64,000 nucleotides of DNA. Origin: an uncultured Sulfitobacter sp. GTDB taxonomy: Bacteria; Pseudomonadota; Alphaproteobacteria; Rhodobacterales; Rhodobacteraceae. Of this stretch, positions 1 through 64,000 are shown one piece after another; position 1 is the stretch's first letter, and each line of letters opens with the position of its first letter. A program made the position numbers and the translations under genes. Where the stretch lies: positions 62,001 to 126,000 of the forward strand of contig NZ_CANMQS010000003.1 of assembly GCF_947500075.1 (NCBI RefSeq), given 5' to 3'. Under the pieces are notes generated by a model. The model made no database searches, was not told the DNA's origin, and saw only the letters and a program-made list of their open reading frames with translations.

Positions 1-573
1 GTCGCGCAGCAGCGGGTAGGTCAGAACCTCCGCCGGGTCGGTCAACGCGCCGGACACCAGCGACGGTGCTGCAAACGGATACAGCGGCGCGTCGCTGACC
101 AGTTCAGACAGGGGATACTTGCCGCCCGGGTGCACAAACCGCAGCGCCAGGTCGGTTTCATACCGCTGCACGTCCGCCAGCCGTTTTGACGCCTCAACCC
201 GCACCTCCACCTCCGGATGCAGCGCGTGAAACGATGCCAGTCGCGGGATCAGCCACTTCGCGGCAAAGAGCGGCTCGGCATTGATCCAGACCACCCCTTC
301 GGGGATTTCGGCCATGTCCTCGGTCGCCTGCGCAATCGCCTCCAGTGCCGGGGAGATTTCCGCGAGATAAGCCGCGCCCTCACGGGTCAGCACCAGCCCG
401 CGCGACATCACACGAAACAGCTGCATGCCCAGACGGTCCTCCAACCCGCGCACATGGCGGCTGATGGAGGAATGGCTGACGTTCAGCTCTTCGGCGGCAC
501 GGCTGAAGCTCTCATGGCGGCCTGCGGCTTCAAAGGCGCGCAGGGCGTTCAGAGGGGGCAAGGGTAAGGACAT
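1..573 (-). CDS. LysR-family transcriptional regulator (GcvA type), 3' end cut by window
   Basis: The first 191 codons of a LysR-type regulator are present; the C-terminus lies beyond base 1. The N-terminus carries the usual winged helix-turn-helix (residues about 5-62, with SFSRAAEELNVSHSSISRH), followed by the start of the substrate-binding domain, which has the VWINAEPLFAAKWLIPRL stretch typical of GcvA-like members. The ATG at 573 starts directly before the conserved PLPPLNALRAFEAAGRH. It is transcribed away from the DUF1127 gene at 740, 166 bp away, so that small gene is a candidate target. The effector cannot be read from the sequence. Confidence 0.9.
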   Translation of the reverse strand, partial: MSLPLPPLNALRAFEAAGRHESFSRAAEELNVSHSSISRHVRGLEDRLGMQLFRVMSRGLVLTREGAAYLAEISPALEAIAQATEDMAEIPEGVVWINAEPLFAAKWLIPRLASFHALHPEVEVRVEASKRLADVQRYETDLALRFVHPGGKYPLSELVSDAPLYPFAAPSLVSGALTDPAEVLTYPLLRD

Positions 574-739
574 CGCCCATCTGTGCGTTTTAGGCACATG
601 TGGTGTCAAGCAATTGTCTTTGTGGCCGTCAGGCGATTCAGCGATAATGAAGGCAGGATAACCCAACCATACTGGACCCAGACCAATGACCTTTGCAGAG
701 GCGAACACGCATGTGCGTGACCGGGAAAGATGTGCCGAA

Positions 740-916
740 ATGACATATATCAAACACCTTCTGGCGGGCTGGAACCGCTGGCGCGCCCACCTGCGCCACC
801 CCCACATCCGCGATCTGTCGGCGCATCACGCCCGTGACATCGGCCTCACGGAGGCCGACATGGCCCGCCACACCCACCAGCATCCGTCCCAGACCACCCA
901 TCACCCGCGCGGTTGA
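740..916 (+). CDS. DUF1127-type small protein
   Basis: A 58-residue basic protein. Residues 22-40 (IRDLSAHHARDIGLTEADM) match the DUF1127 (YjiS-like) core, in which a helical LSxxxxRDIGLT segment is conserved. An upstream ATG at 686 in the same frame would add 18 residues; the 740 start gives the usual compact DUF1127 layout. Family members are small basic proteins; some have been linked to phosphate, RNA metabolism or stress. The His/Pro-rich tail is probably disordered. It lies divergent from the LysR gene. Function here is unknown. Confidence 0.65.
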   Translation: MTYIKHLLAGWNRWRAHLRHPHIRDLSAHHARDIGLTEADMARHTHQHPSQTTHHPRG

Positions 917-951
917 GGCGGCTTTCCCTTGCACCGCGCGCGCGGTATGAC

Positions 952-1296
952 ATGGCCATGACAGCCCCGCTTGATCAGGTCTTTGCCGCCCTTGCCGATC
1001 CCACCCGCCGTGCGATCCTTGCGATGCTCTTGGAGGATGATATGGCCGTCACGGACGTGGCCGATCCGTTTGACATGTCACTGGCGGCGATCTCCAAACA
1101 CCTTGGCGTTCTCACAACCGCTGGTCTGATCTCTCAGGAGAAACGCGGGCGGGTGAAATGGTGCAAGCTGGAACCCGACGCGATGCGCGATGCCTCCATC
1201 TGGATGCAGGGGTTTGGCCAGTTCGAACCCGTCAATCTGGACGCGTTTGAGCGGTTTCTGGCGGCGGAACTGCCGGATCCCCCGGCGAAACCCTGA
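952..1296 (+). CDS. ArsR-family winged-helix regulator
   Basis: A 114-residue (or 112 from the ATG at 958) helix-turn-helix protein. LDQVFAALADPTRRAILAML and the recognition helix region MSLAAISKHLGVLTTAGLISQEKRGR are classic for the metal-independent SdpR-like subgroup of ArsR. I see no CxC metal motif. Its last 65 bases overlap the convergent transporter gene at 1232-2182, so the two transcripts would be antisense to each other at their ends. The target is not apparent; in this subgroup it is often an adjacent gene. Confidence 0.85.
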   Translation: MAMTAPLDQVFAALADPTRRAILAMLLEDDMAVTDVADPFDMSLAAISKHLGVLTTAGLISQEKRGRVKWCKLEPDAMRDASIWMQGFGQFEPVNLDAFERFLAAELPDPPAKP

Positions 1297-2182
1297 CCGC
1301 CGGGCTGTCATCGCGCAGCAGCATCAAGAGCGCGGCAACCGTCAGGGCCACCCCCACCAGCACCAGCGCCACCGGCGCGCCGCCGCCCAGCATGATCTCC
1401 CACACGATCACCCATGAGGGCGTCAGGTACGTGTAGGCCATGACCTTGGCGGACGGCAGGCGCATCGTGGCGTATTGCACCAGCACCACCGTGATCGCCG
1501 TGGCAAAAACGCAGGTATAGAACAGCGTCACCCAGACGCGGCCAGGCAGCGCAGTCCACTCAACCGCCATCAGCACAGGCCAGGCGTAGAGCATCAACAG
1601 GATGCCCCCCGCGACCGTGGTGCCAAAGGACAGGATCACCGCCGTCTCCCCCCGGTTCAGGCGGGCGACCATGGGCGTGTAGATCGCATGCGCGATGCAG
1701 CCGACGAAATAGATCATCTCCCCCTGCCCCACATCAAAGGCCGCAAAAGCCGCGAAATCCGCGCGGAAAATCACCCAAAGCGCGCCGATCCCGCCAATGC
1801 CCAGCGCTGTGGCCATGCGTGCGGTCAGGATCTGCCGCAGCAGCATCCAGCCAAAGAGCGCGGACATCAGTGGCACCAGCGTGAACACCGCCGCCGCCGA
1901 CACCGGTGGCGCGGTCTTCAGCCCCTCGAACATCAGCACAAAGTAGACGCCGAACAGCCCCCCCAGGACCGCGAACCGCCAGGGCGCGGCAAAGCTGCCC
2001 TTGGGCGCACCACCCCGTTGCCAGACCAACAGCCCCAGCAGCACAGAGGCCAGCACGAACCGTACAGCGGTGAACGCCGCCGGATCAATGTCATTGGCAG
2101 ACCGCGAACCCAGTGAAAACGACCCCGCCACCAGCGCCGAAAATGCCAGCATCGCCAGATGTCCGCGTGCCGCAGGGCTCAT
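1232..2182 (-). CDS. EamA-type DMT superfamily transporter
   Basis: A 316-residue inner-membrane protein with about ten hydrophobic segments arranged as two EamA repeats (for example AMLAFSALVAGSFSLG near the N-terminus and a second repeat after residue 170). The drug/metabolite transporter superfamily typically exports amino acids, nucleobases or metabolites. The ATG at 2182 overlaps the stop of the upstream LysR gene by 4 nt, so the two are co-translated and the LysR may control it. The Pro-rich tail of about 25 residues runs into the convergent ArsR gene. Substrate unknown. Confidence 0.85.
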   Translation of the reverse strand: MSPAARGHLAMLAFSALVAGSFSLGSRSANDIDPAAFTAVRFVLASVLLGLLVWQRGGAPKGSFAAPWRFAVLGGLFGVYFVLMFEGLKTAPPVSAAAVFTLVPLMSALFGWMLLRQILTARMATALGIGGIGALWVIFRADFAAFAAFDVGQGEMIYFVGCIAHAIYTPMVARLNRGETAVILSFGTTVAGGILLMLYAWPVLMAVEWTALPGRVWVTLFYTCVFATAITVVLVQYATMRLPSAKVMAYTYLTPSWVIVWEIMLGGGAPVALVLVGVALTVAALLMLLRDDSPAVRVSPGDPAVPPPETAQTRPD

Positions 2183-3057
2183 ACAGATTGCCCGCGCAGG
2201 TGGTCCTTGATGAACCCCAGCAGCGCCTGCACCTTGCTGGTGCGGTGCAGATCGACATGGGTGACCAGCCACAGCGGGCCCACCCATTCCGGGCGCGGCG
2301 GGTGGATCTGGACAAGGTCGGGATGGCTTTCGGCCAGCGCCACGCCCATGAAGCCGATCCCCGCCCCCGACAGCAGGGCCGCATCCGCCACATGGCTTTC
2401 GGTGCAGCGGAATGTGACCGCCTCCAGCGGCACGTTCTCACGCAGCCAGATGTACTGCGGCGCGCGGCTGTTGCTGTCATCGGCCCCGATAAAGCGGTGT
2501 TTGGCGTAATCTTCCGGCCCTTCGGGCATGCCGAATTTCTCAACGTAGCTGCGGCTGGCGTAGGGGGCCATCGACATATCCGCCAGCGGCTGGACGACAT
2601 TGTCGGGCTGATCGGGTGCGGTGCCTGCGCGGATCGCCACATGTGCCTCCCCGTATTCCAGCCGGAACAGGCGGTCCCCGGTCAGATACCGCAGGATCAC
2701 GTCCGGGTAAGCGTCTTGAAACGCGGTCAGCAGCGGCACCATCATCCGCGACATCGACGCAAGCGAGGTCACCACCAGCTCTCCCGACACATCGGCGCCG
2801 CGCCCCTTGATGCGCCCGGCCAGCTGGCTGAACTGGTCATCCGTGGTTTGCGCCACCCGCAACAGGTCCTGACCGGCTTCGGTCGGCGTGTACCCGCGCG
2901 CATGGCGCTGGAACAGCTTGACGCCCAACTGCCCTTCCAGCGCATCGATATGGCGGATCACCGTGGCATGATGCACGCCCAGCACTTCCGCCGCACCGCT
3001 GACGGTGCCATTGCGGGCAACCTGATAGGCGGTTCGAATTTCATCCCAGTTTTCCAT
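2179..3057 (-). CDS. LysR-family transcriptional regulator
   Basis: A 292-residue LTTR: HTH in residues 5-65 (AYQVARNGTVSGAAEVLGVHHATVIRHIDALEGQLG), then a periplasmic-binding-protein-like effector domain. The ATG at 3057 was chosen because the HTH begins right after it (MENWDEIRTAYQ). It is divergent from azoR, with 103 bp between the start codons and a candidate operator at 3104-3121. It is also translationally coupled to the downstream EamA transporter (ATGA overlap). The arrangement suggests it controls azoR and the exporter, perhaps in response to a quinone or azo-type electrophile; that is inference. Confidence 0.9.
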   Translation of the reverse strand: MENWDEIRTAYQVARNGTVSGAAEVLGVHHATVIRHIDALEGQLGVKLFQRHARGYTPTEAGQDLLRVAQTTDDQFSQLAGRIKGRGADVSGELVVTSLASMSRMMVPLLTAFQDAYPDVILRYLTGDRLFRLEYGEAHVAIRAGTAPDQPDNVVQPLADMSMAPYASRSYVEKFGMPEGPEDYAKHRFIGADDSNSRAPQYIWLRENVPLEAVTFRCTESHVADAALLSGAGIGFMGVALAESHPDLVQIHPPRPEWVGPLWLVTHVDLHRTSKVQALLGFIKDHLRGQSV

Positions 3058-3103
3058 TTGGGCACCTGTGCAATTTTCAACATAAGCTGCGCTATTGTCG
3101 CCG

Positions 3104-3121
3104 TTGCGTTCATAAATGCAA
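3104..3121. promoter_or_regulatory. Candidate LysR operator between the LysR gene and azoR
   Basis: The sequence TTGCGTT-CATA-AATGCAA is an imperfect inverted repeat (6 of 7 positions pair) and fits the T-N11-A shape of LysR binding sites. It lies 40 bp before the azoR start and 47 bp from the LysR start. Confidence 0.4.
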
Positions 3122-3160
3122 GGGTCAATATCAAGGGCAGACATTAGGAAAGGACACGCC

Positions 3161-3754
3161 ATGAAACTTCTTCGCATTGACAGCTCCGTTGCCACCCAAG
3201 GGTCCGTGACACGTGATCTGACCGATCGCATCATCGCGATGCTGGCCTCGTCGGAGATCACCACCCGTGATCTGGCCCTGACGCCCCTGCCGCAGATCAC
3301 CGAAGACTGGGTCACAGCCCGCGCCACGCCCGAGGCTGACCGCACCGAAGCCCAGCGGGCTGAACTGACCCTTTCGGACGCGCTGGTGGAAGAGATCATG
3401 CAGGCCGATACGCTGGTGATCGGACTGCCGGTCTACAACTTCTCCGTGCCTGCGTCGCTGAAGGCGTGGATTGATCTGGTCGCCCGCGTCGGTGTGACGT
3501 TCCGCTATACGCAAGACGGCCCCGAAGGGTTGCTCAAAGGCAAGCGCGCGATCATCGCGATGGCCTCCGGTGGCACGGCAGCCGGGTCCGACATTGATTT
3601 CGCCAGCGGCTATCTGCGCCATGTGCTGGGTTTTGTGGGCATCACCGATGTCACGCTGGTTGCCGCCGATGCGCTGGCCAGGGACGCGGATGGCACCCTT
3701 GCCCGCGCCCATGCCGCGATTGCGGCCCTGCCTGCGCGGCAAGAGGCGGCTTGA
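3161..3754 (+). CDS. azoR: FMN-dependent NADH-azoreductase
   Basis: A 197-residue flavodoxin-fold protein. It would reduce quinones and azo bonds with NADH through bound FMN in the cytosol. The N-terminal MKLLRIDSS followed by a Ser/Thr-rich loop, and LPVYNFSVPASLKAWIDLVARVG.F.Y with ASGG near residues 128-131, are the FMN and active-site segments of the AzoR/acyl-carrier-protein-phosphodiesterase family. Length is normal (about 200). The ATG at 3161 follows AGGAAAGGA at good spacing. It is divergent from a LysR regulator, a common arrangement for electrophile-responsive quinone reductases. Confidence 0.9.
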   Translation: MKLLRIDSSVATQGSVTRDLTDRIIAMLASSEITTRDLALTPLPQITEDWVTARATPEADRTEAQRAELTLSDALVEEIMQADTLVIGLPVYNFSVPASLKAWIDLVARVGVTFRYTQDGPEGLLKGKRAIIAMASGGTAAGSDIDFASGYLRHVLGFVGITDVTLVAADALARDADGTLARAHAAIAALPARQEAA

Positions 3755-3785
3755 GCCCTCAAAAAGGGCGAAGCATACTGCCGGG

Positions 3786-4295
3786 ATGCGCAGTGATTTC
3801 GGCAAGATGAAAGTGAGTGAGCGCAGCCCGGAGCGGCTGCGCCTGACCTATCTGCAATGGTATCCCGGTGTCCTGATCGGGATCGTGGGGGCTGCGCTGC
3901 TCTTCGCCGGGGTGGATCGGTTGGTGTCGGGCGCTGTTCTGGAAGGCGCCGCCGTGCTGCTGATGGCTGCCCTGCCCGCTTTTGCGATCTGCGCCGTCAC
4001 GACCCGCCGGGTGACGCTGATCCTCGACGCCCCGCTCGGCATCGTGCATGTCCACAATGGCCCGCTGACCCGCCGCAGGGTGCGCAGCGCACCTCTGGCG
4101 ATGCTGCATGGAGCGGAGGAAGAAACCGACCCCCAAAGCCCTTACGCCATGAAACGGGTGCTCCTGATGTTCGAAGACCGCCCGCCCTGGCCCGTCACCC
4201 AGCGCAGCTTCGCAGGCGACGGGCCGCGCCGTGCCGCCACCGTGATCAATACGTGGCTGGCCAGCCACGGCCCTCGTCCGGAGGACACGCCATGA
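3786..4295 (+). CDS. Hypothetical two-TM membrane protein, first of a paralogous pair
   Basis: A 169-residue protein with two transmembrane helices (about residues 20-67) and a C-terminal soluble part in which VTLILDAPLGIVHVHNGPLTRRRVRSAPL reads as beta strands. The next gene encodes the same architecture, with the corresponding stretch TQLILDRPANRIELRRRSLL, so the two are diverged tandem duplicates. The stop overlaps the next ATG by 4 nt (ATGA). An internal ATG at 3807 is an alternative start. The soluble half resembles a PH-like fold of membrane-associated proteins, but I do not recognise a named family. Confidence 0.7.
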   Translation: MRSDFGKMKVSERSPERLRLTYLQWYPGVLIGIVGAALLFAGVDRLVSGAVLEGAAVLLMAALPAFAICAVTTRRVTLILDAPLGIVHVHNGPLTRRRVRSAPLAMLHGAEEETDPQSPYAMKRVLLMFEDRPPWPVTQRSFAGDGPRRAATVINTWLASHGPRPEDTP

Positions 4296-4768
4296 AAGCC
4301 ACCCGCAACACTCCTGATCAGCTGATCCTTGAAAACAACCCGATCTGGCTGGTGGTCTTCATCAACGCCTTTGCGCTGATCTTCATCGCCGTGGGCCTGT
4401 TCATGCTCCCGGACGCGCTGCTGATCGGCATCGCCTTTACCCTTGGCGGTCTGTTGATCGCGGTCGCGTTCAACCTTGCCTTCGCGCGCCGCACCCAGCT
4501 GATCCTCGACCGTCCCGCCAACCGGATTGAGCTGCGCCGCCGGTCGCTGCTGGCCTACTACCGCCAGATCTGGACCATCGCGGACGTCACGGGTGCCACG
4601 GTGCAAACCAGCATGAGCGGCGACAGCCCCACCCACCGGGCCGCGCTGAACGTGCATATCTATGGCCGTGACGAAGTTCATCCGGTGACACTGGTCTATA
4701 CCTCTGGCTCGGGTCCTGCGCAGGCCGTGACACTGATCAACGATTGGCTCAATCAGACCCGCCCGTGA
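4292..4768 (+). CDS. Hypothetical two-TM membrane protein, second of a paralogous pair
   Basis: A 158-residue protein with two adjacent membrane helices (residues about 18-60) and a beta-rich cytosolic domain ending in AVTLINDWLNQ, which matches AATVINTWLA in the upstream paralogue. It is translationally coupled to that gene. The conserved pattern in both (two helices, R-x-LILDxP, then a closing xVINxWL helix) suggests the pair works as a heterodimer. No function is known to me. Confidence 0.7.
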   Translation: MKATRNTPDQLILENNPIWLVVFINAFALIFIAVGLFMLPDALLIGIAFTLGGLLIAVAFNLAFARRTQLILDRPANRIELRRRSLLAYYRQIWTIADVTGATVQTSMSGDSPTHRAALNVHIYGRDEVHPVTLVYTSGSGPAQAVTLINDWLNQTRP

Positions 4769-4786
4769 TTGACAGACCCGCGCGAA

Positions 4787-4936
4787 GGGCCTAAACGGCC
4801 CCTAATTCCCGGAAGCACAGCCTTCCGGTCCCTTGGCATTCAGCCGGGATCGCCCTCAGTCAGCGCGTTGCGCCCACTGGGGCAAACCTGCTTTGCCCCT
4901 TCCGAAACGAAGGGCGGGCAAACCTGCTTTGCCCCG
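4787..4936 (+). repeat. Array of four hairpins upstream of ffh
   Basis: Four perfect short inverted repeats follow one another: GGGCC-TAAAC-GGCCC at 4787-4801, CCGGAAG-CACAGC-CTTCCGG at 4809-4828, GGGGCAAA-CCTGC-TTTGCCCC at 4879-4899 and GGGCAAA-CCTGC-TTTGCCC at 4916-4934. The last two are direct copies of each other with the same loop. No T-run follows any stem, so none is a normal terminator. They occupy most of the 258-bp gap before ffh and could form a structured leader or be a palindromic repeat insertion. Confidence 0.7.
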
Positions 4937-5026
4937 TCCAGTTGGGGTCTTGGCATTTGTGCATTCACGCGGCGCTTCCTACATTGGAGGCATCCCCGCA
5001 ACCGAACCGACGAAAGGGCCTGGCCC

Positions 5027-6523
5027 ATGTTTGAGAACCTCAGCGAACGCCTCTCCGGCGTCTTTGACCGCCTGACCAAGCAAGGCGCGCTGTCTGAAGA
5101 CGATGTGAAAACCGCCCTGCGCGAGGTCCGCGTGGCCCTGCTGGAGGCGGACGTTTCCCTCCCCGTCGCGCGTGATTTCGTCAAAGCGGTGCAGGAACAG
5201 GCCACCGGCCAGGCCGTCACCAAATCCATCACACCGGGCCAGCAGGTCGTCAAGATCGTCCACGACGCGCTCATTGACGTGCTGAAAGGCGAAGGTGAGC
5301 CCGGATCGCTGAAGATCGACAATCCACCCGCACCCCTCCTGATGGTCGGCCTTCAGGGCGGCGGCAAAACCACCACCACCGCGAAACTCGCCAAACGCCT
5401 GACCGAAAAGGAAGGCAAACGCGTGCTGATGGCGTCACTGGACGTGAACCGCCCCGCTGCGATGGAACAACTCGCCATCCTCGGTATGCAGATCGGCGTC
5501 GACACCCTGCCGATTGTCAAAGGCGAAGACCCTGTCGCCATCGCCAAACGCGCCAAAACGCAGGCGGGTCTGGGCGGCTATGACGTCTATATGCTGGATA
5601 CGGCCGGTCGCCTTTCCATCGATGAAGAACTGATGGCCCAGGTCGAAGCCGTCCGTGACGTGGCCAACCCGCGTGAAACCCTGCTGGTGGTCGATGGCCT
5701 GACCGGTCAGGATGCCGTGCATACGGCTGAAAACTTCGACGAACGCATCGGCATCACGGGCGTGGTCCTCACCCGGATGGACGGTGATGGCCGCGGCGGT
5801 GCGGCGCTTTCCATGCGTGCTGTCACCGGCAAACCCATCAAATTCGTCGGTCTCGGCGAGAAAATGGACGCGCTGGAAACCTTCGAGCCTGAGCGCGTCG
5901 CGGGCCGCATCCTCGGCATGGGCGACATCGTGGCCCTCGTGGAAAAAGCGCAGGAAACCATCGAGGCTGAGCAAGCCGAAAAGATGATGAAGCGCATGGC
6001 GAAGGGTCATTTCAATATGAATGACCTCAAGATGCAGCTGGAACAGATGATCAAGATGGGCGGCATGCAGGGCATGATGGGCATGATGCCCGGCATGGGC
6101 AAAATGGCCAAACAGGTCGAGGACGCGGGCCTTGATGACAAGATCCTCAAACAGCAGATCGCTTTGATCCAGTCCATGACCAAGAAGGAACGCGCCAACC
6201 CCGCGCTCCTGCAAGCCTCCCGCAAGAAACGCATCGCGCGCGGTGCGGGCATGGAGGTGTCTGACCTCAACAAGCTGATGAAAATGCACCGTCAAATGTC
6301 CGACATGATGAAGAAGATGGGCAAAATGGGCAAAGGCGGGATGCTCAAGCAAGCCATGAAAGGCATGATGGGCAAAGGCGGGATGGACCCGGCAGCCATG
6401 GCGCAGGGTATGGACCCCAAGGCGCTGGAAGCGGCTGCCCGCCAGATGGGCGGCAAGATGCCCGGCATGGGCGGCGGTATGGGACTGCCTTCCGGGTTGT
6501 CGGGCTTTGGTAAGAAGAAGTGA
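5027..6523 (+). CDS. ffh: Signal recognition particle protein Ffh (SRP54)
   Basis: A 498-residue GTPase that binds the SRP RNA and hydrophobic signal sequences on translating ribosomes and delivers them to FtsY. It has the N domain (residues 1-90), the G domain with GLQGGGKT (108-115), DTAGR (191-195) and TRMDGD (249-254), then the methionine-rich M domain (about 300-440). The tail beyond 440 is extra-rich in Met, Gly and Lys, as in alphaproteobacteria. The ATG at 5027 gives MFENLSERLSGVF, the standard Ffh N-terminus. Its RNA partner lies at 43777-43875. The NIPSNAP gene follows with a GTGA overlap. Confidence 0.98.
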   Translation: MFENLSERLSGVFDRLTKQGALSEDDVKTALREVRVALLEADVSLPVARDFVKAVQEQATGQAVTKSITPGQQVVKIVHDALIDVLKGEGEPGSLKIDNPPAPLLMVGLQGGGKTTTTAKLAKRLTEKEGKRVLMASLDVNRPAAMEQLAILGMQIGVDTLPIVKGEDPVAIAKRAKTQAGLGGYDVYMLDTAGRLSIDEELMAQVEAVRDVANPRETLLVVDGLTGQDAVHTAENFDERIGITGVVLTRMDGDGRGGAALSMRAVTGKPIKFVGLGEKMDALETFEPERVAGRILGMGDIVALVEKAQETIEAEQAEKMMKRMAKGHFNMNDLKMQLEQMIKMGGMQGMMGMMPGMGKMAKQVEDAGLDDKILKQQIALIQSMTKKERANPALLQASRKKRIARGAGMEVSDLNKLMKMHRQMSDMMKKMGKMGKGGMLKQAMKGMMGKGGMDPAAMAQGMDPKALEAAARQMGGKMPGMGGGMGLPSGLSGFGKKK

Positions 6524-6855
6524 TCACCTGCACGCTGACATATCGCATCGACCCCTATCAGGTCGCCGCGTTTGAGACCTATGCAAGGGTCTGGATCCAT
6601 CTGGTCAACCGGATGGGTGGTCAGCATCACGGCTATTTCCTGCCCCATGAAGGGGCCAACGATGTGGCCTGGGCGATGTTCTCTTTCCCCTCGCTCACCG
6701 CTTATGAGACCTACCGCACCGAAATGGCACAAGACGCCGAATGCCAGGCCGCCTTCGCGCACGCGCAAAAAACCCGCTGCATCCTCAGCTATGACCGCAG
6801 CTTCACCCGCCCCGTCCTGGACGGCGCGACCCCGGCGGAACTGGGCCTGATATGA
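6520..6855 (+). CDS. NIPSNAP-family protein
   Basis: A 111-residue ferredoxin-like dimeric alpha/beta barrel protein. TCTLTYRIDPYQVAAFETYARVWIHLVNRMGG and the later FSFPSLTAYETYRTEM are typical of NIPSNAP/EthD-like proteins. Translation starts at a GTG that overlaps the ffh stop by 4 nt. Family function is not well defined; proteins of this fold are monooxygenase-like or stress-related. Its position in the ffh operon is probably incidental. Confidence 0.8.
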   Translation: MITCTLTYRIDPYQVAAFETYARVWIHLVNRMGGQHHGYFLPHEGANDVAWAMFSFPSLTAYETYRTEMAQDAECQAAFAHAQKTRCILSYDRSFTRPVLDGATPAELGLI

Positions 6856-7124
6856 CGCACCCGCTCCCCCATACGCCAACCCGTGATTCTATCCGGGGTC
6901 AAGGATCGCGCAGCGACCAATCTTCGATTGGCTTGTCCTTGAGGCCGGATGGAATCGCATCCCACCCTGGCACAGGTGCATTCAGCGCAGACCTGGCGCT
7001 GAATCACCTCTCAGCAAAAAGGGCTCCCTTCACGCCACACACAGCCTCTCCGCGATTGGCTCACCCCACAACCCGCACCCGGAATGTCGTCGCCCTTCAG
7101 GGCGGCCGCGCGGTCACGCCATGA
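6852..7124 (+). CDS. Doubtful 90-codon frame linking the NIPSNAP and GNAT genes
   Basis: An open frame whose ATG overlaps the NIPSNAP stop by 4 nt and whose TGA overlaps the next ATG by 4 nt, so ribosomes could pass from one gene to the next. The predicted peptide is Ser/Thr/Pro/His-rich, has no recognisable domain, and its first half is encoded by the nested inverted repeat at 6885-6956. It may be a spacer frame rather than a functional protein. If it is not translated, the 265 bp between the genes hold only that repeat. Confidence 0.25.
   Translation: MTHPLPHTPTRDSIRGQGSRSDQSSIGLSLRPDGIASHPGTGAFSADLALNHLSAKRAPFTPHTASPRLAHPTTRTRNVVALQGGRAVTP
6885..6956. repeat. Nested inverted repeat (REP-like element)
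   Basis: Outer arms at 6885-6905 and 6936-6956 are reverse complements with three mismatches (GATTC-ATCCGG--TCAAGGA core). Inside, CCAATC-TTC-GATTGG (6917-6931) forms a second hairpin. The whole would fold into a long interrupted stem of about 72 nt. No T-tract follows. It looks like a dispersed palindromic element inserted between two genes of an operon. Confidence 0.65.
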
Positions 7125-7636
7125 CCACAGCCCCCACCCTCACCACAGACCGCCTGACCCTGAGGCCCCATGTGATGGCGGACTTCGCGCCGCTCTACGC
7201 GCTCTTTGGCTCCGCCCGCGCGCGGTTCATGGATGGCCCTTTCAGCCCCAAACAGATGTGGTACTGGATCGCGTCGGAAGTCGGCAGCTGGTCGCTTCAG
7301 GGCTTTGGCAGCTGGGGCATCGAACGGCGCAGCGATGGCGCTTTCATGGGGCAGTTGGGCATCAACAAACCCCATCATTTTCCCGAAGTGGAAATGGGTT
7401 GGGTGCTGCTGGAAGACTTCGAAGGTCAGGGATACGCCGCTGAGGCCGCGCGCGCAGGCCTCGATTGGGCCTGGGCCAATGGCCATGATACGCTGGTCAG
7501 CTATATTGACCGGCAAAACACCCGTTCCATCGCACTGGCCACCAAACTCGGCGCGGTTCAGGACCCCAACGCCGCCCTGCCCGATGGCGACACCCACAGC
7601 GACACCTTTGTCTACCGACACCGGAGGGCCGGATGA
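7121..7636 (+). CDS. GNAT N-acetyltransferase, RimJ/RimL-like (copy 1)
   Basis: A 171-residue acetyl-CoA-dependent acetyltransferase of the RimJ/RimL type. TDRLTLRPHVMADFAPLYALF opens the fold; the acetyl-CoA loop corresponds to EDFEGQGYAAEAARAGLDWAW (about 106-126), and IDRQNTRSIALATKLGA is the usual NxxSxxxxxKLGF motif. It is the first of three tandem paralogues, each overlapping the next by 4 nt. The substrate could be an N-terminal residue, a small molecule or an antibiotic; this cannot be told. Confidence 0.85.
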   Translation: MTTAPTLTTDRLTLRPHVMADFAPLYALFGSARARFMDGPFSPKQMWYWIASEVGSWSLQGFGSWGIERRSDGAFMGQLGINKPHHFPEVEMGWVLLEDFEGQGYAAEAARAGLDWAWANGHDTLVSYIDRQNTRSIALATKLGAVQDPNAALPDGDTHSDTFVYRHRRAG

Positions 7637-8160
7637 CCACCACCCTCACCATCCCCACGGTGGAGACGGAAAACCTCCGCCTGCGGTGCCCCGACTGGTC
7701 GGATTTCGACGCCTTCGCCGCCTTCCGGATGAGCAACCGCGCCGAACATGTGGGCGGTGCCTGCACCCGCACGCAGGCCTTCGACAAACTGGGTGAGATC
7801 ATCGGCCACTGGCACCTGCGTGGCTATGGCCGCTGGATGGTCGCGGACAAGACAACCGATGCGCCGCTTGGCGTGGTTGGCCTGTTCTTCCCCGACGACT
7901 GGCCAGAGCCTGAAATCGCATGGTCCGTCTTTGAAGCCGCCGAAGGCCGCGGTGTGGCCTATGAAGCCTCCCTTGCCGCGCGGCGCTATGCCTATGACAC
8001 GCTGGGCTGGACCACCGCCATCAGCTGCGTCAGCCCCGGCAACACCCGGTCGGTGGCGCTGGCGCGCCGCTTGGGCTGCACACGGGAAGAGGATTTCACC
8101 ACCCGCGACGGCCTGCACCTTGAGGTCTACCGCCATCCCGCCCCGGAGGATCTGGCATGA
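7633..8160 (+). CDS. GNAT N-acetyltransferase, RimJ/RimL-like (copy 2)
   Basis: A 175-residue paralogue of the flanking genes, sharing the PTVETENLRLR opening, EAAEGRGVAYEASLAARRYAYD acetyl-CoA loop and SPGNTRSVALARRLGC. Acidic position EIAWSVFE replaces the EMGWVLLE of copy 1. It is translationally coupled on both sides (ATGA). The high similarity of the N-terminal leader between copies 2 and 3 (PTVETExxRL) suggests that this pair is the more recent duplication. Confidence 0.85.
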   Translation: MTTTLTIPTVETENLRLRCPDWSDFDAFAAFRMSNRAEHVGGACTRTQAFDKLGEIIGHWHLRGYGRWMVADKTTDAPLGVVGLFFPDDWPEPEIAWSVFEAAEGRGVAYEASLAARRYAYDTLGWTTAISCVSPGNTRSVALARRLGCTREEDFTTRDGLHLEVYRHPAPEDLA

Positions 8161-8681
8161 CCGCCTCGATTGATCTGATCCCCACGGTGGAGACAGACCG
8201 CCTCATCCTGCGCGCGCCCAAGCTGGACGATCTGCCTGCGGTCACCGCTTTCTTTGCCTCCGCGCAAAGCCACACGGTTGGCGGCCCGCGTGATGATCTG
8301 GGCAGTGCGATGTCGATGAACGCCACCTTCGGCCAATGGGTGCTTTACGGGTTTGGCTCATGGTTCATAGCAGAGCGGGACAGTGACGCCTATCTGGGCC
8401 GCACCGGGTTCATCATGGCGCCCGGTTGGGAAGAGCCCGAACTGGGCTGGGCCGTCACCACCGAGGCCGAAGGCAAAGGCATCGCAACCGAAGCCACGCT
8501 TGCCGCCCGCAGCTACGGCGCGCGCCATCTGGGCCTGAACGGGGTGATCAGCTACATCCGCCCGACGAACACCCGCTCGGCCGCAATGGCCAGACGTCTG
8601 GGTGCGACGCTTGAGACAACACATGACGACTGGCGCGGCGCGCCCTGCGACGTCTACCGCCACCCGAAGGAGGCCGCATGA
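8157..8681 (+). CDS. GNAT N-acetyltransferase, RimJ/RimL-like (copy 3)
   Basis: A 174-residue paralogue with IPTVETDRLILRAPKLDD, TEAEGKGIATEATLAARSYGA (acetyl-CoA site) and RPTNTRSAAMARRLGA. It closes the three-gene tandem array. Its stop overlaps the ATG of a 37-codon frame that leads into the chorismate mutase gene. A clean AAGGAGG lies just before position 8678, which would serve that next frame. Confidence 0.85.
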   Translation: MTASIDLIPTVETDRLILRAPKLDDLPAVTAFFASAQSHTVGGPRDDLGSAMSMNATFGQWVLYGFGSWFIAERDSDAYLGRTGFIMAPGWEEPELGWAVTTEAEGKGIATEATLAARSYGARHLGLNGVISYIRPTNTRSAAMARRLGATLETTHDDWRGAPCDVYRHPKEAA

Positions 8682-8791
8682 CGCGCTCACTTCCAAAAAA
8701 CCAAATGCTGCGCTGCGGCGGTGTACAGGTTGTGTACAGCCTGTGCACAGGCTGTGCCCGCCCTTCACAGACCTTTCGGAGGCCAAAATGA
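8678..8791 (+). CDS. Possible 37-codon leader/coupling frame before aroQ
   Basis: The frame starts at an ATG overlapping the GNAT stop (ATGA, preceded by AAGGAGG) and ends at a TGA overlapping the aroQ ATG (8788-8791). The predicted peptide is Cys/Arg-rich with no run of Trp, Tyr or Phe codons, so it does not look like a classical attenuation leader. The 20-bp palindrome at 8736-8755 lies inside it. Translation is plausible from the ribosome binding site; a functional peptide is unproven. Confidence 0.35.
   Translation: MTRSLPKNQMLRCGGVQVVYSLCTGCARPSQTFRRPK
8736..8755. promoter_or_regulatory. Perfect 20-bp palindrome upstream of chorismate mutase
   Basis: ACAGCCTGTGCACAGGCTGT is its own reverse complement over all 20 bases. 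Two direct copies of GTGTACAG (8721-8728 and 8732-8739) precede and touch it, so the motif TGTRCAG recurs three times in 35 bp. It sits 33 bp before the aroQ start. This looks like a dimeric repressor operator or a strong RNA hairpin controlling aroQ. Confidence 0.5.
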
Positions 8792-9084
8792 CCGATGCCG
8801 TAAAACGTGCCGCTGATGTCCTGTCAGATCACCGCGCGTCCATCGACCGCCTTGATGCGATCCTCGTCTACACGCTGGGCGAGCGGTTCAAACACACTCA
8901 GGCTGTGGGGAAACTCAAAGCCGAACACGACCTTCCCCCGTCCGATCCTTCCCGCGAAGCGGATCAGATCGCGCGGTTAGAAGATTTGGCAAACCGGGCC
9001 GATCTCGACCCCGAATTTGCCAAGAAGTTTCTCAACTTCATCATCGCTGAAGTCATTCAGCACCACAAAAAACACCAATCGTAG
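8788..9084 (+). CDS. Chorismate mutase, AroQ type
   Basis: A 98-residue all-helical protein converting chorismate to prephenate, the entry to phenylalanine and tyrosine synthesis in the cytosol. [53 protein letters not shown] covers helices H1-H2 with the conserved Arg and Lys; [21 protein letters not shown] is H3. A GGAGG at 8778-8782 precedes the ATG. The prephenate dehydratase gene lies 30 kb away at 39373. A palindrome lies just upstream. Confidence 0.92.
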
Positions 9085-9101
9085 GGTGGGTGAAACCCAC
9101 C
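9085..9101. repeat. Short hairpin between aroQ and rpsP
   Basis: GGTGGGT-GAA-ACCCACC is a 7-bp perfect stem with a 3-nt loop right after the aroQ stop. Without a T-run it is not a full terminator. It resembles the GTAGGGTGGG...CCCACC palindromes that are dispersed in many genomes. Confidence 0.5.
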
Positions 9102-9134
9102 TTCACACCCAACAAACCTAAAGGACTACACACC

Positions 9135-9554
9135 ATGGCTATGAAAATTCGTCTCGCCCGCGGCGGCTCCAAAAAACGCCCCTTCTACCGTATTGTTGCA
9201 GCGGACAGCCGCATGCCACGCGACGGCCGCTTCATCGAAAAACTGGGTACTTACAACCCCTTGCTGCCCAAAGACAGCGAAGAGCGGGTGAAAATGGACG
9301 TCGAAAAGGTTCAGGAATGGATCTCCAAAGGCGCGCAGCCCACAGACCGCGTGCGCCGCATGCTCGAAGCCGCAGGCGCCCTGCCCAAGACTGAACGGAA
9401 CAACCCCAACAAAGGCACACCGGGCAAGAAAGCCCAGGAGCGCGCGCAGGAAAAAGCCGACAAGGCTGCCGCCGCTGAGGAAGCTGCAAACCCCCCTGCC
9501 GAAGAGGCACCCGCAGCCGAAGAGGCCCCCGCCGAAGAAGCCGCTTCCGAGTAA
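9135..9554 (+). CDS. rpsP: 30S ribosomal protein S16
   Basis: A 139-residue protein of the small ribosomal subunit. Residues 1-80 hold the S16 fold ([26 protein letters not shown] with the conserved GTYNPL); the rest is an Ala/Glu-rich tail common in alphaproteobacteria and absent from E. coli S16. The start at 9135 follows AAAGGA; an upstream in-frame ATG at 9090 lies in the hairpin region and is unlikely. bluB follows after 19 bp. Confidence 0.97.
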
Positions 9555-9573
9555 GCAAAAGACAGCGCCCGGC

Positions 9574-10203
9574 ATGGATACCTTTTCTGACGACTTCCGT
9601 GCCGGGCTGCACGACCTGATGCGATGGCGCCGCGACGTGCGCCATTTTCGCACCGATCCGGTTGATCAAACCCTTCTGGATCAATGCCTTAACACCTTCA
9701 CCCTGGCCCCCTCCGTGGGCCTGTCAGAACCCTGGCGCATCATCCGGGTCACCTCTGACGCCGCGCGGGCGCAGGCGATCGAGAATTTCAAATCCGCCAA
9801 TGCCAAAGCCCTTGAAGGCTATGATGGCGACAAGGCCGCACTTTATGCCAGCTTGAAGCTTTCGGGCATGCAGGAGGCGCCGGAGCATCTGGCGATCTAC
9901 TGCGATGACAGCACCGACAAAGGCGCAGGCCTTGGGGCCGGCTCCATGCCCGAAATGCGCCGCTACTCCGTGGTCGGGGCCATCACGCTGATGTGGCTCA
10001 CCGCGCGGGCGCAGGGTCTGGGGGTTGGCTGGGTCTCCGTGCTTGACCCTTTGCGTCTCAACGCTGATCTTGCGATACCAAAGGGGTGGACGCTGGTGGC
10101 GTACCTTTGTCTGGGGTGGCCGCGCGCGCACACCCTGACCCCTGAACTTGAAACCAAAGGCTGGGAGGCCCGCGCCCCCGCCCTGCACATAGAGACCCGC
10201 TGA
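9574..10203 (+). CDS. bluB: 5,6-dimethylbenzimidazole synthase BluB
   Basis: A 209-residue flavin-destructase that breaks down FMN to 5,6-dimethylbenzimidazole, the lower ligand of cobalamin. The nitroreductase fold is clear, and the BluB-specific features are present: RWRRDVRHFRTDPVD, LAPSVGLSEPWR and the lid region ending in GAGLGAGSMPEMRRYSVVGAI. It sits inside the ribosomal operon, not with other cob genes, and no B12 riboswitch is visible nearby. The next small gene starts on its stop codon (TGATG). Confidence 0.93.
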   Translation: MDTFSDDFRAGLHDLMRWRRDVRHFRTDPVDQTLLDQCLNTFTLAPSVGLSEPWRIIRVTSDAARAQAIENFKSANAKALEGYDGDKAALYASLKLSGMQEAPEHLAIYCDDSTDKGAGLGAGSMPEMRRYSVVGAITLMWLTARAQGLGVGWVSVLDPLRLNADLAIPKGWTLVAYLCLGWPRAHTLTPELETKGWEARAPALHIETR

Positions 10204-10352
10204 TGCTGCGCCTGATCATAGCCTTGCTTATCTTTTCCGTCGGCTTCGGCACAGGCATCTGGTACGACCGCCAACAAATGCAGATCGAATGCGCCAACGG
10301 CGAAGGCGAATGGCGCGTCACGATTTGCCTCAATTCCGAGTTGGCGCAATGA
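10203..10352 (+). CDS. 49-residue single-span membrane protein, first of a tandem pair
   Basis: Codons 1-49 give a signal-anchor-like helix (MLRLIIALLIFSVGFGTGIWY) followed by a charged stretch with two cysteines (Cys30 and Cys42). The start overlaps the bluB stop by one base (TGATG). The following gene encodes a diverged copy: G[IW]xYxxxQMQxxC...W...TIC.N. Two conserved Cys placed after the membrane helix suggest a periplasmic disulfide. I do not recognise a family. Confidence 0.6.
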   Translation: MLRLIIALLIFSVGFGTGIWYDRQQMQIECANGEGEWRVTICLNSELAQ

Positions 10353-10365
10353 CGGGGGCTGTCTG

Positions 10366-10512
10366 ATGTTTCTCATTCTGCGTGTTTCGGTGTTGGTGGG
10401 CTTCGGTTTTTATCTTGGGATCAGCTATAAGGACGGGCAGATGCAGCGCGTATGTGATGCCATGTCGGGCGATTGGAACGGCACCATTTGCGCCAATGCG
10501 GAGGGATCCTGA
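10366..10512 (+). CDS. 48-residue single-span membrane protein, second of a tandem pair
   Basis: [21 protein letters not shown] forms the membrane helix, then [21 protein letters not shown] with two Cys (30 and 42) at the same positions as in the upstream paralogue. It starts 13 bp after that gene and its stop overlaps the rimM start by one base (TGATG), so it is embedded in the rimM-trmD operon. Conservation of the QMQ, W and TIC positions between the copies is evidence that both are real genes. Confidence 0.6.
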
Positions 10513-11033
10513 TGAGCGATATGGTCTGTGTGGGCGCAATTGCCGGCGCCTACGGTGTGCGCGGTGAGGTGCGGGTCAAAAGCTACTGCGCCGCACCCGA
10601 AGACGTGGCCACCTACGGCCCGCTGCGCCGCGAAGACGGCACGCAAGCCTTCACGCTGGCCCTGCTGCATCCCATCAAGAACGGCTTTGCCGCCCGCATC
10701 GCGGAGGTCGCAACCAAGGAAGAGGCCGATGCCCTCAAAGGCACCGCCCTTTATGCCCACCGCGACCAGCTGCCTGCGCTGCCGGATGATGAATTCTACC
10801 ACGCGGATCTGATCGGGCTTGCAGTGCATGACACGGGCGGCACCCTGTTGGGCCGTGTCAAATCCGTGCAGAACCATGGTGCGGACGACCTGCTGGAACT
10901 CCAGCTTGCAGGCAGTTCGGACACCACCTTCCTGCCCTTCACCAAAGCCGCGGTGCCGACGGTTGATCTGGCCTCCGGCCGCATTGTCGCGGATCCGCCG
11001 CTGGGCGTTTTGCCCGAAGCAGAGCAGGACTGA
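10512..11033 (+). CDS. rimM: Ribosome maturation factor RimM
   Basis: A 173-residue 30S assembly factor acting on the 16S rRNA 3' domain and S19. The N-terminal beta-barrel begins [21 protein letters not shown], and the C-terminal PRC-barrel contains [35 protein letters not shown] (about 92-126). Start chosen at the TGATG junction. It is followed by a sulfotransferase-like gene rather than directly by trmD. Confidence 0.96.
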
Positions 11034-11821
11034 TGCCGCGCCGCATCATCATCCATGGCGGCTTTCACAAAACCGGCACCTCCACCGTTCAAAGCACCCT
11101 TCGGGACAACCGCGTGGCGATGAAAACCCAGATTGCCCTGCGCCTGCGCTGGCATCTCAAGGATCTGATTGCCGCAGCCCATGCCTATTCCAACGCCCGC
11201 GACGCAAACGCGCTGGAAGCCGTGCAGGCGCAGTTCGACACGCTCATGACCGACCTTCCCGGCATGCCGCGCCGCACCCTTATCCTGTCTGCACCGGAGC
11301 TTGCTGGCCATATGCCCGGACGTCCCGGACTGATGGATTACGCGGCCGCGCCGGAGCTTTTCTATGTCTATTGGGAGCTTGCCAAGAAGCACTATCCCGC
11401 CGCAGACATTCAATTTTTCCTGACCACCCGCGCGCCCGAGGCCTGGTTGGCGTCGGTCTATGCGCAACATTTGGCCGCCTCTGACCTGACGCTGGAGTAC
11501 AGCGCCTATGCCGCGCAATACGCCGCCAGCGCAGACCTTGCCGGGATGGTGACAGAGATTGCCAGCCGGGTGCCCGCGCCCGTCCATCATGCAGCCCTTG
11601 AGGCCTGTGCCGATCTGCCGCTTGGCCCCGCGGGTCCGCTGCTGGATCTGTGCAAACTGCCTGACGCGATGCGCAAGGGGCTCCACCCCGCCGCGCCACC
11701 GCCGCCTGCGGAGGATCCCGCGCTGTTGCACGCCCTGCTCGATGCGAACCGCACATACGCGGATCCGAAAGCCCGGCAAGCGGCCAAAGAGGCGCTCCGC
11801 CGGACAGCGGGCACGCCATGA
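11033..11821 (+). CDS. Sulfotransferase-like P-loop protein
   Basis: A 262-residue protein. The N-terminal IIIHGGFHKTGTSTVQ (residues 5-19) is the 5'-phosphosulfate-binding loop of PAPS sulfotransferases, in which Lys13 and Thr14 would contact the phosphosulfate. The 3'-phosphate site is less clear; RAPEAWLASVYAQH (about 143-156) fits the RxPxxxxxS pattern. It overlaps rimM by 1 nt and trmD by 4 nt, so it is expressed with them. It could modify a surface glycan or lipid, or be a nucleotide-binding relative with no sulfotransferase activity. Confidence 0.7.
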   Translation: MPRRIIIHGGFHKTGTSTVQSTLRDNRVAMKTQIALRLRWHLKDLIAAAHAYSNARDANALEAVQAQFDTLMTDLPGMPRRTLILSAPELAGHMPGRPGLMDYAAAPELFYVYWELAKKHYPAADIQFFLTTRAPEAWLASVYAQHLAASDLTLEYSAYAAQYAASADLAGMVTEIASRVPAPVHHAALEACADLPLGPAGPLLDLCKLPDAMRKGLHPAAPPPPAEDPALLHALLDANRTYADPKARQAAKEALRRTAGTP

Positions 11822-12606
11822 AACCCACCCGCTCCCACGGCAGGCAGGCCATCCGCCCCACGCTGCAACCGCGCGCGCTGATGGACGATCCGCCGGAGTA
11901 TGTCGACGTCTGGCAGGCGCGGATCGTGACGCTGTTTCCCGACCTCTTTCCCGGCGCGCTGGGGGCCAGCCTGACTGGCAAGGCCTTGCAAGACGGGAAG
12001 TGGCAGGTGCACACCCATGATCTGCGGGAATACGGGATCGGCAAACACCGCAACGTGGACGACACCCCTGCAGGCGGGGGCGCTGGCATGGTGCTGCGCG
12101 CCGATGTGGTTGGCCCCGCGATAGAAGCCGCGCAGGCGCATGCACGCGGGCAATGGCCGATCCTCTACATGTCGCCACGCGGACGGCGGTTTGATCAGGC
12201 GATGGCCCGCGATCTGGCGCGCTGCGACGGGGTGACGGTGCTGTGTGGACGGTTCGAGGGCGTGGATGAACGCGCGATTGAACACTACGGCATGACAGAG
12301 GTGTCACTGGGTGACTTCGTGATGACGGGCGGCGAATTGGCCGCGCAGGCGATGATCGACGCCACTGTGCGCCTGCTGCCAGGTGTGCTGGGCAATGCCG
12401 AAAGCACCGTTGAGGAAAGCCATGCGGCGGGGCTGCTGGAGCATCCGCAATATACCCGACCCGCCGAATGGCAAGGCCGCGAAATCCCCCCAGTGCTGAT
12501 GTCCGGCCACCACGGCGAGATTGAGAAATGGCGGCGCGCGCAATCCGAGGCACTGACGCAGGAACGGCGGCCGGATTTGTGGGAGCGCCTCCAGGACACC
12601 GACTGA
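11818..12606 (+). CDS. trmD: tRNA (guanine-37-N1)-methyltransferase TrmD
   Basis: A 262-residue SPOUT methyltransferase that makes m1G37 and prevents +1 frameshifting. The deep trefoil knot that binds SAM is in LYMSPRGRRF, VLCGRFEGVDERAIEHY and SLGDFVMTGGELAAQAMIDA. The coupled ATG (ATGA with the previous gene) gives about 32 residues before ARIVTLFPDLFPG, where E. coli TrmD begins; an internal ATG at 11881 would remove 21 of them. The end is followed by a conserved 3' element. Confidence 0.95.
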   Translation: MKPTRSHGRQAIRPTLQPRALMDDPPEYVDVWQARIVTLFPDLFPGALGASLTGKALQDGKWQVHTHDLREYGIGKHRNVDDTPAGGGAGMVLRADVVGPAIEAAQAHARGQWPILYMSPRGRRFDQAMARDLARCDGVTVLCGRFEGVDERAIEHYGMTEVSLGDFVMTGGELAAQAMIDATVRLLPGVLGNAESTVEESHAAGLLEHPQYTRPAEWQGREIPPVLMSGHHGEIEKWRRAQSEALTQERRPDLWERLQDTD

Positions 12607-12610
12607 CCCC

Positions 12611-12659
12611 CTTCCAAATGGTTCAAAAAACCTCAGGGGTCCGGGGGGCGAGCCCCCCG
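12611..12659 (+). terminator. 3' element after trmD: conserved box plus GC hairpin
   Basis: The box CTTCCAAATGGTTCAAAAAA begins 4 bases after the trmD stop, and CGGGGGGC-GA-GCCCCCCG (12642-12659) forms a very stable stem. The same box, followed by a different GC stem, occurs after ybaB at 47772. The stem lacks a downstream T-run, so termination may be factor-dependent, or the element may protect the 3' end. Confidence 0.55.
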
Positions 12660-12707
12660 AGATTCCGCCCCCTCCACCAGACACAACCGCCAGCTGAAGC
12701 AACCCGA

Positions 12708-12729
12708 GCGTCGGGCCTGAACCCGACGC
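12708..12729. terminator. Hairpin between convergent trmD and ydcH
   Basis: GCGTCGGG-CCTGAA-CCCGACGC is a perfect 8-bp stem with a 6-nt loop, followed on the plus strand by ATTTGC. It lies in the gap between two convergent genes and could serve both directions. Confidence 0.5.
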
Positions 12730-12735
12730 ATTTGC

Positions 12736-12987
12736 TCAGACACTTTCAGCATGTGCCTTGATATAGGCGTAGATCTCATCCTTCAGCGCCATACGTTCCC
12801 GGCGCATCTGGGTCATATGCGTGTCTGACGTCGGCTCGACGTCTGTTTCTGCCCGGTGCACATCGCGGTTCAGGGTGTGGTAGCGGTCCGCCAGATTGGC
12901 GAAATGCTGATCCGTCTGGCGTAGCTGCGCCATCTGGTCTGCCATCTCCGGGAACTCTTCGGCCAGTTCATGAGGGGTGTGTGACAT
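12736..12987 (-). CDS. YdcH/DUF465 family protein
   Basis: An 83-residue helical protein. HELAEEFPEMADQMAQLRQTDQHFANLADRYHTLNRDVHRAE followed by RRERMALKDEIYAYI matches the small YdcH-type coiled-coil family. Its role is unknown. It is on the opposite strand to the translation block and lies just downstream of ppk2, with 39 bp between them, so the two may be cotranscribed. Confidence 0.88.
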   Translation of the reverse strand: MSHTPHELAEEFPEMADQMAQLRQTDQHFANLADRYHTLNRDVHRAETDVEPTSDTHMTQMRRERMALKDEIYAYIKAHAESV

Positions 12988-13026
12988 TGTGGGTAACTCC
13001 TTGTTGTTGTGTGGGGCTCTCGTGGA

Positions 13027-13911
13027 TCACTGCTTGGGATGCAGAGATGACGCGAGGATATGATCGGTTTGTTGCAGAACCGCCTGTGCCTGATGGTAGA
13101 TCAGCGGGTCGGGCGGTGTGGCGACCTCGGGGTCCTTGCCGGGGTAGTCCAATTGGGACAGGAAGTGCCGCATGCACGTCAGCCGCGCGCGTTTCTTGTC
13201 GTTGGAGCGGATCACCGTCCAGGGCGCATCGGCGGTGTCGGTATAGAAAAACATCGCTTCCTTGGCTTCGGTGTAGTCCTCCCATTTATCCAGGCTGGCG
13301 CGGTCGATCGGGGACAGCTTCCAGCGCTTCAACGGGTCAGTCTCGCGGGAGGCAAAGCGTTTCTTCTGCTCATCCTGCGTGACGGAGAACCAGTATTTGA
13401 ACAGCTTGATGCCCGACCGGGTCAGCATCCGCTCGAACTCCGGCGTCTGGCGCATGAATTCGAGGTATTCGGCAGGGGCGCAGAAGTTCATCACCCGTTC
13501 GACACCTGCCCGATTGTACCAGGAACGGTCATACAGAACCATTTCACCCGCCGTGGGCAGATGTTTGATATAGCGTTGAAAGAACCATTGGCCGCGCTCT
13601 TCGTCCGTGGGCTTGTTCAGCGCCACCACCCGTGCGGCGCGGGGGTTGAGGTGTTCGGTGAACCGCTTGATCGTGCCGCCCTTGCCCGCTGCATCCCGGC
13701 CTTCGAACAGCAGCACGTATTTCTGACCTGTCTCCTGCACCCAGTGCTGCACTTTCAGCAATTCCACCTGAAGGGCAGATTTCTCTGCCTCATATGTCTT
13801 GGTGTCGAGCTTTGTCTTGTAGGGATAGGTCCCTTTTTCAAACCCGGTGACCTCTTTCACTTTCTCTTCGATTTCAGGTGCGCTTTCGGACACATCGGGT
13901 TTTTTGAGCAT
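13027..13911 (-). CDS. ppk2: Polyphosphate kinase 2
   Basis: A 294-residue single-domain PPK2 that transfers phosphate between polyphosphate and nucleoside di- or triphosphates. It has the P-loop FEGRDAAGKGG (about 69-79), the NKPTDEERGQWFFQRY lid-adjacent segment and the Walker B-like LYDRSWYNRAGVERVM. I chose the ATG at 13911 because AGAGG lies 7-8 bases before it; an in-frame ATG at 13929 is an alternative. Length and domain count fit class I. Confidence 0.93.
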   Translation of the reverse strand: MLKKPDVSESAPEIEEKVKEVTGFEKGTYPYKTKLDTKTYEAEKSALQVELLKVQHWVQETGQKYVLLFEGRDAAGKGGTIKRFTEHLNPRAARVVALNKPTDEERGQWFFQRYIKHLPTAGEMVLYDRSWYNRAGVERVMNFCAPAEYLEFMRQTPEFERMLTRSGIKLFKYWFSVTQDEQKKRFASRETDPLKRWKLSPIDRASLDKWEDYTEAKEAMFFYTDTADAPWTVIRSNDKKRARLTCMRHFLSQLDYPGKDPEVATPPDPLIYHQAQAVLQQTDHILASSLHPKQ

Positions 13912-14017
13912 CAGTAGCCTCTTTTCCATTTGGGATGATTTTGAGCGCTTCAACACTACACCAGCGGCAGCTTGTCGCACTTTGATTTGAATCAATTTTG
14001 CGCAGGGATGACGGAGC

Positions 14018-14046
14018 TTGATCCCCGCAGCAATCCTGCCTATACC
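14018..14046 (+). promoter_or_regulatory. Candidate sigma-70 promoter for rplS-rpmE
   Basis: TTGATC at 14018-14023 and TATACC at 14041-14046 are separated by 17 bp. Transcription would begin near 14053 and leave a leader of about 170 nt. No other promoter-like pair is closer to rplS. Confidence 0.45.
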
Positions 14047-14079
14047 CCGCCCATCCGGAATCGCTTTGTCGCGGCTCCG

Positions 14080-14105
14080 GTGCTTTGCGTTTTTCGCAAA
14101 GGCAC
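14080..14105 (+). promoter_or_regulatory. Hairpin in the long rplS leader
   Basis: GTGCTTTGCG (14080-14089) pairs with CGCAAAGGCAC (14095-14105) around a T5 loop, with one bulged G. A second small stem, CGTGG-CATA-CCACG, lies at about 14188-14201. The roughly 170-nt untranslated leader could carry feedback control of L19, but no known leader family is recognised. Confidence 0.4.
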
Positions 14106-14222
14106 AAGGAATGACGATGCACCCTCCGGTGGGCCACTGCGGTGAAGCCCGACATACAGACCGAAGCTCTGATCGCGTAAACAACTTCGTGGCATACCAC
14201 GAGCATCATAGGAGTAAGGTCA

Positions 14223-14597
14223 ATGGACCTGATCGCAGAACTAGAGGCGGAACAGATCGCCGAACTGGGCAAGGAAATCCCTGATTTCCGCGCCGGCGAC
14301 ACCATCCGCGTAGGCTTTCGCGTGACCGAAGGCACCCGCACCCGTGTGCAGAATTACGAAGGCGTGTGCATCGCGCGCAACAATGGCCATGGCATTGCCG
14401 GGTCATTCACCGTGCGCAAAATCAGCTTTGGTGAAGGTGTGGAACGTGTGTTCCCGCTGCATTCCACCAACATCGACAGCATCACCGTGGTCCGCCGCGG
14501 TCGCGTGCGTCGTGCCAAGCTGTACTATCTGCGCGCCCGCCGCGGCAAGTCCGCGCGGATCGCAGAGAACGCCAACTACAAGCCCAAAAAAGCCTAA
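14223..14597 (+). CDS. rplS: 50S ribosomal protein L19
   Basis: A 124-residue large-subunit protein located at the subunit interface. [35 protein letters not shown] and [24 protein letters not shown] are diagnostic. AGGAGTAAGG sits 5 bases before the ATG. In many bacteria rplS follows trmD directly; here convergent ydcH and ppk2 separate them by 1.6 kb, so rplS has its own promoter. rpmE follows after 12 bp. Confidence 0.98.
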
Positions 14598-14609
14598 AGG
14601 AGCGGTGCG

Positions 14610-14831
14610 ATGAAAGCCGAGACACATCCCGAATATCACACCATCAACGTCAAGATGACCGACGGCACCATGGTGGAAATGAAATCAACCTGGGGCAAGG
14701 AAGGCGACACACTGGCGCTGGACATTGATCCTACCGTGCACCCTGCATGGACCGGCGGCAGTTCCCGCCTGATGGACACCGGTGGCCGCGTGTCCAAGTT
14801 CAAGAACAAGTACGCAGGTCTGGGTTTCTAA
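14610..14831 (+). CDS. rpmE: 50S ribosomal protein L31
   Basis: A 73-residue protein with [39 protein letters not shown] and [13 protein letters not shown]. The zinc-binding CxxC pairs of the L31 C+ form are absent, so this is the zinc-independent type seen in many alphaproteobacteria. It is preceded by AAAGGAG and followed by an intrinsic terminator that ends the rplS operon. Confidence 0.97.
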
Positions 14832-14858
14832 ACCCTCCCTCCGTCACAGAATCACATG

Positions 14859-14888
14859 GAAAAGCGCCTCGGTTCCGGGGCGCTTTTT
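14859..14888 (+). terminator. Rho-independent terminator of rplS-rpmE
   Basis: AAAGCGCC (14861-14868) pairs with GGCGCTTT (14879-14886) around a 10-nt loop, and the 3' arm runs into a T5 tract. The 208 bp that follow (14889-15096) hold the promoter region of the sorted surface protein and no gene. Confidence 0.85.
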
Positions 14889-15096
14889 GTGTTGGTCAGG
14901 GGCTGCTTTGGTGCAAGGTGTCCGCCATTGTTGCAAATCTCGCGCCAATTCACCGGCATGTCCGCAGCCCGTATCCAAGCGCGCATCAAAGGTCAGATAT
15001 TAGCTGAAGCACCGCCTTGTTTGGCACACACAGGAATGTGACAGTGCCCCAAGTTATTGTAAAATATGTGTTTCGTTTGATTGACCGGGGACAACT

Positions 15097-15873
15097 ATGA
15101 ACATCAGCCTGACAGCAGCCCTCAGCATGGCGGCGATTATTGGATCGGTTACCACGACATCAGCCACGACAGTCCATGTCACGACGCAGACCGGCACACC
15201 GTATGTGTCGCCCGTTGAGGTACGGGCTGATACCGGGTCGCGCGGTGTGGATCTGGCGGGCGCTCAAGTCACCGCGACCTACGCGGACACCACGCGCGAA
15301 GTCATGACCTGGGGGGCGCTTGACGCCTTCACCGCCGGAGAGGCGCGCGGCACGGATTTCGCGATTTACATGGACTTCGAAGGCTTCGACATCCGCGCCA
15401 CCAAGCAACTCACGCAGTTGCGCATCGATCTGAGCCTGTCTTTCTCGATCGTGGATGGGTCCGGACGGTCGGTCTTCGATGTGCTCACCGCTGACACGGG
15501 ACAGCCCGGCAACACGCCCAGCTCCGCTTTTGGGTTCCCGGTGCGGTTCGACAACAAGTCATTTGCACAGGTGAGCTTTTTCGGGGCGCTTCTGCCTTTT
15601 GGTGAAACCACCGTCGCGCCAGAGGGCAGCGTGACCGCCAGCTACTCCGGCAGCGTCAGCATTGGTGCTGCACCTGTACAGGGGGATCTGTTCTCAACCC
15701 TCGAGATTGATTTTACCGGGCTGTCAGATGGCTATTTCGTGGGTGATGCGAATTTCGAGACCGATATTGATACCCTGCGCGTGACCGCGCCTGTGCCTTT
15801 GCCCGCGGGTCTGCCCCTGTTGCTGCTGGGGTTGAGCGGTCTGGCCCTTGTGCGGGTGCGCAACAAACGCTGA
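15097..15873 (+). CDS. Secreted protein with VPLPA-CTERM sorting signal
   Basis: A 258-residue exported protein: Sec signal peptide (residues 1-23, MNISLTAALSMAAIIGSVTTTSA), a beta-rich body, and a C-terminal sorting tail of VPLPAGLPLLLLGLSGLALV plus the basic end RVRNKR. The VPLPA motif, hydrophobic helix and Arg cluster form the rhodobacterial variant of PEP-CTERM that is processed by an exosortase. No exosortase gene lies in this window, so the enzyme must be encoded elsewhere. A likely surface or matrix protein; the body domain is not recognised. Confidence 0.85.
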   Translation: MNISLTAALSMAAIIGSVTTTSATTVHVTTQTGTPYVSPVEVRADTGSRGVDLAGAQVTATYADTTREVMTWGALDAFTAGEARGTDFAIYMDFEGFDIRATKQLTQLRIDLSLSFSIVDGSGRSVFDVLTADTGQPGNTPSSAFGFPVRFDNKSFAQVSFFGALLPFGETTVAPEGSVTASYSGSVSIGAAPVQGDLFSTLEIDFTGLSDGYFVGDANFETDIDTLRVTAPVPLPAGLPLLLLGLSGLALVRVRNKR

Positions 15874-15882
15874 GGCAGCACC

Positions 15883-16518
15883 TTAGGTCGGCTGTCGCTC
15901 TGCCCCGGCAAAACCCGCCCGCAGGGACGCCACCGCACCATAGGCGATCAGCATGTAGGACAGCAGTTCCAGCCCTTCCTGAATGGCGGCTTTGACGCCG
16001 GGCTGGTAGTTTTCTTTCATGACACCTTCCCAGAGGTCGCCGGTGCCGAACAGCCGGGTGAAGATGATCAGCAAAGCGAACCCCAGATAGACAAACGTCG
16101 CCTCCCGCCCGGTCAGATATTGCAGCATGGGCGCCACAAAGGTGCCCTTGTTGCGCAAAGCGATGATGATACCCAGCGCCAGCATAGCCAAGGCCGGATA
16201 CAGCCAGAAACCGTGTGTGATGTAGTCGAACAGGAAATCGAGCTCCCGAATACTCAGGATGGCAAACAGGGTGCCGCCCAGGACCAGAAATGCCCGTTTG
16301 TCCGGGTGGGTCTGTGCGCCCCGGTAAAAGCAGACCATCGCTATGAACGCGCCAATGTTGTGCAGAAGCTCCGTGAGGGATTCTTCACTCATCTCCTGAC
16401 CCAGAACGTTGGTATCAAGATAGACCACAAAAGGCACCGCAGCGAGCAGCAGACACAGCAGCACAAACTCCAGCGCGGTCCAGAGCAGGCGATTGCCATT
16501 TGAGCGTGATGTGTCCAT
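15883..16518 (-). CDS. Hypothetical multi-pass membrane protein
   Basis: A 211-residue protein with about six transmembrane helices (LLWTALEFVLLCLLLAAVPFVVYL first, then segments near residues 50, 75, 100, 135 and 185). The short loop LDFLFDY lies between helices 3 and 4. It is convergent with the sorted protein upstream, with 9 bp between the genes. I do not recognise a family. Confidence 0.65.
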   Translation of the reverse strand: MDTSRSNGNRLLWTALEFVLLCLLLAAVPFVVYLDTNVLGQEMSEESLTELLHNIGAFIAMVCFYRGAQTHPDKRAFLVLGGTLFAILSIRELDFLFDYITHGFWLYPALAMLALGIIIALRNKGTFVAPMLQYLTGREATFVYLGFALLIIFTRLFGTGDLWEGVMKENYQPGVKAAIQEGLELLSYMLIAYGAVASLRAGFAGAERQPT

Positions 16519-16770
16519 CTGCGGTTCCTTTCCTGCGTCGCCTTTGGGACGTCATATGGCCCTCCCCCGGGCACGCCACAACGGGCCGGGCGGCGCATCG
16601 GCGGAATCCCAGACAGGTTATACCTCCCGTTGCAAAAAAGTCATAAGTTTTGCCCGTCACTGCGGGTGGCGCATTGCAAGGATTGGGTCCCTTCCCAAAG
16701 GATAAAACCCCACATATAGTGCCGTTCAACAACAACCTGACTATGAGCAGGGCAGGCAAAGGGGCTTGAG

Positions 16771-17580
16771 ATGGCGCATATTATCGTCGTGGGGAACGAA
16801 AAGGGCGGTGCGGGCAAGTCGACGGTGTCGATGCATGTCGCAACTGCCCTGTCGCGCATGGGCCACAAGGTCAGCGGTCTGGATCTGGACCTGCGCCAAC
16901 GCACATTCGGCCGCTACATCGAAAACCGCATTGCCTTTAACAAGGACGCCGGACTGGCGCTGCCCTGCCCCGGCATCAATGAACTGCCTGAGATTGACGT
17001 CTCCTCCCTGCGGCCGGGTGAGAACGTGTATGACCATCGGCTCAGCGCTGCGGTGGCAGCGATGGAAGCCAGCAACGACTTTATCCTGATCGACTGCCCT
17101 GGCTCGCATACGCGGCTCAGTCAAGTGGCGCATTCGCTTGCCGACACGCTGATCACACCCCTGAACGACAGCTTCATCGACTTTGATCTGCTGGCCCACA
17201 CAGACCCCACCGGGGAAGAGATCACCGGCCCGTCGGTGTATTCCGAAATGGTCTGGAATGCCCGCCAGTTGCGCGCCCGCGCCGAACTGCCACCGATTGA
17301 CTGGATCGTGGTGCGCAACCGTCTGGGTGCGCAGCGCATGGTCAACAAGGAGAAGATGGAGCGGGTGATCAACAACCTGTCCAAACGTATCGGTTTCCGC
17401 GTGGCGCCAGGCTTTAACGAGCGGGTGATCTTCCGGGAGCTGTTCCCACGCGGGCTGACCTTGCTGGATCTCAAGGACATTGGCGTCAAACAGCTGAACA
17501 TCTCGAACGTGGCGGCGCGTCAGGAGTTGCGCGATCTGATCAAAGCGCTGAAACTGCCCGGTGTGACGGTGGATTTCTAG
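16771..17580 (+). CDS. mipZ: Division-plane positioning ATPase MipZ
   Basis: A 269-residue ParA/MinD-type ATPase. In Caulobacter MipZ forms a gradient from ParB at the poles and inhibits FtsZ, which places the ring at midcell. VGNEKGGAGKST (residues 7-18) is the deviant Walker A and GLDLDLRQRTFGRYIENR is specific to MipZ. The Asp of FILIDCPGSHT activates water. It is encoded alone, convergent with a DMT transporter with a 4-nt overlap. The 252 bp upstream (16519-16770) hold no gene, only promoter sequence. Confidence 0.95.
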   Translation: MAHIIVVGNEKGGAGKSTVSMHVATALSRMGHKVSGLDLDLRQRTFGRYIENRIAFNKDAGLALPCPGINELPEIDVSSLRPGENVYDHRLSAAVAAMEASNDFILIDCPGSHTRLSQVAHSLADTLITPLNDSFIDFDLLAHTDPTGEEITGPSVYSEMVWNARQLRARAELPPIDWIVVRNRLGAQRMVNKEKMERVINNLSKRIGFRVAPGFNERVIFRELFPRGLTLLDLKDIGVKQLNISNVAARQELRDLIKALKLPGVTVDF

Positions 17581-18440
17581 CGGACCTTCTGCCGCAACAG
17601 CAGGACGGTGTTCGAGACGACCAGCGCCCCGATGACAATGGCACCACCGATCAGCGTGTAGACGCCGGGGTTTTCGCCGATCACCGCCCAGGCCAGAAGC
17701 GGCGCCAGAACGGATTCCAGCAAGACCAGCAGCCCGACCTCCGCCGACGTGATGTAACGCGGCCCGATGGAGATCAGCACGGAGCTGATCAGAATCACCG
17801 CCGCATGCCCCAGGACAAGCCCCGTTTCAGACACCGGCATCGACAAAGGCGCTGCAAAGGGTGCAATCAGGATCGCCGCACCAAGGTAGGCCATCGACAC
17901 ACCCGGCACCATGGAGACAGAACGCACCTTGCGCGCCGCCGTCAGAGCGGCAGCAAACAGGGCAGAGACCCCCAAGGCCAACAGATCGCCTGCCAACCGC
18001 GCGCCTTCGGTCTCTCCTGATCCGTAGGCAATCACCGCGAGACCCGGTGCGACGGCGGCCATCGTCAATAGCATTCGCAGCGTGAAGGGTTCAGCCAGAA
18101 ACACCCGGCTGAGAATCGCCGCAAAGACCGGCAGGGAGGCGATGATGAAAACCACGTTTGCAACGGATGTCAGGCTGACAGCCATGACGAACAAGACGCC
18201 ACTGGCGCCCACTCCGATCAGGTACACCACACCGTAGCTTCCCGTGCCCAACACCGCGCGGAACGGCGCCGTCCCTTGCGTCACCAACAGGAAAAGACCG
18301 GAGAGGCCGCCTGCCAGAAACAACCGCCAGAAGGCGATGGTCAGCGCCTCGGCATCGATCAGGCGCACAAAAAGGGAATCCGGGACCACAAACAAGACCC
18401 CCAGAAAGGTGATCAACAGGCCTTTTGCTTGATCAGACAT
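17577..18440 (-). CDS. EamA-type DMT superfamily transporter
   Basis: A 287-residue inner-membrane protein with ten predicted helices in two EamA repeats; GVLFVVPDSLFVRLIDAEALTIAFWRLF is the signature opening of this subgroup. The start at 18440 (MSDQAKGLL) was preferred over an upstream in-frame ATG at 18488. The downstream end overlaps mipZ. Substrate unknown, probably an exported metabolite. Confidence 0.85.
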   Translation of the reverse strand: MSDQAKGLLITFLGVLFVVPDSLFVRLIDAEALTIAFWRLFLAGGLSGLFLLVTQGTAPFRAVLGTGSYGVVYLIGVGASGVLFVMAVSLTSVANVVFIIASLPVFAAILSRVFLAEPFTLRMLLTMAAVAPGLAVIAYGSGETEGARLAGDLLALGVSALFAAALTAARKVRSVSMVPGVSMAYLGAAILIAPFAAPLSMPVSETGLVLGHAAVILISSVLISIGPRYITSAEVGLLVLLESVLAPLLAWAVIGENPGVYTLIGGAIVIGALVVSNTVLLLRQKVR

Positions 18441-18569
18441 GGCTTTACCTGCCCCCATTCCGGGTACAAGTAAAGCTGGCTCACCCATGGCAGACCCCTC
18501 GCGGTTATTTTTACCTTTCGAAAGGGGTGGCGTTTTTCGCTCATTTGTGCCGTTATTCGACCTTATCGT

Positions 18570-18586
18570 CTAGGTCATTCACCTAG
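18570..18586. promoter_or_regulatory. Candidate operator CTAGGT-N5-ACCTAG
   Basis: A perfect 6-bp inverted repeat with a 5-bp centre lies in the 294-bp gap before the orphan binding protein at 18735. The form suits a dimeric regulator, for instance a LuxR-type response regulator. No other gene is visible in the gap. Confidence 0.4.
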
Positions 18587-18734
18587 GCTGCACGGGCGCT
18601 CTTCATGGCAGCTTCTACCTGATCTGTTTTTGAAAGAAGGGCGCATGACGGAGAGTACACCAAAACCCCCGTGAGCGATACGAGGGACGCTGCACAGGGC
18701 CACAAGAGCCCGCGGCTCAACAGAGAGGAAGAAC

Positions 18735-20411
18735 ATGAACTATTTGACACGTACCGGTAAGCCACTGCCCCAAGCAGTGCTGAATTCCGCGGAAGCGGCC
18801 AAGAAGGACCCGGTCAACCGCCGTGAGTTCCTGGCCCTTGCCAGCGCCTTTGGTGCAACAACGGCAACCGCCTATGCCATGATCGGCATGGCGCCCCCCG
18901 CGCATGCGGATGGCCACGGCAACAAATCCGAAGGCGGCACTGTCCGCATGCAGATGGAAGTGCGCGCGCTGAAGGACCCACGGACCTACGACTGGTCCCA
19001 GATCGCGAACTTCTCACGCGGCTGGCTGGAGTATCTGGCGATCTATGAGAACGACGGGACGTTCTCTCCTGCGCTTCTGGAAAGCTGGGAGATCAACGAA
19101 GACGCGACAGAATACACATTGAACGTCCGCAAGGGCGTGAAGTGGAACAACGGCGACGACTTCACCGCCGATGACGTGGCGCGGAACATCGCGGGCTGGT
19201 GTGACAAGGACGTCGAAGCCAATTCCATGGCAGGTCGTTTCGGAACACTGATTGATGCGGACACCAACAAGGCCATTGAAGGCGCGATTGAGGTTGTAGA
19301 CAGCCATACCGTCAAGCTGAAGCTGCCAGCCTCCGACATCACGCTGATTGCGGGCATGGCGGATTATCCTGCGGCGATTGTGCACAGTTCGTTTGATCCG
19401 GCGACCATGATGGACAACCCCATCGGCACCGGCCCTTACCTGCCTGAATCGCTCGAAGTGGGCGTCAAGGGTGTGCTGGTCAAGAACCCTGACCACGCAT
19501 GGTGGGGCACAGATGTGTTCGGCGGCCCTTACATCGACCGTCTGGAATACATCGACTACGGCACCGACCCCTCTGCCTGGATTGCGGCGGCGGAAGCGGA
19601 CGAAGTGGATGCGTTCTATTCCATGGAAGGTGAATTCATCGACATCATGTCCACGCTGGACGGCTGGGTCGAGCATGAGATTGCCACAGCGGCAACCATC
19701 GTGATCCGTCCCAACCAGCTGGCCGAAGTGGATGGCATGCAGCCTTATGCGGACAAGCGTGTGCGTCAGGCCATCGGCATGGCCGTGGACAATGAGATCC
19801 TGCTTGAGCTGGGTTATGCCGGGCGCGGGATCGTGGCAGAAAACCACCACGTCGGTCCCATGCACCCTGAGTATGCTGAACTGCCCCCACGCAAGGTTGA
19901 TCCCGCAGCGGCCAAGGCGCTGATGGAAGAAGCCGGCATGGCAGATTTCGAGCATGAGCTGATGTCCATCGACGACGCATGGCGCAAGGACACCACAGAC
20001 GCGGTGGCCGCACAGCTGCGCGACGCAGGCATCAAGGTGAAACGGACAGTTCTGCCCGGCTCCACCTTCTGGAACGACTGGGCGAAGTATCCGTTCAGCT
20101 CCACCAACTGGAACCACCGCCCGCTGGGCGTGCAGATCTGGGCGCTGGCCTATCGCACCGGCGAAGCATGGAACGAGTTTGGATATTCCAGCGAAGCGTT
20201 CGACGCCATTCTGACCAAAGCCCTTGCCACAGCAGATGTTGAAAAGCGTCGTGCGCTGATGGCCGAAGGCCAGGCGTTGCTGCAGGAAGATGGTGTGACG
20301 ATCCAGCCGTACTGGCGGTCGCTCTACAACCACACCAAAGACGGACTGCTGGGCTCAGCGCACCATATCTCGTTCGAGTATCACCCTGCACGGATGGCTT
20401 GGTCCGCTTAA
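18735..20411 (+). CDS. ABC transporter substrate-binding protein, family 5 (DppA/OppA type), Tat-exported
   Basis: A 558-residue periplasmic binding protein. The N-terminus has a twin-arginine motif [12 protein letters not shown] (Arg29-Arg30) and an AHA cleavage site near residue 59. The mature part carries the family-5 pattern: [39 protein letters not shown], then [23 protein letters not shown]. No permease or ATPase gene is adjacent, so it is an orphan that must use a transporter encoded elsewhere. An intrinsic terminator follows. Confidence 0.92.
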
Positions 20412-20439
20412 GCGACACTGTCTGTCAGTGGAAATCAAC

Positions 20440-20469
20440 AAAGGGCTGCGCATCTGCGTGGCCCTTTTT
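20440..20469 (+). terminator. Rho-independent terminator after the binding-protein gene
   Basis: AAAGGGC (20440-20446) pairs with GCCCTTT (20461-20467) around a 14-nt loop, ending in T5. It lies 28 bases after the stop and just before the convergent DUF309 gene. Confidence 0.8.
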
Positions 20470-20477
20470 GTTGGCGT

Positions 20478-20939
20478 TCAGCGGATTTTCAAGGCTGTCT
20501 CGGTCTGGGACACCCAAGCGCGGACCTGCGGCAGGGTCAGACCCAGGATCACCCGATCTGACGGGCATCGCGCCAATTGCGCCCGCACCATCGCGCAAAG
20601 CCGTGCCGCCGCCCGGGGGCGGTCCATGCGGTGTTTCATCCGGGCGTTGGCCAATTGGATCAAGGCCTGCACCATGTCGCGTTCTGCCGATCCTTCAGGC
20701 GTGCGGGTCCAGACGGCTTCCAGCACCTCGTGACATTCCCAGAAATACCCTGCTTGCAGATAGGCACGTCCTGCAATCCAGGCCTGAGTCTGGGGCAGAT
20801 CCTGCACATCAACAGTGGCCGTGACGCTGGCCTTGATCGGCGCGAACCACTCCTTGGCGGGCTCATCTTCTCCGATCCCTGGCAAATAGGCCATGGGCGG
20901 CACCGGCACGCCGGGGGGGAGTTCTCTCAGTTCACCCAT
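20478..20939 (-). CDS. DUF309 family protein
   Basis: A 153-residue helical protein. AGRAYLQAGYFWECHEVLEAVW (about 68-89) holds the family's conserved FWExHExLE motif, and GLTLPQVRAWVSQTETAL closes it. The start at 20939 (MGELRELPPG) clears the upstream ligase gene, whose stop is 34 bp away; longer starts would overlap it. Function unknown; it may be cotranscribed with the ligase. Confidence 0.8.
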   Translation of the reverse strand: MGELRELPPGVPVPPMAYLPGIGEDEPAKEWFAPIKASVTATVDVQDLPQTQAWIAGRAYLQAGYFWECHEVLEAVWTRTPEGSAERDMVQALIQLANARMKHRMDRPRAAARLCAMVRAQLARCPSDRVILGLTLPQVRAWVSQTETALKIR

Positions 20940-20973
20940 TTCAGGACGCCCTGTCTTGTCGGTTGTTTCATTG

Positions 20974-22512
20974 TCAGCTGGCTTCGCGCAGGCGGAAACG
21001 CTGCACTTTGCCAGTCGCTGTCTTAGGTAGCTCATCCACCACTTCGATCCAGCGGGGGTATTTCCACAGCCCGATCCGTTCTTTCACGTGGCTCTTCAAC
21101 GCTTCTTTGAACGCATCATCCGCGGTGCCGTTCTGGAGGATGATGTAGGCCTTTGGCTTTTCCAGCCCGTCCTCATCCCGCGCCGCAACCACTGCGGCCT
21201 CAAGCACCTGCGGATGGCTGACCAACGCGCCTTCGACCTCAAACGGGGACAGCCAGATGCCGGAGACCTTGAACATGTCATCCGTGCGCCCGCAATAGAT
21301 CAGCCGCCCATCCGCACGGCGTTCGTATTTGTCGCCCGTGCGGGTCCAGACGCCTTCGAAGGTGCTGCGGGTTTTGTCACGCTGGTTCCAATAGCCCTGC
21401 GCGGAGGAGGCGCCGTTGACCAGCAGTTCACCAATCTCTCCCGCGCCCACTTCGCGGTCGGTTTCATCAACCAGCCGCATGTCATAGCCCGGCACCGGAA
21501 TGCCAGACGTGCCATATTCAAAGTCATCTTCCCGGTTGGACAGGAAGATGTGCAACATCTCAGTCGAGCCCACACCGTCGAGGACCGTCACGTTCATATG
21601 TTCCGCCCAGCGGCTGCCGATATCGGCAGGCAGCGCCTCACCGGCAGAGATGGACAACCGCAGAAGCGCGTCCGGCGCGCCGGTGCGATCCATTTCCGCA
21701 ACCATCCCGGAATAGAGCGTCGGCACCCCGCAAAAGAGCGTGGGTTTGTATTGCTCAATCGTCTCCAGCATCACCTGCGGCGTGGGCCGTCCGGTATAAA
21801 GCAGCACGCTGGCCCCAACGGACAGCGGGAAGGTCAGCGCATTGCCAAGGCCATAGGCAAAGAAGAACTTGGCAGCGGACAGGACAAGATCGCTTTCGTG
21901 GATGTTGAGGATATGCGCCCCATAGGTATCCGCCGATGCTTTGAGCGCGGAATGCACATGCGTGACACCCTTTGGCCTGCCGGTGGAGCCGGAGGAGTAG
22001 AGCCAGAACGCCACCTCATCAGGGCTGACCGCGCGGGTGGGTTGAGGGGTGGCACCTGCGGTGAAATCATCAAACGACCGGGTGCCGTCGGGGGCTTCAC
22101 CGATCACGACAATCTCGCGCAGGTAGGGGTTGTCGGCCACGATGGGCGCGACCACGGGCCAGAGGTCGGCTGAGACGACCAGAATGGCTGCACGGCTGTC
22201 GCGCAGGATCGCGTCATAGATCGGCGTGGCCAGCAGCGTGTTCAGGGGGATCGGGACAACGCCCGCTTTCAAACCACCCCAGAAGAGCTGTGGAAACTCG
22301 ATCTGGTCCAGCACCAGCAGTGCCATCCGTTCTTCGGGACGAATACCCGCGCGGGCAAGCGCACCCGCCACAAGGTCACTGCCTTCAGCCATCTGGGCAT
22401 AGGTCAGGCTGCGGCCTGTCTGGACTTCAAGGTAGGCGCATTTGTCTCCGCGACCCTCCGACGGGTGGCGGTCCACAAAAAATGTGGCGGCATTGGCATG
22501 AACAGATAGCAT
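20974..22512 (-). CDS. Benzoate-CoA ligase family protein
   Basis: A 512-residue ANL adenylating enzyme. It would activate an aromatic acid to the acyl-CoA with ATP. The P-loop YSSGSTGRPKG is at residues 172-182, the A5 region GVGSTEMLHIFLSN and A8 hinge YCGRTDDMFKVSGIWLSPFEVE follow, and the catalytic Lys is in LPKTATGKVQRFR near the C-terminus. Its closest pattern is BadA/BclA (IEFPQLFWGGLKAGVVPIPLNTLL). It lies 99 bp downstream of a TRAP permease gene on the same strand, which suggests uptake and activation of an aromatic or related carboxylate. Confidence 0.85.
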   Translation of the reverse strand: MLSVHANAATFFVDRHPSEGRGDKCAYLEVQTGRSLTYAQMAEGSDLVAGALARAGIRPEERMALLVLDQIEFPQLFWGGLKAGVVPIPLNTLLATPIYDAILRDSRAAILVVSADLWPVVAPIVADNPYLREIVVIGEAPDGTRSFDDFTAGATPQPTRAVSPDEVAFWLYSSGSTGRPKGVTHVHSALKASADTYGAHILNIHESDLVLSAAKFFFAYGLGNALTFPLSVGASVLLYTGRPTPQVMLETIEQYKPTLFCGVPTLYSGMVAEMDRTGAPDALLRLSISAGEALPADIGSRWAEHMNVTVLDGVGSTEMLHIFLSNREDDFEYGTSGIPVPGYDMRLVDETDREVGAGEIGELLVNGASSAQGYWNQRDKTRSTFEGVWTRTGDKYERRADGRLIYCGRTDDMFKVSGIWLSPFEVEGALVSHPQVLEAAVVAARDEDGLEKPKAYIILQNGTADDAFKEALKSHVKERIGLWKYPRWIEVVDELPKTATGKVQRFRLREAS

Positions 22513-22611
22513 AGTTCCCCCTTCGACTCAGACCAGTTTGCCCCTTTAACAGGTAATTTCAACTATGGCGCGTAGCTTATCCCGGATCGGCGTTCAAGCG
22601 CTCACGCGGGG

Positions 22612-23928
22612 TCAGGGCAGTAAGAACAACGTAATGGCGGGGAACATCACAAGGATGACCACCCGCACGATATCGGAACCGACAAACCACAGAACCGCTC
22701 GGTAGGTTTGGGTCATCGGCGTTTCACGGTCCATGGAGTTGATGATGAACAGGTTCATCCCCACCGGCGGCGTGATCAACCCCACTTCGACGACAATAAG
22801 CACCAGAATGCCGAACCAGATCGCCACGTGTTCCGGGCTCATCCCGAAGTCCATCGCGGTGATCACCGGAAAGAAGATCGGCACGGTCAGCAGAATCATC
22901 GACAGGCTGTCCATCAGGCAGCCGAAGATAAGATAGAACAGCAGGATGATGCTGAGCACGAACCACGGGCTGAAGGCCTGCCCCACCACCCAGTCGGCCA
23001 TGAATTGCGGCACGCCCGAAAGCGCGAGAAAGCCGTTGTAAAAGCCCGCCCCCAGCACGATGAAGAAAATCATCGCCGTGGTGCGCGCGGTGCCCAGCAG
23101 GCTGTCACGCAGGCCCGCCCATGTGAGGCGTCCGGAAAAGAGCGCGGCAAGACCCGTTCCTGCGGCCCCAACGGCTGCCCCTTCGGTGGGCGTGAATACG
23201 CCTAGGTAGATACCGCCCACCACCAGCAGGAAGATCACCAGAACCGGAAGTGTGTAAAGCAGCGCCGTGAACCGTTCGACCATCGGGACCGGTGGGCGGG
23301 TGCCTGCGGACTCGGGGTTCAGGCGCACATAGATGGAAATAGTGATGATGTAGCCAAGTGCAGCCAGCAAGCCGGGAACAAAGGCGGCAAGGAACAGTTT
23401 GGCGATGTTCTGTTCGGTCAGGATGGCGTAGATCACCAGAATGACAGACGGCGGGATGAGGATGCCCAGCGTCCCCCCTGCCGCCAGTGTGGCGGTGGAG
23501 AACCCCCCCGAATAGCCGTAGCGTTTCAACTCCGGCAGGGCGACTTTCGACATGGTGGCTGCCGTGGCCAGTGACGATCCGCAGATCGCGCCAAACCCAG
23601 CGCAGGCACCTACCGCCGCCATTGCCACACCGCCGCGGCGGTGGCCAAGGAAGCCTTCGGCCGCGCGGAACAGCGATTGCGACATGCCTGACAGCGTTGC
23701 GAATTGACCCATCAGCAGGAACAGCGGGATGATCGACAGCGAGTAGCTGGAGAACGTTGTGTAGGTTTCCGACTTCAACTTGGCCAGCAGCGGCGTCGGG
23801 TTGCCGCCCATCGCCCAGTACCAGCCGCCAAAGCCGCACAGCAGCATTGCCAGACCAATCGGCGCGCGCAGGAAGATCAGCAGCAGCAGGACGGGGAAGG
23901 AGTAGAACCCAAGCTCAAGGTTGCTCAT
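22612..23928 (-). CDS. TRAP transporter large permease (DctM)
   Basis: A 438-residue inner-membrane permease with 11-12 helices that carries the ion-coupled transport step. Family segments include GFGAICGSSLATAATMSKVALPELKRYGYSGGFSTATLAAGGTLGILIPPSV and FGILVLIVVEVGLITPPVGMNLFIIN. The start at 23928 (MSNLELGFYS) leaves 2 bp from the DctQ stop. It is the third gene of the TRAP operon. Confidence 0.95.
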   Translation of the reverse strand: MSNLELGFYSFPVLLLLIFLRAPIGLAMLLCGFGGWYWAMGGNPTPLLAKLKSETYTTFSSYSLSIIPLFLLMGQFATLSGMSQSLFRAAEGFLGHRRGGVAMAAVGACAGFGAICGSSLATAATMSKVALPELKRYGYSGGFSTATLAAGGTLGILIPPSVILVIYAILTEQNIAKLFLAAFVPGLLAALGYIITISIYVRLNPESAGTRPPVPMVERFTALLYTLPVLVIFLLVVGGIYLGVFTPTEGAAVGAAGTGLAALFSGRLTWAGLRDSLLGTARTTAMIFFIVLGAGFYNGFLALSGVPQFMADWVVGQAFSPWFVLSIILLFYLIFGCLMDSLSMILLTVPIFFPVITAMDFGMSPEHVAIWFGILVLIVVEVGLITPPVGMNLFIINSMDRETPMTQTYRAVLWFVGSDIVRVVILVMFPAITLFLLP

Positions 23929-23930
23929 GC

Positions 23931-24443
23931 TCAGGCGCTCTCTTGCTCGGAGGGGAGGATGTTCTGGCCCAGCACCGCTTCCTTGATGCGCGCGAATGCG
24001 CAGTAGATGGCGATCGTGCAGGCCACAAGGCCCGAGGCGAAGCTGGCCGCATAACCCCACCAGACCGGGAACTGGAGAAAGAACGTGGTTTCCCCATTGC
24101 CGATATAACGCTGCATCCCTTCAAAGAGCCGCCAGATGATCAGCAGGATCACCAATGCCAGCACCACTTCCCAGAACGCCTTGATCCAGCGGGTGACGCG
24201 GTCCGGCAGAGCCATGGTAAAGACATCCACCGTTGCATGGGCGCCGTAGAACTGGGTGATCGGCAGGAAGGAAAAGATGGCAAAGGCAACGCCTGCCTCA
24301 AGCAGTTCGTAGGTGCCGGTGATTTCCCCCACACCAAACCAGCGGCCCGTGATGGAAATGCTCACAAGCGCGATCAGCGCGATCAGAACCAGACCACCCA
24401 CAAGTGCCGTGAGCCGCGCCAGCGCGTGGATAAAGCGGTGCAT
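23931..24443 (-). CDS. TRAP transporter small permease (DctQ)
   Basis: A 170-residue protein with four helices (first at residues 12-32, LTALVGGLVLIALIALVSISI). TGRWFGVGEITGTYELLEAGV and ITQFYGAHATVDVF are typical of DctQ subunits. It pairs with DctM to form the membrane complex. It is coded 77 bp downstream of the binding-protein gene. Confidence 0.92.
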   Translation of the reverse strand: MHRFIHALARLTALVGGLVLIALIALVSISITGRWFGVGEITGTYELLEAGVAFAIFSFLPITQFYGAHATVDVFTMALPDRVTRWIKAFWEVVLALVILLIIWRLFEGMQRYIGNGETTFFLQFPVWWGYAASFASGLVACTIAIYCAFARIKEAVLGQNILPSEQESA

Positions 24444-24520
24444 GATATGTCCTGTTGTCCCTGCCTGCCAGGTCAGGTGCGCACGTTCGCGCGCACCAGT
24501 CGTTCTTAACGCACGAAGGA

Positions 24521-25558
24521 TCAGCCGCCGTCGTAGCCGTTGATCAGCCCGCGCGCCTCATCGATGAGCGCCTGACCGTCGATGCCCTTTTCGGTCATAT
24601 CCGCCAGCCACTGGTCATAGATGGGTGCAGCCGCGTCGATCCAGACCTGCGTTTCCTCTGCGTTCAGCGCCACGATGTTGTTGCCCGCATCCACCGCCAG
24701 CTTGCGTGAAGGTCCATCAGAGGCTTCCATCGTGCCGCCTGCGAAGACCGAGAACTCCAGCCCGGAGTTGTCGTCGATCACTTTCTTGAGGTCATCGGGC
24801 AGGCCTTCGTAGCGGTCCTTGTTCATCGCCAGCACAAAGGTCAGCGTATAGAGCATGTTGCCAGTGAATTCGGTGTGGTTGGTGACCAGTTCCGGCACCT
24901 TGAGGGCCTTGGTGACTTCCCAAGGGATCGTCGCGCCGTCAATCACGCCTTTGGACAGGCCTTCAGGGATCGCGGGGACGGGCATGCCAACGGGCGTGCC
25001 GCCCAATTGCTCGATCAGCTTGGACGCCAGCCGGGAGCCGCCGCGCAGTTTCATACCGGTCATATCCGCAGGTGTGCGGATTTCCTTGTTGGCGTGGATC
25101 AGGCCGGGGCCATGGACCCATGTGCCAAGAATGTGCACATCCTTGAATTCGGTGTCTTTCATGTGCGTCTCGAACATCTGCCAGTAGGCAGCGCTTGCCG
25201 CTTTGGCGTCGGTCACAAGGAACGGCAATTCAAAGACTTCGGTGCGCGGGAACCGACCGGGCGTGTAACCAACCACGGTCCAGACGATGTCGGCCACGCC
25301 GTCGATTGCCTGATCCATCAGCTCCGGTGGCTTGCCGCCCAACTGCATCGACGGGTAGCGTTCGACCTTGATCCGGCCTTCGCTGTCTTTCTCAACATTG
25401 TCGGCCCAGACATCCAACACCAGCTTGGGCACATTGGCCTGTGGTGGCAGGAACTGGTGCATGCGCAGCGTCACGTCCTGCGCCATGGCTGTCGTCGCCG
25501 TCAGCGCAGCGGCAACAGTGGCGCCCGCAAGGCCCAGCAAAGTGCGGCGAAAAATCAT
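24521..25558 (-). CDS. TRAP transporter substrate-binding protein (DctP)
   Basis: A 345-residue periplasmic protein. The signal peptide is residues 1-26 (MIFRRTLLGLAGATVAAALTA, then TTAMA). The mature chain has LRMHQFLPPQANVPKLVLDVWADNVEKDSEGRIKVERYPSMQLGG and the KLRGGSRLASKLIEQLGGTPVGMP segment with the carboxylate-binding Arg region. It is the first gene of the TRAP-ligase cluster. The subgroup is the 7TMR-DctP/carboxylate class; the ligand is probably a small organic acid. Confidence 0.94.
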   Translation of the reverse strand: MIFRRTLLGLAGATVAAALTATTAMAQDVTLRMHQFLPPQANVPKLVLDVWADNVEKDSEGRIKVERYPSMQLGGKPPELMDQAIDGVADIVWTVVGYTPGRFPRTEVFELPFLVTDAKAASAAYWQMFETHMKDTEFKDVHILGTWVHGPGLIHANKEIRTPADMTGMKLRGGSRLASKLIEQLGGTPVGMPVPAIPEGLSKGVIDGATIPWEVTKALKVPELVTNHTEFTGNMLYTLTFVLAMNKDRYEGLPDDLKKVIDDNSGLEFSVFAGGTMEASDGPSRKLAVDAGNNIVALNAEETQVWIDAAAPIYDQWLADMTEKGIDGQALIDEARGLINGYDGG

Positions 25559-25661
25559 TGGTCTCTCCCTTTGATATGAGCGTGGTGCCACCCCGTTATC
25601 GGGCGTGCATCATCGTGTTCAGGTTGTAATCAGACAGCACCTGCCGTGCCGCGTCAATCAA

Positions 25662-25738
25662 GCTGAGGCGGGAATGGGTGAAAAATGTGCCATCAGCCGC
25701 ATTCCTGCCAGAAATGGGCGGAAACGCACAGCCTCAGC
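25662..25738. repeat. Inverted repeats between the tRNA gene and dctP
   Basis: GCTGAGGC (25662-25669) is the perfect complement of GCCTCAGC (25731-25738), and GGAATG (25671-25676) complements CATTCC (25700-25705) inside it. The 208-bp gap 25559-25766 otherwise shows no gene. It might be an operator pair for the TRAP operon or a structured RNA upstream of dctP. Confidence 0.35.
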
Positions 25739-25766
25739 GACCTGAACAGAGATGGAAAGGGGGAGG

Positions 25767-25843
<77 letters not shown>

Positions 25844-25909
25844 GTGAGCGCGTGGATTAGGCCAGCACCGACGATCCGTCAAGCCCTAAACCAGTGCAAT
25901 CTGTCCAGA

Positions 25910-26710
25910 TCAATGCGCAGGCGAGGCCACAACATCCAGGAGGCTGCGCCCGCCGTCCACGGTGATCACTTCGCCGGTCATGAAAGACGAACTCTCTGCC
26001 GCGAGGAACTGCACGGTTTCGCACAGCTCCGTTGGGGCGGCGATGCGGCCAAGGGGGGTGTTTTGGCGGATGTCATCGCGCCATTCGCGATTCTCTGCCA
26101 CAGCGGTGCGCAGCGACGCGCTCATCACCGATCCGAATGCGATGGCGTTGACGCGAATGCGGTGTTCGGCAAGGACCATGGCCATCGACCGGGTCATCTG
26201 CTGCACGGCGGCCGCCGCGATGGCGTATCCCATCAGATCAGGCCGTGTCTGTCGCGCGGCGATAGAGCTGAGATTGACGATTGCGCCGACCTGTCCGTCT
26301 GCTTGTTTCTCTGCCTGCTTCATCATGCGTTTGGCGACCAGCTGCGACAGTGTCAGCGCCGTCATCAGGTTCTGATCCAGCAGGGTGGAGACAGAGGTAT
26401 CTTCCATATCAAGCGCGTCCGTGACCATGACCTGCCGGGACGCATTGACCAGAATGTCCACCTGATCATAGGCATCAATGGTCGCAGAGATGAGATTGGC
26501 AATGGTCAGCCGTTGCCGAAGGTCGCCCGCAAAAACGCGGATGTTGCCGTCTTCGGGTTCGCTGCCCAGTTCTTCGATCAGCTTTTTCTCATTCATGTCG
26601 GCGGCCATGACGTTGGCCCCGCGATCCGCCAGATGACGGGCGATGGCCAATCCGATACCGTCCGCGGCACCGGTTACAATTGCTGTCTTGCCCTTGATCG
26701 AAAATGCCAT
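25910..26710 (-). CDS. SDR-family protein lacking the catalytic lysine
   Basis: A 266-residue Rossmann-fold protein. The NAD(P) loop TGAADGIG (13-20) and NLSS with Ser149 are intact, and Tyr162 lies 13 residues later, as in classical SDRs. The YxxxK lysine is missing: the sequence is YAIAAAAV, so residue 166 is Ala (codon at 26213-26215). The NNAG motif reads VNAS. It lies 21 bp downstream of the RsmC-like gene on the same strand. It could be a pseudoenzyme that binds a nucleotide, or use another residue. Confidence 0.85.
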   Translation of the reverse strand: MAFSIKGKTAIVTGAADGIGLAIARHLADRGANVMAADMNEKKLIEELGSEPEDGNIRVFAGDLRQRLTIANLISATIDAYDQVDILVNASRQVMVTDALDMEDTSVSTLLDQNLMTALTLSQLVAKRMMKQAEKQADGQVGAIVNLSSIAARQTRPDLMGYAIAAAAVQQMTRSMAMVLAEHRIRVNAIAFGSVMSASLRTAVAENREWRDDIRQNTPLGRIAAPTELCETVQFLAAESSSFMTGEVITVDGGRSLLDVVASPAH

Positions 26711-26731
26711 GGACCTGTCCCTTGCAAATGC

Positions 26732-27724
26732 TCAGCGCCGGGGGCGCAAAGGTCGTGTTGCATGAAAAAGCTTGAACCGGGCGTCGCCGCCAATCTCGCT
26801 TACCTCTGCAAAACGCTTTTTCAGCTCGGCTTCATAGGGCAGATGGCGGTTCGCGACCATCCATAAATCCCCGTGAGAGGACAATATCCGCGCGGCTGAC
26901 GCAACGAAAGCCTGTCCGATCTGCGGCTCTGACGCGCGCCCACGGTGAAACGGTGGGTTCATCACCACGGCATCCATGCGGTGCGGCGGCGCCCAGGTGG
27001 TTGCGTCTTCCCAGTGGAAAACGGCCCTGTCATCGGTCACATTGTGGCGGGCGCAGGCCATCGCCATGTGCCCCGCTTCGACAAGATGCACCTTGGTGAC
27101 GGCGTCACGGGTCAGCACATGGGCGGCAAGGTATCCCCAGCCCGCCCCAAGATCGGCGACCTCCCCCTTCATCTTGTCGGGCAGCGCGTCCACCAGAAGG
27201 GCCGAAGCCAGATCGACCCCATCGGCGGAAAACACGCCAGGCGCGGTCCAGAACCCGCCATCGGTCAGCGCCGGGCCCGCTTCCCAATCGGCAAAGCAAT
27301 CTGCAGCCGGTGCTTTGATCCAGAAAAGCTTGCCATGTGCCTTGGAGATCGGCCCTTCGACACTGACGCGCGCCCGCATCGCCTTGAGGATTGAATCGAC
27401 GCCATCGGTCTTTTGTCCGTCGATGACGACAATGCCATCGCTCAGTGTACAGGCCTCTGCCACCATGGCGCGGGCTTCGGCCTTGGCGCGAGGCAGGCAA
27501 ACGATGGTGGCGGCGTAGCGGGCGCTGGGGCTGTGCATGACTTCAAAGCCGCGTGCAGACCAGGCGTCAAAGCTGGGTTTGAAATCGTGGATAATGTGGC
27601 AGCGCTCCGGCGGCAGCCCCGGCAGATCCGCGTCGTCAGGCGGATTGAAAATGGCAATCAGCCCTTCGTCGGCCAGGTCCATTGCACCGCCGCTGATCGC
27701 CAACTGCAATCGTGCGTCGATCAC
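26732..27724 (-). CDS. rsmC: Class I methyltransferase, RsmC-like (16S rRNA G1207 type)
   Basis: A 330-residue protein with a degenerate N-terminal methyltransferase domain (1-165) and an active C-terminal domain. VADLGAGWGYLAAHVL binds SAM and VVMNPPFHRG is the NPPF motif of guanine-N2 methyltransferases. Translation most likely starts at the GTG at 27724, one base after the clpS stop; the next ATG is 12 codons in. It probably methylates rRNA, in line with the RsmC/RlmG family. Confidence 0.85.
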   Translation of the reverse strand: MIDARLQLAISGGAMDLADEGLIAIFNPPDDADLPGLPPERCHIIHDFKPSFDAWSARGFEVMHSPSARYAATIVCLPRAKAEARAMVAEACTLSDGIVVIDGQKTDGVDSILKAMRARVSVEGPISKAHGKLFWIKAPAADCFADWEAGPALTDGGFWTAPGVFSADGVDLASALLVDALPDKMKGEVADLGAGWGYLAAHVLTRDAVTKVHLVEAGHMAMACARHNVTDDRAVFHWEDATTWAPPHRMDAVVMNPPFHRGRASEPQIGQAFVASAARILSSHGDLWMVANRHLPYEAELKKRFAEVSEIGGDARFKLFHATRPLRPRR

Positions 27725-27725
27725 G

Positions 27726-28118
27726 CTATTCTTCTTTTTCCATGGTGCATTGCAGCGGATGCTGGTGGCGGCGGGCAAAATCCATCACCTGCGCGACCTT
27801 GGTCTCCGCAATCTCGTGACTGAAGACACCGACCACGGCCAGACCTTTCTTGTGTACGGTCAGCATGATCTCAAACGCCTGCGCGTGGTTGAGACCAAAG
27901 AAACGCTCAAGCACATGAACGACGAATTCCATCGGGGTGAAGTCGTCGTTCAACAACATCACCTTATAGAGCGGCGGGCGCTTGGTCTTGGGTTTGGTCT
28001 TGGTCAGCAGATCGGTCTGATCCTCCCCGTCCGAGCCGTCTTCCGACATCGCCACAGGGGTCAGGGCGGCCCAAAGGCTGTCCATATCGTCTTGTGTCAT
28101 GTTGTCTTCAGGGCGCAT
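27726..28118 (-). CDS. clpS: ATP-dependent Clp protease adaptor ClpS
   Basis: A 130-residue adaptor that delivers N-degron proteins to ClpAP. The fold starts at [28 protein letters not shown], with the Asn-Asp-Asp binding site, and continues with [28 protein letters not shown]. The N-terminal 45 residues are acidic and probably flexible; internal ATGs (codons 7, 12 and 24) are alternative starts. No clpA gene is in the window. Confidence 0.95.
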
Positions 28119-28204
28119 TGCTGCTCCATCGGGTGAAGGGAATCTGTTGTGCTATGGGTTGTCTATATAACCTGTGCAGGGCGTTAGAAAAGAGGGTGCC
28201 TGAA

Positions 28205-28909
28205 ATGAGCGTCGCATTGACCACGATCGGCTTTGATGCCGACGATACGCTTTGGCACAATGAACGGTTCTTTGCCCCGACCCAAACGCATTTCGCGACC
28301 CTTTTGGCGGACTACACCGACAGCGCCACCCTGATGGCCCGTCTTGAAGCGGCAGAGCGTCGGAACCTGCCGCATTATGGATTTGGAATCAAAGGCTTCA
28401 CCCTGTCGATGATTGAAACCGCGATAGAGGTGACAGAAGGGCGCGTATCAGGCACCGTCATTGCAGAATTGCTGGATGCAGGGCGGGATATGCTGTCTCA
28501 TCCGGTGGATATTCTGCCGGATGTGGTGGCGGTCCTGGAGAAGCTGCGGGCAGATCACAAGTTGATCGTGATCACCAAGGGGGATCTGCTGGATCAGGAG
28601 CGCAAGTTGGCGCAATCGGGGTTGCGAGATCACTTCGACGCGGTTGAGATTGTGTCGGACAAGACCACCCAAGTCTACGGCACACTTTTTGCGCACCACG
28701 GCACGGGCGTGGATCAGGGGTTGATGGTGGGCAATTCGCTTGCTTCCGACGTGGTGCCGATGATCGAAGCGGGGGGTGTCGGGGTGCATGTGCCGCATGA
28801 CCTGACATGGGCACTGGAAACCGCGCCAGCCCCGCACAGCGATCGGTTCCATGAAATCGCAGGTCTGGGTGCACTGCCTGATCTGATTGAGCGGATCACC
28901 GCCGTCTGA
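28205..28909 (+). CDS. HAD-superfamily hydrolase
   Basis: A 234-residue phosphatase-like protein. Motif I is FDADDTLW (nucleophile Asp11, acid Asp13), motif II is VITKGD, motif III the Lys in SDKTTQVYG and motif IV GNSLASDVVPMIEAG. The helical cap lies between motifs I and II. It resembles YjjG-type nucleotide or small-molecule phosphatases. The ATG at 28205 was chosen because it directly precedes the fold. It is divergent from clpS. Confidence 0.85.
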   Translation: MSVALTTIGFDADDTLWHNERFFAPTQTHFATLLADYTDSATLMARLEAAERRNLPHYGFGIKGFTLSMIETAIEVTEGRVSGTVIAELLDAGRDMLSHPVDILPDVVAVLEKLRADHKLIVITKGDLLDQERKLAQSGLRDHFDAVEIVSDKTTQVYGTLFAHHGTGVDQGLMVGNSLASDVVPMIEAGGVGVHVPHDLTWALETAPAPHSDRFHEIAGLGALPDLIERITAV

Positions 28910-29147
28910 GTCTGTCTTCGAATCTGGGCAGACTGCCTGAATTTCGCCTCATTCTCGCCTTAATCGCGCAGGTTGTGGGAAGCCCATGCTGCACCGCAAT
29001 ATCTGGACAGCGAAAAGCGCGTTTTTTCCGCAACATAGCTCCTGCCGTGGGTTTATTGAAAACGCCGGGTATGTTACGGTATTTGTAATAAATAAAAGTG
29101 GTCAGTCGAAAAATCGACGATCTGAGGCAGAAAAAGGCAGGTTTAGA

Positions 29148-30611
29148 ATGAAGGTGCGGCGCGTGCAGCCGGCCCGATTGGGGCTATTTATTTTTTCGGC
29201 AATTTGGCTTTTGGTGGTGGTGCCGCTGAGCGCGATGGCAGCGCCCTATGCGGCTTATGTGATTGATGCGCGCACGGGGAAGGTTCTGCATTCGCGGAAT
29301 GCCGATACCCGCCTGCATCCGGCATCCCTGACCAAGATGATGACGGTTTACATCGCCTTTCAGGCGGTGGAACGGGGTGAGATTTCGCTGGATACCAAGG
29401 TGACGATCTCCAAGAAAGCCGCAGCAGAGCCACCAAGCAAGCTGGGCCTGCGTCCGGGGCAGCGCATTGCTCTGCGCTACCTCATTCGCGCGGCTGCGGT
29501 GAAGTCTGCCAATGATGCCGCCACCGCGATTGGTGAAGCCATTTCGGGGTCGGAGGCGAAGTTCGCGCGCCGGATGAACCGCACGGCCAAGCAGCTTGGC
29601 ATGACCCGCACCACCTTCAAGAACATGCACGGGCTGACCGAAGCCGGGCACCTGTCCACCGCACGCGACATGACGATCATGGGTCGGCATCTGCTCTATG
29701 ATTTTCCTGAGTATTATAACCTGTTCTCCCGCAAGACGGCAGATGCAGGCGTGCGCAAGGTTAGCCATACCAACCGCCGCTTTCTGAACGCCTACAAAGG
29801 CGCGGACGGCATCAAGACGGGCTATACCCGTGCCGCAGGCTTTAACCTCACCGCGTCAGCAGAGCGCGGGAATGAGCGGATCATCGTGACCGTCTTTGGT
29901 GGCAAATCAACCACGTCGCGCAATGCCAAGGTGGCGGAACTGATGGATCTGGGATTCCGTCGTGCGCCATCCCGTGCACCGCTGCGCAAGCCCAAGCCAC
30001 CGGCGTATATCCCTGACGATTCACCCCGCATCGCCTCTGCCGGGACGGTGGGAGGCGCAGGCAAGACCATTCGGCTTGTGGGTGCTGTGAAGACATCGAA
30101 GCGGCCCAAGGTCAGACCGGGCGCGATGGTGCCGGTTCTTGTCGCACAAGAAAGCACGCCTGCTGTGACCAATGCCGACGTGACCGCCGCACTGAAAGAG
30201 GCTGTTGCAAGCGCACCTGAACCCGCGACCGTTCCGGTGGCTGCATCGGACGGCAGTGTGAAACTGGCGGCAGCGACCACATCAATCCGCCCCGCAGCAC
30301 GGCCCAAGACAGTGCAGGCCCGCGCCGCCAAACCCGTTGAGCAGGAAGTCGTAACCCGCGTCTCGACCTCCGGCGGGCGGCACTGGGGCGTCAATGTGGG
30401 CCGGTTCCCCAACCGCTTTGCGGCTGAGAAGATCCTGCTGAAGACCGCATTGGCTGAAATGGCAACGCTGGATGGCAGCCTGCGCAAGGTCGTGAAACGT
30501 CCACAGGGGTTTGATGCCAACTTCCTTGGCATGACCCGTGAAAGCGCGGATCTGGCATGCCGTCGCTTGGCCGCGCGCAATGTCAGCTGCTTTATGATTG
30601 GTCCCGGTTGA
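29148..30611 (+). CDS. D-alanyl-D-alanine carboxypeptidase (S11 family) with SPOR-like C-terminus
   Basis: A 487-residue penicillin-binding protein that trims pentapeptide stems of peptidoglycan. The signal peptide ends near residue 31. The active-site motifs are SLTK (Ser60, Lys63), SAN (120-122) and KTG (223-225). Residues 270-400 are a Pro/Ala-rich linker, and the C-terminal HWGVNVGRFPNRFAAEKILLKTALAEM resembles a SPOR-type septal peptidoglycan-binding domain. The ATG at 29148 was chosen at the signal peptide; longer starts are unlikely. The 238-bp upstream gap holds no gene. Confidence 0.92.
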   Translation: MKVRRVQPARLGLFIFSAIWLLVVVPLSAMAAPYAAYVIDARTGKVLHSRNADTRLHPASLTKMMTVYIAFQAVERGEISLDTKVTISKKAAAEPPSKLGLRPGQRIALRYLIRAAAVKSANDAATAIGEAISGSEAKFARRMNRTAKQLGMTRTTFKNMHGLTEAGHLSTARDMTIMGRHLLYDFPEYYNLFSRKTADAGVRKVSHTNRRFLNAYKGADGIKTGYTRAAGFNLTASAERGNERIIVTVFGGKSTTSRNAKVAELMDLGFRRAPSRAPLRKPKPPAYIPDDSPRIASAGTVGGAGKTIRLVGAVKTSKRPKVRPGAMVPVLVAQESTPAVTNADVTAALKEAVASAPEPATVPVAASDGSVKLAAATTSIRPAARPKTVQARAAKPVEQEVVTRVSTSGGRHWGVNVGRFPNRFAAEKILLKTALAEMATLDGSLRKVVKRPQGFDANFLGMTRESADLACRRLAARNVSCFMIGPG

Positions 30612-31491
30612 GGTCAGCTTTTGCCTCCCGGCGCAACCATTGCACAAAAGACTTCAGTGCAGGCCGCATGACACCGGGTTTCGTGACAAGGTAGTATCCC
30701 GCACCCGGCGCATCCTCGAGCGCGACCACCCGCAGGCGGCCTGCGGCGATATCATCCTCCACAAAGCAGCGCACAGTCACGGCGATCCCCTGACCGGAAC
30801 GCGCGCCTTCCAGCAGCAGGTTTCCGGGCAACTGCGTCATGCCGAAGCCGGCTTCGCGATGAACGCCCTGTTGCTCCAGCCAGCTGTCCGCCTCTGATCG
30901 GCCCAGCTCTTCGAGCCAGGGCAGACGCGCCAGATCGGCCGGTTTCGGCACCGGGCCATCTGTACCTACAAGGGAAGGTGCTGCCACCACCACAATCGGG
31001 GATTGGACCAGCATCTCACACTCCAGCCCCGGCCAATCGCAGGTGCCATGGCGGATCGCCAGATCCACACCGTCCGGGCCAAGATCGGCCAGCTTCGGGG
31101 TTGGGTTCAGCATCAGGTCGACATTGGCGAATTTCTCACGAAACCGCGGCAGGCGGGGCATCAGCCAGGATGCCGCAAAGGTTGGTGTCAGCGAGATATG
31201 CAAAGGCTGGGCCGCCCGTGCGCCCGTCAGCACCTGCGCCATGGAGATCATCCCGCCAAAGCCTTGTCGCACCGCATCTGCCATCTGTATCCCGTCAGGG
31301 GTCAGGGCAAGTGCCCGACCGCTGCGATCGAGCAGGACAAGATCAAGATGCGCTTCGAGGCTGCGTAACTGCTGACTGATCGCGGCATGGCTGACGCCAA
31401 GGGCATCACCCGCAGCCACGACAGAGCCTTCTTCGGCAAAGGCCGCGAAGGCGCGCAAGGATGACAGGGGCGGTAGATCACGCCAATCCAT
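30592..31491 (-). CDS. LysR-family transcriptional regulator (GcvA type)
   Basis: A 299-residue LTTR with HTH SLRAFAAFAEEGSVVAAGDALGVSHAAISQQLRSLEAHL and the GcvA-type substrate-binding domain (SLTPTFAASWLMPRLPRF). Its 3' end overlaps the carboxypeptidase gene by 20 nt, convergently. It is divergent from a pair of small-protein genes at 31594 and 31770, 102 bp away, which are the likely targets. Effector unknown. Confidence 0.9.
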   Translation of the reverse strand: MDWRDLPPLSSLRAFAAFAEEGSVVAAGDALGVSHAAISQQLRSLEAHLDLVLLDRSGRALALTPDGIQMADAVRQGFGGMISMAQVLTGARAAQPLHISLTPTFAASWLMPRLPRFREKFANVDLMLNPTPKLADLGPDGVDLAIRHGTCDWPGLECEMLVQSPIVVVAAPSLVGTDGPVPKPADLARLPWLEELGRSEADSWLEQQGVHREAGFGMTQLPGNLLLEGARSGQGIAVTVRCFVEDDIAAGRLRVVALEDAPGAGYYLVTKPGVMRPALKSFVQWLRREAKADLNRDQS

Positions 31492-31593
31492 ATTAAACCT
31501 CAGCTTACATAATATCAGGATCCATGAGTCGCATATAACGCCGTCTTAGGTCAATGATAGGTTCACCAACACAATCAGAGCAGGAGAGACACC

Positions 31594-31740
31594 ATGCTGA
31601 ACATCTATGCACACTCGTTCATGACCGCCACAAGAACCAACTGCACAAGGCTCCACGATGTGCCGCCTGCCAATGCTGAGAAACGTCGGCGCTGGTGGCA
31701 GTCGCGCAGGCAGGTCTGCGTTGATCTGACAAAACTCTGA
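31594..31740 (+). CDS. Hypothetical 48-residue basic protein
   Basis: A short frame with a good ribosome binding site (AGGAGAG, 7 bases before the ATG). The C-terminal half is strongly basic (KRRRWWQSRRQV), which could bind RNA, DNA or membranes. It lies between the divergent LysR gene and a small membrane protein gene, 29 bp upstream of the latter. I do not recognise it. The spacing and ribosome site support it as a real gene more than its sequence does. Confidence 0.5.
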   Translation: MLNIYAHSFMTATRTNCTRLHDVPPANAEKRRRWWQSRRQVCVDLTKL

Positions 31741-31769
31741 TCTCACAAATTCAATGCTGGAGTCGGCAC

Positions 31770-32036
31770 ATGGCTGAACTTACACAAGACCTCTCCCCTC
31801 AGGCCGGGGAACGTATGACCGGGACGGCCCTGATCAAATGGGCTGCTTCGATCTTTCAGATCATGGGATATGGAGCCACTGCCTTTGGCATGACCCCGTT
31901 GAACATCTATCTGTTCTTCGCCGGCCTGATTGGGTGGTTCATTGTCGGGGTTCTTTGGCAGGACCGGGCAATCATGCTGATCCATGTGGTGGCCTTTGGT
32001 GCCATGGTTGCCGGATTGCTGGGGGCCGCAAGTTAA
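31770..32036 (+). CDS. Small membrane protein (three-helix, unknown)
   Basis: An 88-residue protein. After an amphipathic start it has three hydrophobic segments (WAASIFQIMGYGATAFGM, NIYLFFAGLIGWFIVGVLW and MLIHVVAFGAMVAGLLG). GGAG precedes the ATG. The sequence resembles a small conserved rhodobacterial membrane family without assigned function. Its stop overlaps the convergent DUF2189 gene by 4 nt. Confidence 0.75.
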   Translation: MAELTQDLSPQAGERMTGTALIKWAASIFQIMGYGATAFGMTPLNIYLFFAGLIGWFIVGVLWQDRAIMLIHVVAFGAMVAGLLGAAS

Positions 32037-32812
32037 GGAGCTTCCTCCGGCGCTGTCACCGCCTTGTAGAGATGCCAGGTCGCATGTCCCAGCACCGGCA
32101 TCACCAGAAACAAGCCCAGAAACAACGGCACCATGGCAGCCAGCGTGGCGGCTGCAATCAGCACGCCCCAGAACAGATAGACCACCGGCGCCTCCTGCAC
32201 AGCCACGATTGACCGCAGGAGCGCAGACATGAAATCAACATCCCGGTCCAGCAGCATCGGCATCCCCAACACGCTGATGGAGAAGACAACAATCGCAAAG
32301 ACCGCGCCGACTGCTGTGCCGAAGGCCAGCATGCTCAGCCCCTCCGACGTGAAGAATACGTCGAGGGAGGACGAGACATTGGTCATCGGCGAGAGGCCCA
32401 AGAACAGGGCAAAGATCATGTGGCCAAGGAAAAACCAGAACAGGAATACCACGATGATGATCACGGCCAGCCATGGCAATTGCCCCGTGCGCGCGCGCCA
32501 GACCACGCCCATGACCTGCGACAGGGCCAAGGGTTCGCCCAAGCTGCGGCGACGACTGACTTCATAAAAGCCAAGCGCCGCCAAGGCCCCTACCAGCGGA
32601 AAGCCCATCACCGCGAGGATCAGCCAGAAGGTGTGGCCGGTTGCATAGGTGATGCCCGTCATCAGCAGCCCTGCAATCACAAAGAAGCTGGCGAAGAACA
32701 GATCGGCCATTGGGGCTGCTGCAAAATCGCCGAAGGCGGCGGTCAGACTGCTGCGGATGTCGGCAAAATGTGGTGCGCGTATTGTGGGAACGCCATGGGG
32801 TCTTTCTGTCAT
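32033..32812 (-). CDS. DUF2189 integral membrane protein
   Basis: A 259-residue protein with six to seven helices. The pattern ADLFFASFFVIAGLLMTGITYATGHTFWLILAVMGFPLVGALAALGFYEVSRR followed by MPVLGHATWHLYK is that of DUF2189 proteins, which are found near respiratory and transport genes. Function unknown. It is the downstream neighbour of yejF on the same strand, with 56 bp between, but has no evident link to transport. Confidence 0.85.
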   Translation of the reverse strand: MTERPHGVPTIRAPHFADIRSSLTAAFGDFAAAPMADLFFASFFVIAGLLMTGITYATGHTFWLILAVMGFPLVGALAALGFYEVSRRRSLGEPLALSQVMGVVWRARTGQLPWLAVIIIVVFLFWFFLGHMIFALFLGLSPMTNVSSSLDVFFTSEGLSMLAFGTAVGAVFAIVVFSISVLGMPMLLDRDVDFMSALLRSIVAVQEAPVVYLFWGVLIAAATLAAMVPLFLGLFLVMPVLGHATWHLYKAVTAPEEAP

Positions 32813-32868
32813 GGCGTAAGTATTGCAATTATTCCGAGGAAATCAAACCGGTGTTGCAAGGACCAGTC

Positions 32869-34449
32869 TCAGGTGGCGGCCTGTAACAAGGTGCGCGTGT
32901 AGTCAGACTTGGGTCGCTCATAAAGATCATCCGCCGCGCCGTGTTCGACCACGTCGCCGCGTTTCATCACGATAACCTGATGCGACATGGCCCGCACGAC
33001 CTTCAGGTCATGGCTGATAAAGAGGTAGGCCAGCCCGTACTTCCGTTGCAATTCCCGCAGCAATTCCACAATTTGCACCTGTACTGTCATGTCGAGCGCC
33101 GATGTCGGTTCATCCAGTACCAGCAGTTTCGGGCGCAGCACCATCGCGCGGGCGATGGCGATCCGCTGGCGCTGGCCGCCGGAAAACTCATGCGGGTAGC
33201 GATCCATTGTTGTGGGGTCGAGGCCCACTTCCAACATCACGTCCTGCACCAGCACGCGCTGATCCTGGCCTTTGTCGATGCCATGCACGCCAAGCCCTTC
33301 GGAGATGATCTGGAAGCAGGTCATGCGCGGGGAGAGGGAGCCGAAGGGGTCCTGAAACACGATCTGCATCTCTGCCCGCAGCTTGCGCAATTGCCGGGTC
33401 GACCATTTGCGCACGTCCTGCCCCATGAAGGTAATGCCCCCTTCGGATGCAATCAGCCGCATGATTGCCAATGCCATCGTGGTCTTGCCTGATCCGCTTT
33501 CGCCGACGATGCCAATCGTTTCCCCGGCGCGGACGCTAAAGGTTGCGTCGTTGACGGCTTTGACGTGGCCGACCGTGCGGCGCAGCAGCCCCTTCTGGAT
33601 CGGGAACCAGACCTTGAGGTTCTGCGTCTCAGCGATCACTTCAGCCCGCTCCGGGACAGGCTCGGGCGTGCCCGAGGGCTCAGCCGCGAGCAGCTTTTGC
33701 GTATAGGGGTGTGCGGGATTGTCAAAGATCTGCGCGGTTGGCCCCTGCTCCACGATCTCTCCGTGCTGCATGACGCAGACGCGGTCAGCGATGCGGCGCA
33801 CCACCCCCAGATCGTGGGTGATGAACAGCAATCCCATACCTTCGCTGGCTTTCAGTTCCGCCAGAAGTTCAAGGATCTGCGCCTGAATGGTCACGTCCAG
33901 CGCGGTTGTCGGTTCATCCGCAATCAGGACATCGGGTTTGTTCGCAAGCGCCATCGCGATCATCACGCGTTGTCGCTGCCCGCCGGACAATTGGTGCGGA
34001 TAGGCCCCCAGACGGCTTTCGGCATCGTTGATCCCTACCTTGTCCATCAGTTCCAGAATGCGCGCGCGCGCGGCGTCACCGGTCAGCCCCTGATGCAGGG
34101 CGAGGCTTTCGTTCAACTGCTTTTCGATGGTGTGCAGCGGGTTGAGCGAGGTCATCGGTTCCTGAAAGATAAAGCTGATGTCATTGCCGCGCACCTTGCG
34201 CAGCATCGCTTCATCCGCGCCGATCATCTGTTGCCCGTCATAGGTGACGGAACCGGAAACTTCCGCACTTTCCCCCAGCAGCGCCACGGTCGACAGCGCA
34301 GAAACGGATTTGCCTGAACCAGATTCGCCCACCAGCGCCACGGTCTCTCCCCGCTCCACTGCGAAGCTGACGCCTTTGACGGCCTCAGTCAGTTGGCCAT
34401 CCTGCCGGAAGGAAACCCGCAGGTCTTTGACGTCCAGAAGCGCGGTCAT
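32869..34449 (-). CDS. yejF: ABC transporter ATP-binding protein with two ATPase domains (YejF)
   Basis: A 526-residue fused ATPase that powers the Yej importer. Each half has a Walker A (GESGSGKS near residue 38, GESGSGKT near 314), a signature (LSGGQRQR and FSGGQRQR) and a Walker B ([16 protein letters not shown]). The oligopeptide-type C-terminal extension follows each domain ([24 protein letters not shown]). Its start overlaps yejE by 4 nt. It is the last gene of the yejABEF operon. Confidence 0.95.
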
Positions 34450-35552
34450 GCGAAGATCTTTCTGGGATCAAAGGCGTCACGGATGCCTTCGAAGATGAAC
34501 ACCAGCAATGACAGCATCACAGCGAAAGTCACAAATGCAGTGAAGGCGAGCCATGGCGCTTGCAGGTTCTGCTTGGCTTGAAGTGTCAGTTCGCCAAGCG
34601 ACGGGGCGGAGGACGGCAGGCCAAAGCCCAGATAGTCCAGACCCGCCAGTGTGCTGATGGTCCCGGTGATGATGAAAGGCAGCATGGTCAGCGTGGCGAC
34701 CATGGCGTTAGGCAGCATGTGGCGGAACATAATTGTGGTGTTGCTGACACCCAGCGCGCGGGCAGCCCGGACGTATTCAAGGTTGCGCGCCCGCAGGAAT
34801 TCCGCACGCACAACGCCGACAAGGGCAGTCCAACTGAAAAGGACCAGCAAAAAGACCAGCAGCCAGAAACTTCGCCCCAGTATCGCGAACATGATGATGA
34901 TCACATAGAGCGACGGGGTGGAGGACCATATCTCGATGATCCGTTGGAAGATCAGGTCTGTCCAACCGCCGAAGAAACCCTGCACCGCGCCTGCAATGAT
35001 GCCGATCAGGCTGGCCAGCCCGGTGACCATGAGGGTGAAGAAGATCGACAACCGAAACCCATGAATCACCCGCGCCATCACGTCACGTTTGGTGCCATCC
35101 GTGCCCAGCCAGTTCTGCTCATTTGGGGGCAACGGTGCCGCACCGGGCCGGTCGACGGCGGTGTTGAAGGAATAGGGAATGATGGGCCAGATGCTCCACC
35201 CCTGCTCAATCGCCTCGCCCTCAATCATGCCGTCCTGCGCATCTTCGATGTAGCCCTCGGGATCATCAAAGCACAGGTCCAGCCCACCGGTGGCGATCAG
35301 GCACTTCACCTCCGGATCGCGATAAACCGCTTCGGTCTGGAAATCGCCGCCGAAGGCCGTCTCAGGATAGAAGTTGAAAATCGGCACGTAATATTCGCCG
35401 CGATAGTTCACGACGATGGGTTTGTCGTTGGCCACAAACTCCGCAAACAAGGAGATGCCGAAGAGGATCGCGAAGATCCACAAGGACCAATAGGCCCGCC
35501 GGTTACGTTTGAAGTTGCGCCAGCGACGTTGGTTGAGAGGGGAAAGCGCCAT
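34446..35552 (-). CDS. yejE: Peptide ABC transporter permease YejE
   Basis: A 368-residue permease. The N-terminal half contains a large periplasmic insert with Cys-containing VKCLIATGGLDLCFDDPEGY, typical of YejE, followed by the transport core (SIFFTLMVTGLASLIGIIAGAVQGFFGGW) and the EAA loop RAARALGVSNTTIMFRHMLPNA. It overlaps yejB by one base upstream and yejF by 4 nt downstream. Confidence 0.95.
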   Translation of the reverse strand: MALSPLNQRRWRNFKRNRRAYWSLWIFAILFGISLFAEFVANDKPIVVNYRGEYYVPIFNFYPETAFGGDFQTEAVYRDPEVKCLIATGGLDLCFDDPEGYIEDAQDGMIEGEAIEQGWSIWPIIPYSFNTAVDRPGAAPLPPNEQNWLGTDGTKRDVMARVIHGFRLSIFFTLMVTGLASLIGIIAGAVQGFFGGWTDLIFQRIIEIWSSTPSLYVIIIMFAILGRSFWLLVFLLVLFSWTALVGVVRAEFLRARNLEYVRAARALGVSNTTIMFRHMLPNAMVATLTMLPFIITGTISTLAGLDYLGFGLPSSAPSLGELTLQAKQNLQAPWLAFTAFVTFAVMLSLLVFIFEGIRDAFDPRKIFA

Positions 35553-36640
35553 CAGCCTTCCCTCCGCTCAAAGTCGATGCGTGGATCGACCAGCACGTAC
35601 ATCAGGTCTGAAATGATGCCCACCACCAGCCCCATCAGCGCAAAGATGAACAGCGTGCCAAAGACAATCGGATAGTCCCGCGCCACCGCCGCTTCAAAGC
35701 CCAGCCGCCCCAGCCCGTCGAGGGAGAAGATCGTCTCAATCAACAGCGACTGGCCGAAGAAGACCCCGATGAACACCGCCGGGAAACCTGCGATGACGAT
35801 CAGCATCGCGTTGCGGAAGACGTGACCATAGAGCACACGGCTCTCCGCCAGGCCCTTGGCACGGGCGGTCATCACGTAGTGTTTCTTGATCTCATCCAGA
35901 AAGGAATTCTTCGTCAGCAGCGTCAGCGTCGCAAAGGCGGAAATGGTGGAAGCCAGCACCGGGAGGGCGATGTGCCAGAAGTAATCCGCGACCTTGCCCA
36001 GCGGACTCAGTTGATCGAAATTGTCGGACGTGAGACCCCGCAAGGGGAAGATTTGCCAATATGAACCGCCCGCGAACAACACCAGCAGCAGGATCGCAAA
36101 CAGGAAGCCGGGGATCGCGTAGGCGGCGATGATCGCACCTGACGTCCAGGTGTCAAAACTGGTGCCGTCTTTCACCGCTTTTCGGATGCCCAGCGGGATC
36201 GATACCAGATAGGCAATAAGGGTCGACCAAAGGCCCAGCGTGATGGAAACAGGCAGCTTTTCCTTGATCAACTCGATGACGCTGATGGAGCGGAAGTAAC
36301 TTTCCCCGAAGTCGAAGCGCATGTAGTTCCACATCATGTTGAAAAACCGCTCCACAGGGGGTTTGTCGAAGCCGAACTCTTTCTCAAGCTCTGCAATGAA
36401 CTCCGGCGGCAATCCCCTTGCGCCAACGTAGGTTTCAGCACCTGCTGTGACCTCCGTCGCGCCTGCATCATTGCCGTTTCCGGCAAACCCTTCGAAGACA
36501 TCCCCGCCGCCCTGAATACGGGCAATGGCCTGCTCCACCGGCCCACCGGGGACAAATTGCACGAGGGTGAAGTTGATCAGCATGATGCCGATCAGCGTGG
36601 GAATGATCAGCAGCAGCCGTCGAAAAATATAGGCGCCCAT
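35552..36640 (-). CDS. yejB: Peptide ABC transporter permease YejB
   Basis: A 362-residue permease of the oligopeptide DppB class. It begins [38 protein letters not shown]; the YejB-specific insert (residues about 45-80) precedes [24 protein letters not shown]. The EAA loop is [22 protein letters not shown]. It follows yejA by 7 bp. Confidence 0.95.
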
Positions 36641-36647
36641 GGGCGGA

Positions 36648-38585
36648 TTACCTCAACGCACCAGCGGCGCGCAGAGCGGCACCTTTTTCTTCATTGTACC
36701 ACCAGAAGTCGAGGAAACCCAAAGCGTAAGGCGGGATCGTTTCGGGATGTTCATATTGGTCATAGTAGGCGGTCCAATGCACCGCCTTGTACCAGACGGG
36801 GATCATGAAGAATTCGTACCGCAGGGCCCGATCCAGCGCCCGCAGGGTCGCCGCTTCGGTTTCAGAATCCTCCGCCCGCAATGATGCCTCGATGATCGCA
36901 TCGACAAGCGGGCTGGCCAGACCGGCGGGGTTGAACAGGGAATACGCCGCGTCCTCGGATCCGAAGCGCTGGATCAGACCGGTGCCCGTTCCCAGAAATG
37001 CCGCGTAGGAATCGAATACCAGATCGTAGTCGCGGTCCCGCTCTCGTGAGGTGTATTGGGAGGCATCCACCTTCTCCAGCACCGCATCAATGCCCATGGC
37101 GGTCAGGTTGGACATGAAGTTTTCCACTACCGCAGACAGTGTTGCCGACCCTGCGGAGTTCAAGAGAAATGTCAGGCGGAGGGGTTCGCCATCCGCGTTG
37201 TAGCGTTCGCCATCATCACCCACGGCCCAGCCCGCTTCGTCCAGCAGCTTCATGGCGCGGCGCGCGTTGCGGCGGTCCAGCAGACGGTCAGGTTTGGAGG
37301 TATGCGGCACGGTGACGTCGTCTGTCAGCATCTCAGGGGGCACCAGATCGCCGAGGCTTTTCAGGAAAGCCAATTCGCCCCCTTCCGGGGCACCCATCGC
37401 CATCAGCGGGGTGTCCTGACTGAAAGAAGCGCGCTGCTCAAACAAGCCATACTGCAAGGATTCGTTTGTCCATTCGAAGTTGTAGGCCAGCGCCACGGCC
37501 TGCCGGACGCGCTTGTCCTGAAGCACCTCGCGGCCCAGATTGAATACGATCCCGTTGGGCGTCGGCGGGGAGCCATCGGGCAATTCATTCTTGACCACCT
37601 GCCCGCTCTGCACCTTGGGGAAGTCGTAGTTGCTGGCCCACTGTTTGGAATTGCCTTCGTTGCGGAAGGTGTATTCACCGGCTTTGAAGGCCTCAAACGC
37701 TGAATTCTCGTCACCAAAGTACTCAATCCGGATCTTGTCGAAATTGCCCCGTCCCTGATTGAACGGCAGGTCTGCGCCCCAGTAGTCCGGGTTCCGCTTA
37801 TAGACGATGCGGCGGTTCACATCGACATCGTCGATCATGTAAGGCCCTGATCCCGGTGAGGTTTCGAGACGGCTTTCGTCGAGACGCGCGCCGCTTTCGT
37901 CGTACCATTTCTTGGACCACGCAGGCACGCCGCCCACCTGCTCGATCAAGCTGCGCCGTGATACACCTTCGGCGAAGTAGAACTTGATGGTGTGATCATC
38001 GATCACCTCGACCTTGGGGATGAGGCGGCGCACGGCTTGCGCATAGCTTTGCAGGCCCTGATCCAGCAGCAGGTTGTGAGAAAACGCGATGTCATGGGCC
38101 GTGACCGGATCCCCGGTAGAGAAACGGGCCTCCGGCCGCATGTAGAAAATGACCCAATCCTTGCTGGGCGGATACTCCAGCGTTTCGCACAGCAGACAGT
38201 AGTATTCAGCGTAGACATCCGCAGGTGCAGGGGCGTTCACCCCTTCCCCGAGCAGGCTTTCGAACATGACGGTGGACAGCGCACCGCCCCTGCCCTTGCG
38301 GGTGTAGGGGTTCATCGAATCGAATGTGCCCAGAGTCGCTATCGAAATCTCGCCACCTTTGGGGGCATCCGGGTTCACATAGTCGAAATGCGGGTAGTCC
38401 GGCCCATAGGTCAGGTCGCCGAAGAAGCTGTAGCCGTGGCTCTTGATGGTTTTTTCCTCAGCCCAGGCAGCCGTGGCGATGACAAGCGACAGTCCCAGAA
38501 CCAGTAAGGCGCTCCACCCTATCCGCATGGCGTCTTTTGCTGGCAGTCGGGTTGAGGTTTTGGCGCGGGTCCGGGGTGGTGTCAT
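36648..38585 (-). CDS. yejA: Peptide ABC transporter substrate-binding protein YejA
   Basis: A family-5 binding protein of about 645 residues. The ATG at 38585 has AAGAAGGA 8 bases upstream; this gives an N-region of 19 residues before the signal helix [21 protein letters not shown]. The internal ATG at 38528 would give a standard signal peptide. The mature part has [45 protein letters not shown], typical of YejA. In enterobacteria the Yej system takes up peptides such as microcin C. Confidence 0.93.
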
Positions 38586-38603
38586 CAGGCACATCCTTCT
38601 TAA

Positions 38604-38642
38604 GCGTCGTTCGGCGTTTTTCACCATGTAAGCTAACGACGC
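38604..38642. promoter_or_regulatory. Inverted repeat upstream of yejA
   Basis: GCGTCGTT (38604-38611) and AACGACGC (38635-38642) are perfect complements 23 bp apart, 19 bp upstream of the yejA start. They could be operator half-sites or a leader hairpin for the yej operon. Confidence 0.3.
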
Positions 38643-38690
38643 GCTCTGCCAAGACACAAGTTGCGAATATGTGATCTGGGGTCAGAAACG

Positions 38691-38718
38691 AAAAAGGCCG
38701 CCCGGTTGTGGGCGGCCT
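38691..38718 (-). terminator. Rho-independent terminator of the cytochrome c gene
   Basis: On the minus strand GGCCGCCC and GGGCGGCC form an 8-bp stem with a 6-nt loop, followed by a T5 run (AAAAA at 38691-38695 on the plus strand). It lies 22 bp after the stop of the cytochrome gene. Confidence 0.85.
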
Positions 38719-38739
38719 GTCTGTTCGCGCAGCGCTGGA

Positions 38740-39246
38740 TCAGTCGTCCAGGCTGTCGAGGTAGGCAATGACGTTTGCACGGTCTTCCGGCTTTTTGAGG
38801 CCAGCGAACCCCATCGTCGTGCCGGGTGCGTAGCCCTTTGGATTTTCAAGAAACGCGCTCAGCTCTTCCGGGGTCCAGGCGACATCTGTCATCCCGGCCA
38901 ATACGCCGGAATAGCCAAACCCATCAGCGGCGGCGATCTGGCGTCCGACGACACCGTGCAGATACGGACCAACGTTATTGTCGCCCGCCGCAACCTTGTG
39001 ACAGGCGGAGCATTTGCGGAACACGCGTTCGCCACTTGCGGGATCAGCGGCTTCCATCAATGCTGCAAAATCGATCTCTTCTTCCGGCTCGGCTTCTTCG
39101 GCGCCTTCAACTTCAATAGCATAGGATTGTTCGCCATGGGCTTCGGCGTGGTACAGTTCTTCGCCGACCCACTTGCCCAACAAAAGGACGAGCCAGGCCC
39201 CGAAAAGACCTGCGGCGAGTTTTGTCATTGTCATTGTGTCGAACAT
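38740..39246 (-). CDS. Membrane-anchored cytochrome c552-type protein
   Basis: A 168-residue class I c-type cytochrome on the periplasmic face. A single N-terminal helix (residues 8-26) anchors it, an acidic linker EGAEEAEPEEEIDF follows, and the heme site is CSACH (79-83) with the axial Met in GTTMGFAGL. This is the CycM/cytochrome c552 layout that carries electrons from the bc1 complex to cytochrome oxidase in alphaproteobacteria. It is divergent from pheA. Confidence 0.93.
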   Translation of the reverse strand: MFDTMTMTKLAAGLFGAWLVLLLGKWVGEELYHAEAHGEQSYAIEVEGAEEAEPEEEIDFAALMEAADPASGERVFRKCSACHKVAAGDNNVGPYLHGVVGRQIAAADGFGYSGVLAGMTDVAWTPEELSAFLENPKGYAPGTTMGFAGLKKPEDRANVIAYLDSLDD

Positions 39247-39372
39247 CTTTGGGTCCTACTGGCATTGGTTGCGCTTGCTGGCGCGTATCTATTGCTTTCC
39301 CTTGGCACAGGCAAGGTGTACTTACCGCGACCAATCGCCCTTATGGGTGACATTCTTTCAAAGGTAACCCAG

Positions 39373-40224
39373 ATGTCTGAAGAAATTGCCCCACGTATCG
39401 CATTTCAGGGTGCTTTGGGGGCGTATGGTCATGAAGCCTGCCTGCAGGCCAACGCAGACATGATCCCCGTGCCCTGCACAACCTTCGAAGAGGTGATCCG
39501 CGCTGTGCGCAACGGCGACGCGGACCTTGCGATGCTGCCGGTTGAGAACACGACCTATGGCCGGGTTGCAGACATCCACCGCCTGCTGCCCGAAAGTGGA
39601 CTGCATATCATTGGTGAAGCGTTTGTCCGGGTGCGCATTGCGTTGATGGCCCGCCCCGGAGTGCCGCTTGCGGATGTCAAACACGTGCGGGCGCATCTGG
39701 TGCTGCTGCCGCAGGCCCGCAAGTTTCTGGATCAGCACGGTATCACATCCGAACCCGCCGCGGACAGCGCCGGTGCCGCAGCAGACCTTGCCGCATCCGA
39801 CCTGACCCACGAAGGCGTACTGGCAAGCGCTGTCGCGGCTGACATTCACGGGCTTGAAGTGCTGGCCAGCGATATCGAGGATCAGGCGCATAACACCACC
39901 CGCTTCTTGCTGATGGCTCCCCAGATTGATCTGAGCCCGCGGGCGGAAACGATGTTGACCACATTCGTTTTTGAAGTGCGCAACATTCCGGCCGCTCTGT
40001 ACAAAGCGATGGGCGGATTTGCGACCAATGGCGTGAACATGACCAAGCTGGAAAGCTATATGGTGGGCGGGTCCTTCACCGCGACACAGTTCTACGCAGA
40101 CATCGAAGGGCACCCCGACGACGCGCCGGTGCGCCGCGCCCTGGAGGAGCTCTCCTATTTCACCAACCGCGTGGACATTCTTGGCGTCTACCCTGCCCAT
40201 CCCGGCCGCGCCGAAAGCACTTAG
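39373..40224 (+). CDS. pheA: Prephenate dehydratase
   Basis: A 283-residue enzyme making phenylpyruvate from prephenate in phenylalanine synthesis. The PDT domain has RIAFQGALGAYGHEACL, PVENTTYGRVADIHRLLPESGLHIIGE and the catalytic Thr in NTTRFLLM; the C-terminal ACT domain begins TTFVFEVRNIPAALYKAMGGFATNGVNMTKLES, the phenylalanine-binding GALV-like and ESRP-like regions. The ATG at 39373 follows AAGG at good spacing. No fused chorismate mutase is present; that enzyme is coded at 8788. Confidence 0.95.
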   Translation: MSEEIAPRIAFQGALGAYGHEACLQANADMIPVPCTTFEEVIRAVRNGDADLAMLPVENTTYGRVADIHRLLPESGLHIIGEAFVRVRIALMARPGVPLADVKHVRAHLVLLPQARKFLDQHGITSEPAADSAGAAADLAASDLTHEGVLASAVAADIHGLEVLASDIEDQAHNTTRFLLMAPQIDLSPRAETMLTTFVFEVRNIPAALYKAMGGFATNGVNMTKLESYMVGGSFTATQFYADIEGHPDDAPVRRALEELSYFTNRVDILGVYPAHPGRAEST

Positions 40225-40718
40225 CTGAGGCCCTGACCCGCGTTGCTTTTCCCGCTTTCCAGCGCGTAGCGGTCTTGCATGCCCAAGGCATACTCCGCCA
40301 CCCGCTTGTTGAACCGCTGTGTCAATGTGCCTTTGGCCAGCTTCAGCGATTGCACCAGCAGACGTGCACTGAGGTTAAGCGGCTTGAGCTCTAGGGACAC
40401 CATGATCCGCGTCTGGGTGCGCGACAAGGCAATCAACTCAAAACTGGTGCGGCCCAGAACACCCGGTGAAGTGCTTTCAAGAGCCATGTCGTTGGGCCGG
40501 TCAAATTCTACCAGTTCCAGTTGCAGTTCCCGGCGTTTCCCCCGCATCGTGAAGGACGCCTCCCACATTGCGCCGACCCCCGGTTCCTCCCGGTTATCAA
40601 GGCGTTGCACCTCCGCGCCCCGGCGCATCGCTGCCCTTTCAAAACTTTCGAAATCGCACAGCATCTCAAAGACCGCATCTATCGGCGCTTCGATATCTTC
40701 CTTGGTGCTAAACTTCAT
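40221..40718 (-). CDS. SRPBCC family protein
   Basis: A 165-residue START-like lipid- or ligand-binding fold. MKFSTKEDIEAPIDAVFEMLCDFESFERAAMRRGAEV is the typical opening strand and helix, and SLELKPLNLSARLLVQSLKLAKGTLTQRFNKRVAEYA is the C-terminal helix. The ligand is unknown. It is convergent with pheA (4-nt overlap) and coded 67 bp downstream of nudC. Confidence 0.85.
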   Translation of the reverse strand: MKFSTKEDIEAPIDAVFEMLCDFESFERAAMRRGAEVQRLDNREEPGVGAMWEASFTMRGKRRELQLELVEFDRPNDMALESTSPGVLGRTSFELIALSRTQTRIMVSLELKPLNLSARLLVQSLKLAKGTLTQRFNKRVAEYALGMQDRYALESGKSNAGQGLS

Positions 40719-40785
40719 TCATGTCACCTGTGCCTAAGAGGATCATACACGATCACGGCCGCAAAAGCGGGCTTTTCTTCTGTGG

Positions 40786-41754
40786 TCAATCCAATCTGTC
40801 TGCAAGCCAGTTTTCGAGCAGGAAATGCGCGATCGCACCTTTGCGTGCCGGCAGAATATCAGGGTGGTTGCCTGCAAAAACCTCCATCATCTCCTCCCGA
40901 CTGACCCACATTGCGTCCTCAATCTCTACCGGGTCTATGGTGATTTTATGGCTAAGTGCCTTGCCTTGGCACCCAAACATCAACGAGGCGGGGAACGGCC
41001 AGGGTTGGCTCGACAGATAGCTGACTTCACCAACCTCGATGCCTGATTCTTCGAAGACCTCGCGGCGCACGGCGGCTTCGAGCGTCTCTCCCGGCTCCAC
41101 AAACCCGGCCAACAGGGAGTACATTCCTTCGGGCCATCCCGGCGAGCGGCCCATCAGAACGGAATTGCCATGGGTGATCAGCATGATCACAACCGGGTCC
41201 GTGCGAGGAAAGTGGCCTGCGTTACATGCCGGACAGACCCGCTGCCATCCGGCCTGGGTGATGTCGCTTGGGGCGCCGCAACGGGCACAAAACCCATGCG
41301 ACAGGTGCCAGCCCTGAATGGCCTTGGCGGTCGCGGCCAATTCGGCATCACGGGCAGACAGCCATGTCATCACGCGGCGCAGCTCCGCGAACACCATGCC
41401 GTCCGGCAGTTCAGGATGCTGCTGCTCGCTTGGGTCCAGAAACGCGCCCAATTGAGAATGATCAATGTTTTCAGGCGTCCAGCCCCCCAGATCAAACGCA
41501 AAACGCGCAGCACCCTCTTCGCGGCCCAGCAGAATTGGTTCCTCCTCCGCATCGCGTAAAATGGGGTGATCCATGTGCAGTCGGACCAGGGACGCGGGGC
41601 GCTGCTTGAGGATCAGCGGCTTGCCACGCCACAACAGGATCGCACGGGCTTCCGGGTCTGCCTTGCATGCGGCAACAGCCTCGGGATCGCTGCGCAACTC
41701 TCCTGCGCGGTCCAGCGCGGAGCCCCCGAACGTGACGTCTTCTGCATGTTTCAT
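40786..41754 (-). CDS. nudC: NAD(+) diphosphatase / NAD-RNA decapping enzyme NudC
   Basis: A 322-residue Nudix enzyme hydrolysing NADH and NAD to NMNH and AMP and decapping NAD-capped RNA. The zinc site is Cys156/159 and Cys174/177 (CARCG and CPACN). The Nudix box GFVEPGETLEAAVRREVFEESGIE is at 217-240, and SQPWPFPAS (249-257) is the specific NADH motif. The N-terminal non-catalytic domain is present and the length is normal. Confidence 0.95.
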   Translation of the reverse strand: MKHAEDVTFGGSALDRAGELRSDPEAVAACKADPEARAILLWRGKPLILKQRPASLVRLHMDHPILRDAEEEPILLGREEGAARFAFDLGGWTPENIDHSQLGAFLDPSEQQHPELPDGMVFAELRRVMTWLSARDAELAATAKAIQGWHLSHGFCARCGAPSDITQAGWQRVCPACNAGHFPRTDPVVIMLITHGNSVLMGRSPGWPEGMYSLLAGFVEPGETLEAAVRREVFEESGIEVGEVSYLSSQPWPFPASLMFGCQGKALSHKITIDPVEIEDAMWVSREEMMEVFAGNHPDILPARKGAIAHFLLENWLADRLD

Positions 41755-41901
41755 CTGCCAGCCCTCAACCTGTGTGCGTGCCGTCTTTTGCCATGGGTGT
41801 GCCTGATCCGTGACGCCGGGGCAATCCCGTGTGGGCTTGTCTCACTTGTCATTGTCTGCTCAATTAAAGGTTGCGTGAGCACAATTTTAGAGGGAGTCGC
41901 T

Positions 41902-43740
41902 GTGAACGAGGGGAGAGCGAATGCTCTGAACCACGCCCATCCGCGGGATGACACTTCCGCACAGCTGCGCGTGCTGGCGACAACAGATGTGCACATGCAG
42001 ATGCTGGGACATGCCTATGTTTCTGATCGGCCAATGGCTCACAGCGGACTGGCAAGCATCGCCACGCTGGTGGAGGACGCACGGCGCGAAGCATCCGCAC
42101 AGGGACGCGCGACACTGCTGCTGGACAACGGTGATCTGGTGCAGGGCACGGCGCTTGGAAGTTGGCTGTCCGGGCGCGCCGTTACCGCCGCCCATCCCGT
42201 TGCCAAAGCACTGAACCTGATGAGGTATGATGCCGTCGGGCTGGGCAACCATGATCTGGATTATGGGCTTTTCTACCTCAACCAACTCGCCAGGCATCTG
42301 AGGATGCCGGTGATCAGCAGCAACCTGCATCAGACGGGGCCATCCCCGTTGCACCCATTCGCGCTGATCGACTGCCCACTGCCCGGCAGCAGGGGAGAGG
42401 TCCTGCGGGTCGGTGTGTTGTCTGTGCTGCCGGAACAGACAGCTGTGTGGAACCGTCATGTGCTCCAAGGATCGGCCAGCGTTTCACCTGCATTGGGGTG
42501 TGTGCAGGCCGCCGTACCGGTTCTGCGCGCGCAGGGTGCCGATCTGATTGTACTGCTTGCGCACATGGGGATCGAGGAACCTGTGACCGGGCGCAGCACA
42601 CGGGACAGCGCGTTGCCGCTGGCAAAGGTTCCCGGCATTGACGCCATCATAACCGGCCACACCCATCGCCGGTTTCCAGGCAGTGACCACCCAGCCGGTG
42701 CGGATATCGACACGGAAGGGGGGACATTGGCGCAATGCCCGGCCAGCATGCCAGGCTATGCCGCTTCTGATCTGGCGATCCTTGATCTGACGCTGAACCG
42801 GGTGGAAGGTGGGCGATGGCAGGTGATCGGCCACATCAGCCGCCTTGTGCGCAACGGTGCTGACACACCGGCCTGCCCGGCCGTTCACGCCGCCTGTGCC
42901 CCGGCGCATGAGGCCACGCGCGCGCATCTGGCAACTCCGGTTGCCACCACTGCGGCCCGGCTTCAGAACTACTTCTCTCTCGCCACACCAACCGCTACTG
43001 CGGCCCTTGTTGCCCGCGCCAAGGCCAGAGTAATCCGCGATGCGCTGTCGGGACGGCCCGAGGCGGATTTGCCCCTGTTGGCCACGGCCTCTGCCCATAC
43101 CGCGGGGGGGCGCGAAGGGGCCGATCACTACCTCAATATCCTGCAAGGTCCGGTGCTGCGGCGGCATGTGGCGGGCCTCGACCCCTATTTGAACGAGGTT
43201 TGGGCCCAGCGCGTGACCGGCGCAGACTTGAGACGATTGCTGGAACACACATCCCGGATCTATGCGCCGCTCCAGCCCGGTGCGCAGGCGCAAAGGCTTG
43301 TAGATGCCCGGATACCCAGCTTTGATTTTGATACCGTCTATGGGTTGGACTACACCGTCGACCCCACCCGCCGGGTTGGTCAGCGCGTGACCCGCCTGCA
43401 CTATGGCGGCCAGCGGGTGGAAGACGACCAGCCGTTCATCCTCGCCACGAACCAGTTCAGGATCGCCGGGGGTGGCGGATACAGTCCGGCCTGCGCGGAC
43501 CAGATCATGCGCTGCACCCCTGTGTCCCTCACAGAGGCGCTGGTGGATGCGCTGAACCACCCAGAAGATCTGGCATGGCCACAACCGACGCCATGGAGAC
43601 TGGCCTGCACCGGATCAACAACGGCTGTGCTGACCACCTCACCCGATGCCACGCCATTCCTGCACGATCTGGCCGACTTTGCGCCAAAGCCACTCGGCAT
43701 TGATGATGCGGGCTTTCTTGAAGTGCAGATCACGCTCTGA
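41902..43740 (+). CDS. Bifunctional UshA/CpdB-type metallophosphoesterase
   Basis: A 612-residue protein with an N-terminal calcineurin-like domain (TTDVHMQ, DNGDLVQG, GNHDLDYG and GHTHR) and a C-terminal 5'-nucleotidase domain (DFDTVYGLDYTVDP). It resembles 2',3'-cyclic-nucleotide 2'-phosphodiesterase/5'-nucleotidases. The start at the GTG at 41902 follows AGAGGGAG. It gives no signal peptide, which is unusual, since most relatives are periplasmic; the hydrophobic stretch upstream (CGLVSLVIVCSIKGC) has no suitable start codon of its own. The real start remains open. Confidence 0.8.
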   Translation: MNEGRANALNHAHPRDDTSAQLRVLATTDVHMQMLGHAYVSDRPMAHSGLASIATLVEDARREASAQGRATLLLDNGDLVQGTALGSWLSGRAVTAAHPVAKALNLMRYDAVGLGNHDLDYGLFYLNQLARHLRMPVISSNLHQTGPSPLHPFALIDCPLPGSRGEVLRVGVLSVLPEQTAVWNRHVLQGSASVSPALGCVQAAVPVLRAQGADLIVLLAHMGIEEPVTGRSTRDSALPLAKVPGIDAIITGHTHRRFPGSDHPAGADIDTEGGTLAQCPASMPGYAASDLAILDLTLNRVEGGRWQVIGHISRLVRNGADTPACPAVHAACAPAHEATRAHLATPVATTAARLQNYFSLATPTATAALVARAKARVIRDALSGRPEADLPLLATASAHTAGGREGADHYLNILQGPVLRRHVAGLDPYLNEVWAQRVTGADLRRLLEHTSRIYAPLQPGAQAQRLVDARIPSFDFDTVYGLDYTVDPTRRVGQRVTRLHYGGQRVEDDQPFILATNQFRIAGGGGYSPACADQIMRCTPVSLTEALVDALNHPEDLAWPQPTPWRLACTGSTTAVLTTSPDATPFLHDLADFAPKPLGIDDAGFLEVQITL

Positions 43741-43743
43741 CGC

Positions 43744-43771
43744 TTGCGCTTGGCTGAATGCCGTCTTATAT
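43744..43771 (+). promoter_or_regulatory. Candidate promoter of the SRP RNA gene
   Basis: TTGCGC (43744-43749) and TTATAT (43766-43771) are 16 bp apart and place the start about 7 bases later, at 43778, exactly where the RNA stem begins. Confidence 0.55.
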
Positions 43772-43776
43772 CGCTG

Positions 43777-43875
43777 CGTGAGAGGTTGGTGCGGGCAGGC
43801 GCCTCGCCAACCTGGTCAGATCCGGAAGGAAGCAGCCACAACGAGTCCCGCTTGGGTCGTTATCAATCTCTCACC
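43777..43875 (+). ncRNA. ffs: Signal recognition particle RNA (4.5S type)
   Basis: The hallmark of the SRP domain IV, GGTCAGATCCGGAAGGAAGC, lies at 43814-43833. The ends pair as GTGAGAG (43778-43784) with CTCTCAC (43868-43874), giving one long hairpin of about 99 nt as in small bacterial SRP RNAs. It carries the GGAA tetraloop and the asymmetric internal loop contacted by the Ffh M domain. Ffh is coded at 5027. Ends are approximate by a few bases. Confidence 0.92.
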
Positions 43876-43937
43876 AGTGTTTCGAGGCGTTCTTGTACTA
43901 CTAACGCTCCGACACACATGCTCCCCAACAGACAGAT

Positions 43938-44792
43938 CTAAAGCCGTGCCGCCGCAAAGGTATCGCATTGACCTACCTGCCCGGTCTCCCAGCCGCGCGC
44001 GAACCAGCGGGCGCGTTGTTCGGATGTGCCGTGGGTAAAGGTATGCGGCTGCGGCACGCGGCCTGCCTGCCGTTGCAGGTGATCATCCCCGATCTTGCGC
44101 GCGGCATTTAACGCCTCTTGCAAATCGCCCCGCTCCATCAAGGACTGCACGTTCGCCGCCCAGATCCCCGACAGGCAATCGGCCATCAGTTCCAGCCTGA
44201 CCGTAAGGGCATTCGCCTCTGTCTGGCTGGCCTGCTGGCGGGCGGCGTTGACCTTGGGCAGGATGCCCAGCTGGTTCTGCACATGATGGGCCACCTCATG
44301 GGCAATCACATAGGCGGCTGCAAAATCGCCGCCTGCGCCCATACGTTGATCCAGCATCACAAAAAACGATGTATCCAGGTAGGCCTTGCTGTCTGCCGGA
44401 CAGTAGAACGGCCCCGTCGCGCCACTTGCGCCGCCGCAGGGGCTTTGCGTGACACCCTTGAACACCACCAGCTTTGGCGGCACATATTCGCGCCCCAACT
44501 GTTCGGCAAAGATCTTGGCCCAGACATCCTCCGTGGTGCTGAGCACCTGCGCCGAGAACTGCGTGGCCTTGTCATCAGCAGCACTTGATTGCTGGCTCTG
44601 CTGAGTGAGTGGCGCATTGCCGCCCTGCAACAGGGAACTGACATCAATGCCGGTGAAATACCCGATCGCCAGCACGATCAGCAGACCGACAACACCCATG
44701 CCGCCAGCACGCCCCCCGCTGGCACGGCGTCTTCCGCCGCCGCTGCCGCGCACTTCTACATTCTTGCTTCGCCGGATGCCCCGTAACCGCAT
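43938..44792 (-). CDS. Neutral zinc metallopeptidase, YpfJ family
   Basis: A 284-residue predicted membrane-anchored peptidase. A basic N-terminus with a Gly/Arg-rich stretch is followed by one helix (residues 33-48), then the catalytic domain with HEVAHH (165-170; His ligands and the Glu) and the family pair FYCPADSKAYLD and DCLSGIWA. The function of YpfJ is unsettled. It is divergent from the DUF202 gene. Confidence 0.9.
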   Translation of the reverse strand: MRLRGIRRSKNVEVRGSGGGRRRASGGRAGGMGVVGLLIVLAIGYFTGIDVSSLLQGGNAPLTQQSQQSSAADDKATQFSAQVLSTTEDVWAKIFAEQLGREYVPPKLVVFKGVTQSPCGGASGATGPFYCPADSKAYLDTSFFVMLDQRMGAGGDFAAAYVIAHEVAHHVQNQLGILPKVNAARQQASQTEANALTVRLELMADCLSGIWAANVQSLMERGDLQEALNAARKIGDDHLQRQAGRVPQPHTFTHGTSEQRARWFARGWETGQVGQCDTFAAARL

Positions 44793-44859
44793 GATGACGT
44801 CCTTTTAAATCCGCACAACCAAGACTACTCTACCACACGCCCAGCCTTGTGGAGCCATC

Positions 44860-45222
44860 ATGCCCGAGCAGATCGACGATTCCAAGATGCGTACCCGCTG
44901 GGCCGAAGACCGGACCATCCTGGCCAATGAACGCACGTTTTCTGCCTGGATGGGCATGGGCCTCGGGGCCGTCGGTGTTGCGATTGGCCTGAAAGCCGTC
45001 TTTGGCGCGGCCGATCCCACCTGGGTCGCGAAGCTGGCCGCCAGCCTGTTTCTGGCCATTGCGATTCTGATCTACTGGATGGCGCATAATCAGGCCTGCA
45101 AGACGCTCCAGCGGCTGCGTGATAACGATGCCGAAGCCATGCCCGTGCGCAACTACCGCCTGCTTGCCGGCGTGATGACTTTTGCCACGCTTGCCGTTGG
45201 CGCTGTCCTCTGGTCGCTTTGA
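44860..45222 (+). CDS. DUF202 (YidH-like) membrane protein
   Basis: A 120-residue protein with three helices. RWAEDRTILANERTFSAWMGMGLGAVGVAIGL is the DUF202 signature (the LANERTFLAW motif). Such small proteins are common in bacteria and without a known role. It lies between the peptidase and dnaX. Confidence 0.9.
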   Translation: MPEQIDDSKMRTRWAEDRTILANERTFSAWMGMGLGAVGVAIGLKAVFGAADPTWVAKLAASLFLAIAILIYWMAHNQACKTLQRLRDNDAEAMPVRNYRLLAGVMTFATLAVGAVLWSL

Positions 45223-45287
45223 GAGCGGTTTACGCCCCCGCCTGCGCCGCATAGTTTAGCCTCTCAAGCGAATCCTCCGGAGCTTTC

Positions 45288-47036
45288 ATGTCCGACACCC
45301 CCGCCTACCAAGTCCTCGCCCGCAAATACCGGCCAGAGACCTTTGCAGATCTTGTCGGGCAAGACGCCATGGTGCGCACGCTGAAAAATGCGTTTGAGGC
45401 GGACCGGATCGCGCAGGCCTTTGTGATGACGGGCATCCGCGGCACCGGTAAAACCACCACCGCGCGGATCATCGCCAAGGGGATGAACTGTATCGGACCG
45501 GATGGCACCGGCACCCCCACAACCGAACCCTGCGGCATATGCGAACATTGTGTGGCGATCATGGAAGGCCGCCATGTCGATGTGATGGAGATGGACGCGG
45601 CCTCCAACACCGGCGTGGCCAACATCCGTGAGATTATCGACAGCGTGCACTACCGTGCGGCATCCGCCCGGTACAAAGTCTATATCATCGACGAAGTGCA
45701 CATGCTGTCCACCGGTGCCTTCAACGCGCTCTTGAAGACGCTTGAAGAACCCCCCGAGCACGTCAAATTCATCTTCGCCACGACCGAAATCCGCAAGGTC
45801 CCCGTGACGGTTCTCTCCCGTTGCCAACGCTTCGACCTGCGCCGGATTGAACCCGAAGTGATGATCGCCATGCTGCGCCGGATTGCTGACAGCGAAGGCG
45901 CGCAGATCGCCGATGACGCACTGGCGCTGATCACCCGCGCCGCCGAAGGCTCGGCACGCGACGCCACATCTTTGCTGGATCAGGCCATCAGCCACGGGGC
46001 GGGGGAGACCACCGCGCTACAGGTCCGCGCGATGCTGGGTCTGGCGGATCGCGGCCGCGTGCTGGACCTATTCGACATGGTGCTGCGCGGCGATGCCGGT
46101 GCCGCCCTGACAGAGCTTTCCGCCCAATATGCCGATGGCGCTGACCCAATGGCCGTCCTGCGCGATCTGGCAGAGATTACCCATTGGGTATCAGTGGTGA
46201 AAATCACACCAGATGCCGCCGAAGACCCCACCGTCTCTCCCGAGGAGCGCAGCCGAGGCACCCAGATGGCAGAGGCTTTGCCAATGCGCGTGTTGACCCG
46301 GCTCTGGCAAATGCTGCTCAAGGCGCTGGATGAAGTCGGATCGGCGCCGAATGCGATGATGGCTGCCGAAATGGCGATCATCCGCCTGACCCATGTGGCC
46401 GATCTGCCCAGCCCCGAAGAACTGGTGCGCAAGCTGCAAAACAGCACGCCGCCTGCGCCGTCTGCCGTACCGCCTGCTGGCGGCGGCGCTGCGGGTGCGT
46501 CTGGCGCCCAAGCCGTTGCGGCCGCCCAAACCCGGATGGCCGCAAACCCCGGTCCCAGTGGCCAGACTACCGCTCTGGCACAAGACCTTGATGCGGCACT
46601 TGCCCGGTTCCCCAGCTTCGACCACGTGGTTGAACTGATCCGCGCCAACCGGGATGTGAAACTGCTGGTGGAAGTGGAAACCACCCTGCGTCTTGCCGCC
46701 TATCAACCCGGCCGCATCGAATTCACGCCAACGGACAAGGCCCCCGCCGACCTCGCACAGCGCCTGGGCGGCAAACTGCAACTCTGGACCGGCAACCGCT
46801 GGGCCGTCAGCATCGTCAACGGCGCAGAGGCTGATACCATCGCCGAGGTGCGCAACGCCAAGGACAACGCCCTGCGCGCAGATGCGGAGGCACATCCTCT
46901 GATGCAGGCGGTGCTGGCGCAGTTTCCCAAAGCCAAAATCACCGCCATCCGCACCCCCGAAGACATCGCCGCTCAGGCTGTTGAGGAGGCCCTGCCAGAG
47001 GTAGAAGACGAATGGGATCCTTTCGAAGACAGCTAG
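45288..47036 (+). CDS. dnaX: DNA polymerase III subunit gamma/tau
   Basis: A 582-residue clamp-loader ATPase. The Walker A is GIRGTGKTTTAR (49-60), the zinc cluster is around MNCIGPDG and PCGICEHC, Walker B is YIIDEVHM, and SRC is in VTVLSRCQRFDLRR (sensor 1 region). The region after residue 365 is the tau-type extension: a Pro/Ala linker, then a C-terminal domain ending in acidic EVEDEWDPFEDS. The next gene overlaps its end by 25 bases; ybaB and recR follow, the common dnaX-ybaB-recR order. Confidence 0.96.
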   Translation: MSDTPAYQVLARKYRPETFADLVGQDAMVRTLKNAFEADRIAQAFVMTGIRGTGKTTTARIIAKGMNCIGPDGTGTPTTEPCGICEHCVAIMEGRHVDVMEMDAASNTGVANIREIIDSVHYRAASARYKVYIIDEVHMLSTGAFNALLKTLEEPPEHVKFIFATTEIRKVPVTVLSRCQRFDLRRIEPEVMIAMLRRIADSEGAQIADDALALITRAAEGSARDATSLLDQAISHGAGETTALQVRAMLGLADRGRVLDLFDMVLRGDAGAALTELSAQYADGADPMAVLRDLAEITHWVSVVKITPDAAEDPTVSPEERSRGTQMAEALPMRVLTRLWQMLLKALDEVGSAPNAMMAAEMAIIRLTHVADLPSPEELVRKLQNSTPPAPSAVPPAGGGAAGASGAQAVAAAQTRMAANPGPSGQTTALAQDLDAALARFPSFDHVVELIRANRDVKLLVEVETTLRLAAYQPGRIEFTPTDKAPADLAQRLGGKLQLWTGNRWAVSIVNGAEADTIAEVRNAKDNALRADAEAHPLMQAVLAQFPKAKITAIRTPEDIAAQAVEEALPEVEDEWDPFEDS

Positions 47037-47410
47037 GTGTTGCTGTTCTGATGTTCGTTGCCGCGACACCGGTAAGCGCAGAAGTCTGCGACAAATCCCG
47101 CCCGGATTGGGACGGCGCACCGGTATCCGTGTTGCAGGAAGCGGTGTTTCTATTCTCGACCCCGGCTTCCCTGGTGTTGATACTGGCATCTTTGCTGGCG
47201 ATCCGTTTCCGCCACCAATGGGGTGCGCTGATCACAGTCATCTTGTGGACACTTCTGGTCAGCCTTATTGCCATGGGAGATCCGACCGGCCTGAAGGAAT
47301 TTGAGGTTGCCGAAGGCTGTATCGGCAGCCCCACCTTGTTCATCGCGGCTGTCGCTGCGATATGTGTTGGGATGATCCTCTACACCACACGCCGCGCCGC
47401 GCGGCTTTGA
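47012..47410 (+). CDS. Hypothetical three-helix membrane protein inserted between dnaX and ybaB
   Basis: A 132-residue protein with a signal-like N-terminus (LGVAVLMFVAATPVSA) and hydrophobic segments at about 45-63, 70-87 and 110-124. Cys26 and Cys102 may pair outside the membrane. The ATG lies 25 bases inside the dnaX end in another frame, so translation is likely coupled. It is unrelated to known replication genes and not recognised. Confidence 0.7.
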   Translation: MGSFRRQLGVAVLMFVAATPVSAEVCDKSRPDWDGAPVSVLQEAVFLFSTPASLVLILASLLAIRFRHQWGALITVILWTLLVSLIAMGDPTGLKEFEVAEGCIGSPTLFIAAVAAICVGMILYTTRRAARL

Positions 47411-47425
47411 TAATCGGAGACAGCA

Positions 47426-47770
47426 ATGTTCAAAGGACTAGGCGGGCTCGGCGATATGGCCGGGATGATGAAAAAAGCGCAGGAAATGCAGGGCAAAATG
47501 GCCCAGTTGCAAGACGACATGACCAATATCATGGTCACGGGCGAAAGCGGCGCGGGTCTGGTCAAAGCCACCGCCACCGCCAAGGGCGAGCTCAAGGCGC
47601 TGGATATCGACCCCTCGATCTTCAACGGCGATGACAAGGAAGTGGTCGAGGACCTGATCCTCGCCGCCATCAAGGACGCGCAAACCAAAGCGTCCGAACG
47701 CAGCCAGGAAGAAATGCAGAAACTCACCGAAGGCCTCGGCCTGCCGGCGGACATGAAACTCCCCTTCTGA
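47426..47770 (+). CDS. YbaB/EbfC-family nucleoid-associated protein
   Basis: A 114-residue DNA-binding protein: GGLGDMAGMMKKAQEMQGKMAQLQDDM, then VKATATAKGELKALDIDPSIF and a helical C-terminus ending LPADMKLPF. It forms tweezer-like dimers on DNA and is typically coded between dnaX and recR, as here. A conserved 3' element follows the stop. Confidence 0.95.
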   Translation: MFKGLGGLGDMAGMMKKAQEMQGKMAQLQDDMTNIMVTGESGAGLVKATATAKGELKALDIDPSIFNGDDKEVVEDLILAAIKDAQTKASERSQEEMQKLTEGLGLPADMKLPF

Positions 47771-47771
47771 T

Positions 47772-47822
47772 CTTCCAAATGGTTCAAAAAACCCCGCCGG
47801 AGGCATGAAATCTCTTCCGGCG
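47772..47822 (+). terminator. 3' element after ybaB: conserved box plus GC hairpin
   Basis: The box CTTCCAAATGGTTCAAAAAA starts one base after the ybaB stop and is identical to the one after trmD (12611). It is followed by CGCCGGA (47795-47801) pairing with TCCGGCG (47816-47822). It sits in the 75-bp gap before recR, so transcription may be attenuated here. Confidence 0.55.
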
Positions 47823-47845
47823 CCCCCTCGCAACAGGCACCCGGT

Positions 47846-48439
47846 TTGAGCAGCACCCGCGACATCGACAACTTGATCGAGATGATGGCCAAACTCCCCG
47901 GTCTCGGCCCCCGCTCGGCCCGCCGGGCGGTGCTGCACATGATCCGCAAACGCGGCCTGCTGCTGACCCCGCTGGCAGACCTGATGCAGACGGTTGCGGC
48001 CACGGCCCGTGAATGCCTGAACTGCGGCAATGTAGGCACCACCGATGTCTGCGACATCTGTACGTCCGAAAAACGCGCCAACGGAGAGCTCTGCGTGGTC
48101 GAGGACGTGGCGGATCTCTGGGCGATGGAACGGGCGGGCGTCTTCAAGGGCCGCTACCATGTGCTGGGCGGCACGCTTTCGGCCCTCGATGCGATCGGCC
48201 CGCAGGAACTGCGCATCCCCCGGCTGATAGACCGGGTCGCAACAGAAGGCGTGACAGAGGTGATCCTCGCGCTGAATGCCACGATCGACGGACAGACAAC
48301 CGCCCATTACATCGCCGACCAACTCGACGGGCAGGTCCGTCTGACATCGCTGGCCCAGGGCGTGCCCATCGGCGGAGAGCTCGATTACCTTGATGATGGG
48401 ACGATCACCGCCGCGCTGAACGCACGCAAAACGCTGTAG
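47846..48439 (+). CDS. recR: Recombination protein RecR
   Basis: A 197-residue gap-repair mediator that acts with RecO and RecF. It has the HhH start ([25 protein letters not shown]), the zinc site [16 protein letters not shown] and the Toprim domain ([16 protein letters not shown]). Translation seems to start at a TTG (47846), since no in-frame ATG precedes the HhH region; no strong ribosome site is visible. A hairpin region follows the stop. Confidence 0.96.
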
Positions 48440-48524
48440 GACTCAAAAAAAGCGGCTGGTGAGCGCCTGCTCCCCAACCGCCTGAATAGGCGGGCCACCC
48501 TCTCCTCCCAAATCAGGTGACCCG

Positions 48525-48570
48525 TCCGCCGCGACCAGAGGTTCGAAGAACCATCAAATCCAGCGGCGGA
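48525..48570. terminator. Two-step hairpin between convergent recR and trcR
   Basis: TCCGCCGC (48525-48532) pairs with GCGGCGGA (48563-48570), and within it GGTTC-GAA-GAACC (48540-48552) forms an inner stem. Another small stem, CCGCC-TGAATA-GGCGG, precedes it at about 48479-48494. No T-run follows on either strand. It probably marks the end of both transcripts. Confidence 0.45.
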
Positions 48571-48574
48571 AACT

Positions 48575-49348
48575 TTAGGCCTTCGCGTCAGATTCTTCGT
48601 CGTCAGCGTCGGCTTCTTCGCTGCTTTCAGGCAGGGAGAAGAAGCTGTCAGCGTCAGAGTAATCCCCCGCCTGTGTTTCTTCTTCTGCTTCTTCGCCGGA
48701 CAGGGTGAAGGTTTCAAGCCCCTCAATCGCTGTCGGGATCTTGGGCTCGGCTTCCATGCCCAGGCTCTGCTCGGTGCTGACCAGCTTGCGGCGCTCATCA
48801 TCGCTCATCACTTCGCCTGCGGCGGCTTTCTTCGCCGCGGCTTTCTGCACTGCTGCATCAAGTTCGGATTGTTTGCACAGGCCAAGTGCCACCGGATCAA
48901 TCGGCTGGATGTTGGAGATGTTCCAATGGGTGCGCTCGCGGATCGCCTGAATGGTCGGCTTGGTGGTGCCCACCAGTTTGCTGATCTGGCTGTCGGCCAG
49001 TTCAGGGTGGAACTTGACCAGCCACAGAATCGACGCAGGACGGTCCTGGCGTTTGGACAGCGGCGTGTACCGCGGGCCACGGCGCTTCTCTTCCCCTTGG
49101 GCGGCAGCGTTGAACTTCAGCTTCAGCTTGTGCAGCGGATCGGCCTCTGCCTTGTCGATCTCTTCCTGATCCAGCTGGTTGTTGGCAATCGGATCAAACC
49201 CTTTGACGCCCTGTGCCACATCGCCATCGGCAATGCCCTGCACTTCCAGCTCATGCATTTCGACAAAGTCGGCAATCTGCTTGAAGCTCAGCGTTGTGTT
49301 GTCCACCAGCCAGACTGCGGTGGCCTTTGCCATGATCGGTTTTGCCAT
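48575..49348 (-). CDS. trcR: Cell-cycle transcriptional regulator TrcR (DUF1013)
   Basis: A 257-residue protein found almost only in alphaproteobacteria. MAKPIMAKATAVWLVDNTTLSFKQIADFVEMHELEVQGIADGDVAQGVKGFDPI begins the DUF1013 core, which contains an HTH (ISKLVGTTKPTIQAIRERTHWN, about 128-149). The last 65 residues are acidic and low in complexity (EEAEEETQAGDYSDAD). A clear AGGAG lies 8 bases before the ATG. Described as acting with CtrA-controlled genes in Rhodobacter; here it is coded alone. Confidence 0.92.
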   Translation of the reverse strand: MAKPIMAKATAVWLVDNTTLSFKQIADFVEMHELEVQGIADGDVAQGVKGFDPIANNQLDQEEIDKAEADPLHKLKLKFNAAAQGEEKRRGPRYTPLSKRQDRPASILWLVKFHPELADSQISKLVGTTKPTIQAIRERTHWNISNIQPIDPVALGLCKQSELDAAVQKAAAKKAAAGEVMSDDERRKLVSTEQSLGMEAEPKIPTAIEGLETFTLSGEEAEEETQAGDYSDADSFFSLPESSEEADADDEESDAKA

Positions 49349-49474
49349 TTTCTTAACTCCTGAAGTCGCAACTCTCCCGCCGCCTGAAAGGGCTTTCCCG
49401 GGGGCCGGGATGTTTCCATTGTGGGGGAACTTGACCCGTATATAGTGACCTGCACCGAATAAGGAAAGACCTGA

Positions 49475-50113
49475 ATGCGCCGCCTGCTCTTCGCCCTGTT
49501 TGTCACCATGTACGGCCTGCCAGCACAGGCGGATGACGACAGAACTGGCGTATTTGACTACTATGTTGTCTCGCTCAGCTGGTCTCCAAACTGGTGCGCC
49601 ATCGAAGGCGATGCGCGCGATTCCCCGCAATGTGACACCGGCAGCGGACATGGCTGGATCCTGCATGGCCTCTGGCCGCAATACCATCGTGGCTACCCGG
49701 ACTTTTGCCAAACCGCTGAACGCCCGCCGTCCCGCACCATGACCCGCGACATGGCGGACATCATGGGCACCAGCGGGCTGGCCTGGCACCAGTGGCGCAA
49801 ACACGGCAGTTGCACGGGACTTTCGGCTCCCGCCTACTACGCCCTCTCCCGCGAGGCCTATGGCCGCATCACCCGCCCGGCAGTCTTCCGCAAGCTGGAC
49901 CGCGACATCGCCCTGCCCGCGTCGGTGGTCGAGGAGGCCTTCCTCAAGGACAATCCGGATATGGAACGGGACGGCATCACCGTGACCTGCCGGGATGGTC
50001 ATATCCAGGAAGTGCGCGTGTGCCTGTCAAAAAGCCTTGATCCCGTGCCCTGCGGAAGGGACGTTGTGCGTGATTGCAAGATGAAGGACGCTCTGTTCAC
50101 ACCGTTGCGTTGA
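49475..50113 (+). CDS. Ribonuclease T2 family protein
   Basis: A 212-residue secreted RNase. A signal peptide (residues 1-19) precedes the two active-site boxes HGLWPQ (64-69) and WHQWRKHGSC (104-113), with both catalytic His and the Glu replaced by Gln at the CAS2 position (WHQW for HEW). Cys pairs support a periplasmic fold. It would degrade RNA for phosphate or nucleoside scavenging. It is divergent from trcR. Confidence 0.88.
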   Translation: MRRLLFALFVTMYGLPAQADDDRTGVFDYYVVSLSWSPNWCAIEGDARDSPQCDTGSGHGWILHGLWPQYHRGYPDFCQTAERPPSRTMTRDMADIMGTSGLAWHQWRKHGSCTGLSAPAYYALSREAYGRITRPAVFRKLDRDIALPASVVEEAFLKDNPDMERDGITVTCRDGHIQEVRVCLSKSLDPVPCGRDVVRDCKMKDALFTPLR

Positions 50114-50149
50114 ACACCGCACCCGCAAGGTTTGATTGAAAGCGCGGAA

Positions 50150-50322
50150 GATATTTAAGGCCAAAAAGAGAAGAAAGAGCGCACCCTTTCTTCCCTTTCA
50201 AAAGAACGCAAGGCTCTCTTCTTGGCGCGGCCATCGGCGTCCCCGCCTGTTCCGCAGGTCCAATCAAAACGCAACGTAGTTAACAAATTCCTACCTTGCC
50301 CCTCTTTTTGGCCAAAAATATC
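50150..50322. repeat. 173-bp element with 21-bp inverted ends (MITE-like)
   Basis: The arms at 50150-50170 and 50302-50322 (GATATTT, two variable bases, GGCCAAAAAGAG) are inverted copies differing only at the two centre bases. The interior has no open frame of note. It fills most of the 312-bp gap between the RNase T2 and quinone oxidoreductase genes; the rest shows no gene. No target-site duplication is obvious. It could be a non-autonomous mobile element or a repeat that forms a long RNA hairpin. Confidence 0.6.
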
Positions 50323-50425
50323 CCTACACGCGGCCCGCCCGACGCGCGCCCATCGTTGGCGCATCACAACATGCGCCAAACGCACCCTCCAAAACATGGT
50401 GTCGCGCCTTGGCGCGTCCTTTGGA

Positions 50426-51412
50426 TCAGCCGCCGACCTCAAGCACGATCTTCCCGATGTGGCCGCTGCTCTCCATCCGCGCATGGGCGTCTGAGGCGGC
50501 TTCAAGATCAAATGTGCTGTCCATCACCGGCGCGATCTGCCCGGCAGAAAGCATGGGCCACACTGCCTCCCGCAACTCCTGCGCAATCCTGGCTTTCGCA
50601 AGATCGCTTTGTGGCCGCAGCGTTGATCCGGTCATCGTCAAGCGCCGGGTCATCAGCATGGCGAAGTTCACTTCGACCTTCGGGCCTTGCAGAAACGCGA
50701 TCTGAACCAACCGCCCATCTTCGGCGAGCGCCTTGAAGTTCCGGGGGATGTAGTCTCCCCCGACCATATCGAGGATGAGATCCGCGCCCCCTTCGGCCTT
50801 CAGGACATCGACGTAGTCATCGTCGCGGTAGTTGATCGCCACTTCAGCCCCCAGATCGACGCAGGCCTTGCATTTCTCATCAGACCCCGCAGTCACAAAC
50901 ACCCGTGCACCAAACGCGCGGCCAAGCTGGATCGCGGTTGTGCCGATACCGGATGACCCGCCGTGGACCAGCATCCGCTCTCCGGCTTTCAACCCACCGC
51001 GCATGAAGACATTGGACCAGACGGTAAAGAACGTCTCGGGCAGGCAGGCGGCTTCTTTCATCCCCATCCCCTCGGGCACGGCCAGGCAATGCGCGGCGGG
51101 GGTTGCCACATATTCCGCATAGCCCCCACCGGGCAGCAAGGCACACACCTGATCGCCCTCGGCAATCCCCGCGACACCTTCCCCGACAGCGACAACTTCG
51201 CCAGACGCCTCCAGCCCCGGCAGATCGCTCGCAGTGGGAGGCGGCGCATACATGCCCGCACGTTGCAGCGCGTCAGGACGGTTCACACCGGCATAAGCCA
51301 CCTTGATCACCACCTGCCCGTGGGCAGGGGTGGGCATGGGGCGTTCGGTCACCTGCAACACCTCCGGCCCGCCGGGTTTGGTGATTTCAACTGCGCGCAT
51401 GGTCTTGGTCAT
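50426..51412 (-). CDS. NAD(P)H-quinone oxidoreductase (PIG3-like MDR)
   Basis: A 328-residue zinc-free medium-chain reductase. It has MRAVEITKPGGPEVLQVTERPMP, VNRPDALQRAGMYAPPPTASDLPGLEASGEV, the NADPH loop VHGGSSGIGTTAIQLG and the motif AEVAINYRDDDYVDVLK. It reduces quinones or enones. The ATG at 51412 follows GGGAGAG. It is divergent from the acyl-CoA ligase gene, 106 bp away. Confidence 0.9.
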   Translation of the reverse strand: MTKTMRAVEITKPGGPEVLQVTERPMPTPAHGQVVIKVAYAGVNRPDALQRAGMYAPPPTASDLPGLEASGEVVAVGEGVAGIAEGDQVCALLPGGGYAEYVATPAAHCLAVPEGMGMKEAACLPETFFTVWSNVFMRGGLKAGERMLVHGGSSGIGTTAIQLGRAFGARVFVTAGSDEKCKACVDLGAEVAINYRDDDYVDVLKAEGGADLILDMVGGDYIPRNFKALAEDGRLVQIAFLQGPKVEVNFAMLMTRRLTMTGSTLRPQSDLAKARIAQELREAVWPMLSAGQIAPVMDSTFDLEAASDAHARMESSGHIGKIVLEVGG

Positions 51413-51518
51413 TCCGGTCTCTCCCGCCTGTTTGAACCGCACCATAGAACGCTGCCACCGCCGGTGCGAGCTTGTTTTGCCGCTTGGGACAGGCTGGCGG
51501 ATTTGCTAGAGCACGGGG

Positions 51519-52724
51519 ATGACCGATCTCCCCTCCTTCCAGTGGCATCCCGAAGCCCGGCTTTTTGATGCCACGGCGGAAGTGGCGCGCAGGCGGCGCG
51601 GTGGCACCGGTTTTATGTGGGGCAGCAGCACAGCGCTCGATATGCTTGGTGCGGCGGTGTTGGATCGCCGCCCGTTTTGCCTGAGTGACGCCGCGGCTCC
51701 TCCCGACATCCCCCTCGCTGATGGCCTGTTCCTGACCCAGAGCGGCGGCAGTTCCGGCACGCCAAAACTGATCCGCCGCAGCCAGCTCTCCTGGATCAAG
51801 TCTTTCGAAGTCAATGCGGTGCAGTTTGATATGACACCCCGCGACCGCGTTGCCGTGTTGGGCACACCGGCGCATTCTCTGGCGCTCTACGGGGTGTTGG
51901 AGGCGCTGCATCTGGGTGTTGACGCACATGTTCTGGCGCGGCTTTCCCCGTCCCGGCAGATGCAGGCGATGGCGGAGCGCAAAATCACTGTGCTCTATGC
52001 CACGCCGACCCAGATCAGAATGTTGATGGCGTCTGGTGCCCCTCTTTCCCTTCTTCGGCTGATCCTGTGCGGCGGGGGCCTGCTGGACACCGACACGCAA
52101 GACGCCGCACAGGCACATTTCCCCAACGCTGCCTTTCACGGCTTTTACGGCGCGGCGGAAACCAGCTTCATTACACTTGCGGGGCCGGACACACCGCAAG
52201 GCTCCGTTGGGCGGGTATATCCGGGGGTCAGCATCCGGATTCTGGATCAATCAGGCCAACCAGCCAAGGATGTCGGCACGGTTTGGGCGCGGTCGCCCTA
52301 CCTTTGCGATGGATACGCGGACGGGCGACCGTTGCGTCTGGAAGACGGCTACATCAGCGCGGGTGAAATTGGCCAGTTGGATAGAGATGGGTTTCTCTGG
52401 CTCAAGGGCCGCCATGACCGGATGGTGACCATCGGGGACGTGAATGTGTTTCCTGAAACCGTCGAAGCCACCATTGCCGCCATCCCGGAGGTGCAAAACT
52501 GCGCTGTGCTGCCGCAACCGGACCCACACCGTGGCCACCATCTGGTCGCGGTCATTCGTACGGATGTTCACTCTGACGCGCTGCAGATCCGCGACATCTG
52601 TCGGCACAGGCTAGGTCCGGCCATGACACCGAAACGGGTTCTGACCCACCCCGACTTTCCGCTGCTCCCCTCCGGCAAACCCGATCTGGTTGCCCTGATG
52701 CACTGGCTGGAGGACCAGCCATGA
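51519..52724 (+). CDS. Short AMP-dependent acyl-CoA ligase (YhfT-like), beside biotin transport genes
   Basis: A 401-residue ANL enzyme, about 100-150 residues shorter than usual because the N-terminal subdomain is missing; the P-loop TQSGGSSGTPK lies already at 73-83. The rest is intact: FYGAAETSF (A5), GRHDRMVTIGDVNVFPETVE (A8 hinge) and the catalytic Lys387 in LPSGKPDL. It overlaps the thiolase gene by 4 nt. The ligase-thiolase-bioY neighbourhood matches Bacillus yhfT-yhfS-yhfU. The acid substrate is unknown; a link to biotin or its precursors is inferred. Confidence 0.85.
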   Translation: MTDLPSFQWHPEARLFDATAEVARRRRGGTGFMWGSSTALDMLGAAVLDRRPFCLSDAAAPPDIPLADGLFLTQSGGSSGTPKLIRRSQLSWIKSFEVNAVQFDMTPRDRVAVLGTPAHSLALYGVLEALHLGVDAHVLARLSPSRQMQAMAERKITVLYATPTQIRMLMASGAPLSLLRLILCGGGLLDTDTQDAAQAHFPNAAFHGFYGAAETSFITLAGPDTPQGSVGRVYPGVSIRILDQSGQPAKDVGTVWARSPYLCDGYADGRPLRLEDGYISAGEIGQLDRDGFLWLKGRHDRMVTIGDVNVFPETVEATIAAIPEVQNCAVLPQPDPHRGHHLVAVIRTDVHSDALQIRDICRHRLGPAMTPKRVLTHPDFPLLPSGKPDLVALMHWLEDQP

Positions 52725-53815
52725 CGGCACATATTCTTGCCGCGTGCCGCTCCCCCGTGGCGCCCCGTGGTGGGCCGCTTCATGCCCTTGGCCTGCCGCA
52801 GCTCGGCGCGCCGGTGGTGCGGGCGGCATTGGCACAGGCGGGGGTCGCCCCTGCGCAGGTGGATGAAGTCATTGTCAGCACAGCACTTGGTCCGGGCGGC
52901 AACCCGGCGCGCAGCATCGCGCTGGCGGCGGGTCTGCCGGAACATGTCGCAGGGCTGAGCATTGACCGCCAATGTGCAGGGGGGATGGATGCCCTGTTGC
53001 TGGCCCGCGCGCTTGTTGAAAGTGGCGCAGCACAGGTTGTCATCGCAGGGGGCGTGGAGAGTTACTCCCGCGCACCGATCCGCCAGCAGACCTTTGCGGA
53101 CGGGCGTCCGCCGCAGCGCTATGACCAAGCCCCGTTCACCCCGTGGCCCGACCGTGACCCGGATATGGCAGAGGCGGCGGATGCCCTGGCCCGTCGCCTG
53201 GGTATCTCCCGCGCGGAGCAGGACGCATGGGCGGTGGAAAGCCACGCCAAAGCCCGTGCGATGACGCCCGGCGCGGAAGAGCTGACCCCATTGGAAACAC
53301 TCGACAAGGACCCCTTTACCCGCACCCTCACACCAAGACTTTGCGCCCGTGCGAAGGTCATCACCCGGACCATCACCCATGCCAATGCCGCCGTTGCCGC
53401 AGATGCAGCAGCGTTTTGCGTGGTGGTGTCGGACAGGTTGATCAAGGGGAAACAGGCCATGCGCATTCTGTCTGGCGCCACCAAAGGGGCCGACCCGACC
53501 TGCCCCGGTCTCGCACCGCTTGCCGCACTTCAGGCGGCGTTCGCGCAAACGGGCCTCAGCGCCAAAGACATGGCGGTGAGTGAGGTCATGGAAGCCTACG
53601 CCGTTCAAGCTATTGCCTGTATCCGCGAAGCCGGGCTGGACCCTGAGCAGGTGAACGTCGGCGGGGGCGCGCTGGCGCGGGGGCATCCCATTGGCGCGTC
53701 GGGGGCGATCAATACCGTGCGTCTTTTCCACGAACTGCGCCGGACAGGTGGCACGGGGCTGGCCACCATTGCCGCGGCAGGCGGGATCGGAACAGCGCTG
53801 ATTCTAGGAGCGTGA
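52721..53815 (+). CDS. Thiolase-family protein lacking the second cysteine (YhfS-like)
   Basis: A 364-residue thiolase fold. The acylated cysteine is Cys85 (DRQCAGGMDAL), and His322 is in RGHPIGASG. The C-terminal CxGGG cysteine is replaced by Ala (Ala351 in GLATIAAAGG), and the NEAF asparagine by Met290 (MEAYAV). With only two of the four usual catalytic groups, classical Claisen or thiolytic activity is doubtful. It is coupled to the acyl-CoA ligase and its stop overlaps bioY by 12 bases, convergently. Confidence 0.87.
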   Translation: MTAHILAACRSPVAPRGGPLHALGLPQLGAPVVRAALAQAGVAPAQVDEVIVSTALGPGGNPARSIALAAGLPEHVAGLSIDRQCAGGMDALLLARALVESGAAQVVIAGGVESYSRAPIRQQTFADGRPPQRYDQAPFTPWPDRDPDMAEAADALARRLGISRAEQDAWAVESHAKARAMTPGAEELTPLETLDKDPFTRTLTPRLCARAKVITRTITHANAAVAADAAAFCVVVSDRLIKGKQAMRILSGATKGADPTCPGLAPLAALQAAFAQTGLSAKDMAVSEVMEAYAVQAIACIREAGLDPEQVNVGGGALARGHPIGASGAINTVRLFHELRRTGGTGLATIAAAGGIGTALILGA

Positions 53816-54349
53816 CAACAGGCTGGCAGGCCGCGCCCGTGCGATGCCCGATGTGATCAACCCGGCCAGAACCGCCTTGATGATGTCACCCGGAATGAAT
53901 GCGGCGACAAGCGCCAGCGCCTCACCAAACCCTTTGTTCAGCATCACCATCAGCCCCGGAATACCAAAGGCATAGAGCACAACCACACCGCCCAGAACGG
54001 ACGCGATGCCAGCGGCCCAGGCGATCGACAGGCGCTGCATCTGCTCCATCACGAACCCGGTGGTAAACGCCGCAATCGGAAAGCCCACGATGAAGCCCAC
54101 GCTGGGTGCCGCAAAAACACCCAAGCCACCGCGCCCGCCAGCCAGCAAGGGCATGCCAAGCGCCACGAGGGCAACAAACAGCAAGGCCGCCAAACCGCCA
54201 CGGACGGACCCCAACACCGTACCACACAGCATGACACCAAGGCTCTGCGCGGTGATCGGCACGCCAAAGGCCAGCGTCAGCTGGGGGATCAGACCAAGTG
54301 CAGCAATCAGCGCCGCGAACAGGGCAATCAGGGCAATAGAGCGTTCCAT
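53804..54349 (-). CDS. bioY: Biotin transporter substrate-binding subunit BioY
   Basis: A 181-residue S-component with six helices. The opening MERSIALIALFAALIAALGLIPQLTLAFGVPITAQSLGVML and the biotin-binding GGRGGLGVFAAPSVGFIVGFP are specific to BioY. It is encoded downstream of bioN and bioM in the order bioM-bioN-bioY, 52 bp after bioN. It would bind biotin with high affinity and rotate it through the membrane. Confidence 0.95.
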   Translation of the reverse strand: MERSIALIALFAALIAALGLIPQLTLAFGVPITAQSLGVMLCGTVLGSVRGGLAALLFVALVALGMPLLAGGRGGLGVFAAPSVGFIVGFPIAAFTTGFVMEQMQRLSIAWAAGIASVLGGVVVLYAFGIPGLMVMLNKGFGEALALVAAFIPGDIIKAVLAGLITSGIARARPASLLSRS

Positions 54350-54401
54350 GGCGTATCCTTTGAGGGGTCGGCGGATGTCCTAGGCGCGGCACCCTGTAAG
54401 G

Positions 54402-54998
54402 TCAAGCACCGCCACGGGCGCGCAGGGCCTCTGCGACATGCTCCGCCTCATCCAGCGCCAGCGCGGTGAACGCCGGCACCAGCCGCCAGCCGGGTTTGCG
54501 CGGTGCCCGCGCCTGCCACGCCAGCGACAGCATCTGCCCCTTGCGGGCCAGTTCCGGGGTAAACCGGATCACCAGCGCCATTGCGATCCCGACAGGTCTG
54601 GTGTTCACCCCCAAAGCGCGCAGCGGCGTCATCGCCCAGTCCACCAATGCCATCATATCCGTGAGCCGCGTGGTCATCGTGACCAGATTTGCCAGCGCGA
54701 CCGCCGTCACCATGCGCAGCACGATTCCAGCACCATTGAGCGCATCTCCTGTTACCACATGATAGACCGCGATCACCGCCACAAACGGCCACAACACCCA
54801 CAGCCGCCCCAGCCCAGCGCGCAAGAACACCCACCCCGGCAGCGCATAAAGCACCAGCGTGCCGACAAGCGCCGCGCCCTGCCAAAAAACCGCATCCAAC
54901 CGGAAGAGCACCACCGTCGCGATGCACAAGAGCCCGATCTTGACACCAGCGCGCCATCCATGGGCCCGCGTTTCAACCGGAGAGGTGAGCGAGATCAT
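54402..54998 (-). CDS. bioN: Energy-coupling factor transmembrane subunit BioN (EcfT)
   Basis: A 198-residue T-component. It has hydrophobic segments at about 20-60 and 95-125 and the coupling helices with ARG-type motifs (WQARAPRKPGW near residue 160 and ALRARG at the end), which contact the ATPase. Its start overlaps bioM by 26 bases. With BioM and BioY it completes a dedicated biotin ECF importer. Confidence 0.9.
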   Translation of the reverse strand: MISLTSPVETRAHGWRAGVKIGLLCIATVVLFRLDAVFWQGAALVGTLVLYALPGWVFLRAGLGRLWVLWPFVAVIAVYHVVTGDALNGAGIVLRMVTAVALANLVTMTTRLTDMMALVDWAMTPLRALGVNTRPVGIAMALVIRFTPELARKGQMLSLAWQARAPRKPGWRLVPAFTALALDEAEHVAEALRARGGA

Positions 54999-55707
54999 CT
55001 TCGTCTCCCAACGCTTCCATACGTGCCACGAACTGCGGCACCACCTGCGCAGGCGGGCCGTCTTTGACGACCTGCCCCTGATCCAGCCAGATCACCCGGT
55101 CATAGGCGGCAATACCTGCCGGATCGTGGGTGATCTGCACCAGCGTGACATCAAGCCCCGCCAACACACGCGCCAACCTGCGGGTCGTGGGAATGTCGAG
55201 ACCGGCAAAGGGCTCGTCCAACACGATCACTTTCGGCGCCATCGCCAGAACAGACATCAAACAGACCAACTGCCGTTGCCCCTGTGACAATTGGTGGATG
55301 GCGGTCTGTGCCCAATGGGTCCGGTCAAATTGAGCAAGGATTGCCCCAACGCCTGCCGCCGCCTGCGTTTTGGAGCGGCCCATATGCGTCAGGCCAAAGG
55401 CGATTTCCTCTTCAACGGTGGGAAAAATGATCTGGTGATCGGGGTTCTGGAACAGGATGCCGATGACGCCCAAAGCAGCCTTGCGGTCCCTGGCCACGTC
55501 CACCCCGGCGATCCGGACCTGCCCGCCGTCCCCTGCAACCAGCCCCGCCATGATCCGCGCCAGTGAAGTCTTGCCAGAACCGTTGCGCCCGATCACACCA
55601 ATCCGGCGCTCATCGGCGCGCAATGTGATCCCGCGCAGCACCTCTGCCCCGCCGGGGGTATACTGCACATTGCTTAGATCAATCAGGGGGATGTTTGTTG
55701 AAGGCAT
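54973..55707 (-). CDS. bioM: Energy-coupling factor ATPase BioM (EcfA)
   Basis: A 244-residue ABC ATPase. The Walker A is GRNGSGKTS, the signature LSQGQRQ, Walker B VIVLDEPFAGLD, and the H-loop THDPAG. The Q-loop NPDHQIIFPTVEEEIAFGL is typical of cobalt/biotin ECF ATPases. It is the first gene of the bioMNY operon; no BioR-like operator could be found by eye in the 78-bp gap upstream. Confidence 0.95.
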   Translation of the reverse strand: MPSTNIPLIDLSNVQYTPGGAEVLRGITLRADERRIGVIGRNGSGKTSLARIMAGLVAGDGGQVRIAGVDVARDRKAALGVIGILFQNPDHQIIFPTVEEEIAFGLTHMGRSKTQAAAGVGAILAQFDRTHWAQTAIHQLSQGQRQLVCLMSVLAMAPKVIVLDEPFAGLDIPTTRRLARVLAGLDVTLVQITHDPAGIAAYDRVIWLDQGQVVKDGPPAQVVPQFVARMEALGDEDDLAHLSG

Positions 55708-55785
55708 AAACAGGCGTCACCATAGGGTCGAACGCCTGCCTAGCAGGTCATACGCCGGTGTCAAAGATGACCCAATCCTGCGGTC

Positions 55786-56472
55786 TCAGTCGCGGGGGGA
55801 CATCCAGGCGCCAGGCAAATCGCCCTTGGGGAACCGGGGCGGCGCCTTGATCTGGCTGAGCATCCAGCTTGGTCCTGCAAAGAGCTTGGACAGGGTCGGG
55901 CTCTTCTTCACCTGCGCCTTTACCTTTTCGATCTGCATCACGTTGTCGATGCGCCGGTCCAGAAACGCCCAGGTCGCTTCGTGGTTTTCGCTGCTGTCCC
56001 CCAGCCAGAACAACACAGTTGACGAATACACGCCGCTCAAGGTCGCCCGCTTGGTGTACCAGTTCACATCCGTGGAGGTATCGCCCAGCGCGTCCCAGAT
56101 CGCATCCGCCGTGCCCCAGATCAGCTTGGCCCCGTCAGGCGCGTATTGCGGCAGCGAAAACAGCGTGCTGCCCCGCCGCACGGCTTCCTTGTCGGTGATC
56201 CCTTCCAGCCGCAATTGGACCGCGCGGGCAATCTTGTCGCGAAAGCGCAGGTCGGACATGTCTTCGGTCTTCAGCGCCTCGATCATCTGATCATCGCCCC
56301 GTTTGTGGTAGGCCACCGCCAGATCCGCCCCGCCGCGCGGGCAAATGGCGCGGGCAACCGTGGGATCCATACCTGTGTCCTTCACGGCAGCCTGGAACGT
56401 GGACCGGGTCCAGCCATCGAAAGGCACGTGTACCAGTGCTGCATCCAGCAATTGTTCTTTCGGATCGGTCAT
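55786..56472 (-). CDS. COQ9 family ubiquinone-biosynthesis protein
   Basis: A 228-residue TetR-like lipid-binding protein that assists ubiquinone hydroxylation in alphaproteobacteria and mitochondria. The N-terminal HTH-like region is QLLDAALVHVPFDGWTRSTFQAAVKDTGMDPTVARAICPRGGADLAVAYH, and the C-terminal domain has DVNWYTKRATLSGVYSSTVLFWLGDSSENHEATWAFLDRRIDNVM. It is divergent from rpsU. Confidence 0.93.
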   Translation of the reverse strand: MTDPKEQLLDAALVHVPFDGWTRSTFQAAVKDTGMDPTVARAICPRGGADLAVAYHKRGDDQMIEALKTEDMSDLRFRDKIARAVQLRLEGITDKEAVRRGSTLFSLPQYAPDGAKLIWGTADAIWDALGDTSTDVNWYTKRATLSGVYSSTVLFWLGDSSENHEATWAFLDRRIDNVMQIEKVKAQVKKSPTLSKLFAGPSWMLSQIKAPPRFPKGDLPGAWMSPRD

Positions 56473-56503
56473 CTTTCACTCCTTCAAACACAACGATGCA
56501 GAC

Positions 56504-56532
56504 TCGACATCTCGCTTTGACGTTGATATAGG
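56504..56532 (+). promoter_or_regulatory. Candidate promoter of rpsU
   Basis: TCGACA (56504-56509) and TATAGG (56527-56532) are separated by 17 bp. Transcription would start near 56540, about 45 bases before the rpsU ATG. Confidence 0.4.
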
Positions 56533-56585
56533 GCGGTTTCCTGCAAATCCTTGCAACTTTATCCTAGAAAGGTGGTGACAACCAC

Positions 56586-56792
56586 ATGCAGGTTAGTGTT
56601 CGCGACAACAACGTCGATCAGGCCCTTCGGGCTCTGAAGAAGAAGCTCCAGCGCGAAGGCGTGTTTCGGGAAATGAAGCTCAAGCAACATTTCGAGAAAC
56701 CCTCCGAGAAAAAAGCGCGCGAAAAAGCTGAAGCGATCCGCCGGGCCCGTAAGCTGGCTCGCAAAAAAGCGCAGCGCGAAGGTATGATGTAA
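56586..56792 (+). CDS. rpsU: 30S ribosomal protein S21
   Basis: A 68-residue, highly basic protein bound near the anti-Shine-Dalgarno helix. [43 protein letters not shown] is the standard opening. AAAGGTGGT precedes the ATG. Here it is single-gene, with its own promoter and terminator. Confidence 0.97.
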
Positions 56793-56817
56793 ATCACCCT
56801 TCTGCTACCTGAGATAG

Positions 56818-56850
56818 AAACCTCCGCAAGCCTTGCTTTCGGGGGTTTTT
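56818..56850 (+). terminator. Rho-independent terminator of rpsU
   Basis: AAACCTCC (56818-56825) pairs with GGGGGTTT (56841-56848), with one G-T pair, around a 15-nt loop, then T-rich sequence. The 217 bp up to 57067 hold no gene and contain the promoter region of the CAP-RTX gene. Confidence 0.8.
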
Positions 56851-57067
56851 CTTTGGGCACAGGCAAGGCATATTCGCGGCGCTCGCTGCCGTAGTTGTTA
56901 CCTAAATTGTTCCGTAAATTGTGCGGGTATCCGCTTACATCACGCCCATTTGGGCGGGGTTTCGCGATTGTAAACACAATGCCACCCATTGGCCATTTCA
57001 ACGACACATTTCGGGGGATATGTCGTGATCTGCAACGGGACAAGAACGGTAATAGGAGACACCCCGA

Positions 57068-58090
57068 ATGTCGCAGGCAAGTATTGTCGAACGCGAGATG
57101 CTGGAGCTGATCAATGAGGAGCGCACTTCCCGTGGCCTCAATCCTCTCCAGCTAGAACAAAGATTGAATGATTCCGCTGAAACCCACAGCGAATGGATGT
57201 TGAACGCTGACGTGTTCTCCCACACGGGCCAAGGTGGTTCGAGCGCGGGAGACCGGATGCAGGATTCAGGATTCCAGTTTTCCGGCCAGTGGCGCTGGGC
57301 TGAGAACATTGCCTGGCAGAGCGAGCGCGGCTCTTCCGGCATCTCCGATGATGTCGCGAACCTGCATCAGAGCCTGATGAACAGCCCCGGTCACCGTGCC
57401 AATATTCTCAACCCGACCCTCGAATACATCGGGATCGGCGTTGAGGTGGGCAACTATAAGGGCTGGAATGCCGTCATGGTCACGCAGAACTTCGCAAGTA
57501 CAAGCGCCAGCGTGGTGCTTGATGGCGGAGGCGGCGGTACAACACCACCGCCGACGACTCCTGATCTGCCCGAAGGCACGAGCGGCAATGATACGCTGAC
57601 GCTGACCTCCTCAGGCGAAGTCGACGGTGGTGCCGGGCGCGATCTGCTCAACGGCTCTGGCGGCAACGATACCGTTGCTGGTGGACGTGGCGCTGACACC
57701 GTGATCGGCAACGACGGCGCTGACAAAGTGGTTGGCGGCGCGGGTGCTGATCTGGTGCAAGGTGGCGCCGGTGCAGACCGCGTGATTGGTGGTGGCGGCC
57801 GTGATACTGTTGACGGCGGCACAGGCAATGACGTCCTCACCGGCTCCGGCGGCAGCGACACCTTCGTGTTCAGCCAGGGCAGCGATTCGGTCAAGGACTA
57901 CGAAGTCACGCGTGACGGAGAGCGGATCGATCTTGGATCTGCCGTTGGCATCTCCAGCTTCAGCGATCTTGTGGCGAACCACATGTGGGAACGTGACGGA
58001 GACGTCATCATCCGCGATGCCGCAGGCAACCGCATGTTCATTCAGGACGTTGGTCTGGAAGAACTTGATTCAGGCGACTTCGTCTTCTGA
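57068..58090 (+). CDS. Secreted CAP-domain protein with RTX calcium-binding repeats
   Basis: A 340-residue protein. The N-terminal CAP/SCP domain (residues 5-150: LELINEERTSRGLNPLQ, HSEWML, FSHTG, HRANILNPTLEYIGIGV) is joined by a Gly/Thr/Pro linker to RTX nonapeptides (GGAGRDLLNG, GGNDTVAGG, GGAGADLVQGG) through residue 265, then a hydrophobic RTX-type end. No N-terminal signal peptide is present, which fits type I secretion through a C-terminal signal. No transporter is adjacent. Role may be adhesion or interaction with the environment. Confidence 0.9.
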   Translation: MSQASIVEREMLELINEERTSRGLNPLQLEQRLNDSAETHSEWMLNADVFSHTGQGGSSAGDRMQDSGFQFSGQWRWAENIAWQSERGSSGISDDVANLHQSLMNSPGHRANILNPTLEYIGIGVEVGNYKGWNAVMVTQNFASTSASVVLDGGGGGTTPPPTTPDLPEGTSGNDTLTLTSSGEVDGGAGRDLLNGSGGNDTVAGGRGADTVIGNDGADKVVGGAGADLVQGGAGADRVIGGGGRDTVDGGTGNDVLTGSGGSDTFVFSQGSDSVKDYEVTRDGERIDLGSAVGISSFSDLVANHMWERDGDVIIRDAAGNRMFIQDVGLEELDSGDFVF

Positions 58091-58175
58091 TCCAGAATTC
58101 TGTTCGGTGCCGCCTGTGAGAGTGGCGCCGGACCCACTGCCTTTCGTGCAGCCCCTCCGCTCATGACATTCCGGT

Positions 58176-58673
58176 TCAGACAGGCAGCGCCGTGGTTTTG
58201 CAGACCGTGCGGAGCGCAAAGCTGGACTGCATCTGCCCAACACCCGGCAAACGCGCCAGATACTGTCGGTGAATGCGTGCGAAATCCTCGGTGTCCTCCG
58301 CGACAACTTTCAACAGATAGTCAGCGGAACCGGCCATGAGATGGCATTCCAACACATCCGGGATCCGGGCGACAGAACGCTCAAACGCGTCCAAAACCTC
58401 ATCTGCCTGCCCCTGCAACGTGATTTCCACGAAAACAGTCGTTGGAACCTGCAATTTGCGCGCGTCCAGAAGCGCGACGTAATCGCGGATATAGCCTTCT
58501 TTCTCCATCCGCTGGACGCGACGATGGCAGGCGGAGGGGGAAAGATGCACAACGTCGGACAGTTCTGCGTTGGACATGCGCCCGTTGCGCTGCAATGCCC
58601 TCAGGATACGTCGATCAATCTCATCCAGGCTCATTTGCGCAAAACTTTCGCGTCCAGTTGCAGTATTGCGCAT
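58176..58673 (-). CDS. Lrp/AsnC-family transcriptional regulator
   Basis: A 165-residue regulator. HTH: DEIDRRILRALQRNGRMSNAELSDVVHLSPSACHRRVQRMEKEGYI; RAM ligand domain: VEITLQGQADEVLDAFERSVARIPDVLECHLMAGSADYLLKVV. It is divergent from ald, 100 bp away, and very probably controls it in response to alanine or leucine. The ATG at 58673 has GTGGGA upstream; the internal ATG at 58634 (MSLDEIDRR) gives the more usual N-terminus but no ribosome site. Confidence 0.92.
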   Translation of the reverse strand: MRNTATGRESFAQMSLDEIDRRILRALQRNGRMSNAELSDVVHLSPSACHRRVQRMEKEGYIRDYVALLDARKLQVPTTVFVEITLQGQADEVLDAFERSVARIPDVLECHLMAGSADYLLKVVAEDTEDFARIHRQYLARLPGVGQMQSSFALRTVCKTTALPV

Positions 58674-58773
58674 TTGTATCCCACTGCGCCCCGTCGCGGC
58701 CAGCCTAATTCGTGCCTTTTTGCGCAGCGCTTTGCCTAAATATGCAGCAATGTGTGAACAAAGGAACGCTCCC

Positions 58774-59892
58774 ATGAGAATCGGCTGCCCAACAGAGATC
58801 AAACCACAGGAGTTTCGTGTCGGCATGACGCCAAGTGCCGCCCTTGAGGCCGTGAATGCGGGCCATGAGGTCATCATACAAGCCGGGGCTGGCAACGGCG
58901 CGGGCTTTACAGATGCGGATTACACTGCCGCAGGGGCTGCGATCATCGACACGGCGGAGGAGATCTTTGCCACCGCCGACATGATCGTGAAGGTCAAGGA
59001 ACCGCAGGCCGGGGAGCGCAAGATGCTGCGCGAAGGGCAGTTGCTGTTCACCTATCTGCACCTTGCCCCCGATCCTGAGCAGACCAAGGATTTGCTGGCA
59101 TCAGGCTGCACCGCCATCGCTTATGAAACCGTCACGGACCGCAACGGTGGCCTGCCTCTGCTCGCACCTATGTCCGAAGTGGCTGGGCGTCTTGCCCCGC
59201 AGGTGGGCGCCTGGACGCTGCAAAAGGCCAACGGCGGACGCGGCGTGCTGATGGGCGGTGTGCCCGGTGTCGGCCCTGCACGTGTGATGGTGATTGGCGG
59301 CGGTGTTGTCGGCACCCATGCGGCGCGGATTGCAGCGGGTATGGGCGCGGATGTGACCGTGCTTGACCGTTCCCTCCCCCGGATGCGCTACTTGGATGAC
59401 GTCTTTGGCGGTCAGTTCAAGACTTCCTATGCTTCTGCCCAGAACACCATCGAACTGGCGCGCGCTGCGGATATGATCATCGGTGCGGTGCTGATCCCCG
59501 GTGCCGCAGCCCCCAAGCTGATCAGCCGCGCGCAATTGGCTGAGCTGAAACCCGGTGCGGCCCTTGTGGACGTGGCGATTGATCAGGGCGGCTGTTTCGA
59601 GACGTCCAAAGCCACCACGCACCAGGACCCGGTCTATGACGTTGACGGGATCATGCACTATTGCGTGGCGAACATGCCGGGCGCCGTTGCGCGAACCTCT
59701 ACCATCGCGCTGGGGAATGCGACGATGCCGTTTATGCTTGATCTGGCCAACAAGGGCTGGCGTCAGGCCTGCGCGGATGACGAGCATCTGCTGAACGGGT
59801 TGAACGTGCACGCGGGCAAGCTGACCTACTACGCGGTTGGCAAGGCGCTGGGGATGGATGTGATCTCTCCCAGCCTTGCGCTGAAGAACTGA
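58774..59892 (+). CDS. ald: Alanine dehydrogenase
   Basis: A 372-residue NAD-dependent enzyme interconverting alanine and pyruvate plus ammonia. It has MRIGCPTEIKPQEFRVGMTP with the pyruvate-binding Arg15, VKVKEPQ (Lys74), HLAP (His95), the Rossmann loop VMVIGGGVVGTHAARIAAGMGADV and the Asp in VDVAIDQGGCFETS. The ATG at 58774 follows AAAGGA. It is divergent from its presumptive Lrp-type regulator. A terminator follows. Confidence 0.97.
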   Translation: MRIGCPTEIKPQEFRVGMTPSAALEAVNAGHEVIIQAGAGNGAGFTDADYTAAGAAIIDTAEEIFATADMIVKVKEPQAGERKMLREGQLLFTYLHLAPDPEQTKDLLASGCTAIAYETVTDRNGGLPLLAPMSEVAGRLAPQVGAWTLQKANGGRGVLMGGVPGVGPARVMVIGGGVVGTHAARIAAGMGADVTVLDRSLPRMRYLDDVFGGQFKTSYASAQNTIELARAADMIIGAVLIPGAAAPKLISRAQLAELKPGAALVDVAIDQGGCFETSKATTHQDPVYDVDGIMHYCVANMPGAVARTSTIALGNATMPFMLDLANKGWRQACADDEHLLNGLNVHAGKLTYYAVGKALGMDVISPSLALKN

Positions 59893-59897
59893 GACAG

Positions 59898-59928
59898 CGC
59901 TGGGCCCGCGACATGCGCAGGCCCAGCG
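59898..59928 (+). terminator. Terminator after ald
   Basis: CGCTGGGCC (59898-59906) and GGCCCAGCG (59920-59928) form a 9-bp stem with a 13-nt loop, followed by TTTATT. It lies between the convergent ald and GFA genes and reaches the latter's stop codon. Confidence 0.75.
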
Positions 59929-59929
59929 T

Positions 59930-60325
59930 TTATTGTGCGTTCTGCGGCAGCCCATCGGTGATCCGGTAGTAGTCACCTTTGTCGGCCACAAAGATATGTT
60001 GCGCCAAATGGGTGCGGGTGGCCCCGTCAAACGCCCCCATGCTGATCCCAGTCCAGTCTTTGAACACCGCATCAAACAACAAGGATGACCCGCAGACCCC
60101 GCAAAACCCGCGTCGCACCTTGGGCGAGGATGCAAACCAGCGCAGGCTTTTTTCCGAGATCAGTCGGATCGCAGCATCCGGAACTTCGGACGCAACCCCA
60201 AAGTGGCCCGATACCTTGCGGCACATACTGCAATGGCAGGCAATGGGCGCAGGCAGCGGGCCTGATACCTCAAAGACAACCGCACCACACAGGCACGACC
60301 CCCGGTGCCGCTCAGCGCGCGTCAT
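59930..60325 (-). CDS. GFA-family (glutathione-dependent formaldehyde-activating-like) protein
   Basis: A 131-residue CENP-V/GFA protein with the zinc ligands GSCLCGAVVFEVSG, CHCSMCRKVSG and FCGVCGSSLLFD. Members bind zinc and some react with glutathione adducts. It is translated after DUF2087 (ATGA overlap), so the two form an operon. True formaldehyde activity is not implied by the family name. Confidence 0.9.
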   Translation of the reverse strand: MTRAERHRGSCLCGAVVFEVSGPLPAPIACHCSMCRKVSGHFGVASEVPDAAIRLISEKSLRWFASSPKVRRGFCGVCGSSLLFDAVFKDWTGISMGAFDGATRTHLAQHIFVADKGDYYRITDGLPQNAQ

Positions 60326-60867
60326 GGGGTTTCCTTTCGTCGTTGGCTGACCTCCCTGATCAACGCCTGTGCCTCCGGGGGCGGGCGCTGTTCTGTGCGG
60401 CGGTAGTCTGATCCATCGGCGTTGCGGGTCAGCAGTTTCATTCCGATCAGGCTCCGGCGCAGGAGCGCGGCGTCCTCAAAGAGGTGCACTTGGTTCAGCG
60501 CACCGTTCACCTCACGCTCCTCCATCACGGCTTCAGCGGGCAAAGCCGCCCACAGCGCCCAGAGCGCCAGTTCCTGCACCTGACGTTTACCCGGCCAGCG
60601 GATCAACCGGCCCTGCGCATCGAATTGGTGCAGGGCCTTTTCGATCAATCTGAAATCGGCAACGGCTTCCGGCGCGGCTGCCATCCGCCCCTTGGCCGCA
60701 TGGTCTGCGCGCAGGTGTTGGTAGTTTCGAAAGCCACCCGCGCGGGCCAGATGGTTCAGCATCTCCACATGGCCCGGAGATACATCAAGGCTGGCCAACT
60801 GGCGGCTCAGATTGCGGGCAAACGCAGAGATATCCCCCGTGTGCAGCGGGATAGGTTGTTTTGACAT
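60322..60867 (-). CDS. DUF2087 domain protein
   Basis: A 181-residue protein. An N-terminal helical part (EMLNHLARAGGFRNYQHLRA) is followed by the DUF2087 winged helix: LHQFDAQGRLIRWPGKRQVQELALWALWAALP and VNGALNQVHLFEDAALLRRSLIGMKLLTRNADGSDYRRTEQRPPPEAQALI. Such domains often join with metal or stress regulators. It is coupled to the GFA gene. DNA binding is likely but unproven. Confidence 0.88.
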   Translation of the reverse strand: MSKQPIPLHTGDISAFARNLSRQLASLDVSPGHVEMLNHLARAGGFRNYQHLRADHAAKGRMAAAPEAVADFRLIEKALHQFDAQGRLIRWPGKRQVQELALWALWAALPAEAVMEEREVNGALNQVHLFEDAALLRRSLIGMKLLTRNADGSDYRRTEQRPPPEAQALIREVSQRRKETP

Positions 60868-61058
60868 GTCTTGTCCTCATCGTGCCGTCAGAGAGGTCGT
60901 GGTCGCTGACTTACGACGCGGCACCAAACAAGGGTTCAGAGACAGGTCAAAGACGTTTCACGCAGGTTTAGCACCCCCTTGAGCCGGGGACAGCGACGCC
61001 TTGGTCCTGCGAACCGCCCTTTGAGTACCGCGACTTGCCGCCCCGTGCAACCGAAACG

Positions 61059-61086
61059 AAAAAGGCCCGCCATTTGGCGGGCCTTT
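61059..61086 (-). terminator. Rho-independent terminator of mscL
   Basis: On the minus strand GGCCCGCC and GGCGGGCC form an 8-bp stem with a 4-nt loop, flanked by AAA/TTT so it could work in both directions. The rest of the 241-bp gap 60868-61108 shows no gene. Confidence 0.85.
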
Positions 61087-61108
61087 CTGTCTGCGGGTTG
61101 CCTGTGGA

Positions 61109-61540
61109 TCAGGCTTTTTTCAGCGCGGCAAGGATGTCTGCCAGCAGCTCTTCCTGCGTGGGGCCTGCGGGTTCTTCCGGGGCTGCCTCTTCGGGCGTTT
61201 CGGCGGCTTCCTTCACGCGGTTGACCATCTTTACCAACATGAACACCACCCATGCGATGATCAGGAAGTTGATGATTGCCATGATGAATGCACCATAAGC
61301 GAAGACAGACGCGCCGGTTTCGCGGGCCGCTTCCAATGAAGCCCCCTCTGGCACGTCGCCCGCCAGAACAGCGTAGTTGTTGGTGAAGTCGATACCGCCT
61401 GAGAAAAGGCCGATGATCGGGTTGATCAGGTCACCGACAAGCGATGTCACAATGGCCGTGAACGCCGCACCGATGATGATACCAACAGCCATGTCCATGA
61501 CATTGCCCTTGGCGATGAAGTCCTTGAATTCGTTAATCAT
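61109..61540 (-). CDS. mscL: Large-conductance mechanosensitive channel
   Basis: A 143-residue inner-membrane channel that opens under osmotic downshock. [46 protein letters not shown] is TM1 with the hydrophobic gate; TM2 is [27 protein letters not shown], and the C-terminal helix ends in [13 protein letters not shown]. The ATG at 61540 starts the conserved N-terminus. Confidence 0.96.
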
Positions 61541-61689
61541 ATTTCTGTCCCTTGTTGGAAGTTCGCTGGATCTTTGGAAACAATCCGTGCGCCTACGCGC
61601 AACCGTTAACATATGAAAGCACAGTTTGAACACGTGAACTTGGGGGGAAAGTCCACTAAAATGGACCCCTATTCCAAAGGAGGCGAATA

Positions 61690-62388
61690 ATGGCCGATCT
61701 CTCTGATTTTCCGATTACGGGCAAATGGCCCGCGAGCGACCCCACGAAATTGCAGTTGTATTCCTTTCCAACACCGAACGGGGTTAAAGCCTCTATCGCG
61801 CTGGAGGAAATGGGGATCCCCTATGAGGCCCATCTTGTCACCCTTGCCGATGCAGATGTAAAAAGCCCCGCGTTTCTGTCCCTCAACCCCAACAACAAGA
61901 TCCCCGCCATCATTGATCCGAACGGGCCAGATGGCACGCCAATCGGTTTGTTTGAATCCGGTGCGATCCTGATTTATCTGGCCGAGAAGTCCGGCAAGCT
62001 GATCGGCGCGACCCCCGGAGAGAAAGCGAAAGTGATCCAGTGGGTGATGTTCCAGATGGGTGGGCTTGGTCCGATGTTTGGACAGCTTGGCTTCTTTTAC
62101 AAGTTTGCAGGCAGCGAATGGGAGGACAAACGCCCCCAGCAGCGCTACATCGACGAAGGGGAACGCCTGTTGGCCGTGCTGGAAAAGGAGATGGCTGACA
62201 AGGAATGGATCGCGGGTGCCTATTCCATTGCGGACATCGCGATTGCGCCCTGGCTGCGTGCGCTGGACTTCTACGGCGCGAAAGAAATCCTGGGCTGGGA
62301 TCAGCACCCCAATCTGGTGGCCTATGTTGACCGCTTTGTCGCGCGCCCTGCTGTCCAGATTGGCCTGGTCACACCGCCAAGGGAATAA
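61690..62388 (+). CDS. Glutathione S-transferase (YghU/YfcG-like, Nu class)
   Basis: A 232-residue enzyme. [23 protein letters not shown] and [35 protein letters not shown] make up the thioredoxin-like domain of the Nu class, which lacks the usual Ser/Tyr and reduces disulfides. The C-terminal helical domain follows, with [12 protein letters not shown] near the end. AAAGGAGG precedes the ATG. It is convergent with the GMC gene. Confidence 0.92.
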
Positions 62389-62392
62389 GCCG

Positions 62393-62404
62393 CCCGGCGC
62401 CGGG
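62393..62404. terminator. GC palindrome between convergent GST and GMC genes
   Basis: CCCGGCGCCGGG is a perfect 12-bp palindrome in a 19-bp gap. It may end both transcripts, but no T-run is present. Confidence 0.4.
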
Positions 62405-62407
62405 AGG

Positions 62408-64000
62408 CTAGCTGCGCATCCCGGCGGCAATCTTTTCCGCGATCATGATGGTGGGCGCATTGGTATTGCCGCCCACCAGACGTGGCATCACGCTGGCATC
62501 GACAACCCGCAATCCGTCCACGCCATGCACCCGCGCCTGACTGTCCACAACAGCCATGTCGTCCTTGCCCATCTTGCAGGTCCCCACCGGGTGATAGATC
62601 GTGTCAGCCCGTTTGCGAATGTCCGCTTCCAGCGCGCTGTCGCTGCCGTCATGGGCATAAAGCTGTTTGCCCCGCCAGGGATCAAGCGGCGGCGCGGTCA
62701 GGATATTCTCCATCTGCCGCGCGCCTTTCATCAACAACGCCAGATCCCGTTTGTCAGACAGGTACTGTGGATCAATTCGAGGTGCCGCACCCGGCTTTGC
62801 CGACGTCAGCCCGACCGTGCCGCGTGTGTGGGGACGCAACACGCAGACATGGCAGGAAAAGCCAAATGGCAGGTGGATCTTGCGCATGTGGTCATCCACG
62901 ATGCCCACCACAAAATGCAGTTGCAGGTCCGGGCGATCCAATGACGGATCAGATTTGAAGAAAGCGCCACCTTCCGCAAACGGCGTGGCAAAGTGGCCGG
63001 TGCCATCCTTGCGCCACTGCATCCCCGCCTTGAATAGCTGTCCAAGACCCTTGGGTGTCAGACCCACGACATCCTGCCGCTTGGAATGATAGCTCATCAC
63101 GTAATCAAGGTGGTCCTGCAGGTTTTGCCCAACACCCGGCAACTCGTGATGGACCGGCAGGCCATGCCCGCTGATTTCGTCAGCTGGGCCAATCCCGCTG
63201 AGCATCAGTAACTGGGGCGAACCAAAGGCGCCCGCGCTCAGGATCACTTCCTGCGCGGCTTCGATCACCTGCACCCGCCCGATGCGGCGCACCTCCACGC
63301 CCGTGGCACGACCGTCCTGCATCACGATGCGCTGCGCCTGTGCCTTGGTGAGGATCGTCAGGTTCGGACGGTGGCGCACATCGCGGTTGAGGTAGGCCGC
63401 AGCGGCAGAGCAGCGCTCCCCCTTGGCGGCGCCATTGTGGAACTGTGTGACCTGATAGTAACCCGCGCCTTCCTGCGTCGGCCCATTGAAATCGGCGGTC
63501 TCGCGGACCTGTTGTTCCCCTGCGGCGTCGATGAAAGCGCGGGTAATCGCGCGGGGGGCGGATTGGTCGGCCACTTGCAGCGGTCCATCACCGCCGTGCA
63601 GATCGTTCACACCGCGCACATTGCCTTCGGATTTCTTGAAATACGGCAGGACAGACTGCCAATCCCAGCCGTCACAGCCCATGTCGGCCCATTCGTCATA
63701 GTCCTGTCTGTGCCCCCGCACATAGAGCATCGCATTGATCGCCGACGATCCCCCCAGGGCCTTGCCGCGTGGCTGGAACCCGCGCCGCCCGTTCAGACCC
63801 GGCTGCGGTTCGGTCTGAAATGCCCAGTTGTTGATCTTGGGTCGGCCGGAAACCATCGCCGCCACCAGTGCAGGCGCGCGGATGAAGATGTCACGGCCAT
63901 TGCCGCCTGCTTCGATCAGACAGACGGAGGTGTTTGGATCCTCGCTCAGCCGTGCAGCCATCACACAGCCAGCTGATCCCCCTCCGACGATTACAAAATC
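62408..64000 (-). CDS. GMC oxidoreductase, choline dehydrogenase-like (5' end cut by window)
   Basis: At least 530 residues of an FAD-dependent alcohol dehydrogenase; the start lies beyond 64000. The first visible residues DFVIVGGGSAGCVMAARL are the FAD-binding Rossmann loop, so only a few N-terminal residues are missing. GKALGGSSAINAMLYVRG and SAGAFGSPQLLMLSGIG are the GMC signatures 1 and 2, and the catalytic His pair is in YHPVGTCKMG and GGNTNAPTIMI (His-Asn form). It resembles BetA-type enzymes that make betaine aldehyde; the substrate could be another alcohol. Confidence 0.92.
   Translation of the reverse strand, partial: DFVIVGGGSAGCVMAARLSEDPNTSVCLIEAGGNGRDIFIRAPALVAAMVSGRPKINNWAFQTEPQPGLNGRRGFQPRGKALGGSSAINAMLYVRGHRQDYDEWADMGCDGWDWQSVLPYFKKSEGNVRGVNDLHGGDGPLQVADQSAPRAITRAFIDAAGEQQVRETADFNGPTQEGAGYYQVTQFHNGAAKGERCSAAAAYLNRDVRHRPNLTILTKAQAQRIVMQDGRATGVEVRRIGRVQVIEAAQEVILSAGAFGSPQLLMLSGIGPADEISGHGLPVHHELPGVGQNLQDHLDYVMSYHSKRQDVVGLTPKGLGQLFKAGMQWRKDGTGHFATPFAEGGAFFKSDPSLDRPDLQLHFVVGIVDDHMRKIHLPFGFSCHVCVLRPHTRGTVGLTSAKPGAAPRIDPQYLSDKRDLALLMKGARQMENILTAPPLDPWRGKQLYAHDGSDSALEADIRKRADTIYHPVGTCKMGKDDMAVVDSQARVHGVDGLRVVDASVMPRLVGGNTNAPTIMIAEKIAAGMRS

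Follow-up and report, generated by a model that had tools for sequence, protein, structure and literature searches.

The closest described systems are yhfU-yhfT-yhfS of Bacillus subtilis and yhfT-yhfS of Staphylococcus. In the available text of the sources, the yhfU operator of B. subtilis is bound by BirA (PMC4016012), and an E. coli reporter strain showed repression of the S. aureus yhfS-yhfT promoter by biotin (PMC6391492). The genes yhfT and yhfS are biotin-regulated in model bacteria, and in the accessible parts of the papers found their products are termed putative. A review, as excerpted, assigns B. subtilis YhfT to the supply of surfactin fatty acids and to the formation of acyl-adenylates (PMC10988940). 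Two further points of reference are the alphaproteobacterial biotin importer BioMNY and BioZ, which, according to the text available (PMC7645780), uses glutaryl-CoA and malonyl-ACP to build pimeloyl-ACP.

We analyzed a stretch of 64,000 nucleotides (hereafter the window) from an uncultured Sulfitobacter sp. (GCF_947500075.1, contig NZ_CANMQS010000003.1, 62,001 to 126,000 of the forward strand; GTDB lineage Pseudomonadota; Alphaproteobacteria; Rhodobacterales; Rhodobacteraceae). Gene coordinates and Pfam matches (Table 1) bear out the initial annotation's view of a ligase and a thiolase convergent with a complete bioM-bioN-bioY operon. The ligase and thiolase frames overlap by 4 nt, and the convergent thiolase and bioY genes by 12 nt. 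Since the S, T and A components are all present together, the BioMNY ECF importer is complete by gene content, and this bioY is the single BioY detected in the window genome. The MDR oxidoreductase gene is divergent from the ligase, with 73 nt between them, and adjoins the pair also in a genome of the same genus (G055); whether it belongs to the module is uncertain. An Rfam scan of positions 50000-57000 returned 0 matches, and a promoter and terminator scan at the locus gave no signal above chance level. Judging from the comparisons below, we tentatively favor, with somewhat less than even confidence, the view that the pair may contribute the enzymes to a biotin-salvage module that re-elongates chain-shortened biotin (bisnorbiotin).

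Table 1. Genes of the locus, with positions in the window
Feature	Position	Strand	Size and basis
PIG3-type zinc-free/zinc-family MDR oxidoreductase	50426..51445	-	TIGR02824, 473.7 bits, cut-off 296.8
Short ANL (AMP-binding) ligase, YhfT-like	51519..52724	+	401 aa; A10 lysine Lys387 present; Pfam, NCBIfam, motif check
Cys378-less thiolase, YhfS-like	52721..53815	+	364 aa; Pfam, NCBIfam, residue alignment
bioY, S (substrate-binding) component, biotin ECF importer	53804..54349	-	Pfam BioY
bioN, T (transmembrane) component	54402..54998	-	Pfam CbiQ, 26.8 bits, cut-off 25
bioM, A (ATPase) component, ECF importer	54973..55707	-	Pfam ABC_tran

The thiolase has the Pfam domains Thiolase_N and Thiolase_C and passes the cut-off of the ordinary thiolase family TIGR01930 (acetyl-CoA C-acyltransferase; 271 bits, cut-off 240.55). 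Aligned to PDB chain 3ss6_A, it keeps the nucleophile Cys89 (as Cys85) and His348 (as His322), while Met290 stands at Asn316 and Ala351 at Cys378; these are the two lost catalytic residues of which the initial annotation spoke. The loss of Cys378 is family-wide and that of Asn316 is not. In 69 Cys378-less thiolases, Cys89 and His348 are always present, and position 316 holds Met (36), Asn (25), Thr (5), His (2) or Val (1), a change from Asn in 44 of 69. A single branch with support 100/100 separates these 69 ligase-linked thiolases, the window enzyme and Bacillus YhfS included, from 29 that bear Cys378 (eight near-identical Bacillus rows were left out of the tree, and the thiolases of L036 and L058, each in two reading frames, were left out of both alignment and tree). 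That Cys378 loss marks a distinct thiolase group is new relative to the initial annotation. The residue just before position 378 is a Cys in L256-L259, which counts against salvage. Orthology to YhfS from the score against NF005212 (PRK06690) alone was dropped: this model is narrow, the window thiolase reaches 219 bits against a cut-off of 498, and six other thiolases in the window genome outscore it. The tree and the residue test were used instead.

In Pfam, the ligase matches AMP-binding_C and, solely from profile position 155 of 384 onward, AMP-binding. Its best NCBIfam match is the YhfT-type model NF005797, at 217 bits against a cut-off of 518; the alignment starts at position 147 of the model and is not full-length. 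The initial annotation had the ligase lacking its N-terminal subdomain; truncation holds, but the N-terminal part is not wholly absent, since about 71 residues precede the region aligned to NF005797. From stop to stop the window frame offers only 404 aa. In the family (Rhodobacteraceae) these frames span at most 440 aa in 20 of 30 loci and 450-554 aa in the other 10, where earlier starts are possible, so we do not claim shortness for all family ligases. Stop-to-stop frames are the independent evidence here, the starts in family loci having been chosen under a 425-aa ceiling. A long ligase of 503 aa occurs within the same family (G264, L085), and the ligase partners in other carriers have about 440-525 aa (the length table leaves out LcfB-type neighbors as well as the mis-called ORFs in L259 and L260; starts are uncertain in L246, 380 aa, and L257, 373 aa). 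What we take to be ANL motifs A3, A5 and A8 and the A10 lysine are found in the window ligase, and presumed motif A7 reads AGE, not TGD.

How widespread is the pair, and how closely is it tied to biotin uptake? Among 198 Rhodobacteraceae genomes, 30 have the ligase, in every case beside the thiolase. The ligase adjoins bioMNY in 27 of these 30, an association exceeding chance, and the remaining 3 have bioMNY elsewhere in the genome. Azospirillum, Bacillus (yhfU-T-S), Paenibacillus and Actinomycetota also have the pair together with bioY. The recurrence of the trio noted in the initial annotation, Bacillus yhfU-T-S (11 of the 79 loci fetched) included, is supported. Far from lying mostly away from biotin genes, the pair lies within about 8 kb of bioY in 55 of 68 loci, and the ligase gene is directly beside the thiolase gene in 67 of 68 (a non-random sample in both cases). 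The biotin connection proposed in the initial annotation thus stands, with a strong tie to uptake of the vitamin. The 13 loci with no bioY within about 8 kb (L051, L054, L057, L076, L077, L078, L083, L084, L090, L239, L246, L255 and L260, where the contig ends) count against salvage. The phylum-wide and the Bacillota/Actinomycetota searches scored 4 or 5 candidates per genome, and their counts are lower bounds; in one of the latter, 12 of 23 Bacillota genomes were opened, and in another 7 of 7 genomes. Seven of 19 Cys378-less loci were picked with the absence of Cys378 known and the proximity of bioY not known. A nitroreductase-family gene is found in 15 of 68 loci and an MDR gene in 4 of 68; to see in either a stand-in for an enoyl reductase is guesswork.

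In Bacillota the link may extend to regulation. A BirA-type site, by a motif that we take to represent BirA operators, heads the operon in 12 of 16 Cys378-less Bacillota loci, versus 1 site in 6 control loci. Gaps of 14-16 were allowed first, and gap 17 was added later, after L249 was seen; L101 has no good site under gaps 14-16 and was not included in the gap-17 scan, and a gap-14 site with 2 mismatches in L245 is not among the 12. A strict-form scan of the alphaproteobacterial loci found no BirA-type site near the pair. For BioR, the window has 9 sites that carry 2 mismatches (4.4 expected by chance), none of them inside the module, and no exact one, and the box was not found in 45 related loci; BioR control of the module was therefore rejected. 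The lack of a BioR box near the pair counts against salvage.

Fatty acids spare biotin in some bacteria. The pair could accordingly act in lipid metabolism: when biotin is scarce and acetyl-CoA carboxylase fails, cells would turn on the ligase and condensing enzyme, in some cases together with reductases and dehydratases, to activate and extend scavenged fatty acids, and the link to bioY would reflect co-regulation and not a shared substrate. BirA control, both published and seen as BirA-type sites in Bacillota, is in keeping with this, as are the FAS-like partner genes of some Bacillota operons. So is the role in surfactin fatty acids and acyl-adenylates given for YhfT in the excerpted review (PMC10988940), which counts against salvage. 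However, a bypass of malonyl-CoA would require the Cys378 base, which is absent. In addition, the scans of alphaproteobacterial loci found no BirA- or BioR-type site near the pair, yet bioMNY adjoins it in 27 of 30 family carriers, and in the window the pair is convergent to bioMNY, not co-transcribed with it. We regard a lipid role as rather unlikely.

Some Bacillota have an extended operon, with a BirA-type site at its head: besides bioY, ligase, thiolase and ECF genes, it holds two hotdog dehydratases, a FabG-like reductase and a FabK-like enoyl reductase. The full elongation set is found in L249 (Paenibacillus contaminans) and L239. These additions, which go beyond the initial annotation, point to C2 elongation and not to activation alone, and the extended operon suggests that biotin controls a complete C2-elongation cycle. 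Of 13 Cys378-less Bacillota loci, 8 have dehydratase-type hotdog genes next to the pair, whereas L240, L244 and L252-L254 have no dehydratase there. Several observations count against salvage: no dehydratase adjoins the pair in loci of the B. subtilis and pumilus types, dedicated reductases are rare (a ketoreductase-type SDR in 3 of 13 and a FabK-like gene in 2 of 13 Bacillota loci), and the FabK-like protein falls under its NCBIfam cut-off (294 of 453 bits). The Cys378-bearing control loci L241 and L247 also hold SDR and hotdog genes, the hotdogs about 6 kb off.

Only the two enzymes are present in B. subtilis and most alphaproteobacterial loci, as would be expected if they did no more than transfer an acyl group. 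The ligase would then activate biotin or a vitamer, and Cys89 would hand the acyl group to CoA, ACP, a protein or water with no carbon-carbon bond formed, for example in trapping or remodeling imported biotin. The residue pattern agrees with this (all 69 have Cys89 and His348, none has Cys378, and 44 differ from Asn at position 316); the loss of Cys378 is equally compatible with no such bond and to that extent counts against salvage. Acyl transfer would, however, leave the hotdog, SDR and FabK-like partners under a BirA-type site in Bacillota without a role, and we consider it unlikely. The same enzyme types (ligase, hydratase-type hotdogs, SDR, thiolase) are also used by beta-oxidation, and the module might be imagined to activate and then degrade the side chain of biotin. 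Against this, biotin represses the Bacillus and Staphylococcus operons in the source text at hand (PMC4016012, PMC6391492), the FabK-like reductase indicates the opposite direction, no acyl-CoA dehydrogenase was recognized by eye among the listed operon genes, thiolysis would presumably need Cys378 too, and auxotrophs would be destroying their own biotin. Such catabolism seems very improbable.

The distribution of BioB bears on the substrate. No BioB was detected in the window genome. Of the alphaproteobacterial carriers tested, 35 of 38 lack it (27 of 30 in the family and 8 of 8 further ones), as do 4 of 6 Actinomycetota carriers tested, whereas 14 of 15 tested carriers in Bacillota have it. 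In the alphaproteobacterial carriers without it, the biotin ring must be made already. Of the biotin-like acids first suggested, pimelate and dethiobiotin were therefore rejected as the general substrate, both needing BioB, and shortened biotin is left as the sole one fitting all carriers. In human urine collected over 24 h, 13-23% of total biotin is bisnorbiotin, according to the accessible part of one report (PMC9106636). The BioB count in Bacillota and the precedent of BioZ, which in the text available joins glutaryl-CoA and malonyl-ACP (PMC7645780), would suit a route in which a C5 dicarboxylate such as glutarate is lengthened to a pimeloyl thioester for biotin synthesis. The lack of BioB in most alphaproteobacterial and Actinomycetota carriers tested speaks against it, as does the constant neighbor, which is bioY and not bioF/A/D; B. 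subtilis, moreover, already includes bioW and bioI in its bioWAFDBI operon, as given in the available text (PMC4016012). A pimelate-precursor role is quite unlikely. The distribution rules out BioB-dependent routes as a general answer, and the extended operons suggest a specific reaction series.

How might salvage of shortened biotin work? BioMNY would import biotin and, on this view, also bisnorbiotin, whose valeryl side chain has been shortened by beta-oxidation. The ligase would adenylate the carboxylate and load the thioester on CoA or ACP, and the thiolase-fold enzyme would accept the acyl group at Cys89. Its donor would most likely be malonyl-CoA or malonyl-ACP, decarboxylation giving the carbanion as in BioZ, so that two carbons are added; we propose a malonyl donor because Cys378, the base that forms the acetyl-CoA carbanion, is missing, the one observation that points to it. 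Ketoreduction, dehydration and enoyl reduction would then yield biotin, presumably released in free form. Most genomes would borrow fatty-acid-synthesis enzymes for these final steps, and in some Bacillota the operon itself may carry a dedicated set. When biotin is short, malonyl-CoA is short as well, which counts against this scheme.

That all this amounts to an undescribed vitamin-repair pathway, in which biotin with a beta-oxidized tail is imported and regrown by one C2 unit through a malonyl-dependent, base-less thiolase in at least three phyla, is possible but doubtful. If it were true, biotin auxotrophs could subsist on biotin discarded by other organisms, and yhfT-yhfS would gain a function. 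In seas, soils and hosts, the biotin supply would include a hidden pool of bisnorbiotin open to many auxotrophs, and the thiolase group would be a natural example of a base lost with the nucleophile retained.

Compared with known systems, the locus is most like B. subtilis yhfU-yhfT-yhfS and Staphylococcus yhfT-yhfS in adjoining gene types, and the Cys378-less thiolases group together, with 35-39% identity between Bacillus YhfS-type enzymes and the window thiolase. It differs from them in its short ligase, in the additional loss of Asn316, in a pair convergent to bioY and in the presence of bioM and bioN; BirA control is published for those systems, whereas no BirA- or BioR-type site was found near the pair at the window locus. 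The alphaproteobacterial BioMNY importer has bioM, bioN and bioY in one operon, as in the window, but is described without the two attached enzymes or the nitroreductase-family gene. The biosynthetic thiolase (acetyl-CoA C-acetyltransferase) shares fold family, Cys89 and His348 with the window thiolase, which differs in missing Cys378 and Asn316. BioZ, an alphaproteobacterial, FabH-like pimeloyl-ACP synthase in the available text (PMC7645780), would resemble the proposed scheme in its CoA-bound primer, malonyl donor, FAS-type reductions and place in biotin metabolism. It belongs to the FabH family and is linked to bioBFDA, whereas the window enzyme belongs to the thiolase family and is linked to import.

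The gene set of the window consists of a PIG3-type oxidoreductase, an ANL ligase and a thiolase, with the bioMNY biotin importer genes converging on them (see table). The ligase keeps the adenylation motifs and the A10 lysine. Its frame spans 404 amino acids from stop to stop, and the frames of the family (Rhodobacteraceae) measure at most 440 amino acids in 20 of 30 cases; most ligase partners outside the family have approximately 440–525. The genome (4.86 Mb, 99.97% complete; the window lies on its contig C3) has a single BioY by genome search and no BioB over the cut-off (best score 34.7 versus 225 bits). Biotin auxotrophy, with reliance on the bioMNY importer, is therefore probable for this organism.

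Genes of the window locus and a further reading frame
Feature	Position	Strand	Remarks
PIG3-type oxidoreductase			divergent
ANL ligase	51519..52724	+	401 aa; overlaps thiolase by 4 nt
Thiolase	52721..53815	+	364 aa; Cys378-less
bioY	53804..54349	-	S component; convergent
bioN			T component; convergent
bioM			ATPase; convergent
Open reading frame	57068..58090	+	CAP/SCP-like N-terminal stretch, then GGxGxD-type repeats (read by eye)

How closely is the ligase-thiolase pair tied to the importer? Among 198 Rhodobacteraceae genomes (ligase counted at E ≤ 1e-40), 30 carry the ligase, directly adjoined by the thiolase in every case. All three importer genes adjoin the pair in 27 carriers, namely the window and 26 of the 29 others (the bioN match of G017 is weak); in G026, G059 and G125 the pair lies apart from bioMNY, and bioY and bioN are found at other sites of the genome. 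BioY occurs in 174 genomes and all 30 carriers, BioN (a marker of the bioMNY type) in 47 genomes and 29 carriers, and BioB in 26 genomes and 3 carriers. The Fisher p-values, 2e-21 for the pair against BioN and 0.77 against BioB, are descriptive only, because related genomes are not independent. A functional tie of the pair to biotin, which the initial annotation had drawn from gene context, is in our judgment close to certain. Loci L036 (genome G131) and L058 (G176) show thiolase matches in two reading frames, a frameshift or sequencing error, and were left out of the alignments.

A phylum-wide draw yielded carriers in at least 13 of 398 genomes; five of the 10 new ones have bioY within approximately 8 kb, and five have none at that range. 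From 39 plasmid records with the thiolase, 11 were opened, and bioY stands beside the pair in 10 (Paracoccus yeei, P. aminovorans, Alloyangia, Pseudosulfitobacter, Marivivens, Thioclava, two Azospirillum, Microvirga and the actinomycete Nonomuraea, the last two found by tblastn in unannotated records); the eleventh, from Rhizobium ruizarguesonis, has no bioY next to the pair. The order bioM-bioN-bioY-ligase-thiolase, all in one direction, is seen in P. aminovorans and both Azospirillum, and in the two Azospirillum operons (L088, L273) an MFS transporter gene follows in the same direction. The module is often found on plasmids or chromids, for instance in Paracoccus, Thioclava and Azospirillum, so it may be mobile between strains. 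Of 79 Bacillus loci fetched around subtilisin-type genes, 11 have the order bioY-ligase-thiolase; these are the yhfU-yhfT-yhfS trio of the initial annotation, named as in PMC4016012. Surveys of Bacillota (at least 23 of 378 genomes over threshold, Cys378-bearing relatives counted in) and Actinomycetota (at least 7 of 346) added more loci. Three loci (L083, L084, L090) have the ligase and a Cys378-less thiolase with no bioY nearby; an MDR oxidoreductase gene is near all three, and L090 also has a thioesterase gene near the pair. They are perhaps a branch with a different substrate.

The nucleophile of thiolases is Cys89 (reference numbering). According to PMC3406046, Asn316 and His348 form the oxyanion hole and Cys378 acts as proton acceptor in the Claisen step. 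One branch with 100/100 support divides 69 Cys378-less from 29 Cys378-bearing thiolases in a tree built from 98 rows (95 distinct sequences), and each of 200 bootstrap trees requires a single change at this position. All 69 Cys378-less thiolases retain Cys89, His348 and D-x-Q-C; position 378 holds Ala (39), Gly (24), Pro (3) or Ser (3), and position 316 is mixed (Met 36, Asn 25, Thr 5, His 2, Val 1). By this pattern, Cys378 was probably lost a single time at an early stage, whereas the loss of Asn316 came later and in some lineages. Across 26 loci from Bacillota and Actinomycetota, 15 of 19 Cys378-less genes have bioY nearby, versus none of 7 Cys378-bearing ones; in 30 thiolase loci from the 41 genomes behind the Bacillus scan, a ligase sequence accompanies 9/9 Cys378-less versus 2/21 Cys378-bearing genes. 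Sister thiolases with both D-x-Q-C and Cys378 (L186–L188, L190, L191, L241, L243, L247, L262, L264) are a likely starting point of the Cys378-less group; no bioY was seen in those of their loci that were opened.

PMC4016012 reports that BirA of B. subtilis binds the yhfU operator and controls yhfUTS; PMC6391492 gives 10.0 ± 2.0 nM as the biotin concentration at which S. aureus BirA half-represses the yhfS-yhfT promoter in an E. coli reporter strain. We scanned whole loci with a BirA-type palindrome (at most 3 mismatches in 16, gaps of 15–17). Of 16 Cys378-less Bacillota loci, 12 have a candidate site heading the operon; these 16 have one site elsewhere, and 6 control loci have one in total. 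A search for BioR-type sites close to the pair found none, either in the window or in 45 related loci.

Does the pair depend on BioB? Beyond the family survey, 18 of 31 further carriers have it (Bacillota 14/15, Actinomycetota 2/6, another Pseudomonadota class 2/2, other Alphaproteobacteria 0/8). With the family survey included, BioB is missing from 35 of 38 alphaproteobacterial carriers tested, and the pair is therefore independent of BioB; for the same reason BioB-dependent substrates are excluded as a general answer. Where BioB is absent, the sulfur ring must be part of the substrate from the start, which leaves the side chain as the one part that can be short. Bisnorbiotin is biotin minus two carbons. 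PMC9106636 puts its share of total biotin in 24-h human urine at 13–23%.

Several Bacillota loci are extended. In Paenibacillus contaminans (L249), one strand carries bioY, ligase, thiolase, two hotdog genes (the first FAS1_DH_region; the second MaoC, best NCBIfam HadB), a FabG-like SDR, two ECF ATPases, EcfT and a FabK-like flavoprotein (294 bits, below the cut-off of 453); a candidate BirA-type site with one mismatch, 156 bp upstream of bioY, heads the whole set. In L239 the genes from ligase through FabK-like protein are all present, with bioY not recognized. Two hotdog genes each are found in Salsuginibacillus (L248), Bacillus sp. Marseille-Q3570 (L250, also an SDR) and Fictibacillus (L251). 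A hotdog-like gene precedes bioY in L242 (MaoC, 26.5 bits, just below the cut-off of 27) and L245 (no Pfam match), with 34% identity between them, and L246 has a FabZ-like protein (50.9 bits versus a cut-off of 113). Among the 13 fetched Bacillota loci with a Cys378-less thiolase, 8 thus have hotdog or dehydratase-type genes, 3 an SDR and 2 a FabK-like gene. Jointly, they represent the enzyme types needed for a single C2-elongation round: ketoreductase, dehydratase and enoyl reductase. A nitroreductase-family gene is near the pair instead in 15 of 68 loci, most of them alphaproteobacterial (L035, L036, L038, L040, L046, L047, L048, L052, L053, L055, L076, L081, L082, L086, L087; also L269–L272). 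It encodes approximately 225 amino acids, lies beside the thiolase, usually between thiolase and bioY, and is absent from the window; its product perhaps performs enoyl or other reduction.

We propose that BioMNY would import the substrate, the ligase would activate the imported acid, and condensation on Cys89 would use a donor not requiring a base, most simply malonyl-CoA or malonyl-ACP through decarboxylation; reduction, dehydration and a second reduction would follow. One such round on bisnorbiotin taken up by the importer would give biotin, which would then be released in free form. We regard C2 elongation by the pair and its partners as fairly probable, and the whole statement, import of shortened biotin plus C2 regrowth, as tentative. 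According to the review PMC10988940, B. subtilis YhfT forms acyl-adenylates and no CoA thioesters, may hand the acyl group to ACP, and its deletion lowers surfactin. These data fit an ACP-linked, fatty-acid-synthase-like route, and also show that YhfT can serve fatty acids, which weakens the salvage reading; a lipid route that would spare biotin is a less probable alternative, as is simple transfer of the acyl group. Salvage of shortened biotin is also weakened by the presence of a dedicated elongation cycle in few genomes only, by the side branch of the pair located away from bioY, and by low malonyl-CoA in starving cells.

Earlier work had described the yhfUTS trio and its regulation by BirA; within the accessible portions of openly accessible papers, a literature search found none assigning the pair a role in biotin metabolism. 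New here are the cross-phylum module, the loss of Cys378 (probably a single event), the elongation operons headed by a candidate BirA-type site, and the exclusion, as a general explanation, of substrates that depend on BioB. The donor chemistry proposed for the thiolase would resemble that of BioZ, for which decarboxylative use of a malonyl donor is shown in PMC7645780.
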